A stretch of DNA of 47,114 nt. Origin: Opitutus sp. GAS368. Its GTDB lineage: Bacteria; Verrucomicrobiota; Verrucomicrobiia; Opitutales; Opitutaceae. The notes below the pieces were generated by a model that saw only the letters and a program-made list of their open reading frames with translations, was not told where the DNA came from and ran no database searches. The DNA is taken from positions 1 through 47,114 of the forward strand of contig CAMCHO010000012.1 in the NCBI GenBank assembly GCA_945874455.1. Reading direction: 5' to 3'. Shown in pieces: positions 1-47,114 of the stretch (position 1 is its first letter; the number at the start of each line of letters is the position of its first letter). The position numbers and the translations under genes were made by a program.

Positions 1-1427
1 AAATCGCTCTGCTCGCGCGTCGCCTTAAACACCGCCGGCGCATACGGACCCACCCCGCCTTCCTGCGTGTAGCGCCGCGTGACGCCCTTGTATTTCGCCG
101 CCTCATCCAGCGCCATCAACGTCGTCTGCACCACCGTCAGGTAGGCAAACAGGTCGTTGCCGGTGAGCTGGGCAATGCCGTTCACCTCGCCCGTCGGTAC
201 GAGTCCGTAATGGCCTTCCACTTGCTTGTCGTCAAAGGCCCGCGACGCCACCGCGATCTTCTTCGGCATCAATGCTTGCTGCGACAAATGCAGCGCCGGC
301 CGCATCGCAACCAGGTGCGCGTGCACGTCCACGAGCGACGCGTAGAGCTTGTCCTTCATGTCCTCGCGCAAATGGCGGCAGTCCGTGCGCGGATAGCTGA
401 TGAGCTTCGCGTCGTAGAGCTTTTGCAGAATCGCTAGCGTATCCGTCGCTGTACTACCAAACTTCTTCGACATGAGCTTTTGCATTTCCTGCAAATCGAA
501 CGGCAGCGGTGGCTTCTCCATGCGCGTCGTTTTCTTTTCCGTCGCTCGATACGTTGGCGGGGCTTTCGCCGACACCCCGAACGCCTCCGCCTTCGCCTTG
601 TCCCAAAACGCCTTCTTGTTCCGCTCGCTGCTCACCGCGGGCGCACCGAGGAGTTTCACGCGGTCCGTCGACGCCGCATACGCATCCAACTCCGCCTTCG
701 CCTCAAGGCCGCCGAAACTCCCATACGCCTCCCAAAACTTCTGCGGCACAAAATTTTCGATCAACAGATCGCGCGCCACGATCAGCGCGAGGGTCGGCGT
801 CTGCACGCGGCCCACCGACCACACTTTCCAATCGCCGCGCCCACGCGGCAGCGTCTTCGTCGCCAGCACGGTCACGTTCATACCGACGAGCCAGTCCGCC
901 TGATCACGCGTGAAGCCCGCCTGCGCGAGACCGTTGTAATCCTTCAGCGGCTTCCGCGCCGCAAACGCCTCCTTCAGTCCGTCGACGGTCATCGTCTGCG
1001 CCCACATGCGCGAATAATGCGTGCCCGCCGGCGCGTTCACCCCGCGCAGCGCTTTCCGAAAAATCACCTCGCCCTCCCGTTCCGCGTCGCAGCCGTTGAC
1101 GATCTCGCAGCCAGCGTGGGCCTTCGCCTCGGCGCGCAGCACATCGAGCAAGTTCCCGCCATCGGCCCGCGGCTCCTCGACGAAATCCCAGAGCTTTGTC
1201 GGCACGATGGGCAAATCATGGACGTTCCACGCCCCAAACTTCGGGTCGTAAGTCTCCGGTTTCGCCAACTCGAACAAATGCCCGCGCGCCGATACCACCG
1301 TGAGCTCCGTCCCGTCCGCCATTCTCCCGCGATGCGGTCCTTGACCGTTGAAGTGCCCGCCCGTCAGCGCCGCCGCAAAGTCACGCCCGGCAGCGGGCTT
1401 TTCGGCAACGAGGAGTATCTTGGACAT
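1..1427 (-). CDS. topB: DNA topoisomerase III, truncated by the window edge
   Basis: Type IA topoisomerase that passes single strands to relax or decatenate DNA. About 475 codons are visible from an ATG at 1425-1427, and the frame is still open at base 1, so the C-terminus lies outside. The N-terminus begins MSKILLVAEKPAAGRDFAAA, the Toprim start typical of TopB, where the Glu of AEKP is a catalytic acidic residue. Further on are GCDAEREGEVIF, the second Toprim acidic cluster, and KLISYPRTDCRHL near 410-460 on the + strand, which holds the active-site Tyr in the family motif SYPRTD. TopB rather than TopA is chosen from the AEKP start and SYPRTD. It is divergent from the ABC transporter gene, with about 150 bp between starts. 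Only a C-terminal zinc-finger or other extension could not be judged. Confidence 0.93.
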   Translation of the reverse strand, partial: MSKILLVAEKPAAGRDFAAALTGGHFNGQGPHRGRMADGTELTVVSARGHLFELAKPETYDPKFGAWNVHDLPIVPTKLWDFVEEPRADGGNLLDVLRAEAKAHAGCEIVNGCDAEREGEVIFRKALRGVNAPAGTHYSRMWAQTMTVDGLKEAFAARKPLKDYNGLAQAGFTRDQADWLVGMNVTVLATKTLPRGRGDWKVWSVGRVQTPTLALIVARDLLIENFVPQKFWEAYGSFGGLEAKAELDAYAASTDRVKLLGAPAVSSERNKKAFWDKAKAEAFGVSAKAPPTYRATEKKTTRMEKPPLPFDLQEMQKLMSKKFGSTATDTLAILQKLYDAKLISYPRTDCRHLREDMKDKLYASLVDVHAHLVAMRPALHLSQQALMPKKIAVASRAFDDKQVEGHYGLVPTGEVNGIAQLTGNDLFAYLTVVQTTLMALDEAAKYKGVTRRYTQEGGVGPYAPAVFKATREQSD

Positions 1428-1578
1428 TGAGGGCCACTAAGACAGTCCGTGATTCCGCGACAAGCGCGCGCGTCAATTCTTCGCCTGGCATTTTTCTACC
1501 CTCGCCAAGCCCGACTTCTTTCCCCGCATTTCCGCTGCCCCCGCTCGCCTTTCCGTGCAAAGGCCCTTGCTTGGCCAC

Positions 1579-2274
1579 ATGGTCCTCGCACCGGCCGCAC
1601 CGGCACTTTCCATCGCTCCCGTTCTGACCGTAACCGCCGTCGGCAAATCCTACGGCGCACGCGCCGTGCTCGCCGATGTGTCGTTCTCCGTCGCCGCCGG
1701 CGAACGCATCGCGCTGACCGGGCCCTCCGGCAGCGGCAAGACCACGCTCCTCAATTGCCTCGGCGGCGTCGATCGCCCCGACACCGGCACCATCGCCCTC
1801 CACGGCGAGCGCATCGACGCACTCCCGAGCGATGGGCTCGCCCGCCTCCGCCGCGAGCGCGTCGGCACCGTGTTCCAGTTTTTCCATCTGCTCGCCACCC
1901 TCACCGCCGCCGAAAACATCGAGCTCCCGCTCCAGCTCACCCGCGTCCCCGCTCCCGAGCGCGCCGCCCGCGTCACGGTCGCCCTCGCGCGCGTCGGCCT
2001 CACCGCGCGCGCCGCCGCCTTGCCCTCGCAACTTTCCGGCGGCGAACAGCAACGCGTCGCCATCGCCCGCGCCCTCGTCCACCGCCCCGCGCTCATTTTG
2101 GCCGATGAACCCACCGGCAATCTCGATTCCGCCAACGGCGAAAACATCCTCCGCCTCCTCCGCGAGCTCACCGACGAGACGCAGACCGCCCTCGTGCTCG
2201 TCACCCATAGTGAGGAGGCCGCCGCGATCTGCCACCGCCGGATCCACCTGCGCGACGGCCGCGTCGTCAGCTGA
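1579..2274 (+). CDS. ABC transporter ATP-binding protein (LolD/MacB/YbbA-like)
   Basis: Cytoplasmic ATPase subunit that would power the FtsX-type permease encoded 8 bp downstream. All nucleotide-binding motifs are present: Walker A GPSGSGKT at about residues 48-55, signature LSGGEQQR, Walker B ALILADEP followed by TGNLD, and the switch His in LVTHS. Length (231 residues) is normal for the MacB/LolD clade. The ATG at 1579 is chosen, but an in-frame GTG at 1555 would add eight residues; neither has a clear Shine-Dalgarno sequence. The gene order ATPase, FtsX permease, lipocalin matches the AttEFGH-type arrangement, so a role in moving a lipid or peptide across or out of the inner membrane is inferred. 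The real substrate is unknown. Confidence 0.9.
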   Translation: MVLAPAAPALSIAPVLTVTAVGKSYGARAVLADVSFSVAAGERIALTGPSGSGKTTLLNCLGGVDRPDTGTIALHGERIDALPSDGLARLRRERVGTVFQFFHLLATLTAAENIELPLQLTRVPAPERAARVTVALARVGLTARAAALPSQLSGGEQQRVAIARALVHRPALILADEPTGNLDSANGENILRLLRELTDETQTALVLVTHSEEAAAICHRRIHLRDGRVVS

Positions 2275-2282
2275 GCCCCGCG

Positions 2283-4916
2283 ATGTTTTCCCTCGAAACA
2301 CTCCTGCTGCGCCGCTTCGCGCTCCGCCACTGGCGGCTCGCTCCGCGGCAATCCCTCCTCCTCGTCGGCATCCTCGCGCTCGGCGTCGCCGTCTTCGTCG
2401 CCGTGCGCCTCGCCAATCGCGCCGCCGTCGCGAGCTTTACCCATTTTACGGATACAATCACCGGCCAGAGCGATTGGATCATCCAGCCCGCCGCCGGCAC
2501 CTTGCCCGAGAGCGTTCTCCCGGAATTGCGCGCCGCCCTCGGCCCGCGCCCCGTGCACATCTTTCCCGTCGTCGAATCCACCGCCGCCCGCGTGCGCCGC
2601 ACCGATGAATCCGCCAACTTCGGCCGCACCACTTTCACGCTCCTCGGCGTTGATCTCATCGCCGTCGCCAATCTCGCCCGCGCACAATCGGCCGACGCCT
2701 CTTATTTCGGTCAACAAGGCGGCACCGAGGCGACGTCCGATTTCTGGGCCGCCTTTCGCGCCGGTCCACAAATCTGGATCAGCTCCACGCTCGCCACGTC
2801 CCTCGGCGCAGCGCGCACGCTCGATCTCGTGATCAACGAGCAGGTCCACGCCCTCCCCATCGCCGGCGTAATCCCCACACCCAAGGACGCCCCGCGCGTC
2901 CCCGCAAATCTCATTCTCCTCGACCTCCCGCAGCTCCAGCGTCTCGCCGGAAAACCGGGTCGCCTGGATCGCGTGGAGTTCCTCATCGAGCCCGGCCCGC
3001 GCGCCGACGAACGCCGCGACGAGCTCCGGAGCCTCCTCGAAACACTCGGCACCACCGGCGATGGCGAGCGTTGGACGGTCACTTCACCCGGCGCGCGCCG
3101 CGACACCGCCGCAACCATGACGCGCGCCTTCCGCCTCAACCTCACCGTCCTGTCCCTCATCGCGCTCCTCGTCGGCTTGTATCTGATTTTCCAAGCCCTC
3201 GACGGCGCCGTGGTTCGTCGCCGCAGCGAAATTGCCATCCTTCGCTCGCTCGGTGTCGAGGAGCGCACGATCCGCCGGGCGTGGCTCGCCGAGGCCGCCG
3301 TGCTCGGTCTGCTCGGCGGCGCCTTGGGGCTGCTGCTCGGTTGGGCCGGCGCCCAATTTTCCGTGCGCGCCGTCGGCCAAACCGTCAACGCCCTCTACTA
3401 CGCGACCACCGTCGAGTCCGCCGGGCTCGACACCGGTGAGATCGCGCTCGGTCTCCTCCTCGGTCTCGTCGCGAGTCTCTTCGCCGGCTGGTGGCCCGCC
3501 CGCGCAGCCGCGCGCACGCCGCCCGCCCAAGTACTCGTGCGCTCCGCCAGCGCCGGTCCCGGCCACGGCGCGCTGCGCAGCGCATGGCTCGGCGTCGCCC
3601 TCATCGCCGCCGGGATCGTCTGCGCGCAACTCCCGCCGCTGCGTTTCGCCAGCGGCGGGCGTTTCCCGCTCGCGGGCTACGGCGCGGCGTTCCTCTGGAT
3701 TTTCGGCGGCGGCGTGCTGTGCGGATTTCTGCTGCCCGCCATCGCGCGCGTGACCCGCCGCGCCCGCGACTCTTCCGCGGTCGCCCGCGTCGCGTTGAGC
3801 CATCTGGCCGTGCCGTCCGGCCGCCACCGCCTCGCCGTCGCCGCGCTCCTCTGCGCCATCGGCATGACCGCCGGCATGGCGATTCTCGTCGCCAGTTTTG
3901 AAACCACCGTGCGCGGCTGGGTGCAACGCTCGCTCCAAGCCGATCTCTACATTTCCAGCAACGGCGCCCAGAGTGCCTCCTCGCAAAACCGCATCTCACC
4001 CCCCGTCTGGCGCGCCCTCGCTCACGATCCCGCCGTCGCCGAGGCCAGCGTGCTGGCCGCGTATCCGATCGAGCTGGACCGCACGCCCACGATTCTCACC
4101 GGAGCCGATCTCCGCGTCGTGCGCGCCCGCTCGGATTTAGCGTGGGTGCAGCCGCCCCTCGACGACGCCGTCTTCGACACCGCGCGCAACGCTACCCTCG
4201 CCCTCGCCAGCGAAAGTTTCTGCGAGCGCTTCCGTAAAAAACGCGGCGACACCGTCCGCGTCCCCACGCCCGCCGGCCCGCAAACGCTCACCCTCGCCGG
4301 CGTGTACGCCGACTACGGCAACGAGCGCGGCTCGCTCCTCGTCGAACGCGCCCGCCTCGTCGCGTGGTTCGGCGACGACTACGCCGCCAACGTCTCCCTC
4401 TTCCTGCGCCCGGGCACCGACGCCGAGAGTCTCCGCACCGCGTTGCTCGCCCGCCACCCCGGCCTCGCCATCTACACCAACGCGGCACTCCGCTCCGAAA
4501 TTCTCCGCATTTTCCGCCAAACCTTTTCCATCACCTACGCCCTCGAAGTCATCGGCGTGGCCGTCGCCGTGATCGGCCTCGCCCTCACCCTCATCAGCGT
4601 CCTCCTCGATCGCCGCGAAGAACTCACCACCCTCCGCGCCCTAGGGTTTTCTCGCCGCGAAATCGCTCGCGCCACCGCCGTCGAGGGCACCGCTCTCGCC
4701 GCGTCGGCCGTCACGGGCGGCCTGCTCCTCAGCCTGGCCCTCGGCTGGCTCCTCATTTACGTGATCAATAAACAGTCCTTCGGTTGGACGCTCGGCTTTT
4801 CCCTGCCATGGGCCCAGCTCGCCGCCCTCGGCGTCACCGTCATCGCGACCGGTGCCGCGGTGAGCTACGCCGTCGGCCGCTGGGGCGCCGATCTACCCGC
4901 CGACCGCGAAGAATAA
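2283..4916 (+). CDS. ABC transporter permease, FtsX/MacB family, two-module form
   Basis: Large inner-membrane permease of 877 residues, the partner of the upstream ATPase. A hydrophobic segment at about residues 23-42 is followed by a periplasmic MacB_PCD-like domain. A first FtsX block begins near residue 286 (LSLIALLVGLYLIFQALDG) with the typical RRSEIAILRSLGV loop. A middle membrane pair lies at about 437-490, a second periplasmic domain follows residue 540, and a C-terminal FtsX block begins near 753 with RREELTTLRALGFSRREI. The duplicated FtsX architecture fits the YbbP/AttFG type, where one polypeptide does the work of two permeases. The start follows the ATPase stop after 8 bp, and the lipocalin gene starts 18 bp after its stop, so the three genes are probably one operon. 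Confidence 0.88.
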   Translation: MFSLETLLLRRFALRHWRLAPRQSLLLVGILALGVAVFVAVRLANRAAVASFTHFTDTITGQSDWIIQPAAGTLPESVLPELRAALGPRPVHIFPVVESTAARVRRTDESANFGRTTFTLLGVDLIAVANLARAQSADASYFGQQGGTEATSDFWAAFRAGPQIWISSTLATSLGAARTLDLVINEQVHALPIAGVIPTPKDAPRVPANLILLDLPQLQRLAGKPGRLDRVEFLIEPGPRADERRDELRSLLETLGTTGDGERWTVTSPGARRDTAATMTRAFRLNLTVLSLIALLVGLYLIFQALDGAVVRRRSEIAILRSLGVEERTIRRAWLAEAAVLGLLGGALGLLLGWAGAQFSVRAVGQTVNALYYATTVESAGLDTGEIALGLLLGLVASLFAGWWPARAAARTPPAQVLVRSASAGPGHGALRSAWLGVALIAAGIVCAQLPPLRFASGGRFPLAGYGAAFLWIFGGGVLCGFLLPAIARVTRRARDSSAVARVALSHLAVPSGRHRLAVAALLCAIGMTAGMAILVASFETTVRGWVQRSLQADLYISSNGAQSASSQNRISPPVWRALAHDPAVAEASVLAAYPIELDRTPTILTGADLRVVRARSDLAWVQPPLDDAVFDTARNATLALASESFCERFRKKRGDTVRVPTPAGPQTLTLAGVYADYGNERGSLLVERARLVAWFGDDYAANVSLFLRPGTDAESLRTALLARHPGLAIYTNAALRSEILRIFRQTFSITYALEVIGVAVAVIGLALTLISVLLDRREELTTLRALGFSRREIARATAVEGTALAASAVTGGLLLSLALGWLLIYVINKQSFGWTLGFSLPWAQLAALGVTVIATGAAVSYAVGRWGADLPADREE

Positions 4917-4934
4917 GCCCCCTTCACTTTCCCG

Positions 4935-6188
4935 ATGCACCCCATTTTTCCAGAAGTAGGCGCCCGGTGGCGGGCGATTCAGCACTCGCTGGCGCAGCGG
5001 AGAAACTCACCCGTCACGCGTTTCCTCGTCGCCTGGCTCCTCGGCACACTCTGCCCGCACAGCCTCTTCACCACGCTGCGCGCGCAAATCCCCCTGACCA
5101 CCGCCGAGGGCTTTGCCGTCCCGCAGCCCGGCCACCGCTTCACCTTCCCCCGCGACCACGGCAACCACCCCGATTTCAAAATCGAGTGGTGGTATGTGAC
5201 CGGCCACCTCTACGCCGGCGCCGGGCGCCGCTTCGGATTTCAAGCCACGTTCTTCCGCTCCGCTGCTCCGCGTGGCGGCGCCGAGGACTCCGCGACGTTC
5301 GGCTCCGGTCATATTTTCCTCGCGCACATGGCACTGCTCGACACGCAAACCGGTAAATTTCTCCATCAAGAAAAACTCAGCCGCGCAGGCTGGGACGCCG
5401 CCTCCTCCCCCGCCACCCTCGAGGTGCGCAACGGCCCGTGGTCCCTCCGCCTCGCCGATCCCGCCGACACGTCATCCACGCCTCGTCTCCTCCTCACCGG
5501 CAGTATCCGCGCTGAAGCTGCGTTCACGCTCACGCTCACGCCGGAGAAACCACTCGTGATCTTCGGCGAAGACGGCGTTTCCCGCAAAGGTGCCGATCCC
5601 GCCGCCGCGAGCTACTACCTCACGTTCTCCCGCCTCCGCGCCGAGGGCGCACTCACCCTCTTTCCCCACTCGAACACCTCCGCCCGCGCCGCCTCCGATT
5701 CCCCCGCCGAAAAACTCCGCGTCACCGGCGAAGCGTGGATGGACCACGAAATCAGCAGCAGCCAACTCAGCGGCGGCCAAGTCGGCTGGGACTGGCTCAG
5801 CGTGCACTTCACCGACGGTCGTGAACTCATGCTTTACCAACTCCGCCGCGCCGACGGCACCGCTGATCCCGCCTCCACGCTCACGTGGGTCGACGCTGCC
5901 GGAGTCACGCAGCGCACCCCTTTCACCCTCGAAGTCCTCGAGCGTTGGAAAAGCCCCGCCACCGGTGCCTCGTATCCGTCCCGTATCCGTCTCACCACCA
6001 CCGATCCCCTCACGCGCGCCCCCGTGCACCTCCTCATCGAGCCACTCGCCAAAAACCAAGAGCTCACCGGCGCCCTCGGTGGCATCCCGTATTGGGAAGG
6101 CGCCTGCCGCATCCGCGACGACTCCGGCCGCGAACTCGGCTCCGGTTTCCTCGAACTCACCGGTTACGCCCGAGCGCTCAAGCTGTGA
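4935..6188 (+). CDS. AttH/CrtC-family lipocalin-like protein
   Basis: Protein of the AttH family (hydroxyneurosporene synthase/carotenoid 1,2-hydratase superfamily), built from two lipocalin-like halves. It shows the diagnostic start FPRDHGNHPDFKIEWWYVTG at about residues 70-90. The second-half signature MDHEISSSQLSGGQVGWDW appears near 265-285. A hydrophobic stretch at about residues 28-50 ending near LRAQ suggests a signal peptide or lipid anchor, so the protein is probably periplasmic. Known AttH homologues are encoded beside an ATPase and FtsX permease, exactly as here, which argues for a transport-linked lipid-binding role and not carotenoid synthesis; no carotenoid genes are nearby. Enzymatic activity is not supported by the sequence. 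417 residues is normal for the family. Confidence 0.87.
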   Translation: MHPIFPEVGARWRAIQHSLAQRRNSPVTRFLVAWLLGTLCPHSLFTTLRAQIPLTTAEGFAVPQPGHRFTFPRDHGNHPDFKIEWWYVTGHLYAGAGRRFGFQATFFRSAAPRGGAEDSATFGSGHIFLAHMALLDTQTGKFLHQEKLSRAGWDAASSPATLEVRNGPWSLRLADPADTSSTPRLLLTGSIRAEAAFTLTLTPEKPLVIFGEDGVSRKGADPAAASYYLTFSRLRAEGALTLFPHSNTSARAASDSPAEKLRVTGEAWMDHEISSSQLSGGQVGWDWLSVHFTDGRELMLYQLRRADGTADPASTLTWVDAAGVTQRTPFTLEVLERWKSPATGASYPSRIRLTTTDPLTRAPVHLLIEPLAKNQELTGALGGIPYWEGACRIRDDSGRELGSGFLELTGYARALKL

Positions 6189-6424
6189 TCGAGCCGCTCA
6201 CTGCTTTTCTGCTCCCCGCGCTCCGGCCCGCCTTGCAACTATTGAGCGGAGCGACCGCCTCGTAGCTGCGGTAAAACCAGAGCGGTCGGAAACCACCGGG
6301 ATTTCCCGCCGATTGAGGACGCCGCCGATCTCGGACGCGACCGAGCAAGCCGCCCCCACGTCCTCCCAAGGAAATATTTCCGTCCCCACCTCGCAAATTC
6401 TCCGCGACGCGTTTTCTTCGCCCC

Positions 6425-6820
6425 ATGATCGTCATCCGCCGCATGGTCGACCGCCGCCGCGCCTACACGGCTATTTTTCTCCCAGGGGAACCGCCGAAAA
6501 TTTTCCCCACCAACGACGCCGAACACGCCCGGATCCTCCAAGTCTACAAACAGGACCGCCTCCACGCCGGGATCATCAACGACTTTTCGGAACTCGCATT
6601 TCCCACCCAGCCGGCCACGCCGGCCTCGACCGCATCCACCGCCCCGCGCGCCGCCCCCGCCCCGTGGCCCCTCGCCCAATCGTCCCGGCGGGTCCCAGCG
6701 AAAAAGAAAATCCCCGTCGCCGCGCCGACCATCAAGCGGCTCTCACCTAAGACTCCAGCCCGCCCCCGAAAGGCCACCGCACAGTCACTCTGGCTGATCC
6801 CCGCCGTTCCACCGAGCTAG
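6425..6820 (+). CDS. small basic hypothetical protein
   Basis: I do not recognise this 131-residue protein. The first 60 residues look folded (MIVIRRMVDRRRAYTAIFLP, then a segment with NDAEHARILQVYKQDRL). The rest is a low-complexity Ala/Pro/Lys/Arg tail that reads as disordered and could bind nucleic acid or be non-functional. It stands alone about 235 bp after the lipocalin gene. The ATG at 6425 is followed by a second in-frame Met at codon 7. It is called a gene because the N-terminal half has balanced, non-shadow composition; confidence is moderate and no function is proposed. Confidence 0.5.
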   Translation: MIVIRRMVDRRRAYTAIFLPGEPPKIFPTNDAEHARILQVYKQDRLHAGIINDFSELAFPTQPATPASTASTAPRAAPAPWPLAQSSRRVPAKKKIPVAAPTIKRLSPKTPARPRKATAQSLWLIPAVPPS

Positions 6821-7042
6821 TTTCTCAACGGATTCGGCGGTGTTTCCAGCGGGCAAAATCCACGTCATTCGAGTTTCGACGGCTGGTCTCGGCGAGGCCG
6901 CAACCGACCGCGGGCCGTTTTCGTGTCCATAGTCTCCCTACGAAAATTCCGCACCTGAAATCAGGCATTTTCTGCACGCCGTTTTCTAACCCAACCTCTC
7001 CGCCCAGTCCGACGCCGCGACGTCTGCTGCCGATGCGCCGCT

Positions 7043-7963
7043 TCACTGCGCGACCGGCAGCCAGGCGAGCGCCTCGACTCCCGGCGCCAGCGCGTCCGCC
7101 CCCACCAACACCGCCACGCGCGAACGGATTTGGCCCGCCCACGCCGCCTGCATCGCCTTGCGCTGCTCCGGCGACAGCCCCTGCTGGGCCGCAATCTCCA
7201 GTTTGCGCAGCGTCCAATCGTTTTTGATACGCCAGAGTTCGTCGCCCGCCGCCGGCGGCAGGCCCTTCTCCGCCGCAAACCCACGCATCGCGCCAAAACT
7301 CGGATCGTCCGCATTCAGCCACGCCGCATACGCGGCGTCGCTCAGCTCCGCCCGAATTTTCTGCCGCAGGACATCCTGCACGTTCATCCGCTCCCAGAGC
7401 GCCGGCGGGGATAGGTCAAACACCAGCGAGAAGCGGTCGTCGAACTCCCGTTGCAAACGATACACCGCGCGCTGCTGCTCGTCCGTCACCGCGACCCCGG
7501 CGAGCCGCCGCTGCAGCGTCTGCCCGGTCGTGCTCTGGTGTAGCGCATAGTCCTCCAGCTCGCGCGGCGTGAGGTCCCGCGCGAAGTCCGCGTGCATCTC
7601 TCGCTCCAGCAGCGCGAGCTGTTTCAGAAATGCGCTCAATCCGCCTGGAAATTTGTCTCCCACCGCCGCGTAGTCCGCCGACATCTTCACCCGGATCTCG
7701 TCGTAGTCGCGCCGGATCTTGGCAATGCGCTCCCACTTATCCGGCGACAACGGGACGACCCCCGCCGATCCCGTCACGCGGGCCGGCGCGACCAAGGGGT
7801 TCGCCTCACGAAGGAGTTTTTCGGGCTCCTTTTTTTCAGGAATATGCTTCGCGTCACCGGTCACCTTAGTCGGGTCCTCGCCCGCCCGCCACGCCCGCAT
7901 GGCCAGAAACGCCCCGAGCCCGAGCACCGCCACCGCGCCGATGATCTGTAAGCCACGTTTCAT
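7043..7963 (-). CDS. membrane-anchored hypothetical protein
   Basis: 306-residue protein of unknown function. The start is placed at ATG 7961-7963 because it gives MKRGLQIIGAVAVLGLGAFL, a single N-terminal membrane anchor, and because everything upstream in frame looks non-coding. After a charged linker (KHIPEKKEPEKLL) the rest is predominantly helical and charged, for example DKWERIAKIRRDYDEIR and REMHADFARDLTPRELEDY, and may form a long helical periplasmic domain. It contains the phrase LTPRELEDYALHQS and no catalytic motif that I recognise. It is divergent from the EamA transporter gene with about 220 bp between the starts. A general cell-envelope role is only a guess. Confidence 0.75.
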   Translation of the reverse strand: MKRGLQIIGAVAVLGLGAFLAMRAWRAGEDPTKVTGDAKHIPEKKEPEKLLREANPLVAPARVTGSAGVVPLSPDKWERIAKIRRDYDEIRVKMSADYAAVGDKFPGGLSAFLKQLALLEREMHADFARDLTPRELEDYALHQSTTGQTLQRRLAGVAVTDEQQRAVYRLQREFDDRFSLVFDLSPPALWERMNVQDVLRQKIRAELSDAAYAAWLNADDPSFGAMRGFAAEKGLPPAAGDELWRIKNDWTLRKLEIAAQQGLSPEQRKAMQAAWAGQIRSRVAVLVGADALAPGVEALAWLPVAQ

Positions 7964-8185
7964 GGGTCGGAGTGTAGTTGCCGTCCCTTCAACCGCGATT
8001 TTTTTCGACGTTTTCCCGCCACCCCGGATGTGATCACTCTGTTCCCGATCGCGAAACTGACCGGTGAGTTCGGAGGTCTGCCTTGAGACGATTCCGACTC
8101 TGCACGTGCCCGCCTGACGGCGCAGCTCCGAATCCGGAGCATTGCGAAAACGAGGCACCTTATTACCCACTTCCCGCCCATCCGC

Positions 8186-9049
8186 TTGCACACCGCCCAC
8201 ACCCGTTCCGTTTTTTTACTCATCGCCACCGCTCTGTGCTGGAGCCTCGGCGGGGTGTTGATCAAGTCCATCGACTGGCCCCCGCTCGCCGTCGCTGGCG
8301 GCCGGGGCTTCATCGCCGCGCTCTTCCTCCTCGCGACCAGCCGCGCGCTGCGCTTCCACTTTTCCCGCGTGCAACTCCTCGGCGCGCTCGGCTACGCCGC
8401 CTGCACCGTCACGTTCTGCGTCGCCACCAAACTCACCACGGCCGCCAACGCCATTTTACTCCAATACAGCGCGCCCATCTGGATCGCTCTCTTCGGCGCA
8501 TGGTTTCTGGGCGAACGCGCCACCCGCGCCGACTGGTTCACCATCGCCGCCGTGCTCGGCGGCATGATGCTCTTCTTTGCCGACAGCCTCGAGTTCGCCC
8601 ACGCCTTCGGCAATTCCCTCGCCGTGATCAGCGGCCTCTGTTTTGCGGGGATGACCATTGCCCTGCGCAAGCAAAAGGATTCGTCCCCCGTCGAATCGAT
8701 TATCCTCGGCAACCTGCTCGCGTTTATCATCGGCCTCCCGTGGATCATCGGCGCCCCCGCGCTCGCCACCAGCGGCTGGATCGCGCTCACGCTCCTCGGC
8801 ACCGTGCAGCTCGGCTTCTCCTACTGGCTCTACGCGCGCGCCATCAAACACGTCACCGCCCTCGAGACCGTTTTGATCCCCGTCATCGAGCCGATTCTCA
8901 ATCCCGTGTGGGTCCTGCTCGCCACCAGTGAACACCCTTCCCGGTTCGCGCTCGGCGGCGGCGCCATCGTGCTCACCGCCGTCACCCTGCGCGCCATCGC
9001 CACGATCCGCGCCCGCGGGGCCCGCGCCCCCGGACCTCACGTCACCTGA
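8186..9049 (+). CDS. EamA/DMT-superfamily transporter
   Basis: Inner-membrane permease of the drug/metabolite transporter superfamily, 287 residues, with about ten hydrophobic helices in two EamA repeats. The first repeat includes VFLLIATALCWSLGGVLIK at residues 9-27 and LTTAANAILLQYSAPIWIAL. The second ends with YARAIKHVTALETVLIPVIE, the usual penultimate-helix signature. The start used is a TTG at 8186, as no ATG occurs before the first helix; a GTG a few codons later is possible. Substrate cannot be told from sequence; family members export amino acids, nucleosides or other small metabolites. It is followed within 10 bp by the convergent YgjP gene. Confidence 0.87.
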   Translation: MHTAHTRSVFLLIATALCWSLGGVLIKSIDWPPLAVAGGRGFIAALFLLATSRALRFHFSRVQLLGALGYAACTVTFCVATKLTTAANAILLQYSAPIWIALFGAWFLGERATRADWFTIAAVLGGMMLFFADSLEFAHAFGNSLAVISGLCFAGMTIALRKQKDSSPVESIILGNLLAFIIGLPWIIGAPALATSGWIALTLLGTVQLGFSYWLYARAIKHVTALETVLIPVIEPILNPVWVLLATSEHPSRFALGGGAIVLTAVTLRAIATIRARGARAPGPHVT

Positions 9050-9055
9050 AACCAC

Positions 9056-9928
9056 TCACAGCCCGATCACACTTCCGTTGCGTTTGATCCAGCGCTCCGC
9101 GTCCTGCCAACCCGGACAGACCTCAGCCACCCGCGCCCAAAAACGCGCCGAGTGATTCATCTCCCGCAGATGCATCAGCTCGTGATAAATGATGTAGTCG
9201 CGCACGAAATCCGGCGTCTGCACGAGCCGCCAATTCAGTGAAATCGTGCCGTTCGCCGAACACGAACCCCAGCGCGAACGCTGGTTGCGCACCGTCACGT
9301 GCTTCACGTCCATCCCCGTCAACGCGGCGAGTTCCCACGTGCGCCCCGGCAACTCGATCTTGGCGCGCCGCGCAAAATGCGCCTCCAGCGTCGACCGTAA
9401 ATCCCCGTCGAGCCGCGCCACCCGAAAGACATCTGCCGCGAGGCAGACCTGCGGTTTGTCCCCTGCCGTCGCCACCCGGATCTCCGTCAGCTCTCCACGC
9501 CACAATACGCGCGCACCGGGCACCCAGACTTCTGCAGCGCGCGGCCGTGCACGTTGACGCGCCCGCGCGCGCTCCAGCCAGTCCTGATGCTGCTCCACAA
9601 ACCGCAACGCCTCCCGCTCCGTACCCCGGGCCGGAATCGTCGCCACCGCCGTCCCATCGCGCCGTAGCGTCAGCCGATAATTATTCGCCCGCTGGCTGCG
9701 CTCGAGCACTACGTCACCCTGCGGCGTCGTGATCACCTTGGCCACCTGCTCGGGCCGCGCCGTTGCGGGCGGCTGCCGGTGCACGCCCGCCGCCGGCGTG
9801 AAAAACCCAAATAAATTTTGCTGCTGCTCTTGGTTCACAGTGGTCGCGAGTGAAGGGATTCGCCCCCGCAGCGCCAGCGCGTTGTGCGCTGCGTTCGCAC
9901 CCGGGGAGATCGCCACCGTCTCGTCCAA
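9056..9928 (-). CDS. YgjP/DUF45-type SprT-like metallopeptidase-fold protein
   Basis: Member of the YgjP (DUF45, WLM/SprT-like) zincin family. The metal site is clear: HELMHLREMNHSARFW at about residues 249-264 gives H249-E250-x2-H253 plus a downstream His. It is preceded by the family motif RNQRSRWGSCSANGTISLNW at 215-234. The N-terminal 45 residues are unconserved in my memory of the family and begin at a TTG; a GTG at codon 31 is an alternative start, so the true N-terminus is uncertain. Substrate is not established for the family in general. It shares no obvious operon with the convergent transporter gene and lies just upstream of the phosphatidyltransferase gene on the same strand. Confidence 0.85.
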   Translation of the reverse strand: MDETVAISPGANAAHNALALRGRIPSLATTVNQEQQQNLFGFFTPAAGVHRQPPATARPEQVAKVITTPQGDVVLERSQRANNYRLTLRRDGTAVATIPARGTEREALRFVEQHQDWLERARARQRARPRAAEVWVPGARVLWRGELTEIRVATAGDKPQVCLAADVFRVARLDGDLRSTLEAHFARRAKIELPGRTWELAALTGMDVKHVTVRNQRSRWGSCSANGTISLNWRLVQTPDFVRDYIIYHELMHLREMNHSARFWARVAEVCPGWQDAERWIKRNGSVIGL

Positions 9929-10065
9929 GTAAGTCTACTACGCTGAGCCGCGACGCTGCCGGCGATTGCCGCACGCAAACGGGCAGCTCGATTTGAGGCC
10001 TGCTGCGCGTGCTGCTCCCTGCAGCTCACGCTCTCAGCTCTCCACTGAATGTTCACCGCTCGGCT

Positions 10066-10650
10066 TCACCGCCCCGCGCGCCGCAACCGCCACGCGTGCC
10101 ACACCGTCGGCACTTCTCCCGTGTACCTCGGGAGGAGGAACGCGATCGCCAACTCCTCGACCCCACAGGCCACCAACAGCGTCATCGCCACGTGAAACGG
10201 CGTTGCCGACCACTCGGCCAACAGTGGAATCATCGAAAGCCCGCACGCCACCGCGAAAATTTTTGACGCCCACGTATGGTAACAGGGAGCCCGCCCCAGC
10301 CGCACAAATCCGTACACCACCACGGCGAAAAATGCCACGAGTCCCGTCGTCACCCACGCCAGCTCGCGCTGCATGATCGCGGGCCACAAAATCGCGATCC
10401 CCGCGATCCCCGTGATCATCGTCAGATAGTCCGCCCAGCTGTCGAGCTTCCGCCCGAGCTCCGATTCGGCGCGCAAGCGTCGCGCCAAAAATCCGTCGAG
10501 CGCATCCGTCAGCAGCGCCCCGATGAGCAACCCCACAAACCATCGCCGCGATCCGCCCACCGCCGTCAGCAGCACCGCCGGCATCAGGGCGATGCGCAGT
10601 GCACTCAGCAGATTCGGCACGTGGGATCGGAAGCTCATAGCGGAAATCAT
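10066..10650 (-). CDS. CDP-alcohol phosphatidyltransferase family protein
   Basis: Integral membrane enzyme that transfers a phosphatidyl group from CDP-diacylglycerol to an alcohol during phospholipid synthesis. The complete catalytic motif D-x2-DG-x2-AR-x8-G-x3-D-x3-D is visible as DALDGFLARRLRAESELGRK followed by LDSWADY, residues 49-75, with D49, D52, D70 and D74 as metal ligands. Several hydrophobic segments follow. The length of 194 residues fits PgsA-like or short CDP-alcohol transferases, but the alcohol (glycerol-3-phosphate, inositol phosphate or other) cannot be told. The ATG at 10650 is used, with a second at codon 5. It lies 12 bp downstream of the phosphodiesterase gene, so the two are likely co-transcribed. 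Confidence 0.88.
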   Translation of the reverse strand: MISAMSFRSHVPNLLSALRIALMPAVLLTAVGGSRRWFVGLLIGALLTDALDGFLARRLRAESELGRKLDSWADYLTMITGIAGIAILWPAIMQRELAWVTTGLVAFFAVVVYGFVRLGRAPCYHTWASKIFAVACGLSMIPLLAEWSATPFHVAMTLLVACGVEELAIAFLLPRYTGEVPTVWHAWRLRRAGR

Positions 10651-10662
10651 TCCCCGCGCAGC

Positions 10663-11097
10663 TCACACGCGCACACGTTCCCAGCTCACGATTTTGCCGT
10701 CCGCCACCGTCAGCCACGCAAAGCTCGGCGACACCCCGCGCGGCCGCGAAATACACCCCGGATTGAGCCAGCGCACCCCGGCCACCACTTCGTCGCGCGG
10801 CACATGCGTGTGCCCATGCAACACCGCCGCAAACCCCTCCGGCCCGCGGTGCGGCGGAATATGCGTCAGATAAAATTTCACGCCCTCCCGCTCCAGCTCC
10901 AGCTCCAGCGGCCACTCCCCATGCTCATCGCAGTTCCCCGCCACCACGTGCAACGGCCGTCCCAACGCCTGAAATTCGATCAAGACCGCCGGTTCGCACA
11001 CATCGCCGAGGTGCCAGATTTCATCCGCCCCTTTCAGCCGCGCCGGCAGCGTCGGCGGGAAACGATCATGAGTGTCGGAAATAACCGCAATGCGCAT
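10663..11097 (-). CDS. YfcE/MJ0936-type metallophosphoesterase
   Basis: Small calcineurin-like phosphoesterase of 144 residues. The metal-binding set is intact: ISDTH (D8, H10), GDV (D32), GNCD (N55), the His of LTHIPP (H79) and LHGHTH (H94-H98). This is the short single-domain type that hydrolyses phosphodiesters in vitro, with no settled physiological substrate. The ATG at 11095-11097 gives the canonical MRIAVISDTH start. It heads a likely two-gene operon with the phosphatidyltransferase gene and is divergent from lexA, with about 165 bp between start codons; whether the LexA box affects it is unknown. Confidence 0.88.
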   Translation of the reverse strand: MRIAVISDTHDRFPPTLPARLKGADEIWHLGDVCEPAVLIEFQALGRPLHVVAGNCDEHGEWPLELELEREGVKFYLTHIPPHRGPEGFAAVLHGHTHVPRDEVVAGVRWLNPGCISRPRGVSPSFAWLTVADGKIVSWERVRV

Positions 11098-11245
11098 AGG
11101 AAAACCTCGGAGTCTCGCCAACGATTCCCTCCGATGGCAACCCCGCGAAACGCCTTCGGCGCCCCCCGCGGCGACCGCCAGCTCGCTCGCGCGTTTCCGC
11201 TCCGCTGTACCGCAAACGCTACTCCTCGCTTGCCAACACTCAATC

Positions 11246-11263
11246 ACTGTTCATTTGAACAGT
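11246..11263 (+). promoter_or_regulatory. LexA box (SOS operator)
   Basis: A perfect palindrome, ACTGTTC-ATTT-GAACAGT, ends one base before the lexA ATG. It contains TGTTC-N4-GAACA, which from memory is the LexA-binding motif reported for Verrucomicrobia. A TTGCCA at 11230-11235 and ATTTGA at 11253-11258, 17 bp apart, are a possible weak promoter, which would put the operator over the -10 region and make the mRNA leaderless or nearly so. Direct autoregulation of the lexA-imuA-imuB-dnaE2 cassette is the natural reading. Confidence 0.85.
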
Positions 11264-11899
11264 ATGTCACCAACACCCTCTTCCGAACTCACCGCTCGCC
11301 AGCGCGAGGTCTTGAGTTTCGTCCGCGATCACCAACGCCACCACGGCCATCCGCCCACCACGCGCGAGATCCAGGCCCATTTCGGCTTCGCCAGCCAGAC
11401 CGCCGCCGTCGACCACCTCCGCGCCCTCGCTCGCAAGGGCGCCCTCCAGCACCACGCCGGCAAGGCCCGCGGCCACCTGCCCGCCCTCGCCGCCGCCCTC
11501 CGCACTTCCCTCCTGGAAATTCCCCTCTACGGCACCATCCCCGCCGGCCTCCCCACCGCCGCCGAACAGGAGCCCGACCGCTACCTCTCCGTCGATGCCG
11601 CCTCCCTCGGCGTCTCCGCCCGCGCCCGCCTTTTCGCCCTCCGCGTCCGCGGCGATTCCATGACCGGCGCTCATATCCTCGACGGCGACACCGTCTTCCT
11701 CACGCCGCGCGATCCGCGTCCCGGCGCCATCGTCGCCGCTCTCATCGACGGCGAATCCACGTTGAAACGTTTCCTCGTCCAACGCGGCCGCCCCTTTCTC
11801 CGCGCCGAAAATCCGCGCTATCCCGACCTCCTCCCCGCCACCGAGCTCATCATTCAGGGCGTGATGGTCGGCCTCCTCCGCCAGCAGCCCGCTGCATGA
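11264..11899 (+). CDS. lexA: SOS transcriptional repressor LexA
   Basis: LexA represses DNA-damage genes until RecA filaments trigger its self-cleavage. The 211-residue protein has the N-terminal winged-helix domain (LTARQREVLSFVRDH at 9-23, then PTTREIQAHFGFASQTAAVD). The C-terminal S24 peptidase domain carries catalytic Ser132 in RVRGDSM and Lys168 in STLKRF. The scissile Ala-Gly is visible as IPAGLP (A94-G95). The ATG at 11264 is fixed by the operator immediately before it; no Shine-Dalgarno sequence fits in between. It is the first gene of the mutagenesis cassette, with imuA starting 28 bp after its stop. Clustering of lexA with imuA-imuB-dnaE2 is known in several bacterial groups. Confidence 0.95.
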   Translation: MSPTPSSELTARQREVLSFVRDHQRHHGHPPTTREIQAHFGFASQTAAVDHLRALARKGALQHHAGKARGHLPALAAALRTSLLEIPLYGTIPAGLPTAAEQEPDRYLSVDAASLGVSARARLFALRVRGDSMTGAHILDGDTVFLTPRDPRPGAIVAALIDGESTLKRFLVQRGRPFLRAENPRYPDLLPATELIIQGVMVGLLRQQPAA

Positions 11900-11927
11900 C
11901 CTGCCGCCCCCCGCGCCGATTTCCGTC

Positions 11928-12572
11928 ATGCCTGCCGCGCCTACTTCGCTGGCCGCGCTCCGCCATCTCCTCGCCGAGCGCTTCCCAACCCTCCCCAAAT
12001 CGGCCGGCCGCGTTTTGCCCACTGGTATCGCCGGCCTCGACGCCGCCACCGGGGGACTCCCGTTGGGCGCCGTCACCGAGATCGTCTGCCAAACCCCAAG
12101 TTGCGGCGGCCAACTTTTCCTCGGCCAACTCCTCGCCGTCACCCGCGCCGCCTCCCTCCGCGTCGCCCTGATCGACGGCCACGACGCCTTCGATCCCGCC
12201 TCGTTCCCCGCCGACACCCTCGCCCACCTCGTATGGGTGCGCTGTCGCACCTTCACCGAAGCGCTCCGCGCCACCGATTTTCTCGCCCGCGACGCCAACC
12301 TCGCCCTCGTCGTCCTCGATCTCCGCCGCGCTCCCGAAGCCGACTGGCGCCGCACCCCGGCCACCACGTGGCATCGGCTCCAGCGCGCCGCCACCGACGC
12401 CAGCCTCGCCCTCGTCGTCATCACCCCGCGCCCCGCCGTCCCCAGCGCGCAACTCCGCCTCATTCTGTCCACTCCGCACGACCTCTCCGCGCTTTCGACA
12501 CCCCGCGCCACCCTCGCCACCGCCCTCGCCCCCACCCTCCAACGCCACCGCCTCTCAGCCGCCAGCGCGTAG
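11928..12572 (+). CDS. imuA: ImuA, SOS mutagenesis accessory protein
   Basis: 214-residue RecA/SulA-like protein of translesion mutasomes, expected to act with ImuB and DnaE2 at damaged replication forks. The N-terminus has the family pattern LPTGIAGLDAATGGLPLGAVTE (split here: LPTGIAGLDAATGG, then LPLGAVTE) at about residues 30-51. Where RecA has a P-loop, this protein has CQTPSCGGQLF at about 54-64. It lacks the Lys-Ser/Thr pair, so ATP binding is doubtful. A Walker-B-like LALVVLDLRRA follows. Position between lexA and imuB is the main support. The identification is by context plus this pattern, since imuA is poorly conserved. Confidence 0.83.
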   Translation: MPAAPTSLAALRHLLAERFPTLPKSAGRVLPTGIAGLDAATGGLPLGAVTEIVCQTPSCGGQLFLGQLLAVTRAASLRVALIDGHDAFDPASFPADTLAHLVWVRCRTFTEALRATDFLARDANLALVVLDLRRAPEADWRRTPATTWHRLQRAATDASLALVVITPRPAVPSAQLRLILSTPHDLSALSTPRATLATALAPTLQRHRLSAASA

Positions 12573-12590
12573 GCCGTCTGTCGTGCAGCC

Positions 12591-12690
12591 GCCTCCTCCC
12601 TTCTCCCCCTCTCCCTGTCTCTCCGTCTCCGTGCCTCTCCGTCTCCCCCTCTCCCCCTCTCCGTGCCCCGTGCCTCCGTCTCTCTGTGGT
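12591..12690. repeat. CT-rich low-complexity tract between imuA and imuB
   Basis: About 100 bp of almost pure pyrimidine on the + strand, made of irregular repeats such as CTCTCCGTCTC, ending in CTCTGTGGTTAAAA just before the imuB GTG. The 130-bp gap is unusual inside an otherwise compact operon. The same kind of motif (reverse complement GAGAGACG) interrupts the sulfatase pseudogene at 35.7 kb, and the GTGGTTAAAA end recurs at 27.23 kb, so it is probably a dispersed repeat and not part of imuA or imuB. Confidence 0.75.
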
Positions 12691-12702
12691 TAAAATAAAA
12701 CC

Positions 12703-14226
12703 GTGTTCGCCGTCCTCCACATATCCGATTTCCCCCTACACGCCGTCCTGCGCGCCACGCCCGGCCTCGTCTCCGCGCAACCCGTCGCCGTCCTCGCCGA
12801 CGACACCACCGCGTCCGCCGGTTCGCGCGCAATCGTTCTCGCCGCCAACCTCCCCGCCCGCGCGCTCGGTATCACCGCCGGCCTTACCGCGTCCCAAGCG
12901 CTCGCCCGCTGTGCTGCGCTCCGCCTCCTCTCCGCTTCGCCGGCTGCTGAGACCGAAGCCCGCGCCACCCTCCTCGCCACCGCCTTCAGCCTGAGCCCGC
13001 TCGTCGAAGCCACCGCACCCGGCACCGCCACCGCCGACGTCACCGGCCTCGCCGCCGACGAACGCCTCTCTGCCCTCCACCGCGCTGTCGCCTCCCTCGC
13101 CGCGCTCGCGCTCCCCACCACCGCCGGCCTCGCCGCCACCCCTCTGCTCGCACTGTACGCCGCGCACCACGCCGCCTGCGCTCCTTCGCTCTCCCATTCC
13201 CTTTCTCGCGAAGCCCGCGACCCCGTCGTGGTCGTCACCGACGCCCGCGCGTTTCTCGACCCATTGCCCCTCGCCACCGCTGCGCCGCCTCCGGCCCTCG
13301 CCCAAATTCTCGCCGGCTGGGGCGTGCACACCCTCGGGGCTCTCACCGATCTCCCCCGCGCCGACATCACGCTCCGCCTCGGCGCCGCCGGGGCCGCGCT
13401 CTGGGCCCGCGCCGCCGGCGAAACCACGCGCCCCCTCCATCCCGTTTCTCCGCCGCGCGAATTTTCCGGCGCCTTCGCCTTCGAAGACGCCGTCGAAACC
13501 CTCGAACCGCTGCTCTTCATTTTGCGCCGCCTCGTCGACCGCCTTACCCTCGAGTTAAACGCCGCCGGCTTCGTTGCCGAGGAACTCTCCCTCGCGCTCA
13601 CCCTCGCCGACGAGTCCACGCACACCCGCACCTTCCGCCTGCCCGAGCCTTCCGCCGCCCCCGATCTCCTCTTCCGCGCCCTCCACACGCATCTCGAATC
13701 GCTCCACACGCCCTCGCCGATCGCCGCCCTCCACCTGCACGTCACCCCCGTGCGCCCGCTCGTCCGCCAACACGGTCTCTTCGACACCAGCCTCCGCGAC
13801 CCCCACGGATTTTCCGAATCCCTCGCCCGCGCCGTCGCCGTCGTCGGCTCCGGCCGCGTCGGCACCCCCCAACGCGCCGACACCCACCGCCCCGACGCCT
13901 TCGCACTCTCCCCGCCGGCCTCCGTCGTCCCGCCCGCCACGCCGCCGCCTCTGCACGCCGCGCTCGGGCTCCCGCTCCGCCGCTTCCGGCCTCCTCTCCC
14001 GACCAACGTCGAACTCGTCGGCCACGCCCCCGCGTTTGTCTGGTGTGACTACGCGCATGGTCCCGTCGCCTCCACCCGTGGTCCGTGGCGCGGCTCCGGC
14101 GAGTGGTGGGAAACTGGTCGCAGCTGGGAACGCGAAGAGTGGGACGTCGCCCTCGCCGACGGCTGCGGCCTCTACCGCCTCCTCCGCACTCCCACCGGCT
14201 GGTTCATCGAAGGAGAATACGACTGA
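12703..14226 (+). CDS. imuB: ImuB, Y-family DNA polymerase-like protein
   Basis: 507-residue Y-family polymerase homologue that in known systems is inactive as a polymerase and links ImuA and DnaE2 to the beta clamp. The palm start reads MFAVLHISDFPLHAVLRA, where active Y-family polymerases have an acidic VDxDAFFA. The metal-binding acid is therefore displaced, in line with ImuB. Helix-hairpin-helix-like ILAGWGVHTLGALTDLPRAD at about 204-223 and the little-finger region follow. The C-terminal third has the long ImuB extension with LPLRRFRPPLPTNVELV and a final GPWRGSGEWWE segment. The start is GTG at 12703. The gene follows imuA after the CT-rich spacer and precedes dnaE2 by 64 bp. Confidence 0.9.
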   Translation: MFAVLHISDFPLHAVLRATPGLVSAQPVAVLADDTTASAGSRAIVLAANLPARALGITAGLTASQALARCAALRLLSASPAAETEARATLLATAFSLSPLVEATAPGTATADVTGLAADERLSALHRAVASLAALALPTTAGLAATPLLALYAAHHAACAPSLSHSLSREARDPVVVVTDARAFLDPLPLATAAPPPALAQILAGWGVHTLGALTDLPRADITLRLGAAGAALWARAAGETTRPLHPVSPPREFSGAFAFEDAVETLEPLLFILRRLVDRLTLELNAAGFVAEELSLALTLADESTHTRTFRLPEPSAAPDLLFRALHTHLESLHTPSPIAALHLHVTPVRPLVRQHGLFDTSLRDPHGFSESLARAVAVVGSGRVGTPQRADTHRPDAFALSPPASVVPPATPPPLHAALGLPLRRFRPPLPTNVELVGHAPAFVWCDYAHGPVASTRGPWRGSGEWWETGRSWEREEWDVALADGCGLYRLLRTPTGWFIEGEYD

Positions 14227-14290
14227 GCCCCCCCGCTCCCCCCCTCCCCGTAGCGGCGAGCGCCAGCAAGCCGACCTCCTCCCTCCTCCG

Positions 14291-17200
14291 ATGTCCTCCC
14301 TCTCCCCTCCCTACAGCGAGCTCCACGCCCGCAGCGCATTCTCCTTTCTACACGGCGCATCCACGCCTGAAGCCCTCATCGCCGCCGCCGCCCGCCTCGA
14401 ACTCCCCGCCCTCGCCCTCTGCGACCGCGATGGCGTCTACGGCGCCCCGCGTCTCTTCGGCGCCGCCCGCGACACCGGCGTGCGCCCCTTCGTCGGCACC
14501 GAGCTCACCCTCGCCGACGGCAGCATCCTCCCGCTCCTCGCCGCCACCCGCACCGGTTACGAGAATCTCTGCCAACTCCTCACCCGCTCCCGCCTCGACC
14601 CGCGCCCGCCCACAGGCTCCGCCGCGACGCCCCACGACCGCAAACGTCCCTGCCACGCCACTTGGGCCGAGCTCGCCGCCCACGCCGAGGGCCTCATCGC
14701 TCTGACCGGCGATGAACACGGCCCCATCCGTCGCGCGTGGCGCACCGCCGGTCCCGCCGCTGCGGCCGCCGCGCTCGCTCCGCTCCTGCGTCTCTTCGGC
14801 CCCGACCGGCTCTACGTCGAACTGCAACGTCTCCGCGTGCGCGGCGAGGAACGCGAGCTCACCTTCCTCCGCGACTTCGCCGCCGCCCATCATCTCCCCG
14901 TCCTCGCCACCGGCGGCATCCGCTACGCCACCCGCGCCGAACGCCCGATCGCCGACGTGTTCACCTGTCTCCACCATCACACTACACTCGACGCCGCCGG
15001 CCGCCTCCTCGCCCCGAATGCCGAGCGCCACCTGAAATCCGCGCGTACCACGCACGCGCTCTTCGCCGATTGCCCCGGCGCCGTCGCCGAGACCACGCGC
15101 CTCGCCGCGCGCCTCGATTTCACCCTCCGCGACCTCGGCTACCAATTCCCCTCTTTCCCTGTTCCCGCCGGCGAGACCATGGCCTCGTGGCTCCACGCCC
15201 AGACTTACGCCGGCGCCCGCACCCGTTTCCTCGCCTCCGCCGACTACTCGGCCCCGCTCCCGCCCGCCGTCCGCGCGCAACTCGACCGCGAGCTCGTCCT
15301 CATCGACCGCCTCGGTTTCAACGGCTATTTTCTCATCGTCTGGGATATCTGCGCCTGGGCCCGCTCCCGCGGTATTCTCGTGCAGGGCCGCGGCAGCGCC
15401 GCCAACAGCGCCGTCTGCTACGCGCTCGGCATCACCGCTGTCGATCCCATCAAACACCGGCTGCTCTTCGAACGCTTTCTCAGCGAGGGCCGCGTCGGCC
15501 ACGACGGCCGCCCTTCGTGGCCCGACATCGATCTCGATCTCCCCAGCGGCGATCTCCGCGAACAGGTCATTCAAGAAGTCTACGCCCGCTACGCCCCGCA
15601 CGGCGCCGCCATGACCGCCAACGTCATCACCTACCGCGGCCGCAGCGCTTCGCGCGAACTCGGCAAAGTCCTCGGTCTCCCCGACTCCGTCATCGACCGC
15701 TTCTCCTCACTCTACGCGAGCGGCGATTACCCGCACACCCTCGACCTCCCGCAACAACTCGCCGCCAGCGGCCTGCCCGCCTCTCACCCGCGCCTCCCGG
15801 CGTTCTTGTCCCTCCACGCCCAGCTCCGCGGCCTGCCCCGCCACCTTAGCCAACACTCCGGCGGCATGGTCATCTGCGGCGGCCGACTCGACCGCGTCGT
15901 CCCCCTCGAACCCGCCACCATGCCCGGCCGCGTCATCCTCCAGTGGGACAAAGATGACTGCGAAGACCTCGGTATCGTAAAAGTGGATTTCCTCGGCCTC
16001 GGCATGATGGCCGTGCTCCAGGACAGCCTGCACCTCTGCACGGAAAACACCCGCGGCCCGCGCGCCCTCCACGAAATCCCCCCCGACGATCCCGCCACCT
16101 TCGCCGCTATGCAGCGCGCCGACACCATCGGCGTGTTTCAAATCGAGAGCCGCGCGCAGATGTCGTCCCTCCGCCGCTTCAAACCCGCCTGCCTCTACGA
16201 TGTCGCCATGCAGGTCGCCATCGTCCGCCCCGGCCCCATCGTCGCCAAACTCACCCACCCGCTCCTCCGCCGTCGCCTCGGCCTCGAACCCGTCGTCTGC
16301 ATCGACCCGAGCGTGGACGCCGCCCTCCGCCCCATCCTCGAACGCACCTACGGCGTCATTCTCTTCCAAGAACAAATGCTGCAGGTCGCGATGACTCTCG
16401 CCGGCTTCAACGCCACCGAAGCCGAGCAACTCCGCCGCGCCATGGGTTTCACCAAGGGCACCGCCAAACTCGAACGCGCCCTCGCCCATCTCACCGCCCG
16501 CCTGCGCGCGCACGGACACAACGACGCCCTCATCGCCACGATCACCGACTCCGCCTCCTCGTTCGCGCTCTACGGTTTCCCCGAAAGCCACTCGATCAGC
16601 TTCGCCCTCCTCGCCTACGCCAGCACGTGGCTGAAAGTCCACCGCCCCGCCGAATTCCTCGCCTGCCTCCTCAATCATCAACCGATGGGCTTCTACTCGC
16701 CCGCCACCCTCGTGCAAGACGCCCGCCGCCACGGCGTCAGCGTGCGCCCCGTCTGCGTCGCCCGCTCCCACTGGGCCAGCACCGTCGAGGAAAACAACGC
16801 CGTCCGTCTCGGCCTGATACAAGTCAGCGGCCTCCACGCCGACGCCACCCGCGCCATGATCGCCACGCGCGCCGAGCAGCCCTTCGACTCCCTCGACGAC
16901 TGGTTGCGCCGCACTCATTTCTCCCCCGCCGAGCGCCGGGCCCTCGCCGCCCTCGGCGCCCTGAATTGCTTCGCCCCCCACCGCCGCGCCGCCCTCTGGC
17001 AAGTCGCCGCCGCCTGGTCCGCCGACGAATCGCTCCTGCACGCCTTCGTCGTCAACGACGCCGCGCCCACACCCCTCGCCGCGATGACGAGCGCCGAGCG
17101 TTACCACACCGATTTCACCACCATCGGCCTGACCACGGGCCCGCACCCGATGGCAGCGATCCGCGACCGCCTGCCCGCTGCGTGGCGCGCCGCCGACCTC

Positions 17201-17497
17201 CCGCTCGCCCGCGACGGCGACGCTGTGCTCATCGCCGGCGCGGTGATCTGCCGCCAACGTCCCGGCACGGCCAAGGGCGTTGTCTTCATCAGCCTCGAAG
17301 ACGAGACCGGCATCGCCAACGCCATCGTGAGCGCCGACCTCTTCGAGCGCCGCCGCCTCATCATCACCGGTGAATCGGCGCTCCGCATCACGGGCCGCCT
17401 GCAAAACGTCGAAGGCGTCATCCACGTGAAAGCGATCACCATCGAGCCCCTCGACAGCCCCGACCTCCCCACCCAAGCCTCCCACGATTTCCACTAA
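14291..17497 (+). CDS. dnaE2: error-prone DNA polymerase III alpha subunit DnaE2
   Basis: Translesion C-family polymerase, 1,068 residues, the usual length for DnaE2. The N-terminal PHP domain begins YSELHARSAFSFLHGAS. The polymerase palm has PDIDLD at residues 411-416, where the Asp pair binds catalytic metal, and the third acid in KVDFLGLGMM near residue 566. A helix-hairpin-helix region near 840-900 and an OB-fold (GVVFISLEDETGIANAIV) end the protein. DnaE2 and not DnaE1 is chosen from the imuAB neighbourhood and the short C-terminus. The ATG at 14291 is used because it gives the canonical MSSLSPPYSELHARS start; the frame stays open further upstream, but that part overlaps imuB. The 64-bp gap to imuB holds a REP-like GTAGCGGCGAGCGCCAGC. 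Confidence 0.96.
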   Translation: MSSLSPPYSELHARSAFSFLHGASTPEALIAAAARLELPALALCDRDGVYGAPRLFGAARDTGVRPFVGTELTLADGSILPLLAATRTGYENLCQLLTRSRLDPRPPTGSAATPHDRKRPCHATWAELAAHAEGLIALTGDEHGPIRRAWRTAGPAAAAAALAPLLRLFGPDRLYVELQRLRVRGEERELTFLRDFAAAHHLPVLATGGIRYATRAERPIADVFTCLHHHTTLDAAGRLLAPNAERHLKSARTTHALFADCPGAVAETTRLAARLDFTLRDLGYQFPSFPVPAGETMASWLHAQTYAGARTRFLASADYSAPLPPAVRAQLDRELVLIDRLGFNGYFLIVWDICAWARSRGILVQGRGSAANSAVCYALGITAVDPIKHRLLFERFLSEGRVGHDGRPSWPDIDLDLPSGDLREQVIQEVYARYAPHGAAMTANVITYRGRSASRELGKVLGLPDSVIDRFSSLYASGDYPHTLDLPQQLAASGLPASHPRLPAFLSLHAQLRGLPRHLSQHSGGMVICGGRLDRVVPLEPATMPGRVILQWDKDDCEDLGIVKVDFLGLGMMAVLQDSLHLCTENTRGPRALHEIPPDDPATFAAMQRADTIGVFQIESRAQMSSLRRFKPACLYDVAMQVAIVRPGPIVAKLTHPLLRRRLGLEPVVCIDPSVDAALRPILERTYGVILFQEQMLQVAMTLAGFNATEAEQLRRAMGFTKGTAKLERALAHLTARLRAHGHNDALIATITDSASSFALYGFPESHSISFALLAYASTWLKVHRPAEFLACLLNHQPMGFYSPATLVQDARRHGVSVRPVCVARSHWASTVEENNAVRLGLIQVSGLHADATRAMIATRAEQPFDSLDDWLRRTHFSPAERRALAALGALNCFAPHRRAALWQVAAAWSADESLLHAFVVNDAAPTPLAAMTSAERYHTDFTTIGLTTGPHPMAAIRDRLPAAWRAADLPLARDGDAVLIAGAVICRQRPGTAKGVVFISLEDETGIANAIVSADLFERRRLIITGESALRITGRLQNVEGVIHVKAITIEPLDSPDLPTQASHDFH

Positions 17498-17600
17498 AGC
17501 CGTAACGATGCAGTCGACCCCGAATCACCTCTGAACCGACAACACGGCAAGGTGACTTTTGATACCGAAGTCTCGTGATATTTGGACGATCGTCGAAACA

Positions 17601-17625
17601 CCACTCGCTGGCGCTCGCGGCTACC
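17601..17625 (-). repeat. REP-like element, copy 1
   Basis: 25-bp sequence starting CCACTCGCTGGCGCTCGC and ending GGCTACC. It differs by one base from the copy at 18766-18790 and is the reverse complement, with few changes, of the copies at 18733-18757 and 18849-18873. Four copies in 1.3 kb and two in head-to-head order mark it as a dispersed REP-like family. Confidence 0.7.
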
Positions 17626-17782
17626 CGAAGTCAAAAACTCAAAGGACGTGGGTCTGATAAGCAGCCCGCTGGCGGGCGCTTCCCCGAGCGCGAGCACGCT
17701 CGCTGCCGACATCCAGCTCCCGGGACAGAGCTCCTTGTTCGTAGTCCCGCCTTGAGGCGGAATCCGTCAAACCTTCCGCCCG

Positions 17783-17895
17783 GTATTACTCTGTTATTTT
17801 CCTCTCAAAAAACGTCCCTTAAAAATGTCACGTATTACGTGACATTCCCCCTGGGAATTCGGGGTTTTTTGGCAATGAACTTAACAGAATAATAC
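17783..17895. repeat. 113-bp long inverted repeat with central palindrome
   Basis: The outer arms GTATTACTCTGTTA (17783-17796) and TAACAGAATAATAC (17882-17895) match at 13 of 14 positions. Inner arms CAAAAAAC (17806-17813) and GTTTTTTG (17864-17871) pair perfectly about the same centre. A perfect 11-bp-arm palindrome, AATGTCACGTA-T-TACGTGACATT, sits at 17824-17846. It is distinctly AT-richer than its surroundings. CCGGTAT occurs at both edges (17780-17786 and 17899-17905). A MITE-like element or a large regulatory hairpin are both possible; no ORF is inside. Confidence 0.6.
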
Positions 17896-17935
17896 TAGCC
17901 GGTATCACTCACCCTTTTCTGAAGAAAATCTTTTT

Positions 17936-18028
17936 TCACAGAGCGCACCGAGGTCCGCACCAAGGTCACGGAGCCCAACACCGTGTCCGCTCTGTGACCT
18001 TTGTGGGCCGGGCTCCGTGCCCTTTGTG
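17936..18028. repeat. imperfect inverted repeat of the CACAGAG/CACGGAG type
   Basis: TCACAGAGCG (17936-17945) pairs with CGCTCTGTGA (17988-17997). A 19-bp arm at 17958-17976, ending CACGGAGCCC, pairs with the arm at 18010-18028, beginning GGGCTCCGTG, at 16 of 19 positions. The wording resembles the tandem array at 18.9-19.8 kb (CACCGCAGAGAC) and is probably the same broad class of intergenic repeat. Confidence 0.55.
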
Positions 18029-18103
18029 AGATGCATGGGGTCAAGTGGGGTGTGAACTATCCGGCTAGCCCTTCCTCCGAATTCCCTCTTCCCTGTGCGC
18101 CGC

Positions 18104-18262
18104 ATGAAAATCGCCGCCCTGCCTCCCGCGCTGCCCCCTTCCGCCGCTCCCGCCGAGCCGGCGAAACCGGATCGCCGCCTCAAGCTTTGGGGCGTCAAAG
18201 CGCCCGGCGACTGGCCGGCCCGCCCCGAGCGCTCGCTGCAGGCGCAGGGACGGTTGCAATAA
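18104..18262 (+). CDS. possible 52-residue ORF overlapping the crcB start
   Basis: Small open frame from ATG 18104 to TAA 18260-18262, encoding MKIAALPPALPPSAAPAEP and then a more ordered half with LKLWGVKAPGDWPARPE. Its stop shares one base with the crcB start (TAATG), an arrangement typical of translational coupling. I do not recognise the product. It could be a real small gene, a leader ORF that controls crcB translation, or chance; the Pro/Ala-rich start is common in random high-GC frames. Confidence 0.35.
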   Translation: MKIAALPPALPPSAAPAEPAKPDRRLKLWGVKAPGDWPARPERSLQAQGRLQ

Positions 18263-18627
18263 TGATCTGGCTCTCCATCGCCTGCGGCGGCGCGCTCGGC
18301 AGCGTGCTGCGTTTCTGGCTTGCCGACCTCATCGGCCGCCAGGCGGGCGCACCGTTCTGGGGAACGTTGTTCGTCAACGTCACCGGCTGCTTCCTCATCG
18401 GCCTGCTCGGCAATATCCGCGCGGGCGGGCCGAACGAGTTCGATCGATATTTTCTGATGGTGGGTGTGCTCGGTGGCTTCACCACCTTCTCGACCTTCAG
18501 CCTCCAATCGCTCGAATTATTAAAAGCCGGCAGCACCGGTCTCGCCGCCGCAAACGTCGCGCTTTCGATGGTGCTCTGCCTGTTGGGCGTATGGCTCGGT
18601 GCAACCGCAGCCCGTTTACTGTCGTAG
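18262..18627 (+). CDS. crcB: CrcB/Fluc fluoride ion exporter
   Basis: Small membrane protein of 121 residues that forms dual-topology dimers and lets fluoride leave the cell. The family features are all there: the N-terminal GGALGSVLRFWL with the conserved Gly-Arg, FWGTLFVNVTGCFLIG with the pore Asn, GVLGGFTTFSTFSLQ with the Phe-box and Thr-x-x-Thr-Phe-Ser, and four hydrophobic helices. The ATG at 18262 overlaps the upstream small ORF by one base. A fluoride riboswitch was looked for between 17.9 and 18.26 kb and not recognised. The gene is flanked on both sides by repeat-rich DNA. Confidence 0.93.
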   Translation: MIWLSIACGGALGSVLRFWLADLIGRQAGAPFWGTLFVNVTGCFLIGLLGNIRAGGPNEFDRYFLMVGVLGGFTTFSTFSLQSLELLKAGSTGLAAANVALSMVLCLLGVWLGATAARLLS

Positions 18628-18732
18628 ATCCTCATCGTGCCCGATCTAGGCACGCTCACCCTGGGGGACGCGCCCGACTCGGACGACGCCTTCCGCTTTT
18701 ATCCCCACGTCCTTTTGAACGCTGGACGTTTC

Positions 18733-18790
18733 GGTAGCCGCGAGCGCTAGCGAGTGGACCAATCACCACTCGCTGGCGATCGCGGCTACC
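18733..18790. repeat. REP-like hairpin, two opposed copies
   Basis: GGTAGCCGCGAGCGCTAGCG... (18733-18757) and its near reverse complement (18766-18790, ending GATCGCGGCTACC) form 25-bp arms with 8 bases between. Two positions differ. This is the usual layout of a bacterial interspersed mosaic element made of two REP units; the single copy at 17601-17625 matches the right arm with one change. Confidence 0.72.
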
Positions 18791-18848
18791 CGGCCAATCA
18801 CAGTCTGAATCTTTCGGGCGATTTGAATTATTTGGGTGTTTGACCGCT

Positions 18849-18873
18849 GGTAGCTACGAGCGTGAGCGAGTGG
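18849..18873 (+). repeat. REP-like element, diverged copy
   Basis: GGTAGCTACGAGCGTGAGCG followed by AGTGG matches the REP-like consensus of this region at about 21 of 25 positions. It lies directly before the tandem array. Confidence 0.6.
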
Positions 18874-18905
18874 AGTTTCGGCTAGGATCTGGCTACCGCG
18901 CGTCC

Positions 18906-19818
18906 TCTGCGTCGGATTCTCCTGTCTCTGCGGTGCCCTCTCCGTTTATTCGCTCCACACTATTCGCTCCACGCCGATCCATCTGCACCGCAGAGACGGC
19001 ACTGACACGCAGAGAAAAACCTGCTGCGTCGCTCGTTTTGATTCACCGATCAGGTGAATCTTCCGAGACCGAAAAATGAGCGAAAATCAGCGCTTCAACT
19101 CCTGAACCCGTTGGCGGTGCTTCGCGTTCCTTGCTTCCTCTGCGTCGGATTCCCCTGTCTCTGCGGTGCCCTCTCCGTTTATTCGCTCCAAGCTAGTCGC
19201 TCCGCGCCGATCCATCTGCACCGCAGAGACGACACCGGCACGCAGAGAAAACCCTGCTGCGTCGCTCGTTTCATTCACCAATCAGGTGAATCTTCCGAGA
19301 CCGAAAAATGAGCGAAAACCAACGGTTCAACTCCTGATCCCGTTGGCTAGTGGCTACCTCGTTTCCTCTGCGTCGGATTCTCCTGTCTCTGCGGTGCCCT
19401 CTCCGTTTATTCGCTCCACGCTACTCGCTCCACGCCGATCCGTTTGCACCGCAGAGACGACACCGGCACGCAGAGAAAACCCCGCTGCGTCGCTCGTTTG
19501 ATTCACCGATTAGATGAATCTTCCGAGACCGAAAAATGAGCGAAAATCAGCGGTTCAACTCCTCATCCCGTTGGCTAGCCGGATCGTCGTTTCCTCTGCG
19601 GCGGATTCCCCCATCTCTGCGGTGCCCTCTCCGTTTATTCGCTCCACGCTATTCGCTCCACGCCGATCCATTTGCACCGCAGAGACGGCACCGGCACGCA
19701 GGGAAACCCCTGCTGCGTCGCCCGTTTTGATTCACCGTCAGGTGAATCTTCCGAGACCGAAAAATGAGCGAAAATCAGCGGTTCAACTCCTGACCCCGTT
19801 TTTCTGACCCCGTTTTTC
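18906..19818. repeat. four tandem copies of a ~228-bp unit
   Basis: Copies begin with TCTGCGtCGGA-like sequence at 18906, 19139, 19367 and 19595, giving periods of 233, 228 and 228 bp. Each has CTCTGCGGTGCCCTCTCCGT, then CACCGCAGAGACG and CACGCAGAGAAA, so every unit can fold into a hairpin with CTCTGCGGTGC pairing to GCACCGCAGAG. Each ends with the sequence coding for the letters PRPKNERK in one frame, next to GATTCACC...GGTGAATC. The array closes with TGACCCCGTTTTTC twice in a row (19791-19818). Overlapping frames through it give repeated peptides but no credible gene. It ends about 210 bp before a TonB-receptor start. Confidence 0.85.
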
Positions 19819-20028
19819 TGGCCCGGTCACAAATCCCAGGGGATCAGCAGCGGACCACGCTGGGCTCCTTTTTGCCGCTGAACAATCAGCGGCCTGATCC
19901 CGTTCGGCTGCCCGTGCCTGAAAATCCAGCCCGCATCAGCAATTCTTGCCTTCATCGAAGGTTTCCATTTTTGGTTTCACCGTCTCTTGAGTTACCCCCA
20001 ATCGCTTGGAATCCCCCTCCTTGAATCT
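19819..20028. other. upstream region of the TonB-dependent receptor
   Basis: Holds GGGATCAG (19840-19847) paired with CTGATCCC (19894-19901), and inside it a hairpin CCGCTG-N6-CAGCGG at 19875-19892. These could be a transcription attenuator or the end of the repeat array. No promoter was recognised. Confidence 0.4.
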
Positions 20029-23000
20029 ATGAAATCGACCCTCCGCTTCGCGTTTAACGTTCCCTCGTTCTTGATTGCGCTGCTCGCCAGTACCCTCGTC
20101 CACGCGCAGGCGTTGGGCTCCGCCACAATCAGTGGGCAAGTCAGTAACGCCGCCACCAAGTCCTACTTGCAGGGCGCCCTGGTGGAAATCGTCGGCACGG
20201 CCCTCTCGACGACGACCGATCGTGAAGGACGCTTCGAACTCGCCGGCGTGCCCGCGGGCGCGACCACCTTGAGCGTGAGTTATTCAGGTTTGGACGCGAA
20301 GCAGGTGCCGGTGGCGGTCGCCGCGGGTCGGCGGAGCACGCAGGATGTCGAGCTCACGTCTGCGATTTATAAAATGGAAAAGTTCACCGTCGCGGGTGAG
20401 CGTGAAGGGACGGCCCTCGCCGAGACCTTGCAGCGCTTGGCGCCAAACGTGAAGAACGTCGTCTCTTCGGATACCTTTGGAAATATCGCCGATGGTAACA
20501 TTGGCGATATGCTTCAGCACGTGGTGGGAATCACCGCTGATTATAACGGTCCCGATGTTCGCCAGATCAGCATTCGTGGCGTGGGTTCTGCGTTGAGTTC
20601 CGTGACGATGGATGGTTCCCAAGTCGCGAGTGCGCAGTCGGCGGGCACCGGCCGACAATTCGAATTTGAAACCGCCTCGCTGGGTAATATTGAATCGATC
20701 GAGGTTACCAAGGCCCCGACGCCGGATATGGACGGCGCGTCGATCGGCGGGAGCGTCAACCTCGTAACCAAGAGCCCTTTTGATCGGAAAGAAGGCCGCG
20801 TCTTCACGTATACAATCGGACTGGCGGCGCAGCCCACTTATTCGGGTCCCGTCGATGCGACGTGGAAGCAACCTATTCGCGGGTTTGGCCCATCAATGAA
20901 TTTTAATTATTCCGATGTCATCGGTGAAAAGCGGAATATCGGTATCTCGCTCACGGCCACGGTGCATAGCCAGCCGGCGGGCGGCGCGCTCATCAATAGC
21001 TCGTACGAGCGCCGGAATGATGAGGGCCCGGCTTTTGCGAATAGCATCAGTCGTTACATTGTGAACGGGATTACGCGCTCGCGAGTCGCGACTGGGGCCA
21101 AGGTTGTTTATAAGTATAGCGAAAATACCCAGATTTCGCTGAATAATATTCTTAATTTCTTTCACGAAAACAACGACACGCGCTACCATACGCTCAATTC
21201 GCAAGTGACGACCTCGGCCGCGGTTCCTAACTTGATCGCGACGGTCGATTCCGCAGGTAAGCGCACGGGCGGAGGCTTCGTGAAGCCCGGCTACACCAAC
21301 ACGCTCACGCAGATTTTTGCCAACAGCGTCGAACCTGTGACGCCCGCGGCGGAGTACTATACTTCCAAGTGGACGGGCTTGGGGGGCACTGCCAATTTAA
21401 ATGTGGCTTCAAACGACAAGTCAGGCCGCACCTATGTGTTCGCGCCGAGTGTGCGGCACAAGTTTCCGGGGATGTTGATCGATTACGGTCTCTCTTATTC
21501 GAACTCGGCCACCTACTACGATGTGCAACACGAAAACGATAAATACAAGGCACGGCCCACGGCAGCCGCCTTTCTGGAAATTCCCAACCTCGGTTTCGCG
21601 ATTGATCGTTCGCAAGGAGCCTTGGTTCCGGTCGTGCGCCAAACTGAAGGACCCGATTGGCAGAATTTTAAGAACTATAGTCGTCTTCGCATCGACCAGA
21701 ACGACCAGCGGGGTTTTGATAAAGTCTATGCGGCGAAGTTCGATCTGAGGAAGGATATCGCCACTAAGATTCCGTTTTACCTGAAGACTGGGTTTACCGC
21801 CCAGCGGCAGACTCGCCACCTCTGGACAAATCCCCACCGCTACTTTTACACCGGTCCCGACGGCCTGTTAAATACCGCGGACGACAGCGTGGGCATCGAG
21901 GCCTTTAGCGCTTCCGCTAACGACTATACGTGGGACGAAAAAGAATATTATCTGAATCGCGGCGGTGTGCCACCTTGGGTCGATCCGTACAAGGTCGCGG
22001 CCCATCGGCGCGATAATCCTACAAAGTGGAAGGAAGATGTTTCCCTCACGAGCGGTCGACTGACGAGCGATCAGCAAATCCAAGAAACCATCGGGGCGGC
22101 TTACTTAATGGGTAATGTCCGGATTACGCGTCAGCTTTCGCTGCTGACCGGTCTACGGGTTGAAAATACGAAAGTGAGCGGTAACGGTCCGTTGAATTTT
22201 ATCACCGCTGAGGAGCGCGCGCGGCGGGCGGCGTGGGTGGGGCCTGTGACCGACGCCGAGGTTATCCGCCGCAACTTAGCCCAATACGGTTCGCGCGCGA
22301 CGAATCAGGGCGACTACCGCTTCCTGCTGCCGGGTGTGCATACGAAGTATCAATGGACGAGTAATTTGCTGACGCGCCTCAGCTGGTCGACCGGGGTGGG
22401 GCGGCCGCCTTTCGGCTCAATTATCCCGAATACTTCGGTTAATGATGCAGGGCAGACCCTCACCGTGACCAATCCAAACCTGCGTCCCCAGTATGGTCGG
22501 AACTGGGATTTTACCTCGGAGTATTACTTTAATCCGCAGGGCATGATTTCATTCGGCGCCTTTCACAAAAAGATCACGGATTACATCCAGAGCGACAGCA
22601 GCCAGTTTGTGCCAGACGGCGCCAACAATGGCTATGATGGGCAATATGCCGGCTATCGGATTACGACTTCGCGGAATAGCGGCTACGCGCAGATTCGCGG
22701 ATTGGAATTCAACTACCAACAACAGCTGACCTACCTGCCTGGTTGGGCGAAGGGTCTTAGCCTGTACGGTAATGCCACGAAGCTGTGGACCAAGGGGAAT
22801 AACTCGGCGTTCGTGACTGGTCCAGGGAGCAGCGCGGGCGGTACCTTGGCCGGTTTCCTCGATTTTACCGGTAATATTGGCGTCGGCTTTCGCGGCTACG
22901 GCTTCGATCTCCGCCTGCAAGCGGTCTACCGTGGCGAGTACTTGATATCGAACTCGGCGACGCCCGCACTGGTCACTTGGCAACTCCCGAAGACCTCGTG

Positions 23001-23169
23001 GACGTGGAAATCCCGCTACGCCTTTACGAAGACCGTCAGCGGCTTTTTTGACGTAGAGAATTTCACCGAGACCTTGCTCGACAATCGGTACGCGGCGTTT
23101 CGCGATCGCCCGAATTCCTGGCGCACCTTTCACAGCAAGGTCGTGTTTGGCTTGAGCGGTCGTCTCTAA
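20029..23169 (+). CDS. TonB-dependent receptor with N-terminal carboxypeptidase-regulatory-like domain
   Basis: Outer-membrane energy-coupled importer of 1,046 residues. The ATG at 20029 gives MKSTLRFAFNVPSFLIALLA with a signal peptide ending about VHA-QA; a TTG 14 codons earlier is less likely. Residues ~32-110 are a carboxypeptidase-D regulatory-like fold (ISGQVSNAATKSYLQGALVE). The plug is at about 115-260 with QISIRGVG and IESIEVTKAPTPDMDGASIG. The rest is the beta-barrel, ending GLSGRL. The substrate is unknown; this receptor class in Verrucomicrobiota often imports polysaccharide fragments without a SusD partner, and none is adjacent. Codon usage is visibly more A/T-rich than in the neighbouring genes. 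It is followed by a good terminator. Confidence 0.9.
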   Translation: MKSTLRFAFNVPSFLIALLASTLVHAQALGSATISGQVSNAATKSYLQGALVEIVGTALSTTTDREGRFELAGVPAGATTLSVSYSGLDAKQVPVAVAAGRRSTQDVELTSAIYKMEKFTVAGEREGTALAETLQRLAPNVKNVVSSDTFGNIADGNIGDMLQHVVGITADYNGPDVRQISIRGVGSALSSVTMDGSQVASAQSAGTGRQFEFETASLGNIESIEVTKAPTPDMDGASIGGSVNLVTKSPFDRKEGRVFTYTIGLAAQPTYSGPVDATWKQPIRGFGPSMNFNYSDVIGEKRNIGISLTATVHSQPAGGALINSSYERRNDEGPAFANSISRYIVNGITRSRVATGAKVVYKYSENTQISLNNILNFFHENNDTRYHTLNSQVTTSAAVPNLIATVDSAGKRTGGGFVKPGYTNTLTQIFANSVEPVTPAAEYYTSKWTGLGGTANLNVASNDKSGRTYVFAPSVRHKFPGMLIDYGLSYSNSATYYDVQHENDKYKARPTAAAFLEIPNLGFAIDRSQGALVPVVRQTEGPDWQNFKNYSRLRIDQNDQRGFDKVYAAKFDLRKDIATKIPFYLKTGFTAQRQTRHLWTNPHRYFYTGPDGLLNTADDSVGIEAFSASANDYTWDEKEYYLNRGGVPPWVDPYKVAAHRRDNPTKWKEDVSLTSGRLTSDQQIQETIGAAYLMGNVRITRQLSLLTGLRVENTKVSGNGPLNFITAEERARRAAWVGPVTDAEVIRRNLAQYGSRATNQGDYRFLLPGVHTKYQWTSNLLTRLSWSTGVGRPPFGSIIPNTSVNDAGQTLTVTNPNLRPQYGRNWDFTSEYYFNPQGMISFGAFHKKITDYIQSDSSQFVPDGANNGYDGQYAGYRITTSRNSGYAQIRGLEFNYQQQLTYLPGWAKGLSLYGNATKLWTKGNNSAFVTGPGSSAGGTLAGFLDFTGNIGVGFRGYGFDLRLQAVYRGEYLISNSATPALVTWQLPKTSWTWKSRYAFTKTVSGFFDVENFTETLLDNRYAAFRDRPNSWRTFHSKVVFGLSGRL

Positions 23170-23195
23170 GCAAGACCCACTTGGGGAAAATTCAG

Positions 23196-23231
23196 CCGCG
23201 CGCCGCTCGTGGGAGTGGGCGCGGTTTTTTT
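23196..23231 (+). terminator. rho-independent terminator after the TonB receptor
   Basis: Stem CCGCGC (23196-23201) with GCGCGG (23219-23224), followed by seven T residues, 26 bp after the receptor stop. Confidence 0.75.
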
Positions 23232-23422
23232 GCGCCCGCGCGGGCCCTTCTTAATCGCAGTTGAAACATGGTAAGCGTTCAACTCTGACAGGTGTATCCC
23301 GTTCGGCATTCCACCTCGACTCCAAACCCCCAAGCCCGATCCCTTTCTACTGCCCTCACGCTCGAGCGTGGACGTGATCGGGAGCGAGTGAGCGCGAGCC
23401 TGGCGGCTAAAAAAGAAACGGG

Positions 23423-23668
23423 CTACAAGCCGAGCTTGGCGAGGAGCTCCTCGACGGTGAGACGATGATGCGCGGCGACGGGCTTGAGCACGCCGCCGAG
23501 CAGCGTGCCTATTTTCAGCGGCTTGTGGTTGGGCACGGTGACGTGATGTGCGCCGTTGACCTGGGTCGTCAGCCGGACGTGCGAGCCGTCCTGCCGCACT
23601 CGCTCGTAGCCCAGCACGCCCAACGCGCGGGCCACGTCCTGGCCGGAGAGCTGGCGCGGGACTCTCAC
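23423..23668 (-). CDS. hicA: HicA-family mRNA interferase toxin
   Basis: 81-residue toxin with a double-stranded-RNA-binding-like fold that cleaves mRNA. The family pattern is clear: LSGQDVARALGVLGYERVRQ, then DGSHVRL with catalytic His30, and VTVPNHKPLKIGTLLGGVLK. The start is GTG at 23666-23668, whose bases overlap the hicB stop as GTGA, so its translation is coupled to the antitoxin. No truncation or missing key residue is seen. Confidence 0.88.
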   Translation of the reverse strand: MRVPRQLSGQDVARALGVLGYERVRQDGSHVRLTTQVNGAHHVTVPNHKPLKIGTLLGGVLKPVAAHHRLTVEELLAKLGL

Positions 23669-23883
23669 GTCGCGAGCACTTCGTCGCGGACGAAGTGGAG
23701 CCGGATGAGCCGAGGCATCGGGCCGGGCACGCCGTCGCCGAAGTGGCATTGCACGGCGTCGCGCACCATGTCGCGCAGTTCGTCCATGGTCTCGCCCTGT
23801 GTCGCGATGGCGTGGCCGAGCGCGGTCGCCACATAGCCGCCGTCCGCCTCGTCCTCGCGCACTTCAAAAATAATTTCGATCAT
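23665..23883 (-). CDS. hicB: HicB-family antitoxin
   Basis: 72-residue partner of HicA, with the partial RNase-H-like fold of the family: FEVREDEADGGYVATAL, then GHAIATQGETMDELRDMVRD. The short form seems to have no C-terminal DNA-binding helix-turn-helix or ribbon, which would limit autoregulation. ATG at 23881-23883. The order antitoxin then toxin is common but not universal for hicAB loci. It is directly downstream of an integrase remnant. Confidence 0.85.
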   Translation of the reverse strand: MIEIIFEVREDEADGGYVATALGHAIATQGETMDELRDMVRDAVQCHFGDGVPGPMPRLIRLHFVRDEVLAT

Positions 23884-23939
23884 GGCGTGCAGTGTGCGGA
23901 GTGGCGGACGGGTTTCAACTCTCGCGTTCGCGGGGGGGT

Positions 23940-24125
23940 GACACTTCGCGTGCGTTTTTTTGAGGTCCGCAATCGTGACCTTCGCGTAGATCCGCAATCG
24001 TGAGCTTCGCGTAGGGCTGCAAGGTGTCGAGGTGCTCGTGGCCGAGGAGTTCTTTCACGTGCCAGAGCTTCGCGCCGCCGCGGATCGACTCCGTGGTGCA
24101 ACTGGGGCGGAAGCTGGCTGACTCA
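23940..24125 (-). pseudogene. tyrosine recombinase C-terminal remnant
   Basis: Minus-strand translation gives ESIRGGAKLWHVKELLGHEH then LDTLQPYAKLTIADL, the helix and active-Tyr region at the C-terminus of XerC/D-like integrases (family pattern GGA...V.ELLGH...T..Y). The Tyr is present; the catalytic domain upstream is missing and the upstream His-x-x-Arg box is not seen. A 25-bp tandem duplication inside it causes a frameshift, after which a second copy reads YAKVTIADLKKTHAKCHP. Clearly a broken gene. Confidence 0.7.
23966..24015. repeat. 25-bp tandem duplication in the integrase remnant
   Basis: TCCGCAATCGTGACCTTCGC + GTAGA (23966-23990) is followed at once by the same 25 bases with two changes (23991-24015). 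Because 25 is not a multiple of three, it shifts the recombinase frame. Confidence 0.8.
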
Positions 24126-24295
24126 CCGCGGCCAGCTCCTGCCTACTCTACCCCCGTTTGCCATTCAGAGGTAAAAAATTAGCCCAGCGTGTCAGGCCAG
24201 AGCAGCGATGGCCGGTAGCTCGTGGTCGGGTGCGGCTTGGCCGGACGCACAGGTGCGGCTTTACGTGTAGCCCAATCCCGGTATCGTGTCGCGGC

Positions 24296-24571
24296 ATGAG
24301 CACCATTACCGCGATCCTTGAGCCGCACGCCGATGGCACGCTGCATTTGCCGCTGCCGACCGCATTCTCGGGCGGAAAAGTGAAGGTCACGGCGACCCTC
24401 GCGGTCGCCGAAGAATCGGGGGAAACGGTGCGGGCGACCCCGGAAATGGTGCGGCAACGGATGGCGGCGTTGGCACGGCTGCGCGAATTGAATCCGTTCC
24501 GGGAGGTGGTTGATCCGGTGGCTTGGCAGCGCGAAATCCGCGAGGATCGTCCCGCCCCGGGTCGGGACTGA
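24296..24571 (+). CDS. VapB-like antitoxin
   Basis: 91-residue protein upstream of a PIN-domain toxin gene. The N-terminal half (MSTITAILEPHADGTLHLPL, then GGKVKVTATL) looks like a beta-strand-rich AbrB-like or DUF2281-type start, and the C-terminal half is charged and helical (EMVRQRMAALARLRELNPF). The identity rests mainly on position: its TGA is one base before the toxin ATG (TGACATG). An ATG at 24296 is chosen over an upstream in-frame Met because only this gives an antitoxin-like N-terminus. Confidence 0.72.
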   Translation: MSTITAILEPHADGTLHLPLPTAFSGGKVKVTATLAVAEESGETVRATPEMVRQRMAALARLRELNPFREVVDPVAWQREIREDRPAPGRD

Positions 24572-24572
24572 C

Positions 24573-24944
24573 ATGGTGCTGGATACGAATATTCTGATTT
24601 ACGCCACCGGGCCAGACGGCCCGAAACTGCATCGTTGGCTGGCGGATCCCAATGCGACCGTGAGTGTGATTTCCCGGATCGAGACGCTCGGCTTCTACAA
24701 AATCACGCCGGAAGAAAAGAGCGCGCTGACGGCGATGTTGGCAACGTTGCCCGAATTGGCGCTGAACGAAACGGTCGCCACCACCGCGATCATGCTCCGC
24801 CAGCAACGCAAGATGGCGCTCGGCGACGCAGTCATCGCGGCGACCGCGCTCACGCACAACCTGCCACTGGTCACGCGCAACACGCAGGACTTCAAGCTCG
24901 TCGCCGGACTACGCCTGCTCGATCCGTTTGCGACCGCCACCTGA
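24573..24944 (+). CDS. vapC: VapC-like PIN-domain ribonuclease toxin
   Basis: 123-residue PIN domain with the acidic metal-binding set in place: D4 in MVLDTNILIYA, E37 in SRIETLG, D85 in ALGDAVIAATA, and D106 in TRNTQDFK. All four family positions are intact, so nuclease activity against RNA is expected. Together with the preceding gene it forms a toxin-antitoxin pair. The two TA pairs and the integrase remnant are within 1.5 kb, which suggests an acquired segment. Confidence 0.88.
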   Translation: MVLDTNILIYATGPDGPKLHRWLADPNATVSVISRIETLGFYKITPEEKSALTAMLATLPELALNETVATTAIMLRQQRKMALGDAVIAATALTHNLPLVTRNTQDFKLVAGLRLLDPFATAT

Positions 24945-25102
24945 GACGCGGTCAGGAAACCGGGGTCAGGTGTTGGGGTTTGGGGTTCGTCGATTTTCCG
25001 GGTGAAGGAGTCTTGCTTGGGAGGTTCCGAGACGTGCGCGGCCTGCCACGCGCATGGCGGGGTAGGCAATGGGGTTTTGCCGAGCGCTCACTCCCGCGCT
25101 CC

Positions 25103-25882
25103 TCACAACGCCGCCAGCAGTCCGCCGTCCACGTAGAGGATTTGGCCGTTCACGAAGTCGCTCGCGGGTGAGGCGAGAAAGACCGCCGCGCCGGCGAGCT
25201 CTTCGGGTTTGCCCCAGCGGCCGGCCGGCGTGCGACCGCAGATCCATTTGTTGAACTCGACGTTCTCCACGAGCGCGCGGTTCAGCTCCGTCACGATGTA
25301 GCCGGGGCCGAGGCCGTTGCACTGGAGGCCGTGCTTTGCCCACTCGACGGCCATTGCGCGCGTGAGCATTTTTAAGCCGCCCTTCGCCGCCGAGTAGTTG
25401 GCGATCGTCGGCCGGCTTACTTCACTCATCACGGAGCACGTATTGATGATTTTTCCCGCGCCACGCGCGATCATCCGCGGCGCGACGGCCCGCGCGACGA
25501 GGAACACGCTCGTGAGATTCGCATCGAGCACCTCGCGCCACTGCGCCTCCGTCATCTCGGCGAGCGGAGCGCGGCGTTGGATGCCGGCGTTGTTGATGAG
25601 AATATTAATCGGCGCAAACTCGGCCTCGATGCGCGCGACCTCGTGTTCGATGGCGGCGGCATTGGTCACGTCAAAGGCCGCAAACGTCACGCGCGCTCCG
25701 GACACGGTCGCTCGCACGGTGTCGGCGGCAGCGGCGAGTTTCGTGGCATCGCGGCCGTTGAGGACGACAGCGGCGCCGGCCTGCGCGAGCCCGCAAGCGA
25801 GTGCGAGGCCGATGCCTTGACTGGAGCCGGTGATGAGCGCGGTGCGCCCGGTGAGGTCGAAGAGGGGTTTTTTTGCGGACAT
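25103..25882 (-). CDS. SDR oxidoreductase, KduD/gluconate 5-dehydrogenase type
   Basis: Classical short-chain dehydrogenase, 259 residues. NAD(P) site TGSSQGIG at 18-25, NNAG at 97-100, and catalytic S150, Y163 and K167 (INTCS, ANYSAAKGG) are all present. Best guess is a KduD-like 2-keto-3-deoxygluconate (2-dehydro-3-deoxy-D-gluconate) 5-dehydrogenase or gluconate 5-dehydrogenase, from overall length, the N-terminal FDLTGRTALITG start and context. It would reduce 2,5-diketo-3-deoxygluconate to KDG after isomerisation. It is 6 bp after the MFS gene and is the last gene of the polysaccharide cluster. Other SDR activities are possible; cofactor preference was not judged. Confidence 0.82.
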   Translation of the reverse strand: MSAKKPLFDLTGRTALITGSSQGIGLALACGLAQAGAAVVLNGRDATKLAAAADTVRATVSGARVTFAAFDVTNAAAIEHEVARIEAEFAPINILINNAGIQRRAPLAEMTEAQWREVLDANLTSVFLVARAVAPRMIARGAGKIINTCSVMSEVSRPTIANYSAAKGGLKMLTRAMAVEWAKHGLQCNGLGPGYIVTELNRALVENVEFNKWICGRTPAGRWGKPEELAGAAVFLASPASDFVNGQILYVDGGLLAAL

Positions 25883-25888
25883 AGACGT

Positions 25889-27139
25889 TCAGGAGACTTC
25901 GATGCGGCGCACACGGCCTGACAAGAGAAACAGCGACGCGGTCGCAAGCGGGGCCAACACCGCGGCGGTGATCAAGATCGGCGTATAAGAAAAATGGTCG
26001 ACCACCCAGCCGGTGGAAAACGTGAAGATCACCGCGCCGAGGCCGGCCGCCGTGCCGGCGAAACCGGCGATCGAGCCCACCGCGCCGACGGGAAAATAGT
26101 CGCTCGCGAGTGTCTGCACGTTGCCGACCCAAAATTGAAAGCCGAAAAGCGTGATGCTCAGGCAGACGATCGCGGCAGGCGCCGACGTCGCGAACGCGGT
26201 GGCGAAACCCGCGAGCATCGCGACGGTGCCAATCGTGATCGCGGTCTTGCGCGCGCGGTTCACGTCGCCCGCGCGCCGCAGCAGATAGCCCGAGAACCAG
26301 CCGCCCGCGAGGGCACCGAGGGCCGCGGCGACGTAGGGCACCCAGCCCGTGGCTTTCAGTTGCTTGAGGTCGAAGCCGCGGGCGTCGGAGAGGTAGAGCG
26401 GCATCCAATTCACGTAGAGCCACCAGATCGGATCGCCGAAAAACCGCGCGACCACGATGCCCCACACCTCTCGGCGGCGCAGCAACACGGCCCACGGCAC
26501 AGGCGGGTGTTGGGGCGCTGCCGCTGCCGCGGTGGCAGCTGCCGCCGCCGTTACGCGTTCATCTTTCGGATACAGCGCGAGCCACAACGCCAGCCAGACA
26601 AAGCCCATCGCGCCGGTGATCACGAACACCGCCTGCCACCCGAAGTCGTCGCGCATCCAAATAATCAACGGGATCGCGAACGCGGGTCCGAGCGAGGCGC
26701 CGGTATTGGCAATGCCCATACCGAGTGCGCGTTGGCGGGCGGGAAACCACGCCGCGATCGTACGCGTTGCACCGGGCCAGTTGCCGGCTTCACCCAGACC
26801 GAGCAGTCCGCGCAAAACACAGAGGCTCGCCACGCCGCGCGCCGCCGCCGTGCCGATCTGGGCGACCGACCACACCACGACCGCCACCGCGAAGCCGAGT
26901 CGGTTGCCGATGCGATCGAACACCGCGCCCCAAAGAAACATCGAGAGAGCGTACACGAGGAGAAACGAATTTGCGATCCACGCGTAGTCGACGTTGGTGA
27001 GCTTAAACTCCGCGCGCAGCACCGGCGCGAGCGTCGGCAGCGCGAGCCGGTCGAAATAGTTGATGACGGTGCCGAGGAAAATCAGCGCGATGATCACCCA
27101 GCGCCACGGGCGCTCCGGGGGCGCCACTTCGGCACTCAT
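25889..27139 (-). CDS. MFS hexuronate/anion:cation symporter, ExuT-like
   Basis: 416-residue major-facilitator permease of the anion:cation symporter (ACS) family, which includes hexuronate and galactonate carriers. It has twelve hydrophobic segments and the family signatures INYFDRLALPTLAP near residue 25, then GEAGNWPGATRTIAAWFP. ATG 27139 is preferred over an in-frame TTG at 27148. The likely role is to bring uronates or unsaturated monosaccharides released by the lyase through the inner membrane. It is separated from the upstream isomerase gene by 121 bp that hold an inverted repeat, and lies 6 bp before the SDR gene. Confidence 0.87.
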   Translation of the reverse strand: MSAEVAPPERPWRWVIIALIFLGTVINYFDRLALPTLAPVLRAEFKLTNVDYAWIANSFLLVYALSMFLWGAVFDRIGNRLGFAVAVVVWSVAQIGTAAARGVASLCVLRGLLGLGEAGNWPGATRTIAAWFPARQRALGMGIANTGASLGPAFAIPLIIWMRDDFGWQAVFVITGAMGFVWLALWLALYPKDERVTAAAAATAAAAAPQHPPVPWAVLLRRREVWGIVVARFFGDPIWWLYVNWMPLYLSDARGFDLKQLKATGWVPYVAAALGALAGGWFSGYLLRRAGDVNRARKTAITIGTVAMLAGFATAFATSAPAAIVCLSITLFGFQFWVGNVQTLASDYFPVGAVGSIAGFAGTAAGLGAVIFTFSTGWVVDHFSYTPILITAAVLAPLATASLFLLSGRVRRIEVS

Positions 27140-27165
27140 AGCGGGCAAACCCTTTCAAGTAATTC

Positions 27166-27239
27166 AACCACGGATAGACACGGGTGAACGCGGATCGGCT
27201 GAGTTCTGCATTTGTGTCTACCCGTGTGCATCCGTGGTT
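27166..27239. repeat. inverted repeat of the CACGGAT type between iolB-like and MFS genes
   Basis: AACCACGGATAGACACGGGT at 27166-27185 plus six more bases, paired with the sequence ending CCGTGTGCATCCGTGGTT (27215-27239). About 21 of 26 positions match. Its end GTGGTTAAAA recurs at the end of the CT tract before imuB. It is a dispersed-repeat type that occurs in many environmental bacteria, and it could also act as a processing hairpin between the two genes. Confidence 0.65.
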
Positions 27240-27260
27240 AAAAACTCCGGTTTGTAGGTC

Positions 27261-28109
27261 TCACTTAAATTTATCCCGCATCGCTTGGATGCCGGGGATT
27301 TTTGCGAGGAGGTGCGTGTGCGTCGGCTCGAAGAACTGCACCAAGCCGCGGTGTTGCTGGCCGACGAGAATCGTGAAGATGTAGCCCTCGTGGCCCGGCG
27401 CACGCAGCGTCGGATGGTAGCCGTGATCGATGCAATACGTGTCACCGTGGCGCGTCATCACGACCTCTGGTTCCGCGCCGCCACCGTCGGCGTCGTAGCG
27501 GAACTGCGCGCCGAAGCCGGTCTCCGGCCGGTAGCGGTAGTGATAAATTTCCTCGTGGTTCGTCTCCTCCGGCAACCGATCGGTGTCGTGTTTGTGCGGC
27601 GGATACCCCGACCAGCAGCCGGGATCGCCGTAGAGTTCGCTCACGAGCAAGTTTCCAGCGCGACCCGCCGCGTTCTGCCCCAGAATGTGAAAAATCCGCC
27701 GACGCGAATGCGTGTCGTGCGAGCCGACTTCGACCATTTCAACTGCTTCGGGCGTGATCCGAAACGGCGCGAAGGGCTGCGTGCAGGCGGCCCCGGCCAC
27801 GGCGACTTCGGTGCCGTCGCGGAGGGCTCGCACCGTGACGCGCGCGGAGGTGCCGCAGTAAACGGAGTCCGCCGGGCCCTCCCAGATCGTCGCGCGGCGA
27901 CCGACGTGTTCAAACGCCATGCCGTCGGCGACGATCTCCGCCTGGCCCGTCATCACGACGCAGAGCAGCTCGCACCCCGGCACTTCCAAGGTGTGCGCCT
28001 CGCCGGCCCGCAAGCGCAGCAAGTTGAAATAACTCAGTGCGAGCACCCCGTCGCGAAGTTGCACGAGGGGTTGATTGTCGTTGTCGCAGGCGCGGAGTAA
28101 ACGGGGCAT
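27261..28109 (-). CDS. IolB/KduI-superfamily isomerase (5-deoxy-glucuronate isomerase family)
   Basis: 282-residue bicupin of the IolB family, recognised from CWSGYPPHKHDTDRLPEE (residues 165-182), EEIYHYR, and GYHPTLRAPGHEGYIFTIL at 230-248. Likely metal ligands are H172, H174, E186/E187 and H232 or H240. IolB converts 5-deoxy-glucuronate to its keto form in inositol breakdown, and its relative KduI isomerises the unsaturated uronate product of pectate or GAG lyases. No other inositol genes are present; the neighbours are a lyase, a uronate transporter and a KduD-like SDR. So a KduI-like job here is inferred. It starts 27 bp after the lyase gene. Confidence 0.82.
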   Translation of the reverse strand: MPRLLRACDNDNQPLVQLRDGVLALSYFNLLRLRAGEAHTLEVPGCELLCVVMTGQAEIVADGMAFEHVGRRATIWEGPADSVYCGTSARVTVRALRDGTEVAVAGAACTQPFAPFRITPEAVEMVEVGSHDTHSRRRIFHILGQNAAGRAGNLLVSELYGDPGCWSGYPPHKHDTDRLPEETNHEEIYHYRYRPETGFGAQFRYDADGGGAEPEVVMTRHGDTYCIDHGYHPTLRAPGHEGYIFTILVGQQHRGLVQFFEPTHTHLLAKIPGIQAMRDKFK

Positions 28110-28136
28110 GGGAGAAAAGGAATCTGCCGAAAGTGA

Positions 28137-29363
28137 TTAGCGGCGCGGGGCTCGGGCGGCCAATCTCCAATACTGACCGGGGGCGGGTGTGCCGCCAAAC
28201 TTCGTAAAGAGCGCGCGAAAGTCGGCGTCGTCTTCGTGGCGCTGCGCCTCGTCGAGGAGGGGCAGGAGCCGTGCGCGGTCAGTGGCCTTGATGTCTTCCT
28301 TGGGCCACGTCTTGGCCGGATCGGCATACGGAGCCACGTAACGGAGGGCGGTGCGCAGGTTGCGACCATCGGCGGTGGAGAACGTCCAAAGATCCACCCC
28401 CACGTGTTCTCCGAGGCGGGCGAGCCGCACGAGGGCTTCAAGGTTAAAGCACGAATAATCGAGTGACTTCGTGCGCGCGAGTTCGAGGGGTTGGCGGCCG
28501 TCGGGCTCGATCTGGCGCGCGATCCGTTTCGCGGGCATGGCCGCGAGCAGGTTTCGGGCGTCATCCACGCGGCCGACGGCCAGCGCGAGCGCAACGGTCT
28601 GCACGTCGTACCACGAGCCGTGGTTGTTCTCCGCGGCGGCTTCGTCGCGACCGTTTTTGCTCGTGGTCAGCCATTGATAATACGCCGCGAGCCAAGTCGT
28701 CATGGCGTCGGCGTCCGGCTTGGACCACGCGGGCGAGCCGGCGAGCAGCGCCAGGCCGTCGATGAGGCCAATCAGATGACGGGTCTCGATGATGCCGATG
28801 CCGCGACCCACGTTGATGCCCGGGATGGCCTGCGCGTATTCGAGGTGAGGATTCATGCGCGTGGCGGCATCGAGAAACCAGACGCGCGTGAGCGTCGCGG
28901 CTTTCTGTGCGTAGCGCTCGTCGCCGGTAAAGAAGTAGGCGAGACCCAGCGTCTCGACGGAGCCACACGTGCGGGCGAGGGCGGCGGAGTCGGTGCCGCG
29001 TTTGCTGTCGGGGTTCACCTTGCCGTCATCGCGAATGTAAGGGAGCCCGTCCGGTTGCTTCGGGTCGGGCCACCAGTAAGGCGCGAAACTGAAATAGTCG
29101 TGTTTGTCGCCGCTCGCGGCCGTGCGCGTCTTGTCGAGCACGGAGGCGGGTGTGCGCGTGAGGAGTGGGTCGGCCTCGGCGCGAAGCTGGGCGAGCGGCG
29201 CCGTCAATCGCGCATCGCCGCGCGCGAGGGCGGCGCGGGCGGCCACGAGGCCCTCCGATCGCAGAGCAATGGTCCGCGGAGCGTCCGCCGCACGCGCAAA
29301 GGAAAAACTGGCGAGTGCGAGGGCAGCGACGACGAGGCCAAAGCGACGAAGCAGAGGGATCAT
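28137..29363 (-). CDS. alginate-lyase-family polysaccharide lyase
   Basis: 408-residue secreted protein of the alginate lyase (Pfam Alginate_lyase) fold that includes PL5 and glucuronan or other uronan lyases such as PL38. The signal peptide is MIPLLRRFGLVVAALALASF with cleavage near ARA-AD. Family hallmarks are FSFAPYWWPDP at 91-101 and ENNHGSWYDVQ at 245-255, where the Asn-His pair (N247, H248) matches the catalytic residues of the family. It would cut a (1,4)-linked uronan by beta-elimination, leaving unsaturated ends for the isomerase encoded next. The substrate could be alginate, glucuronan or a sulfated uronan; the sulfatases nearby favour the last. Confidence 0.85.
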   Translation of the reverse strand: MIPLLRRFGLVVAALALASFSFARAADAPRTIALRSEGLVAARAALARGDARLTAPLAQLRAEADPLLTRTPASVLDKTRTAASGDKHDYFSFAPYWWPDPKQPDGLPYIRDDGKVNPDSKRGTDSAALARTCGSVETLGLAYFFTGDERYAQKAATLTRVWFLDAATRMNPHLEYAQAIPGINVGRGIGIIETRHLIGLIDGLALLAGSPAWSKPDADAMTTWLAAYYQWLTTSKNGRDEAAAENNHGSWYDVQTVALALAVGRVDDARNLLAAMPAKRIARQIEPDGRQPLELARTKSLDYSCFNLEALVRLARLGEHVGVDLWTFSTADGRNLRTALRYVAPYADPAKTWPKEDIKATDRARLLPLLDEAQRHEDDADFRALFTKFGGTPAPGQYWRLAARAPRR

Positions 29364-29385
29364 ACCGAATTTTTACTGAAGTGAA

Positions 29386-32300
29386 TTAGAAATCAGTTCG
29401 CAGAGAGAAGGCGAATGCCCGCGGGTCTTCGCGGAAGCCGCGGCGCACGAAGACCACGTTGGAAACGCTGTCGATATCGAGCTTGGTGGCGATGATGGTG
29501 TGATCGTCGAGCACGTTGGTGATGTTGAGCTGGTAGGTGACACGAGCCGAGTTTGGCCAGATTCCCGCGAGGCCCGTGGTCTTGTATTGGAGAAACAGAT
29601 CGCCGAGGGAGCGGGCGTTGCCGATCAACTGGCGCTCGGTCGACACCTGCACGCCGGCCACGTTGCCACTTTGGTAACGCCAGCCGCCGCCGACCGCGAG
29701 GCCCTTGAGCCGTCCAGAGCTGAAAGAGTAGCGCGTCCACAGGTTGGCCTTGTGCGGCCGGTTCCCATAGGACTGCTGATCTTCGAGGCGTAACCGCGCG
29801 AGCTCGGTATCGGATTGGGCGATACGCTGGCCCACCGTCACGGTGCCGAACGCCTGCGTGCGGTCATAGAGGGTCTGCGTGTTGATCGAGGGGCGGCCAG
29901 TGCGGGTGACGTAGGCCTGGTCGAGTTCCTTCCAAATGGCCACGCGTCCGGCCCACCACGGCACGCCTTCGTTGTAGACGTTGGTGGTGGTGCGGTCGGT
30001 ATAGGCATAGCCCGCGCGCAGGGTCCAGTTGCGGGTGGGATTGGCGAAGAGTTCAAACTCGTAACCGTTGCTCTTGCGATCGCCCAGATACGCGTCGGCC
30101 GTGCTGAGGTAGGCGGTCGTCAGCGCGGCCGACGGGGTGAGGCCGGCCTGGCGGTAATAGTAATCGTAGGACGTCATCACGTCGTTGTTCGGCTGCACGA
30201 AGACCTGCTCGCCGGCCTGGGTGCGCTCGCCTTTGCTCTCCGTCTGGTAGGCTTTAATCGAGCCGCTGATCCGGTTTTCGAGGAAGCTGAAGGCAAGGCC
30301 GTAGTCGTAACCCTGGCCGTTGACGGGCGGAGGAGTTTCTTCGTTGGGCAAAATCGTGCGGTTGCGATCACCCAGCTCGACGCCGCTGGAATAATTCGCC
30401 GTGAGCGAAAAATGGCCGGTGGCATGGAAGACGCCGCCGATCGACTTGCGCAGGCCGCTGACTGTCTCGCTCGAAAACCAGTCTTTGCCGATGGGCGCAA
30501 ACGCGGCCTTGTCGGCGGACGTGGCGAAGCGCCAGAAGCCGGTCGTGGCGTCGCGCACGACCCGGGGTCCTTCGGCGGTGATCGAGTCGTCGCGGACGCC
30601 GACCGTGGTCACCAGCCGGCGGCTGAAAAAGTAGTTTTGCATGACCGCCATGAGGGAGTCCGTCGTGATTTCGTCGTCGAAATCGAGAGCGTTGCGCGGG
30701 ACCCACGTGGTGGTGATCGCACCGACGGCCGGGAAACTCGACGTGAATTTTTCGAGGTTGGCGGGGTTGCCCGGCTGATAGCCGCCGGTGTAGTCGACCG
30801 ACGGGCCGCCGATCTTGATGTAGCGCCGGCGCGTGACGCGATTGGCGGCGTCCTCGGGGAACCCACCGAACGGCCGGTTGGCCCAAGCTTCGTGGGTGCG
30901 GAGACGCGACTCCTGGTTGATGTAGCGCTCGCCCATCACGGCGAAGCGGTGAAAGCCCCAGCGCTCACCCAAATCTTTTTCGTAGGAGAGCGATGCGCGC
31001 AACGTGTCGTTGTCGTTGGTCCGCTTGAGCCGGAGTAGATTCGACTCGCTGAAATAGTAGCCATTTTCGAGGAAGTAGGGATTCAGAGTGCCGTTCGGCA
31101 GACGGTAATTGAGATCGGCGCGCAGCTGCGGATTCTGCCCGATCATGGAATCGGTGGCCCGCTTCGAGTGGTTGTAGGCCAGCTCCATGTAGACGTTCTT
31201 CGTCCAGCGATGATTGAAGATCGCGGATAAGCTGTCGTAGGTGACGGCGGCGAATTCGGCCGGTCCGGTCGAGGTGACGGCGCCGAAGCGTTCGAAGCCT
31301 TCGTGCACGATGGGCGCGGTCAGGGTATTGAAGATGCTGGCGTTGGTCGCGAGCGTCGTGCGGTTGGCCGTGGCGGAGGCGCCTTCCCACAACAACGGGG
31401 CGACGCTCAGGTCTGGGCCGTAGACGAGCACGTTGCGCAGATTGACGTTACCGGTGCCGGCGGCGGTCGCGTTGAGCACGGTGCCGTTGGCGTTTTCGTA
31501 ACGCTCGAGCGTTGGGTTCCAGCGAATCGCCCCGGAGTTCCGCTGGCCGATGAAACGGGAAAGGTTGTCGACGTGGTTCCAATCGCGACCCGCCACGCCC
31601 TCGGTTTTGTCGTGCTGATACGAAACCGTCAGATCCGTGTCGCGACGGAAACGGTAGGTGGCGGCGAGCGTGATGCCCTGAAAATCGGTGTATTGATGCG
31701 GCTGCGGGGAGCCCTTGCGGTCCCACACGCTCATCACGCGGAGCGCGAGGCGATCCTTGAGCAGCACGCGGTTCACGTCGACGGCGGCGCGCTTGGTGCT
31801 CTCGCTGGCGACCTTGAAGTCGAAGGCGGTGAGATTCTTGGTGAGACCCGGGGCGCGGGTGCGGAAATTCAAATTACCACCGGCACTGCCGGTGCCGAAG
31901 AGGATGGCGTTCGGGCCGCGGGTGGAGCCCACGCGTTCGACGTTGTAGGTGTTGGGTTCGCCGGCGGTGCGGAAACCGTCGGTCGAAAACGAGGCGCCGA
32001 GGCCGCGGGCACGGAACGAAAAGCCCTCGGCAAAATTGCTCGTCTGGTTGCCGGTGCCGCCGGCTTCGCCATCGCCGAAGGACACCTCGGCGCTCAAATC
32101 GTAGCGCAGAATCTCCTCCATCGTGGTCGCGCCGAGATCGTCGAGCAGGTCCTTGGTGAAAATACTGATCGCGGCGGGCGTGTCGCGCAGCGCCGTGTTG
32201 AGCCGGCTGCCTTCCAGCGTATTGGTGGCGGCATACCCGGTGTCGGTCTGCGTCGCGACGACGAAGGGCGAGAGTTCAATGACCTCTTCTTTGGTGGCGG

Positions 32301-32388
32301 GCGACGCCGGGGCTGCGGCGGAAAAGACGATACCGGGCAGGAGCGCGGCCAAGGCCACGCCGCGCAGGCGCGCAGTGGTAGAGTTCAT
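29386..32388 (-). CDS. TonB-dependent receptor of the polysaccharide cluster
   Basis: 1,000-residue outer-membrane importer. The ATG at 32386-32388 gives a signal peptide (MNSTTARLRGVALAALLPGI) with a cut about SAAAPAS. Then comes VIELSPFVVATQTDTGYAAT, which in this clade stands where a TonB box is expected, the plug (RDTPAAISIFTKDLLDDLG, FSFRARGLG), and a barrel ending FSLRTDF, whose final Phe suits BamA insertion. No SusD homologue is encoded nearby. It lies 22 bp upstream of the lyase gene on the same strand, so it probably takes up the lyase substrate or product. Confidence 0.9.
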   Translation of the reverse strand: MNSTTARLRGVALAALLPGIVFSAAAPASPATKEEVIELSPFVVATQTDTGYAATNTLEGSRLNTALRDTPAAISIFTKDLLDDLGATTMEEILRYDLSAEVSFGDGEAGGTGNQTSNFAEGFSFRARGLGASFSTDGFRTAGEPNTYNVERVGSTRGPNAILFGTGSAGGNLNFRTRAPGLTKNLTAFDFKVASESTKRAAVDVNRVLLKDRLALRVMSVWDRKGSPQPHQYTDFQGITLAATYRFRRDTDLTVSYQHDKTEGVAGRDWNHVDNLSRFIGQRNSGAIRWNPTLERYENANGTVLNATAAGTGNVNLRNVLVYGPDLSVAPLLWEGASATANRTTLATNASIFNTLTAPIVHEGFERFGAVTSTGPAEFAAVTYDSLSAIFNHRWTKNVYMELAYNHSKRATDSMIGQNPQLRADLNYRLPNGTLNPYFLENGYYFSESNLLRLKRTNDNDTLRASLSYEKDLGERWGFHRFAVMGERYINQESRLRTHEAWANRPFGGFPEDAANRVTRRRYIKIGGPSVDYTGGYQPGNPANLEKFTSSFPAVGAITTTWVPRNALDFDDEITTDSLMAVMQNYFFSRRLVTTVGVRDDSITAEGPRVVRDATTGFWRFATSADKAAFAPIGKDWFSSETVSGLRKSIGGVFHATGHFSLTANYSSGVELGDRNRTILPNEETPPPVNGQGYDYGLAFSFLENRISGSIKAYQTESKGERTQAGEQVFVQPNNDVMTSYDYYYRQAGLTPSAALTTAYLSTADAYLGDRKSNGYEFELFANPTRNWTLRAGYAYTDRTTTNVYNEGVPWWAGRVAIWKELDQAYVTRTGRPSINTQTLYDRTQAFGTVTVGQRIAQSDTELARLRLEDQQSYGNRPHKANLWTRYSFSSGRLKGLAVGGGWRYQSGNVAGVQVSTERQLIGNARSLGDLFLQYKTTGLAGIWPNSARVTYQLNITNVLDDHTIIATKLDIDSVSNVVFVRRGFREDPRAFAFSLRTDF

Positions 32389-32425
32389 GGTATTTTTTCG
32401 GAGCGCGGGGGTTTCAGTTTTGGTG

Positions 32426-32435
32426 GTGATATCAC
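32426..32435. promoter_or_regulatory. possible operator palindrome upstream of the TonB receptor
   Basis: GTGATATCAC, a perfect 10-bp palindrome 38 bp upstream of the receptor ATG and inside the 114-bp gap after sulfatase 1. It could be a repressor site, but it is short enough to be chance. Confidence 0.2.
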
Positions 32436-32502
32436 TTTTGAAATTTTGGGCTTTTCGCACCTCGGCGGGGCGGAGCTCGGGAGGAGGTGACTGCGGGGTA
32501 AG

Positions 32503-34017
32503 TCAGCGGGCGGGCGCGGCGGCTTTCCAACCGGCCCGAAGCTGCGTGGTGAGCTGCGCGACGAGCGCGGCGTGCTCGGTGCGTTTGGCGAGGTTCTGGT
32601 TTTCCTGCGGATCGGTCTGGTGGTCGTAGAGCTCGAGGGCGGCGACCTTGCTGGGGTCGTCGCGATGCAGCCAGGCGGTGAAGCGGTAGCGTTCGGTGCG
32701 CATTGAATAGCCCATCAACGGTTGCCCTCCGGTGGCGGAGTTGCCGGGGCGGGGATATTGGCTGAAGGCGGCCGGTTTCCACGGGCGCGACGGGTTGTCG
32801 AGGACCGGTTTGAAGCTGTGGCCTTCGAGGTGGGCGGGGAGCGGGAGGCCGGCGAGCTCGGCGAGCGTGGGATAGATATCGACGAACTCGACGAGGCCGG
32901 TGGCCTTGGCGCCGGCGTGTTTCATGCCGGGGACGGAGAGCAGCAGCGCGCCGTTGGTGTCGTTCTCGGCATTGCTGTGTTTGCACCAGGCGTCGTGCTC
33001 GCCGAGTTTCCAACCGTGATCGCCCCAGAGAATCACGATGGTGTTCTTGCGCAGGTCGAGGCGGTCGAGTTCGTCGAGCACGCGACCGAGCTGGGCGTCC
33101 ATGTAGGAGATGGCGGCGTAGTAGCCGTGCCTGAGCTGGCGGGCGAGGTCATCGGGGATCGAGCCCTCGGGGATGCCGTGGTAATTGCGGAGTTCGCCGC
33201 CGGGCTGGATGGCGTAGTCGGGCGCGTCTTTCGGGCGGAACTTATTCGGAGCGAGCTGGATTTTCGCGGGGTCGTAGAGGTCCCAGTATTTTTTGGGGGC
33301 GACGAACGGCAGATGGGGCTTGGAGAAACCGACTGCGAGGAAGAACGGCTCCTTTTTCTTCGCGAGCTGACCGAGGGTGGCGACGGCGAGCGTCGCGTTT
33401 GCGCCGTCGGTGAACGTGTCGTCGGGGACATCGGCGCCTTCGAAGGCGGGACCGCGCGAGTTGCGGGGCGTGGCTTCCTTTTTCTTCTTGCCGGATTTCT
33501 TGCCGGATTTCTTGGCGGTATCGGCGGCGGTGCCCGGGGCGGCGGACTGGCGGCTGTTGAGCGCGAGGTTCGCGGGGAGACCGTAGGCTTGGCCGCGGGA
33601 GGACTGCCACGGCACCGACCACGAGGGGGCATCGTCGAAGCTGCCGTGGTAAATCTTGCCCATGCCTTGGACGAAGTAGCCGTGGTTTTTAAAATGCTGG
33701 CCGAGGGTGACGACGTTCGGGAGGGCGGTGCGAAAATGGGTCTCGAGGTCCCAGACCTTGGTGGTGTCGGGGCGCGCGCCGGTCAAGAGGCTGGAGCGCG
33801 TGGGGGAGCAGACGGCCTGCTGGCAGTAGGCGCGGGTGAAGGTGAGGCCGGCTTTCGCGATACGGTCGAGGTTGGGCGATTTCACGTAGCCCGCGCCATA
33901 AGCGCCGAACTCGGGACGCAGATCGTCGACCGCGACAAAGAGGATGTTGGGCCGATCAGCGGCGTGGGCCAGCACTGGCAGCAACGACAGGCTGAGGATT
34001 CGGAGAAGGGTTTTCAT
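32503..34017 (-). CDS. sulfatase, iduronate-2-sulfatase-like, secreted
   Basis: 504-residue type I sulfatase that hydrolyses a sulfate ester from a carbohydrate. The formylglycine site is CSPTRSSLLTG, preceded by AYCQQAV, and the metal-binding starts ADRPNILFVAVDDLRPEFG and WGDHGWKLGEH are present. The YVKSPNLDRIAKAGLTF region and C-terminal KVAALELYDHQTDPQENQNL suit the iduronate-2-sulfatase-like S1 subfamilies. Signal peptide MKTLLRILSLSLLPVLAHA. An in-frame ATG at 34068 overlaps the stop of the upstream sulfatase as ATGA and is an alternative start with a 17-residue extension. An unusual Lys-rich insert (KKSGKKSGKKKKEA) lies at about residues 170-185. It is upstream of the TonB receptor. 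Confidence 0.9.
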   Translation of the reverse strand: MKTLLRILSLSLLPVLAHAADRPNILFVAVDDLRPEFGAYGAGYVKSPNLDRIAKAGLTFTRAYCQQAVCSPTRSSLLTGARPDTTKVWDLETHFRTALPNVVTLGQHFKNHGYFVQGMGKIYHGSFDDAPSWSVPWQSSRGQAYGLPANLALNSRQSAAPGTAADTAKKSGKKSGKKKKEATPRNSRGPAFEGADVPDDTFTDGANATLAVATLGQLAKKKEPFFLAVGFSKPHLPFVAPKKYWDLYDPAKIQLAPNKFRPKDAPDYAIQPGGELRNYHGIPEGSIPDDLARQLRHGYYAAISYMDAQLGRVLDELDRLDLRKNTIVILWGDHGWKLGEHDAWCKHSNAENDTNGALLLSVPGMKHAGAKATGLVEFVDIYPTLAELAGLPLPAHLEGHSFKPVLDNPSRPWKPAAFSQYPRPGNSATGGQPLMGYSMRTERYRFTAWLHRDDPSKVAALELYDHQTDPQENQNLAKRTEHAALVAQLTTQLRAGWKAAAPAR

Positions 34018-34064
34018 GGAGCGAGTGACAGGCAGTGAGCGGGTTGGCGGCGGCAGCGATCGCT

Positions 34065-35402
34065 TCATTTTTTTCGCTCCTTCTTCTTTTTGGCTTCGAC
34101 GTTCTTCGCGTGGCGGCCCGACTCATCGCCGGTGTCAGGGATGCCGCCGGAGGGATTCAGCTGGGCGAGAGCAGCGGTGAGGCGCTGGCGAGCGGCGAGC
34201 GCGGAGGGAGTCTCGGAGCCGGCGGCGACGAGCTTCTCGGCAAACGGCGCATCGCTCATGTCGAAGAGTTCGCCTGCTTGATTCAACTTCCAGCCGGCTT
34301 CGCGCACGTACCAGTTGCGCGCGAGCTGATGAAACACCCACGAGCGCGGTCCGCTCGTTTCCCCGCGCAATTGAGCCGCAAAATTCCGGCCGTCGATCAC
34401 GGTTTTCTCCGGTAGTTTCGCTCCGGCCAGCGCGGCAAACGTCGGAAGAAAATCGCTCGAGTCCACGAGGTCAGCGGAAACCCGGCCAGCGGGCGTGACG
34501 CCCGGCCAGCTGACGATCATCGGCACGCGGCCGCCGCCATCGAGAATCGAGCCTTTGGCCCCGGCGAGTGGGCGACCACCGATGGTGGCGCGGTCGGCGC
34601 GGCCATTGCCGGTGCCGTTGTCGCCGAAGAAAACGACGAGGGTCTTCTCGCGCAGCTTCAGCCGATCAAGCTCCGCCATGAGTTTTCCCACCAGCTTGTC
34701 CATGTAGCGGACGTTGTCGCCATAGTGGTCCTTGCTGTCGGGCGCGCTGTCGGGTGTGGGCAGAATATCGGTGTGCACGTGGGACAGCGAGTAGTGCGCG
34801 TAGAACGGCCGGTCGCGATGTCGCGTCATGAAGTCGACGAGATGCCGGTGCATCAGGTCTGGCATGTATTCCTTGTCGTGCAGGGGACGCTTCTCACCGT
34901 TGACCACGTAGGTCTTCACTTTTTCCTGCGTGTTCCAGTAGGCGCCGCTGCCGGCATAGCGCAGGTAATCGTCGAATCCAAAGTCGGACGGCTGCAGCGA
35001 GAACTGGCTCCACTTGCCGATCATCGTCGTGACGTAGCCCGTCGGCTTGAGCACGGAGGGGATCAGCTTTTCGTTTTTGGGGGAGATTTCGCCGACCGCG
35101 TCTTGATTGCTGCCGCCCGTGCGGAAACCGTAGCGGCCGGTGAGAATCTGCGCGCGCGACGGTCCGCAGAGGGAAATCGTGTAGGCATGCGTGTAACGCG
35201 TGCCGCTGCGCGCGAGGGCGTCGATGTTCGGCGTCTTGTAGTGGTCGGCGCCGTAGCAGCCGACTTCGCCGATCCCGTAGTCGTCGGCGAGGATGAAGAT
35301 GATGTTGGGACGATCCGCAGCGAGGGCCGCGGGTGCGGTGAGCAGTCCGAGGCAGGCGGCCCAAAGCGTGAACGTGAGCGCGGGAATGAGCGAAGTTTTC
35401 AT
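34065..35402 (-). CDS. sulfatase, arylsulfatase type, secreted
   Basis: 445-residue type I sulfatase. The active-site motif is LCGPSRAQILTG, so the formylglycine precursor Cys and C-x-P-x-R are intact. The metal ligands are in NIIFILADDYGIGEVGCYG and VVFFGDNGTG. The signal peptide is MKTSLIPALTFTLWAACLGL ending ALA-ADRPN. ATG at 35400-35402. The last residues are strongly Lys-rich (VEAKKKKERKK). It is separated by about 20 bp from the broken sulfatase upstream and overlaps or abuts sulfatase 1. Co-expression with the lyase cluster is inferred from strand and spacing. The exact linkage cleaved cannot be told. Confidence 0.9.
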   Translation of the reverse strand: MKTSLIPALTFTLWAACLGLLTAPAALAADRPNIIFILADDYGIGEVGCYGADHYKTPNIDALARSGTRYTHAYTISLCGPSRAQILTGRYGFRTGGSNQDAVGEISPKNEKLIPSVLKPTGYVTTMIGKWSQFSLQPSDFGFDDYLRYAGSGAYWNTQEKVKTYVVNGEKRPLHDKEYMPDLMHRHLVDFMTRHRDRPFYAHYSLSHVHTDILPTPDSAPDSKDHYGDNVRYMDKLVGKLMAELDRLKLREKTLVVFFGDNGTGNGRADRATIGGRPLAGAKGSILDGGGRVPMIVSWPGVTPAGRVSADLVDSSDFLPTFAALAGAKLPEKTVIDGRNFAAQLRGETSGPRSWVFHQLARNWYVREAGWKLNQAGELFDMSDAPFAEKLVAAGSETPSALAARQRLTAALAQLNPSGGIPDTGDESGRHAKNVEAKKKKERKK

Positions 35403-35422
35403 TAGGCGAAAAGTGGCGAGGG

Positions 35423-35924
35423 TTATTTGGGCGTGGCAGCGGATTTTTTTGCGGCAGCTTCGGCTTTGATGGCGGAGCCGATGGGCCACGGCAATACGCC
35501 AACGCGTTTCGCCCAACCGTCATACTGTGCCGCCATCTCGCGGACCCGCGCCGGATGTTGGGCGGCGAGGTCGCGCTGCTCGGCGCGATCCGCCCCGAGG
35601 TCATAGAGCTCCCAGCCGCCGGGGAATTTCGCCACGAGCTTCCACGAGCCAAAGCGCACGGCGCGGTTGCCCTCGTGCTCCCTGAACAGCGGGCGGAGAG
35701 AAGGAGAGAAGGAGAGACGGAGAGACGGAGAGAGTGGGAGATGAGGAATGCAGCATCGGTTTCAGACTGTGGCCTTCCAACGGATGGATTTGTTGCCCGA
35801 CAAACTCGGTCGGATATTTCGCGCCAGCCACGTCGACGCACGTGGCCATCAGATCAGTCAATTGTCCGGGCTGGGCCTCGATCTTGCCGCGGCGCGACGC
35901 GGCGAGGCCGCCGGGATGTGGCTC
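35423..35924 (-). pseudogene. sulfatase remnant, C-terminal part, disrupted
   Basis: Minus-strand reading gives GLAASRRGKIEAQPGQLTDL then MATCVDVAGAKYPTEFVG and HSLKPML. After an interruption it continues in another frame with LFREHEGNRAVRFGSWKLVA and WELYDLGADRAEQRDLAAQH, ending TPK. This is the C-terminal third of an arylsulfatase. The two parts are separated by about 50 bp of GAGAGA(A/C)G octamer repeats that break the frame, and the catalytic N-terminal half is missing where a + strand ORF begins at 35916. So it is dead, a former third sulfatase of the cluster. Confidence 0.8.
35696..35735. repeat. five tandem octamers inside the sulfatase remnant
   Basis: GAGAGAAG twice, GAGAGACG twice and GAGAGAGT once, in direct order. 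The reverse complement, CTCTCCGTCTC, is the theme of the CT tract between imuA and imuB. Confidence 0.8.
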
Positions 35925-36092
35925 TACGATCAATTTTCTGGCAACCACAGCCCAGATCGGGGCAACGACAACTTCGACGACAATGAATCCCGCCGCCGTG
36001 ATTCCGACTATGCCAGTTCAGGTGACAGCTTCAGCGATGACTCCAGCAGTGGGGATTCCGGTGGTGGAGATTCGGGTGGCGGCGATTTTTAG
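35916..36092 (+). CDS. possible small Asp/Ser/Gly-rich protein
   Basis: 58-residue open frame from ATG 35916 starting MWLYDQFSGNHSPDRGNDNF. It ends in an acidic low-complexity tail with SSSGDSGGGDSGGGDF as the last residues. Such tails occur in small bacterial proteins of unknown role, and the start looks like a genuine short protein. However it begins exactly where the sulfatase homology ends on the other strand, so it may be the joined end of a rearranged gene. No function is proposed. Confidence 0.4.
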   Translation: MWLYDQFSGNHSPDRGNDNFDDNESRRRDSDYASSGDSFSDDSSSGDSGGGDSGGGDF

Positions 36093-36524
36093 TCGCAAGG
36101 CGGACGGAGACGTTCTTCAGAAAAGCGACGTGAGAGGATCGATTCCACGGACAGCTCGCGATGGGATCTGTTTTTTTGATGACCAAAATCTCGGAAATTC
36201 CGGTGGCCTCCCCGCGTTCCGAGACCGGACCGCTTCCATTCGCGGGCGAGCAAGAGGTAACGAGCAAGAAAGTCATCCGGCCGTGGGGCCGAGGTGGCGT
36301 CGAGGTACGCACCCATTTGGATCAGCGCCATCACACCGCTGAAGACCGGTCGTGGGGTGCTGCGGCTGCCACTCGGTGCTGCCCTGCTCGAACGGGGACT
36401 GGGCCCTGCCGTGCCTTTCGAAATCCGGCCTCTCGCTCAAGAGCGGGCTGCAAAAGGTTTACCCTTGATACTCTGGGAGCTGTACCTTCGTCTGCGATTC
36501 ACCGCTCGGCGAAGTGTGAGAGCG
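36093..36524. other. intergenic region before the third TonB receptor
   Basis: 430 bp with open frames on both strands but nothing recognisable. The + frame is continuous with the receptor gene as far up as 36294, though it shows no signal peptide or other domain there. No promoter or hairpin could be supported. Confidence 0.45.
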
Positions 36525-38795
36525 ATGACCCCAACCATCATGAATAGGATCCTCGTTTGTAACCCATCTCGTTTCCTGCGGGGCGTCGCCAGTGCGGCCG
36601 CCCTCGTTTTTACCCTCACGGTGGCGGGGCAGACGCCGCCGGCCAAGCCTGCCGCCGGATCGGCGGCCGCCGACGAGGCGATCTTGATGGCCGAGTTCAA
36701 CGTCGCCGGCACCAATGACGGCTGGATGGCGACCAACACGCTCTCCGGCACTCGGACCAATATGCTGCTGAAAGACCTCCCTCGTTCGGTCCAGGTGCTG
36801 ACCAGCGAATTCTTGAGCGACATTGGCGCGCTCACGATGACCGATGCGAGTGACTACATGAGTGGCATTACCAATGTCGGCGATCAGGACCAGACCAACG
36901 ATAACAATACCTATCAGGTACGCGGCTTCCGACAGAATAAACCCTATCGTAACGGCATCCGTGAGCCGTCTCCCAGCATGCTCTTCGATTCCGCCACCAT
37001 GGATCGCGTCGAAGTCCTAAAGGGGCCCAGTTCGCTGCTGTCCGGCGTCGTGGAAGCCGGTGGCATGATGAACTCGATTTCCAAAGTACCAGGGACCAAG
37101 CATGCAGCCACCATCACCCTACGCGGTGACAACTGGGGCATGCGCCGTGGAGACGCGGATGTCACCATCCCGCTAACCAAGCGCTTGTCCTCCCGTTTCG
37201 TCTTGGTCCGCCAAGCAGGTGATAACTGGCAGCAATATGCTTGGGCTAACCGCACCGTCCTCTATGGAGCGCTGTCCTACAAGCTGACGGAGAATACGCG
37301 CCTGACCACCAACGTCGAATACATCGACTATCTGGCCGCTCTGCCGTCGCCGCGCACCGCGGGCACAGCCGCTTTCACTTATTTAACCTTCCGCGGTAAC
37401 AACGTCCTCAACGGCCTGGATGTCCACGGCGTTTATATTCCCTGGGATTTTAATCCTTTTGGGCCCAACAACCGCCGCGACCAACAGATTATCCGCACCA
37501 GCAATCAGGTGGAGCATCGTTTCAATGCCATGCTCTCGGTGCGTGCTTCCGCAAATTACTCTCGATCTGAAAAGTACGACCGCCGGGTCAACGGTTCGAT
37601 GACGACGAGGAAAGTTAATGGGCTCGACGTACCCAACACCATCACCCTCCTCGGAACCGACGATGACGATACCTTCAAGACGTTCACTTCGCAGGCCGAT
37701 CTGGTGGGCCGATTCAAATATTTTGGGATCGAACAGCAATCGATCCTTGGGGCGGAGTTCATCGACTATGACCAAATACGCTTTCGATTTAATACCGCCC
37801 CGCTCTCCCCCTACCTGTTCAGTACCGGTACGGCCGGCGGGTGGACCGAGATGCTCGATGATTCGCGCTGGAACATACCCAATACCCGGGTGACATCCCA
37901 AGTCAGACGTTACGCCTACTCCCTCACCAACGTCTTCGCGCTGTTCAATGGCCGGGTGTTTCTCATGGCCGGGATGCGTCATGACATGGGCACGATCGCC
38001 AGCCAAAATCCCCTCAGTGCCAACGTGCTCGCACGGGATACGAAGAGTGATGAGAATGCCGTTTCTCCCACGTTCGGCCTTACCTACCGCGTCACTAACA
38101 ATCTATCGGTTTTTGCGTCGACGAGCCGCTCCTTTTCCGGAGTACCGGTCGGCAGCGTCGATATCTACGGCGATCCGCTTTCAAAGCATATCAGCGGCGA
38201 AGGCCTCGATGGTGGCATCAAGGCCGCGTTCTTTGAAAACCGCCTGATAATCAATGCCACTGCCTTCCAAGTGGATCGACTCAACGAGACTCGTACGGCG
38301 ATCGAGCAAGACTACCTCGATGCCGGGCTCGGCATTCAGACTGGCCGCTCCATTCAGGATGTGTCCGCACGCTCGCGCGGCTGGGAGACCGACATTATGG
38401 TGAGGCCCTTCGCGGGCTACCAAGTAGCCATTACCTACACGAACCTCCATGCCTTCGTTTTATCCAACCGGTCGAGCCCCAATTCCGTTGGCGGACCGCT
38501 TTCGCAGGGACCAGGGCGTGAATCGTGGAGCGTCTTCCAAAAGTACGATCTACCGGGCCAGATGCTGAAGGGGTTCACCGTCACTCACAGTCTAGTCTTT
38601 CGCGACGGAAAGCGGCCCAATGTGCGCGGCTTTTTACGCCATGATGCGAGTGCCTCCTACCGCACGAAACTCTTCAATAAGAGTGTCTCGATCGTGCTGC
38701 GCGTTCAAAACGTGCAAGACATCATGTACTGGCAGGGTTTCCAGTCTCGCGGTGCGCCCCGCACCACGTCGCTCCAGCTTACCACGAGGTTCTGA
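36525..38795 (+). CDS. TonB-dependent receptor, siderophore-type size
   Basis: 756-residue outer-membrane importer of the compact type that resembles FhuA/FecA-like siderophore receptors. The ATG at 36525 or 36540 gives a signal peptide around RFLRGVASAAALVFTLTVAG ending near GQT. The plug shows LKDLPRSVQVLTSEFLSD, YQVRGFRQNKPYRNGIREPS and DRVEVLKGPSSLLSG. The barrel ends TSLQLTTRF with a terminal Phe. The ligand (siderophore, other chelate or oligosaccharide) is unknown, and no Fur-like box was recognised. The + strand here is C-rich, unlike every other gene of the right half. Confidence 0.9.
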   Translation: MTPTIMNRILVCNPSRFLRGVASAAALVFTLTVAGQTPPAKPAAGSAAADEAILMAEFNVAGTNDGWMATNTLSGTRTNMLLKDLPRSVQVLTSEFLSDIGALTMTDASDYMSGITNVGDQDQTNDNNTYQVRGFRQNKPYRNGIREPSPSMLFDSATMDRVEVLKGPSSLLSGVVEAGGMMNSISKVPGTKHAATITLRGDNWGMRRGDADVTIPLTKRLSSRFVLVRQAGDNWQQYAWANRTVLYGALSYKLTENTRLTTNVEYIDYLAALPSPRTAGTAAFTYLTFRGNNVLNGLDVHGVYIPWDFNPFGPNNRRDQQIIRTSNQVEHRFNAMLSVRASANYSRSEKYDRRVNGSMTTRKVNGLDVPNTITLLGTDDDDTFKTFTSQADLVGRFKYFGIEQQSILGAEFIDYDQIRFRFNTAPLSPYLFSTGTAGGWTEMLDDSRWNIPNTRVTSQVRRYAYSLTNVFALFNGRVFLMAGMRHDMGTIASQNPLSANVLARDTKSDENAVSPTFGLTYRVTNNLSVFASTSRSFSGVPVGSVDIYGDPLSKHISGEGLDGGIKAAFFENRLIINATAFQVDRLNETRTAIEQDYLDAGLGIQTGRSIQDVSARSRGWETDIMVRPFAGYQVAITYTNLHAFVLSNRSSPNSVGGPLSQGPGRESWSVFQKYDLPGQMLKGFTVTHSLVFRDGKRPNVRGFLRHDASASYRTKLFNKSVSIVLRVQNVQDIMYWQGFQSRGAPRTTSLQLTTRF

Positions 38796-39211
38796 AGCTG
38801 CGTCGCAGACAACGGGGCACGGTTGGCGAGGTGCAGAAGGAAACAAAAAGGATTTTAATGCCAAACCTCGTCGGCTTGCTTCCGTGTCAATAATCAAACT
38901 GTGACCCCTTCCGCTTTTCCGCACCGTGCGGCCATGAATTGCCTACGCCCCGGAGAATGCGCCGTATGTCAAGAGTCAATACGCGACCCCTCGGCTCGTC
39001 CCGTTGGGACCGCGCGAGCGCGGAATCACGGAACTTCGTAGACTTCGACGAGGGCGACGCGGGTGGTGCGGTTCATACGGGTGGCGCGGGTAGCGAATGG
39101 TGACTGGCGCGAGGACCGGAAGCTCTCGAGGGGTGAGTCGTGTCACGTTTTGGCGTCGGCGCGAATAAGGCATCGTCAGGCCGGGGCGGACGATCATCGT
39201 GACGATCCCAG
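38796..39211. other. intergenic region with a possible protein-tail fragment
   Basis: About 415 bp. A palindrome CCGCAC-C-GTGCGG lies at 38919-38931. On the minus strand near 39027-39076 the reading TTRVALVEVYEVP-stop resembles the last residues (ALVEVYDVP type) of large verrucomicrobial secreted proteins, so a dead remnant may be here. Nothing else is recognised. Confidence 0.35.
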
Positions 39212-40870
39212 ATGCCGTCGTTCGCGGACAAACTACCCGTTGATTTTGGGCCGGAGATGACCCGGGGCGAACGCATCGTCGCGTGGGTTGTGCGGGGCGG
39301 CCGGGCACCGTGGTGGCGGCGCGTGCGGTGGGCGCGGGTGGCGGGAGTCACCGGTGCACTGGCGGTGGCGGGCTACGTGGGCGTGGCGACGACGGCGTAT
39401 GGTTTTGTGCGCTACTACCGGCAGATCGATGCCGTGCGGTTTACGGACATTCTGCTGCCGACGCGGTGGGACAACTATCGGGTCGCGCGCGGTCTTCGGC
39501 AGATCGCCGAAGCGCAGCGCTTCGTGGAAGAGGGGAAATTCCGGGAGGCGTTCATGTATGCGCGGAGCGGCGTGGCGGCGGCTCCGGCCCACCGCGACGG
39601 ACGGCTGTTACTGGTCGAGCTGCTGCTGGCGGCGAAGCGTCCGGACGATGCGCGCCGCACGTTGCTGGAAGGCCTCAAAGATCAGGCGACCGATGCGGTT
39701 TACCTGAAAACGGTGCTCACGTTTTTGCTCCAGCGGCAGGAAGACGACCTGGTGGTGGCACTCGCACGGCGCCATTTGCCGGTCGTGGGGCCCGGCTCCG
39801 AGCCGGCGCGGCTGCTCGCACTCGGCGCGGCGACGGCGTCGTTTTTTAGGGGTAACTACGATGAGGCGGAGGATTTTCTCCGCGCGGCGGCGAAGCTCGC
39901 GGACTCGCGCGATGGTCGGCTGCTCGCGGCAAAAATTGAATGGGACCGGGGCTACCGCGAGCTCGCGCTGGTGCAGTTTCGCCAGCTCGCGGTGGAGCGG
40001 CCGGGCGATCAGGAAGTGCACCGCGAACTCGTCGGCCACCTGCGCCAGCACGGGTTGGTGGACGAAGCGCGCCGCCGCGGGCTCACGTTTCAAATCGCTT
40101 TTCCCACGCAGGTCGGACCGCGGATCGAGTTGCTCTATGCGTATCGGAAGGCCGGTGACAACGCGTGGGTGACCCGCGAGGCTGAGGCTGTGTTGACAGA
40201 TTTCGCTGACGACGAAGGCGCGCTGCTCGCGCTCGCCGATTTTGCGGCCAACGCGGGTGACGTCGCCTTGATGCGGCGGATCGCCAACTGGGTGGCGGCG
40301 CGCGGGCTGCGGTTTGATCCGTTTGCGATGCTCATGGTGGAGACGCTGGTGGTAGCGCGGGACTATCAGGGCGCGATCGACACGATCCGCCGTTACCGCG
40401 CGGATTTTCCCGCGTGGGAACGCGACTACGGCGGGCTGGTCGGCAGCCTCCACGCCGCAGCGCTGTTGGGGCTGAAGGACGAACCGGCGGCGAAGACGTA
40501 TCTGAATCAGTTTCTTGGTCAGCCCAATCTGCGCGCCGATAACCTGTTGGCGGTGGCGAACCGCTTCGCGGAGCTCGGCTCAGAGGAAGCGGCGCGCCGG
40601 GTGCTCGTGCGTGCGGTGGAGGTCGATCCGCGGAACCAAGCCGCCCTCTCCCGACTCGTGGAACTCGATGTGGCGCTCAACGCCGGCGAAGACCTGGCCG
40701 TCCACGTGCGCCGCCTCGTGCAGATGCGGCGACCCTCGCCGGAAATCTTGCGAGTGGTGCACCACAAATTGGGGAGCGATTTGTTTCTATTTTCGAAGGA
40801 GTGTGCGCTGGCCTTGGAGCTGGTGACCGAGACGTTGGCGCGCGGGTCGGCGGGCGGGGTGCGGCGGTGA
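39212..40870 (+). CDS. membrane-anchored tetratricopeptide-repeat protein
   Basis: 552-residue protein with one membrane segment at about residues 42-66 (RVAGVTGALAVAGYVGVATT). A long periplasmic or cytoplasmic helical repeat domain follows. Repeat signatures include FREAFMYARSGVAAAPAHRD, YDEAEDFLRAAAKLADSRDG and ARRVLVRAVEVDPRNQAALS, all of the TPR type. No catalytic motif is visible; a scaffold role is inferred. It is convergent with the PEP-CTERM gene across a shared terminator, so it is not in that operon. Start is the ATG at 39212; no upstream alternative was evaluated in detail. Confidence 0.8.
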   Translation: MPSFADKLPVDFGPEMTRGERIVAWVVRGGRAPWWRRVRWARVAGVTGALAVAGYVGVATTAYGFVRYYRQIDAVRFTDILLPTRWDNYRVARGLRQIAEAQRFVEEGKFREAFMYARSGVAAAPAHRDGRLLLVELLLAAKRPDDARRTLLEGLKDQATDAVYLKTVLTFLLQRQEDDLVVALARRHLPVVGPGSEPARLLALGAATASFFRGNYDEAEDFLRAAAKLADSRDGRLLAAKIEWDRGYRELALVQFRQLAVERPGDQEVHRELVGHLRQHGLVDEARRRGLTFQIAFPTQVGPRIELLYAYRKAGDNAWVTREAEAVLTDFADDEGALLALADFAANAGDVALMRRIANWVAARGLRFDPFAMLMVETLVVARDYQGAIDTIRRYRADFPAWERDYGGLVGSLHAAALLGLKDEPAAKTYLNQFLGQPNLRADNLLAVANRFAELGSEEAARRVLVRAVEVDPRNQAALSRLVELDVALNAGEDLAVHVRRLVQMRRPSPEILRVVHHKLGSDLFLFSKECALALELVTETLARGSAGGVRR

Positions 40871-40902
40871 AGGGTTGCCCGGAGCGGGCGAATCCTCCGC
40901 AA

Positions 40903-40929
40903 AAAACCCGCCGGGCGGCGACGGGTTTT
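40903..40929. terminator. bidirectional terminator
   Basis: AAAACCCG (40903-40910) pairs with CGGGTTTT (40922-40929), giving a hairpin with A-tract on one side and T-tract on the other, between the convergent TPR and PEP-CTERM genes. Confidence 0.8.
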
Positions 40930-40952
40930 GAGTCCTGCGGGAGCGTGGGAAA

Positions 40953-41678
40953 TCAGGTGGCGATGCGCTGACGGCGCCGGTGCCAGACGGTGCCGACGAG
41001 CGCGAGCGCGCCGAAGATCGCGGCGTAGGTGGAGGGCTCGGGGATGGCGGAGACGGAGCCGCCAAGCGATAGCCCGTCGACGCTGGTGGAAGAGATAAAC
41101 CCCCATCCCCCCGTGGCTGTTTGTCCACTCGCGAAGAACCGCATGGTGATGGATGTATTTGCATCAACATTCTGTAACGCGCTAACACTCGTGAGATCTA
41201 CCGTTGGTGAAGTGGACGGAGTCCCGATTAGGGTGAAACTGCTGCCGATCAAGTTGAAATTTGTCCCATCGGTGCTGTAAGCCCACTGCATCGTAACCCC
41301 CGGCGTAGCTGCATAGGAAGACGTTCCAGCAAAATTCGAATCTATCGACGAGAGTGAGAACGTATATCCGGCGGAGGGAGAGACAACGAATTGGAAATAG
41401 TCGGTGTTCGCCGTCGAAATACCGTTGTTCATAAAGCCTGTGGTGCGAAACGAATTGTTGGCTCCGCTCGCCAATGCAGTTGATCCCCGGGTAAGTGTAT
41501 TAAAACCTGAGGTATCAATATTTGATGAGACCGTTGTCGCCGCGTAGGTCACGGGAGGTGAACCGGAGAGGATGCCGGAAAAATTCCAAGCTGCGATCTG
41601 AGCGTTACAAGATGAGGAAACCGTTACCAGAAAGGTAAACGCTCCGATCATGTTTTTGAATTTTTTGGATCTACTCAT
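40953..41678 (-). CDS. PEP-CTERM sorting-domain surface protein
   Basis: 241-residue exported protein. The N-terminus MSRSKKFKNMIGAFTFLVTV is a signal peptide. The C-terminal 31 residues are the PEP-CTERM signal: IPEPSTYAAIFGALALVGTV then WHRRRQRIAT, with P-E-P at about 213-215, a hydrophobic stretch and a basic tail, so an exosortase is expected to process it. The ectodomain is beta-rich with IAAWNFSG near its start, TDYFQFVVSPSAGYTFSLSS in the middle and VDGLSLGG at the end. This layout recurs twice in the divergent nuclease gene. The ATG at 41676-41678 is used. Function is not known; proteins of this class are often extracellular or EPS-associated. Confidence 0.88.
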   Translation of the reverse strand: MSRSKKFKNMIGAFTFLVTVSSSCNAQIAAWNFSGILSGSPPVTYAATTVSSNIDTSGFNTLTRGSTALASGANNSFRTTGFMNNGISTANTDYFQFVVSPSAGYTFSLSSIDSNFAGTSSYAATPGVTMQWAYSTDGTNFNLIGSSFTLIGTPSTSPTVDLTSVSALQNVDANTSITMRFFASGQTATGGWGFISSTSVDGLSLGGSVSAIPEPSTYAAIFGALALVGTVWHRRRQRIAT

Positions 41679-42104
41679 GATGGAAATTGATGGAGGAGAA
41701 GGAAGGCGGGTGGAAGCGGGCGGGCGGGTGAGCGAAGCGACGAGGCAGGACGTTTAGGCGATTCGGCAGGGCCGCAAGCGGGAACCGGTCGTTTGATGTG
41801 ACAAGTGTGTGTCGAGCAGAAGGCCGGGTGGCCGAGGTGCCATTGCGATGCGAACGGAGGCGCGTAATGGAATTTTGTGGACTGAACGAGGGGAGCGAAC
41901 GGGCACTAATCTGGTCAAGGGTTGGTGCTCGCCGCACCGTCGAAGGACTGCGGTGGAGGCGAGCGTGCGGAAGGTGCTGGGAGCGTGGTGCAGGTGGAGG
42001 CGAAGTGCGGCCGGCAGGAGGGAAAGGCCGGCAGGTTAAATTCTGGTGACGTGGGTTGTTCGGGCGTGCGCGGGGGCCCGACCTGGACAGCGTGGCGAAC
42101 CATC
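41679..42104. other. divergent intergenic region between the PEP-CTERM and nuclease genes
   Basis: 425 bp, G-rich on the + strand. The open frame of the nuclease gene extends upstream to 41922 but without a signal peptide. No palindrome or promoter with confidence was found. The two surface or secreted proteins could share control from here. Confidence 0.45.
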
Positions 42105-45100
42105 ATGACTAAATGTCTTCGATTTTTGCGGCCGCTGTCGGGCGTGTTCGCCGTCCTCCTCGCCGTGTTGGCTGCGTTGCCGGTTCGCGCCACGATCGGG
42201 GTCCCGTTGCAGGCACAGTTGGGCAATCCCAGCGCGGCTACGGCCGATCCGGCGAATCGCACGCGCTACCTGATCCTGCGGGCACAATACGCGATGGACT
42301 ATAACGACACTACGCGGGAGCCCAACTGGGTGGCGTGGAATCTGACGACGGGCGACGTGGGGAGTGCGGGGCGGTCGTCGAGTTTTTTCCCGGATACGAC
42401 GTTGCCGGCGGGCTTCACGGTCGTGGGCGACGGGGACTATTCCGGGTCGGGCTACGACCGCGGTCACATGTGTCCCTCGGGGGACCGCACCGTTTCGCGG
42501 GCTGACAACGATGTCGTTTTCTACATGACGAACATGATCCCGCAGGCACCGGATAACAATCAGGGCGTGTGGAACAATTTTGAGACCTACTGCCGCACGC
42601 TCGCGAGCGCGGGGAACGAGGTTTTGATTGTGACCGGGCCGAGCGGTTTCGGGGGTTCGAAGATTGCGAGTGGCGTGAGTATCGCGGGCTTCACGTGGAA
42701 AATTGTGGTCGTGGTGCCGCTCGGCAGCGGCACGGCGGTGAGCCGCGTGACGGCGGCGACGCGCGTGATCGCGATCAAGGTGCCGAATGTGCAGGGCGTG
42801 CGCAGCAATCCGTGGCAGCAATACGTGACATCGGCGGCGGTGATCGAGGCGGACACGGGCTTTACGTTTTTTACGGCGCTGCCGGCCGGGGTCGCGGCGA
42901 CTCTGCGTGCGGTGGTCGATGGTCAGCCGACGACCGGGGCACCGGTGATCACGAGCCAACCGACGGCGCAGACGGCACCGGTGGGCGGCAACGCGACGTT
43001 TGCCGTGACGGCGACCGGAAATGCGACGCTCACCTACCAATGGGCGAAGGATGATACCGATCTGCCTGGCGAGACCGAGGCGACGTTGAGTCTGACCAAC
43101 GTGCAGTTGGCCGATGCGGGGAACTACAGTGTGACGGTGACGAATTCCGTGGGCTCGGTGACAAGCAGCGCGGTGGCGCTGGTGCTCAGCGGTGTGCCGC
43201 CCACGATCACGATGCCGCCGGTGGCGCGCACGGTGACGGCGGGCAGCGTGGCGACGTTTTCGGTGGTGGCGGGCGGCTCGCCCACGCTCACCTACCAGTG
43301 GCGCAAGACCACGACGGCGCTGACCAACGGCGGGAAAATTTCCGGTGCGACGGGCGCGACGCTCACGGTCACCAACGCGCAGGTGGCGGACGCGAGCAGC
43401 TACGATGTGGTCGTGACCAACGGCAGCGGCTTCGTGACGAGCGGGGCGGTCGGGCTGACGGTGACGACCGCGGCTCCGACGATCGTGACGCCTCCGGTGG
43501 CGCAGAGCGTCACGATCGGAGCGACGGCGACTCTGATGGTGGCAGCGAGAGGCACGGAGCCCCTCAGCTACCAGTGGCGCAAGGGCAGCACGGTGCTGAC
43601 GAATGCCGGAAATATTTCCGGTGCGACGAGTGAGACGCTCGTCATCACGGGAGCGCAGCTCGCCGACGCTGGGAGCTTCGAGGTGATGGTGAGCAACGGA
43701 CAAACGCCCGATGCGACGAGTGCGGCGGCTCTCTTGACGGTGAGCGCGGCACCGCCGACGAGCACGGTGGTCTGGGGTTTTGCGACGGCGACGCCGACGA
43801 GTGGTCTGCCGGGCGATGTCAGTGGCGGCACGGTGACGCAGGGGAGCAACAACGGCACGTCAACGATGCTGGCGGCGACGTCCGCCTCGGGCACTTACAC
43901 AGGAGCGACGGGCGGCAATAATGCGGGGCTCGCGGCGCGCCCGGGGGCGCTGGACAAAACGGCGACGACGGGATCGGCGTATTTCGAATTCCTGCTGACC
44001 CCGGTGGCGGGCAAGGCGCTCACGGTGCAGGCGATTTCGTTTGGCTCGCGCAGCACGAGCACCGGTCCGCAGGCCTACGATATTTTCACGAGCGTGGATA
44101 ATTTTGCGACGCGGGTGGCGACGGGAACGTTGACCAACACGAGCGCGTGGGCGCTGCAAAGTCCGGCGATGACAACGGTGACGGGCGGGATCGGCAGCAC
44201 AGTCACCGTGCGCCTCTTCGGCTACAATGGCACGGGTAACGCCACGGCGAGCACGGCGAATTGGCGGATCGACGATCTTAAAGTCACGGTCGCGACGGCG
44301 ACGCCGGCACCGGTGGCTCCGGCCGTGGCGAGTGTCGGGCCGGTGGCGGGAGCGACGGGGGTGAGCCCCGCGACGCCGATCACGATCACGTTTAACCAGG
44401 CGGTGACCATGACGAGTGGTTGGTTTGCAATCAGCAGCACGAAGAACGGCCCCGCGGCTGCTGCGGTGACCGGCGGACCGGTGGCGTTTACGCTTTCGCC
44501 AGCCGTGAGTTTTGCGGACAACGACGCGGTGACCGTGACCGTCTTTGCGGCGCAGGTGGCCGATCAGGCGACCGGGGCGCTGCGCCCTGGGGCGGACACG
44601 ACGTGGAGCTTTACGACGGTGGCACCGGTGGCACCGAGCATCACGACGCCGCCGGTGGCGCAGGCCGTCGCGGCGGGGGGCACGGCAACGTTGACGGTCG
44701 TGGCGGCGGGCACGGCCCCGATCGGTTATCAATGGCGGAAGAACGGGGTAGCGATCACGGGCAATGGCACGGCGTCAACGGCGACGCTCACGTTGGCCAA
44801 TGTGCAGGCGGCGGAGGCGGGCGACTACGACGTCGTGGTGAGCAACGGCGTGAATCCTGCGGCCACGAGCACGGCAGTGGCGCTGACGGTGACGGCGGCG
44901 GCGCCGACGATCGTGACGCCGCCCATCGCGCAGGCGGTGGCGGTGGGGGCGAACGCGAGCTTCAGCGTCGGGGCGAGCGGCACGGCGCCGCTGACCTACC
45001 AGTGGCGCAAGGGCGCCACGGCGCTGACCGACGGCGGCAGCATCGCGGGCGCGGCGACGGCGAACCTCACGCTGACCGGCGTGACGCTGGCGGACGCGGG

Positions 45101-46799
45101 CAGCTACGATGTAGTCGTGAGCAACGGCGTGGGCACGCCCGCGACGAGCACGGCGGTGGCGCTCACGGTGAGTGCGCCGGCCCAAGCGACCATCGCGTGG
45201 GACTTTGCCACGGCGGCGCCGACCAGCGGATTGCCCACGGAATTTTCCGGCGGCGTGGTCACGGTGGGGAATAACAACGGCACGACGACGCTGCTGGCGA
45301 CGACGTCGGCCTCGGCCGGCTACACCGGCGCCTCGGCGGGCAACAACGCGGGCGCGGCGGCGCGCACGGGCGCACTCAGCACGGCGGCGAGTGGCTCGGC
45401 GTATTTTGAATTTACCGTCACGCCGGCGGCGGGGAAACAAGTGAGCGCGACGAGCCTGAGCTTCGGCTCGCGCAGCACGGGCACCGGGCCGCTGGCCTAC
45501 GCGGTGTATGCGAGCGTGGATAGTTTCGCGGCACCGCTGTCGAGCGGGACCTTGCTGGCAAACAGCAACTGGTTGCTGCAAGCGCCGGTGTTGACGGCGG
45601 TGACGGGTGCGGCGGGCACGGCGGTGACGTTTCGCATTTATGGTTTCAATGGCGCAGGCAACCCGGGCGTGGGCACGGCCAACTGGCGCATCGATGATTT
45701 GAAGCTCGGCGTGAATGTGGGCGGCGGCGGCCCGACGGTGCCGACGATCACGACGCAGCCCGTGGCGCAGACCGTGGCGCCGGGCGCGACGGTGACGTTG
45801 AGCGTCGTGGCGAGCGGCGGCCCGGGCCTGACCTACCAGTGGCGCAGGGGCGCGGTGGCGCTCACCGATGGCGCGGGCGTGGCGGGCGCGACGACGGCGA
45901 CGTTGACGTTGAGCAACGTGCAGGCGGCGCAGGGCGGCACCTACGATGTCGTCGTGAGCCTCAGCGGCAGCGACAGCGTGACGAGTGCGGGCGCGTTGCT
46001 CACCGTGTCGGGTCCGACGGGTGCGCCGGCGATCACCACGGAACCGGTCGCGGCGGCGGCGATGGCGGGCGGAACGGTTACGCTCTCCGTGGCGGCGACG
46101 GGCACGGGGCCGCTCAGCTACCAGTGGAAGAAGGACAATGTCACGGTGGCGGGCGCGACCGGCGCGACGTTCACGTTGAACTCCCTCACGGCCAGTGCGG
46201 GCGCCAGTTACGCGGTGGTGATCACCAACTCCATCGGTGTGGCGACGAGTCGCAGCGTGCCGGTCAACGTGGTCGGGGCGACGCAGAGTGTCGCGGGACC
46301 CGGATATGTTGCAGGCGGCACGGTTTCCCTCGTGAATGTAATCGCCTACAGTGGTCCGCTCGCGGGCTATAGCTGGCAACTCCTCCTGCCGACCGGCTGG
46401 ACCTATGCGAGCAGCACCGGCAACGCGGCCGACACGCCGCCGACGGTGGGCGCGGGCAGTCTCGCCGAGTGGCAGTGGACGACGAATCTCGGGAGCCCGG
46501 CGTTGTTCACCTGCACGCTCAACGTGCCGATGGGCGTGGTCGGCGCGCAGACCGTGAGCGCGATCTTCGTGGGCAAACGGGCGGACGGCACGACGTTCCA
46601 GGTGCTGGTGCAGCCGGACCCGCTGACGATCCACCGCTCGGCGGCGTTTCACCACGCCGACACGAATCAAGACGGCGTGATCGGGCTCTTCGAGCTCACG
46701 CGTCTGATCGAACTCTACAATACCCGCAACGGGACCGTGCGCACGGGCAAGTATCGCCCTCAGAGTAGCACGGAGGATGGATTTGCGCCCGGTCCGTAA
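42105..46799 (+). CDS. secreted DNA/RNA non-specific endonuclease with Ig-like repeats and EF-hand/dockerin-like tail
   Basis: 1,564-residue multidomain protein. ATG 42105 gives the signal peptide MTKCLRFLRPLSGVFAVLLA ending VRA-TIG. Residues ~30-270 are a NUC1-type nuclease with YDRGHMCPSGDR (catalytic H121 of DRGH) and NMIPQAPDNNQGVWNNFE carrying the metal-ligand Asn. Three Ig-like repeats (each with TYQWRK-like cores) span about nt 42943-43745. A ~175-residue module (WGFATATPTSGLPG to WRIDDLKV) is at about 43765-44300. An SbsA-Ig-like domain follows, then two Ig repeats, the module again at about 45183-45717 and two more Ig repeats. A cohesin-like stretch and the tail HADTNQDGVIGLFELTRLIE end it. 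It probably digests extracellular nucleic acid while bound to a surface. Confidence 0.9.
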   Translation: MTKCLRFLRPLSGVFAVLLAVLAALPVRATIGVPLQAQLGNPSAATADPANRTRYLILRAQYAMDYNDTTREPNWVAWNLTTGDVGSAGRSSSFFPDTTLPAGFTVVGDGDYSGSGYDRGHMCPSGDRTVSRADNDVVFYMTNMIPQAPDNNQGVWNNFETYCRTLASAGNEVLIVTGPSGFGGSKIASGVSIAGFTWKIVVVVPLGSGTAVSRVTAATRVIAIKVPNVQGVRSNPWQQYVTSAAVIEADTGFTFFTALPAGVAATLRAVVDGQPTTGAPVITSQPTAQTAPVGGNATFAVTATGNATLTYQWAKDDTDLPGETEATLSLTNVQLADAGNYSVTVTNSVGSVTSSAVALVLSGVPPTITMPPVARTVTAGSVATFSVVAGGSPTLTYQWRKTTTALTNGGKISGATGATLTVTNAQVADASSYDVVVTNGSGFVTSGAVGLTVTTAAPTIVTPPVAQSVTIGATATLMVAARGTEPLSYQWRKGSTVLTNAGNISGATSETLVITGAQLADAGSFEVMVSNGQTPDATSAAALLTVSAAPPTSTVVWGFATATPTSGLPGDVSGGTVTQGSNNGTSTMLAATSASGTYTGATGGNNAGLAARPGALDKTATTGSAYFEFLLTPVAGKALTVQAISFGSRSTSTGPQAYDIFTSVDNFATRVATGTLTNTSAWALQSPAMTTVTGGIGSTVTVRLFGYNGTGNATASTANWRIDDLKVTVATATPAPVAPAVASVGPVAGATGVSPATPITITFNQAVTMTSGWFAISSTKNGPAAAAVTGGPVAFTLSPAVSFADNDAVTVTVFAAQVADQATGALRPGADTTWSFTTVAPVAPSITTPPVAQAVAAGGTATLTVVAAGTAPIGYQWRKNGVAITGNGTASTATLTLANVQAAEAGDYDVVVSNGVNPAATSTAVALTVTAAAPTIVTPPIAQAVAVGANASFSVGASGTAPLTYQWRKGATALTDGGSIAGAATANLTLTGVTLADAGSYDVVVSNGVGTPATSTAVALTVSAPAQATIAWDFATAAPTSGLPTEFSGGVVTVGNNNGTTTLLATTSASAGYTGASAGNNAGAAARTGALSTAASGSAYFEFTVTPAAGKQVSATSLSFGSRSTGTGPLAYAVYASVDSFAAPLSSGTLLANSNWLLQAPVLTAVTGAAGTAVTFRIYGFNGAGNPGVGTANWRIDDLKLGVNVGGGGPTVPTITTQPVAQTVAPGATVTLSVVASGGPGLTYQWRRGAVALTDGAGVAGATTATLTLSNVQAAQGGTYDVVVSLSGSDSVTSAGALLTVSGPTGAPAITTEPVAAAAMAGGTVTLSVAATGTGPLSYQWKKDNVTVAGATGATFTLNSLTASAGASYAVVITNSIGVATSRSVPVNVVGATQSVAGPGYVAGGTVSLVNVIAYSGPLAGYSWQLLLPTGWTYASSTGNAADTPPTVGAGSLAEWQWTTNLGSPALFTCTLNVPMGVVGAQTVSAIFVGKRADGTTFQVLVQPDPLTIHRSAAFHHADTNQDGVIGLFELTRLIELYNTRNGTVRTGKYRPQSSTEDGFAPGP

Positions 46800-47114
46800 C
46801 ACGTAGTTGAAAAACGATAACGGCGAGGCGTCGGCGGTGGGCGGTCAGGATTTCTGGTTCCCGGGAAGCAGTGAAGAATCGCCGGCGAGCAGGTGCCTGC
46901 GCTCAGGTAAATTAGTCGAAGGTTTAACGGGAATTAGACTTGGGCCGGTTATTTCATACCCCGAGGAGATTCGGCCACAGGTTGTTTCGGTGGCGTTGGT
47001 CCGGAGTAGCGCGGTGCTTTCGCCCGCGGAAGGAATTTACCTTGGGTTCGGAACGCGGGCTAATACCAAGCGCCGGAAGTAATTGGACTTTGGGTAGCGG
47101 CAGGCGTCCCTGCC
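46800..47114. other. intergenic end of window
   Basis: 315 bp after the nuclease stop. A 91-codon open frame from a TTG at 46807 has no recognisable features and is not called. The last 20 bases contain GGTAGCGGCAGGCG, which resembles the REP-like family near 18 kb. No terminator was identified. Confidence 0.5.

Follow-up and report, generated by a model that had tools for sequence, protein, structure and literature searches.

The window, a stretch of 47,114 nucleotides from a contig of Opitutus sp. GAS368, carries two divergently oriented genes near its end, one encoding a PEP-CTERM protein and the other a large protein with a predicted nuclease domain. The following features were assigned, in positions of the window.

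40953..41678, minus strand: gene for the PEP-CTERM protein, 241 aa (open frame; PF07589 and TIGR02595 matches)
40965..41045, minus strand: PEP-CTERM sorting signal with PEP motif, hydrophobic stretch and basic tail (TIGR02595 match)
41052..41597, minus strand: ectodomain, aa 28-209, a remote copy of the shared module (family-profile hhalign 98.4; AlphaFold2 model)
41679..42104, no strand: divergent intergenic region of 426 bases (read from the sequence)
42105..46799, plus strand: multidomain nuclease, 1564 aa (Pfam scan and translation; signal-peptide-like start)
42234..42884, plus strand: NUC domain (Endonuclease_NS, PF01223, E=2.6e-45)
43770..44294, plus strand: shared module, nuclease copy 1, aa 556-730 (pairwise comparison; no Pfam family match)
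45192..45716, plus strand: shared module, nuclease copy 2, aa 1030-1204 (pairwise comparison; AlphaFold2 model)
46635..46796, plus strand: C-terminal tail with one EF-hand-like loop, ending TEDGFAPGP (weak EF-hand match; tail read)

The PEP-CTERM protein scored 21.9 bits with PF07589 in the Pfam scan (cut-off 20.7) and 22.4 bits with TIGR02595 (cut-off 16; 24.7 bits in the genome-wide search), and its N-terminus, MSRSKKFKNMIGAFTFLVTVSSSCNAQ, resembles a signal peptide by eye. A search of the genome (G000) identified one exosortase (PF09721, E=8.3e-42, above cut-off), two NUC genes and two proteins with TIGR02595 matches above the cut-off, one of which is the protein encoded at 40953-41678.

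The start of the nuclease at 42105 was inferred from the signal-peptide-like sequence MTKCLRFLRPLSGVFAVLLAVLAALPVRA, and the length of the intergenic region depends on that start. According to the Pfam scan and the translation, the protein comprises the NUC domain, seven Ig stretches, a Big_5 domain and the two shared modules. The PF01223 score of 155.2 bits lies well above the gathering score of 23, and nuclease activity is predicted. The NUC domain contains a DRGH sequence (42456-42467, aa 118), which aligns with the corresponding stretch of 2o3b and which we take to be the active-site motif of PF01223-type nucleases. Its best solved relatives are 2o3b (E=1.7e-60) and 1zm8 (E=2.2e-60), both titled 'Nuclease' and both presumably NucA. 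The EF-hand match at aa 1514-1535 is weak and below cut-off (E=0.055). Scanning the whole nuclease against NCBIfam at E 1 yielded no match, PEP-CTERM included, and the Pfam scan likewise found no PEP-CTERM match.

The preliminary description had noted a common series of sequence strings in the two proteins and proposed that they mark a homologous beta-sandwich. All of the quoted strings are present in the translations, once in the PEP-CTERM ectodomain (WNF at 41580-41588, TDYFQFVVSPSAGYTFSLSS at 41346-41405, ITMRFFASG at 41124-41150 and VDGLSLGG at 41058-41081) and twice in the nuclease (WGF, SAYFEFLLTPVAGKALTVQA, VTVRLFGYNGTGN and WRIDDLKV in copy 1; WDF, SAYFEFTVTPAAGKQVSATS, VTFRIYGFNGAGN and WRIDDLKL in copy 2). 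The ectodomain is 21-22% identical to the nuclease copies. Its pairwise alignment score was reached by none of 500 shuffles for copy 2 and by 18 of 500 for copy 1; neither copy was recovered when the ectodomain was used as a phmmer query, and a profile made from the two nuclease copies did not recover the ectodomain. The direct pairwise evidence for the likeness is marginal.

Deeper profiles gave stronger results. With a 17-sequence profile the ectodomain reached 10.8 bits, against 8.1 for the best of 1000 shuffles; with a 91-module profile built without the ectodomain it reached 14.4 bits, against 8.5 for the best shuffle. When the profile of the PEP-CTERM ectodomain family was compared with the nuclease-type modules in hhalign, the probability was 98.4 over 124 columns, and deeper profiles gave values from 98.4 to 99.5. 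All 30 column-shuffled controls scored below 1, as did the Ig and other-ectodomain controls, and the type-B control reached at most 13.4. With just the PEP-CTERM protein and its ortholog set against the 66 modules, the hhalign probability was 56.6, over 33 columns. Furthermore, related genomes encode PEP-CTERM proteins that match the ectodomain as well as the nuclease copies and so serve as bridging sequences; some of their matches to the window's PEP-CTERM protein include the common PEP-CTERM tail. In an iterated search the PEP-CTERM protein joined in round 2 (E=5e-4); since it is part of the profile from then on, the later E-values (2e-23 and others) are circular and were not counted. Taken together, the deep-profile matches, the shuffle controls and the bridging proteins make remote homology the best reading of the similarity. 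A recent duplication from the nuclease was considered and rejected, because the copies share just 21-22% identity and the modules of the neighbouring nuclease are no nearer to the ectodomain than other members of the family are.

Predicted structures are in line with this reading. The AlphaFold2 model of nuclease copy 2 (pLDDT 93, pTM 0.91) is a jelly roll resembling CBM27, CBM22, CBM6 and MAM domains, with Z-scores from 11.4 to 9.4 and identities of 7-17% among the best 50 structural matches, the top ones being largely carbohydrate-binding modules. The query-normalised TM-scores of 50 Foldseek matches were low (0.26-0.47). The nuclease copy is confidently predicted to be a galactose-binding-like, CBM-like jelly roll, a likeness that does not by itself show sugar binding. 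The model of the PEP-CTERM ectodomain was poor (pLDDT 58, pTM 0.61; best Z 8.8), so its structural matches are weak evidence, and Foldseek returned no match for it at E 0.001. The top 50 matches of both models include 1wky, 2wys, 4xun, 4xup, 3km5, 2xom, 2yc4 and 8a28, and the PEP-CTERM model is consistent with a jelly roll in the ectodomain as well. The proposed homologous beta-sandwich is supported by the profile match of 98.4 and the confident copy-2 model, together with a consistent, low-confidence PEP-CTERM model.

None of 66 modules searched against Pfam at E 0.01 matched any family, and a sequence search of the PDB with the 66-module profile gave nothing credible (best E=0.15). Seven residues (G93, R95, W128, R149, W166, D169 and D170) are invariant in all 66 nuclease-type modules. 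The PEP-CTERM copy retains R149 and, in an uncertain part of the alignment, W166, and lacks the other five. The module was found at 79 loci and is widespread in Verrucomicrobia and Bacteroidota. Among 80 module-carrying frames, 25 have a NUC domain, seven a PEP-CTERM signal, none both and 48 neither, although the search was seeded with nuclease modules and the nuclease share is accordingly biased upwards. Thirty of the 48 carriers with neither feature were scanned; 17 match TIGR04183 (T9SS sorting), four Exo_endo_phos, one T9SS_DNase_Rie and one ExeM_NucH. At locus L115 the module is also present on an Exo_endo_phos protein. These results delineate a large accessory-domain superfamily, with no Pfam match in the 66 members tested, on nucleases and sorted surface proteins. 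Because it is so widespread in these phyla, carrying it in common is no proof of partnership.

A clear ortholog of the PEP-CTERM protein was found in only one of 250 sampled genomes of the family, in another genus. There (locus L162) it is again found near a nuclease with the module, a second PEP-CTERM gene lying between the two. The contig continues for 315 bases past the end of the window's nuclease, and the ortholog's frame begins 348 bases in from the end of its own stretch. Among 42 large NUC genes of the family, five have an adjacent PEP-CTERM gene where 0.21 were expected (P=1.7e-6, assuming independent loci); four of the five come from one genus, g56, and counted as two lineages they give P=0.018. 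The main count leaves out a sixth nuclease (L090, genome G022), of which only the last 43 NUC residues are on the contig; this remnant was detected with the NUC profile made for the analysis (E=8.6e-12) and not with Pfam. Its inclusion gives 6 of 43, three lineages and P=0.0013. In the window's own genome, with two PEP-CTERM proteins above cut-off in 5.07 Mb, the chance of adjacency to one of the two NUC genes is about 0.002. The pairing looks non-random. The co-occurrence check proposed in the preliminary description did not refute it, as the ortholog repeats the arrangement, yet at 37 of the 42 large nucleases no adjacent PEP-CTERM gene was seen.

PEP-CTERM ectodomains near a nuclease repeated the module superfamily of that nuclease in 4 of 9 cases; among other PEP-CTERM proteins this was so for 3 of 40 (P=0.016), the groups having been chosen after the data were seen. 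After collapsing orthologs the figures were 3 of 7 and 2 of 39 (P=0.020), and adding the G022 case, which is cut by its contig end, gave 4 of 10 (P=0.023). In a tree of type-B modules, the paired modules did not group together.

Two close genomes, G374 and G402, differ at the locus of the ortholog, where different ectodomains lie between DNA that is about 94% identical on both sides. One genome has the ectodomain type of the window and the other a different module (type B), and in both the nuclease has one module of type A and one of type B. An assembly error was judged unlikely, since the L162 pairing is found again in the window and the G402 copy is embedded in a contig of 940 kb. By the DNA of the upstream region, the slot was detected in 2 of 13 genomes of that genus, G374 and G402 only. 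From this single observed difference comes the unlikely idea that the gene next to the nuclease serves as a slot for exchangeable surface receptors, in which the upstream region, start and sorting tail are kept while the whole ectodomain is swapped by recombination across the conserved ends. The superfamily installed would also be present on the neighbouring nuclease, keeping both matched through mutual or same-matrix binding. If true, such a matched slot would reveal a way for bacteria to exchange ectodomains and still have surface proteins that fit the enzymes acting on the matrix.

We consider it probable that the PEP-CTERM protein and the nuclease each carry, separately, members of a single superfamily of jelly-roll accessory modules that is widespread but undescribed, and that they act in the same place without forming a bound pair that shares one ligand. 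This reading builds on the profile homology, the jelly roll predicted for the nuclease copy, the DRGH-containing NUC domain, the sorting signal, the exosortase gene and the excess adjacency. From these we infer export, anchoring, ligand binding and a joint function. The nuclease would be exported and its N-terminal NUC domain would cut DNA or RNA, while the two modules, on Ig spacers, would hold it to glycan or to another polymer of the matrix that surrounds the cell. For its part, the PEP-CTERM protein would be exported, processed by the single exosortase detected in the genome, and would then display its diverged module copy on the same surface or matrix. The common place of action would most likely be the extracellular matrix, with each protein as a matrix-binding part.

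The resemblance might instead reflect only the composition of serine/threonine-rich exported proteins, with no homology. The 18 of 500 shuffles that reach the copy 1 score, the failure of the two-sequence nuclease profile and the hhalign value of 56.6 over 33 columns for the PEP-CTERM protein and its ortholog would fit such an explanation; the values of 98.4 to 99.5 from deeper profiles, against controls below 1 (type B, at most 13.4), and the bridging proteins that match both sides make it very improbable. That the adjacency has no functional meaning, both proteins simply belonging to a very common class of exported, jelly-roll-bearing proteins, is a more substantial alternative, which we regard as somewhat unlikely. 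It would account for a module present at 79 loci, for the 37 of 42 large NUC genes with no adjacent PEP-CTERM gene seen and for an ectodomain no nearer to its neighbour's modules than to others, and the concentration of four of five adjacent cases in g56 leaves P=0.018 for two lineages. However, chance adjacency in this genome is about 0.002, the clear ortholog shows the same arrangement in another genus, and the excess over expectation persists when three lineages are counted in 6 of 43 (P=0.0013; 5 of 42 against 0.21, P=1.7e-6 if loci are independent).

Two further explanations assign the proteins a closer partnership. The preliminary description had suggested that the two may bind the same ligand at the surface. 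Such a ligand could be, for instance, one exopolysaccharide or eDNA, on the surface or in the matrix, where the proteins would meet. A single superfamily, a compartment that is probably the same, recurring adjacency and the many glycan-binding modules among the structural matches are compatible with this suggestion, but it is weakened at the residue level: five of the seven invariant residues of the nuclease-type modules (G93, R95, W128, D169 and D170, in 66 of 66) are missing from the PEP-CTERM copy, and the copies are only 21-22% identical. A shared ligand is thus quite unlikely. Alternatively, the PEP-CTERM protein could be a surface dock that binds the nuclease via its modules, as the repetition of the module superfamily in 4 of 9 nearby ectodomains against 3 of 40 others (P=0.016, post hoc groups) might suggest. 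Paired type-B modules do not group in the tree, and most module-bearing nucleases showed no PEP-CTERM neighbour, which renders docking improbable. We therefore retain separate carriers of one accessory superfamily as the preferred reading.

The features of this pair can be compared with several known systems. The PEP motif, hydrophobic stretch, basic tail and single genomic exosortase correspond to the PEP-CTERM/exosortase system of Haft 2006 (PMC1569441), where PEP-CTERM ectodomains are described as diverse, with little homology to known proteins. In contrast to that system, only two PEP-CTERM proteins above cut-off were found here, and the adjacent nuclease has no PEP-CTERM match. Our results offer a functional lead for PEP-CTERM proteins, as some of them adjoin nucleases and have modules in common with them, and the literature searches made found no paper describing this pair, judged by titles and abstract openings. 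The N-terminal catalytic domain with DRGH is similar to NucA/EndoG/Serratia-type endonucleases (PF01223), its solved relatives being 2o3b/1zm8, followed by EXOG and EndoG, whereas in the window's nuclease this domain is followed by seven Ig stretches, a Big_5 domain and two jelly-roll modules of an undescribed kind. The predicted fold of copy 2 is shared with CBM27, CBM22, CBM6, CBM35, CBM61, gingipain cleaved-adhesin and MAM domains (Z 11.4 to 9.4 among the best 50), from which the module differs in its 7-17% identity to those 50 and in the absence of a Pfam match for the 66 modules. Similarly, Bacteroidota and ExeM/NucH-type extracellular nucleases carry the same module on Exo_endo_phos, T9SS_DNase_Rie and ExeM_NucH proteins; these belong to another catalytic family, and those of Bacteroidota often have T9SS sorting domains instead of PEP-CTERM.

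The shared module, a stretch with a W-x-F start that we term type A, occurs once in the ectodomain of the PEP-CTERM protein and twice in the adjacent nuclease, and the two divergent genes are separated by 426 bases:

40953-41678, minus strand: PEP-CTERM protein gene; signal-peptide-like start, ectodomain of 182 residues, PEP-CTERM signal above both curated cut-offs
42105-46799, plus strand: nuclease of 1564 aa (start inferred), with a signal-peptide-like start, NUC domain, seven Ig stretches, Big_5 and two modules
Nuclease aa 556-730: module copy 1
Nuclease aa 1030-1204: module copy 2

The predicted NUC domain of the nuclease (PF01223, E=2.6e-45) has the DRGH motif inside it. Searches of the genome (5.07 Mb, 95.5% complete) detected two PEP-CTERM proteins above cut-off, two NUC genes, one predicted exosortase, three nuclease-type modules and one PEP-CTERM-side protein. 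Export probably takes both proteins to the cell surface or matrix, where the nuclease would act on nucleic acid. The two nuclease copies are about 61% identical and neither matched any Pfam or NCBIfam model. All strings quoted in the preliminary description were located in the translations where it had placed them. The nuclease tail (46635-46796) has an EF-hand-like loop followed by TEDGFAPGP, possibly an anchoring or processing signal; a tail of this type was absent from all other open frames scanned (window and loci L082-L178 and L227-L242).

The preliminary description proposed that both proteins contain a homologous beta-sandwich. Direct pairwise comparison only just supports a shared module: the ectodomain is 22% and 21% identical to the nuclease copies, its alignment score with copy 2 exceeded 500 of 500 shuffles, and its score with copy 1 was reached by 18 of 500. 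Profiles gave a clearer result. A profile of just the two nuclease copies missed the window PEP-CTERM protein. An iterated search seeded with these copies recruited PEP-CTERM proteins of relatives and, in round 2, that of the window (E=5e-4); later rounds are circular because this protein is already in the profile. A 17-module profile scored it at 10.8 bits, against 8.1 for the highest of 1000 shuffles, and a 91-module profile from which it was excluded scored it at 14.4 bits (best shuffle, 8.5). In hhalign, where E-values are single comparisons uncalibrated to a database, the PEP-CTERM-side family (12 sequences) matched 66 nuclease-type modules with a probability of 98.4 over 124 columns, and of 98.6 when the window protein and its ortholog were removed; these two matched the remainder of the PEP-CTERM side at 99.5. 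Controls reached at most 13.4: type B, a different module superfamily also found on PEP-CTERM proteins and NUC nucleases, gave 13.4 and 0.1, and five nuclease Ig domains, another PEP-CTERM ectodomain family and 30 column shuffles all gave less than 1. However, when two sequences alone represented the PEP-CTERM side the probability was 56.6 over 33 columns. Taken together, the profile comparisons argue firmly for homology of the ectodomain and the nuclease modules, as had been proposed.

The accompanying proposals, that the two proteins bind the same ligand or each other at the surface, have no support yet. All 66 nuclease-type modules have the same residue at seven positions (G93, R95, W128, R149, W166, D169 and D170). 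In the joint alignment, the window PEP-CTERM protein and its ortholog keep R149 and W166, the latter less surely, since gaps fall at that point of the alignment, and lose the other five; thus a common ligand is not the natural reading. The modules may bind matrix polymers.

One scan of genome contigs confirmed 117 stretches, the best 80 of which fall in 79 loci. These come from Verrucomicrobia (many of them Opitutaceae) and Bacteroidota, other groups being represented by single records, including one labelled Planctomycetaceae and one Balneolales. The 80 module-bearing open frames comprised 25 with a full NUC domain, 7 with a PEP-CTERM signal, none with both and 48 with neither, nuclease carriers being over-represented because the query derived from nuclease modules. 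Thirty of the 48 were compared with Pfam and NCBIfam, which gave Por_Secre_tail (15), TIGR04183 (17), Exo_endo_phos (4), T9SS_DNase_Rie (1) and ExeM_NucH (1). A second putative nuclease with one module copy (L115:7146-11243; Exo_endo_phos, 38.7 bits versus 24.5) is encoded in the neighbourhood of a NUC nuclease gene and two PEP-CTERM genes.

The pair recurs in one other genus. Among 250 family genomes, the only clear ortholog of the window PEP-CTERM protein was in G374 (E=6e-109), with weak matches in 11 further genomes (5e-9 to 5e-4). At the ortholog locus, L162 of a Candidatus Didemnitutus MAG, the protein is 60% identical and its gene is again oriented away from a module-bearing NUC protein, a second PEP-CTERM gene sitting between them. 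Over 54 bases, the PEP-CTERM tail DNA at 40997-41050 shares 91% identity with the tail of another, non-orthologous PEP-CTERM gene of this other genus (L162:2009-2062). The value for the ortholog gene is far lower, 67%, a pattern that would fit exchange or homogenisation of tails.

A PEP-CTERM gene immediately adjoins 5 of 42 large NUC genes (open frames of at least 700 aa, in 40 genomes, several loci being assigned to genomes by equal open-frame length). This exceeds the 0.21 expected from per-genome PEP-CTERM counts, assuming 1100 bases per gene and uncorrected for clustering of exported-protein genes. Four of the five (G374, G402, G361 and G231) belong to one genus, the fifth being the window; P(5 or more) is 1.7e-6 if loci are independent and P(2 or more) is 0.018 for two lineages. 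A possible sixth case, G022, is truncated by the contig edge, so that just the last part of its NUC domain is present; counting it gives 6 of 43 in three lineages (P=5.7e-8 and 0.0013, respectively). About 10 of the loci run into a contig end less than about 600 bases away on one side or both, which makes the observed count a minimum. We consider mere coincidence of the two genes unlikely, though far from negligible. In G231, the PEP-CTERM protein directly upstream of the NUC nuclease (L227:10321-11091) has an ectodomain that, by eye, we take to resemble a lamin-tail domain.

Module types may also agree between neighbours. Of the nine PEP-CTERM genes located no more than about 1 kb from the five nucleases, four carry a superfamily that also occurs in the nuclease beside them (type A in the window and G374, type B in G402 and G361). 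Among 40 other PEP-CTERM proteins, two carried type A and one type B; these were 40 of about 170, among matches listed, in six genomes of the G374 genus, the last 1 kb of each being used, and include one gene 3.7 kb from the G402 nuclease. The difference (Fisher P=0.016; 0.020 with orthologs collapsed) is only suggestive because the groups were picked after the data were seen. At two loci, type B ('YTQNFDTL ... DNFSL') is carried both by a PEP-CTERM protein and by the NUC nuclease next to it (L115:2582-3397 and 3401-6529; L128:3144-3938 and 4950-8924). The only Pfam and NCBIfam models reported over it were sorting-signal or weak PEP-CTERM models.

One PEP-CTERM slot (L128:3144-3938 in G402; L162:348-1133 in G374) appears to have had its ectodomain replaced as a unit. 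Identity between the two genomes is 93.7% across a compared stretch of 2.5 kb, which begins at the start of the divergent PEP-CTERM gene, takes in the adjoining PEP-CTERM gene and reaches into the nuclease; a stretch of 163 bases with the PEP-CTERM tail is 94.5% identical, whereas blastn between these flanks (604 and 667 bases) gave no match. One break point falls inside the first codons, the other where the PEP motif starts, and the ectodomain is type A in G374 and type B in G402; each nuclease has one copy of type A and one of type B. This reading follows from conserved flanks around ectodomains of different type. By upstream-region DNA the slot was detected in 2 of 13 genomes of the genus, only these two, and the replacement would therefore be one event.

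Fold prediction succeeded better for the nuclease module than for the PEP-CTERM ectodomain. AlphaFold2 predicted copy 2, with 65 other sequences, as a confident jelly roll (pLDDT 93, pTM 0.91). The ectodomain with 9 other aligned sequences reached only pLDDT 58 (pTM 0.61); its model is consistent with a shared fold without proving it, and is no independent test because the aligned sequences except the ortholog belong to the nuclease-type family by profile. Foldseek TM-scores for copy 2 were low (0.26-0.47 by query length). In VIA-align, the top ranks for copy 2 were carbohydrate-binding modules and related jelly rolls (Z: 1wky 11.4, 2wys 10.8, TmCBM27 10.7, meprin 10.7, CBM22 10.4, gingipain adhesin domain 9.7), and the best for the ectodomain was reelin (8.8). 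Strand order is similar in both models, and their top-50 lists share 1wky, 2wys, 4xun, 4xup, 3km5, 2xom, 2yc4 and 8a28.
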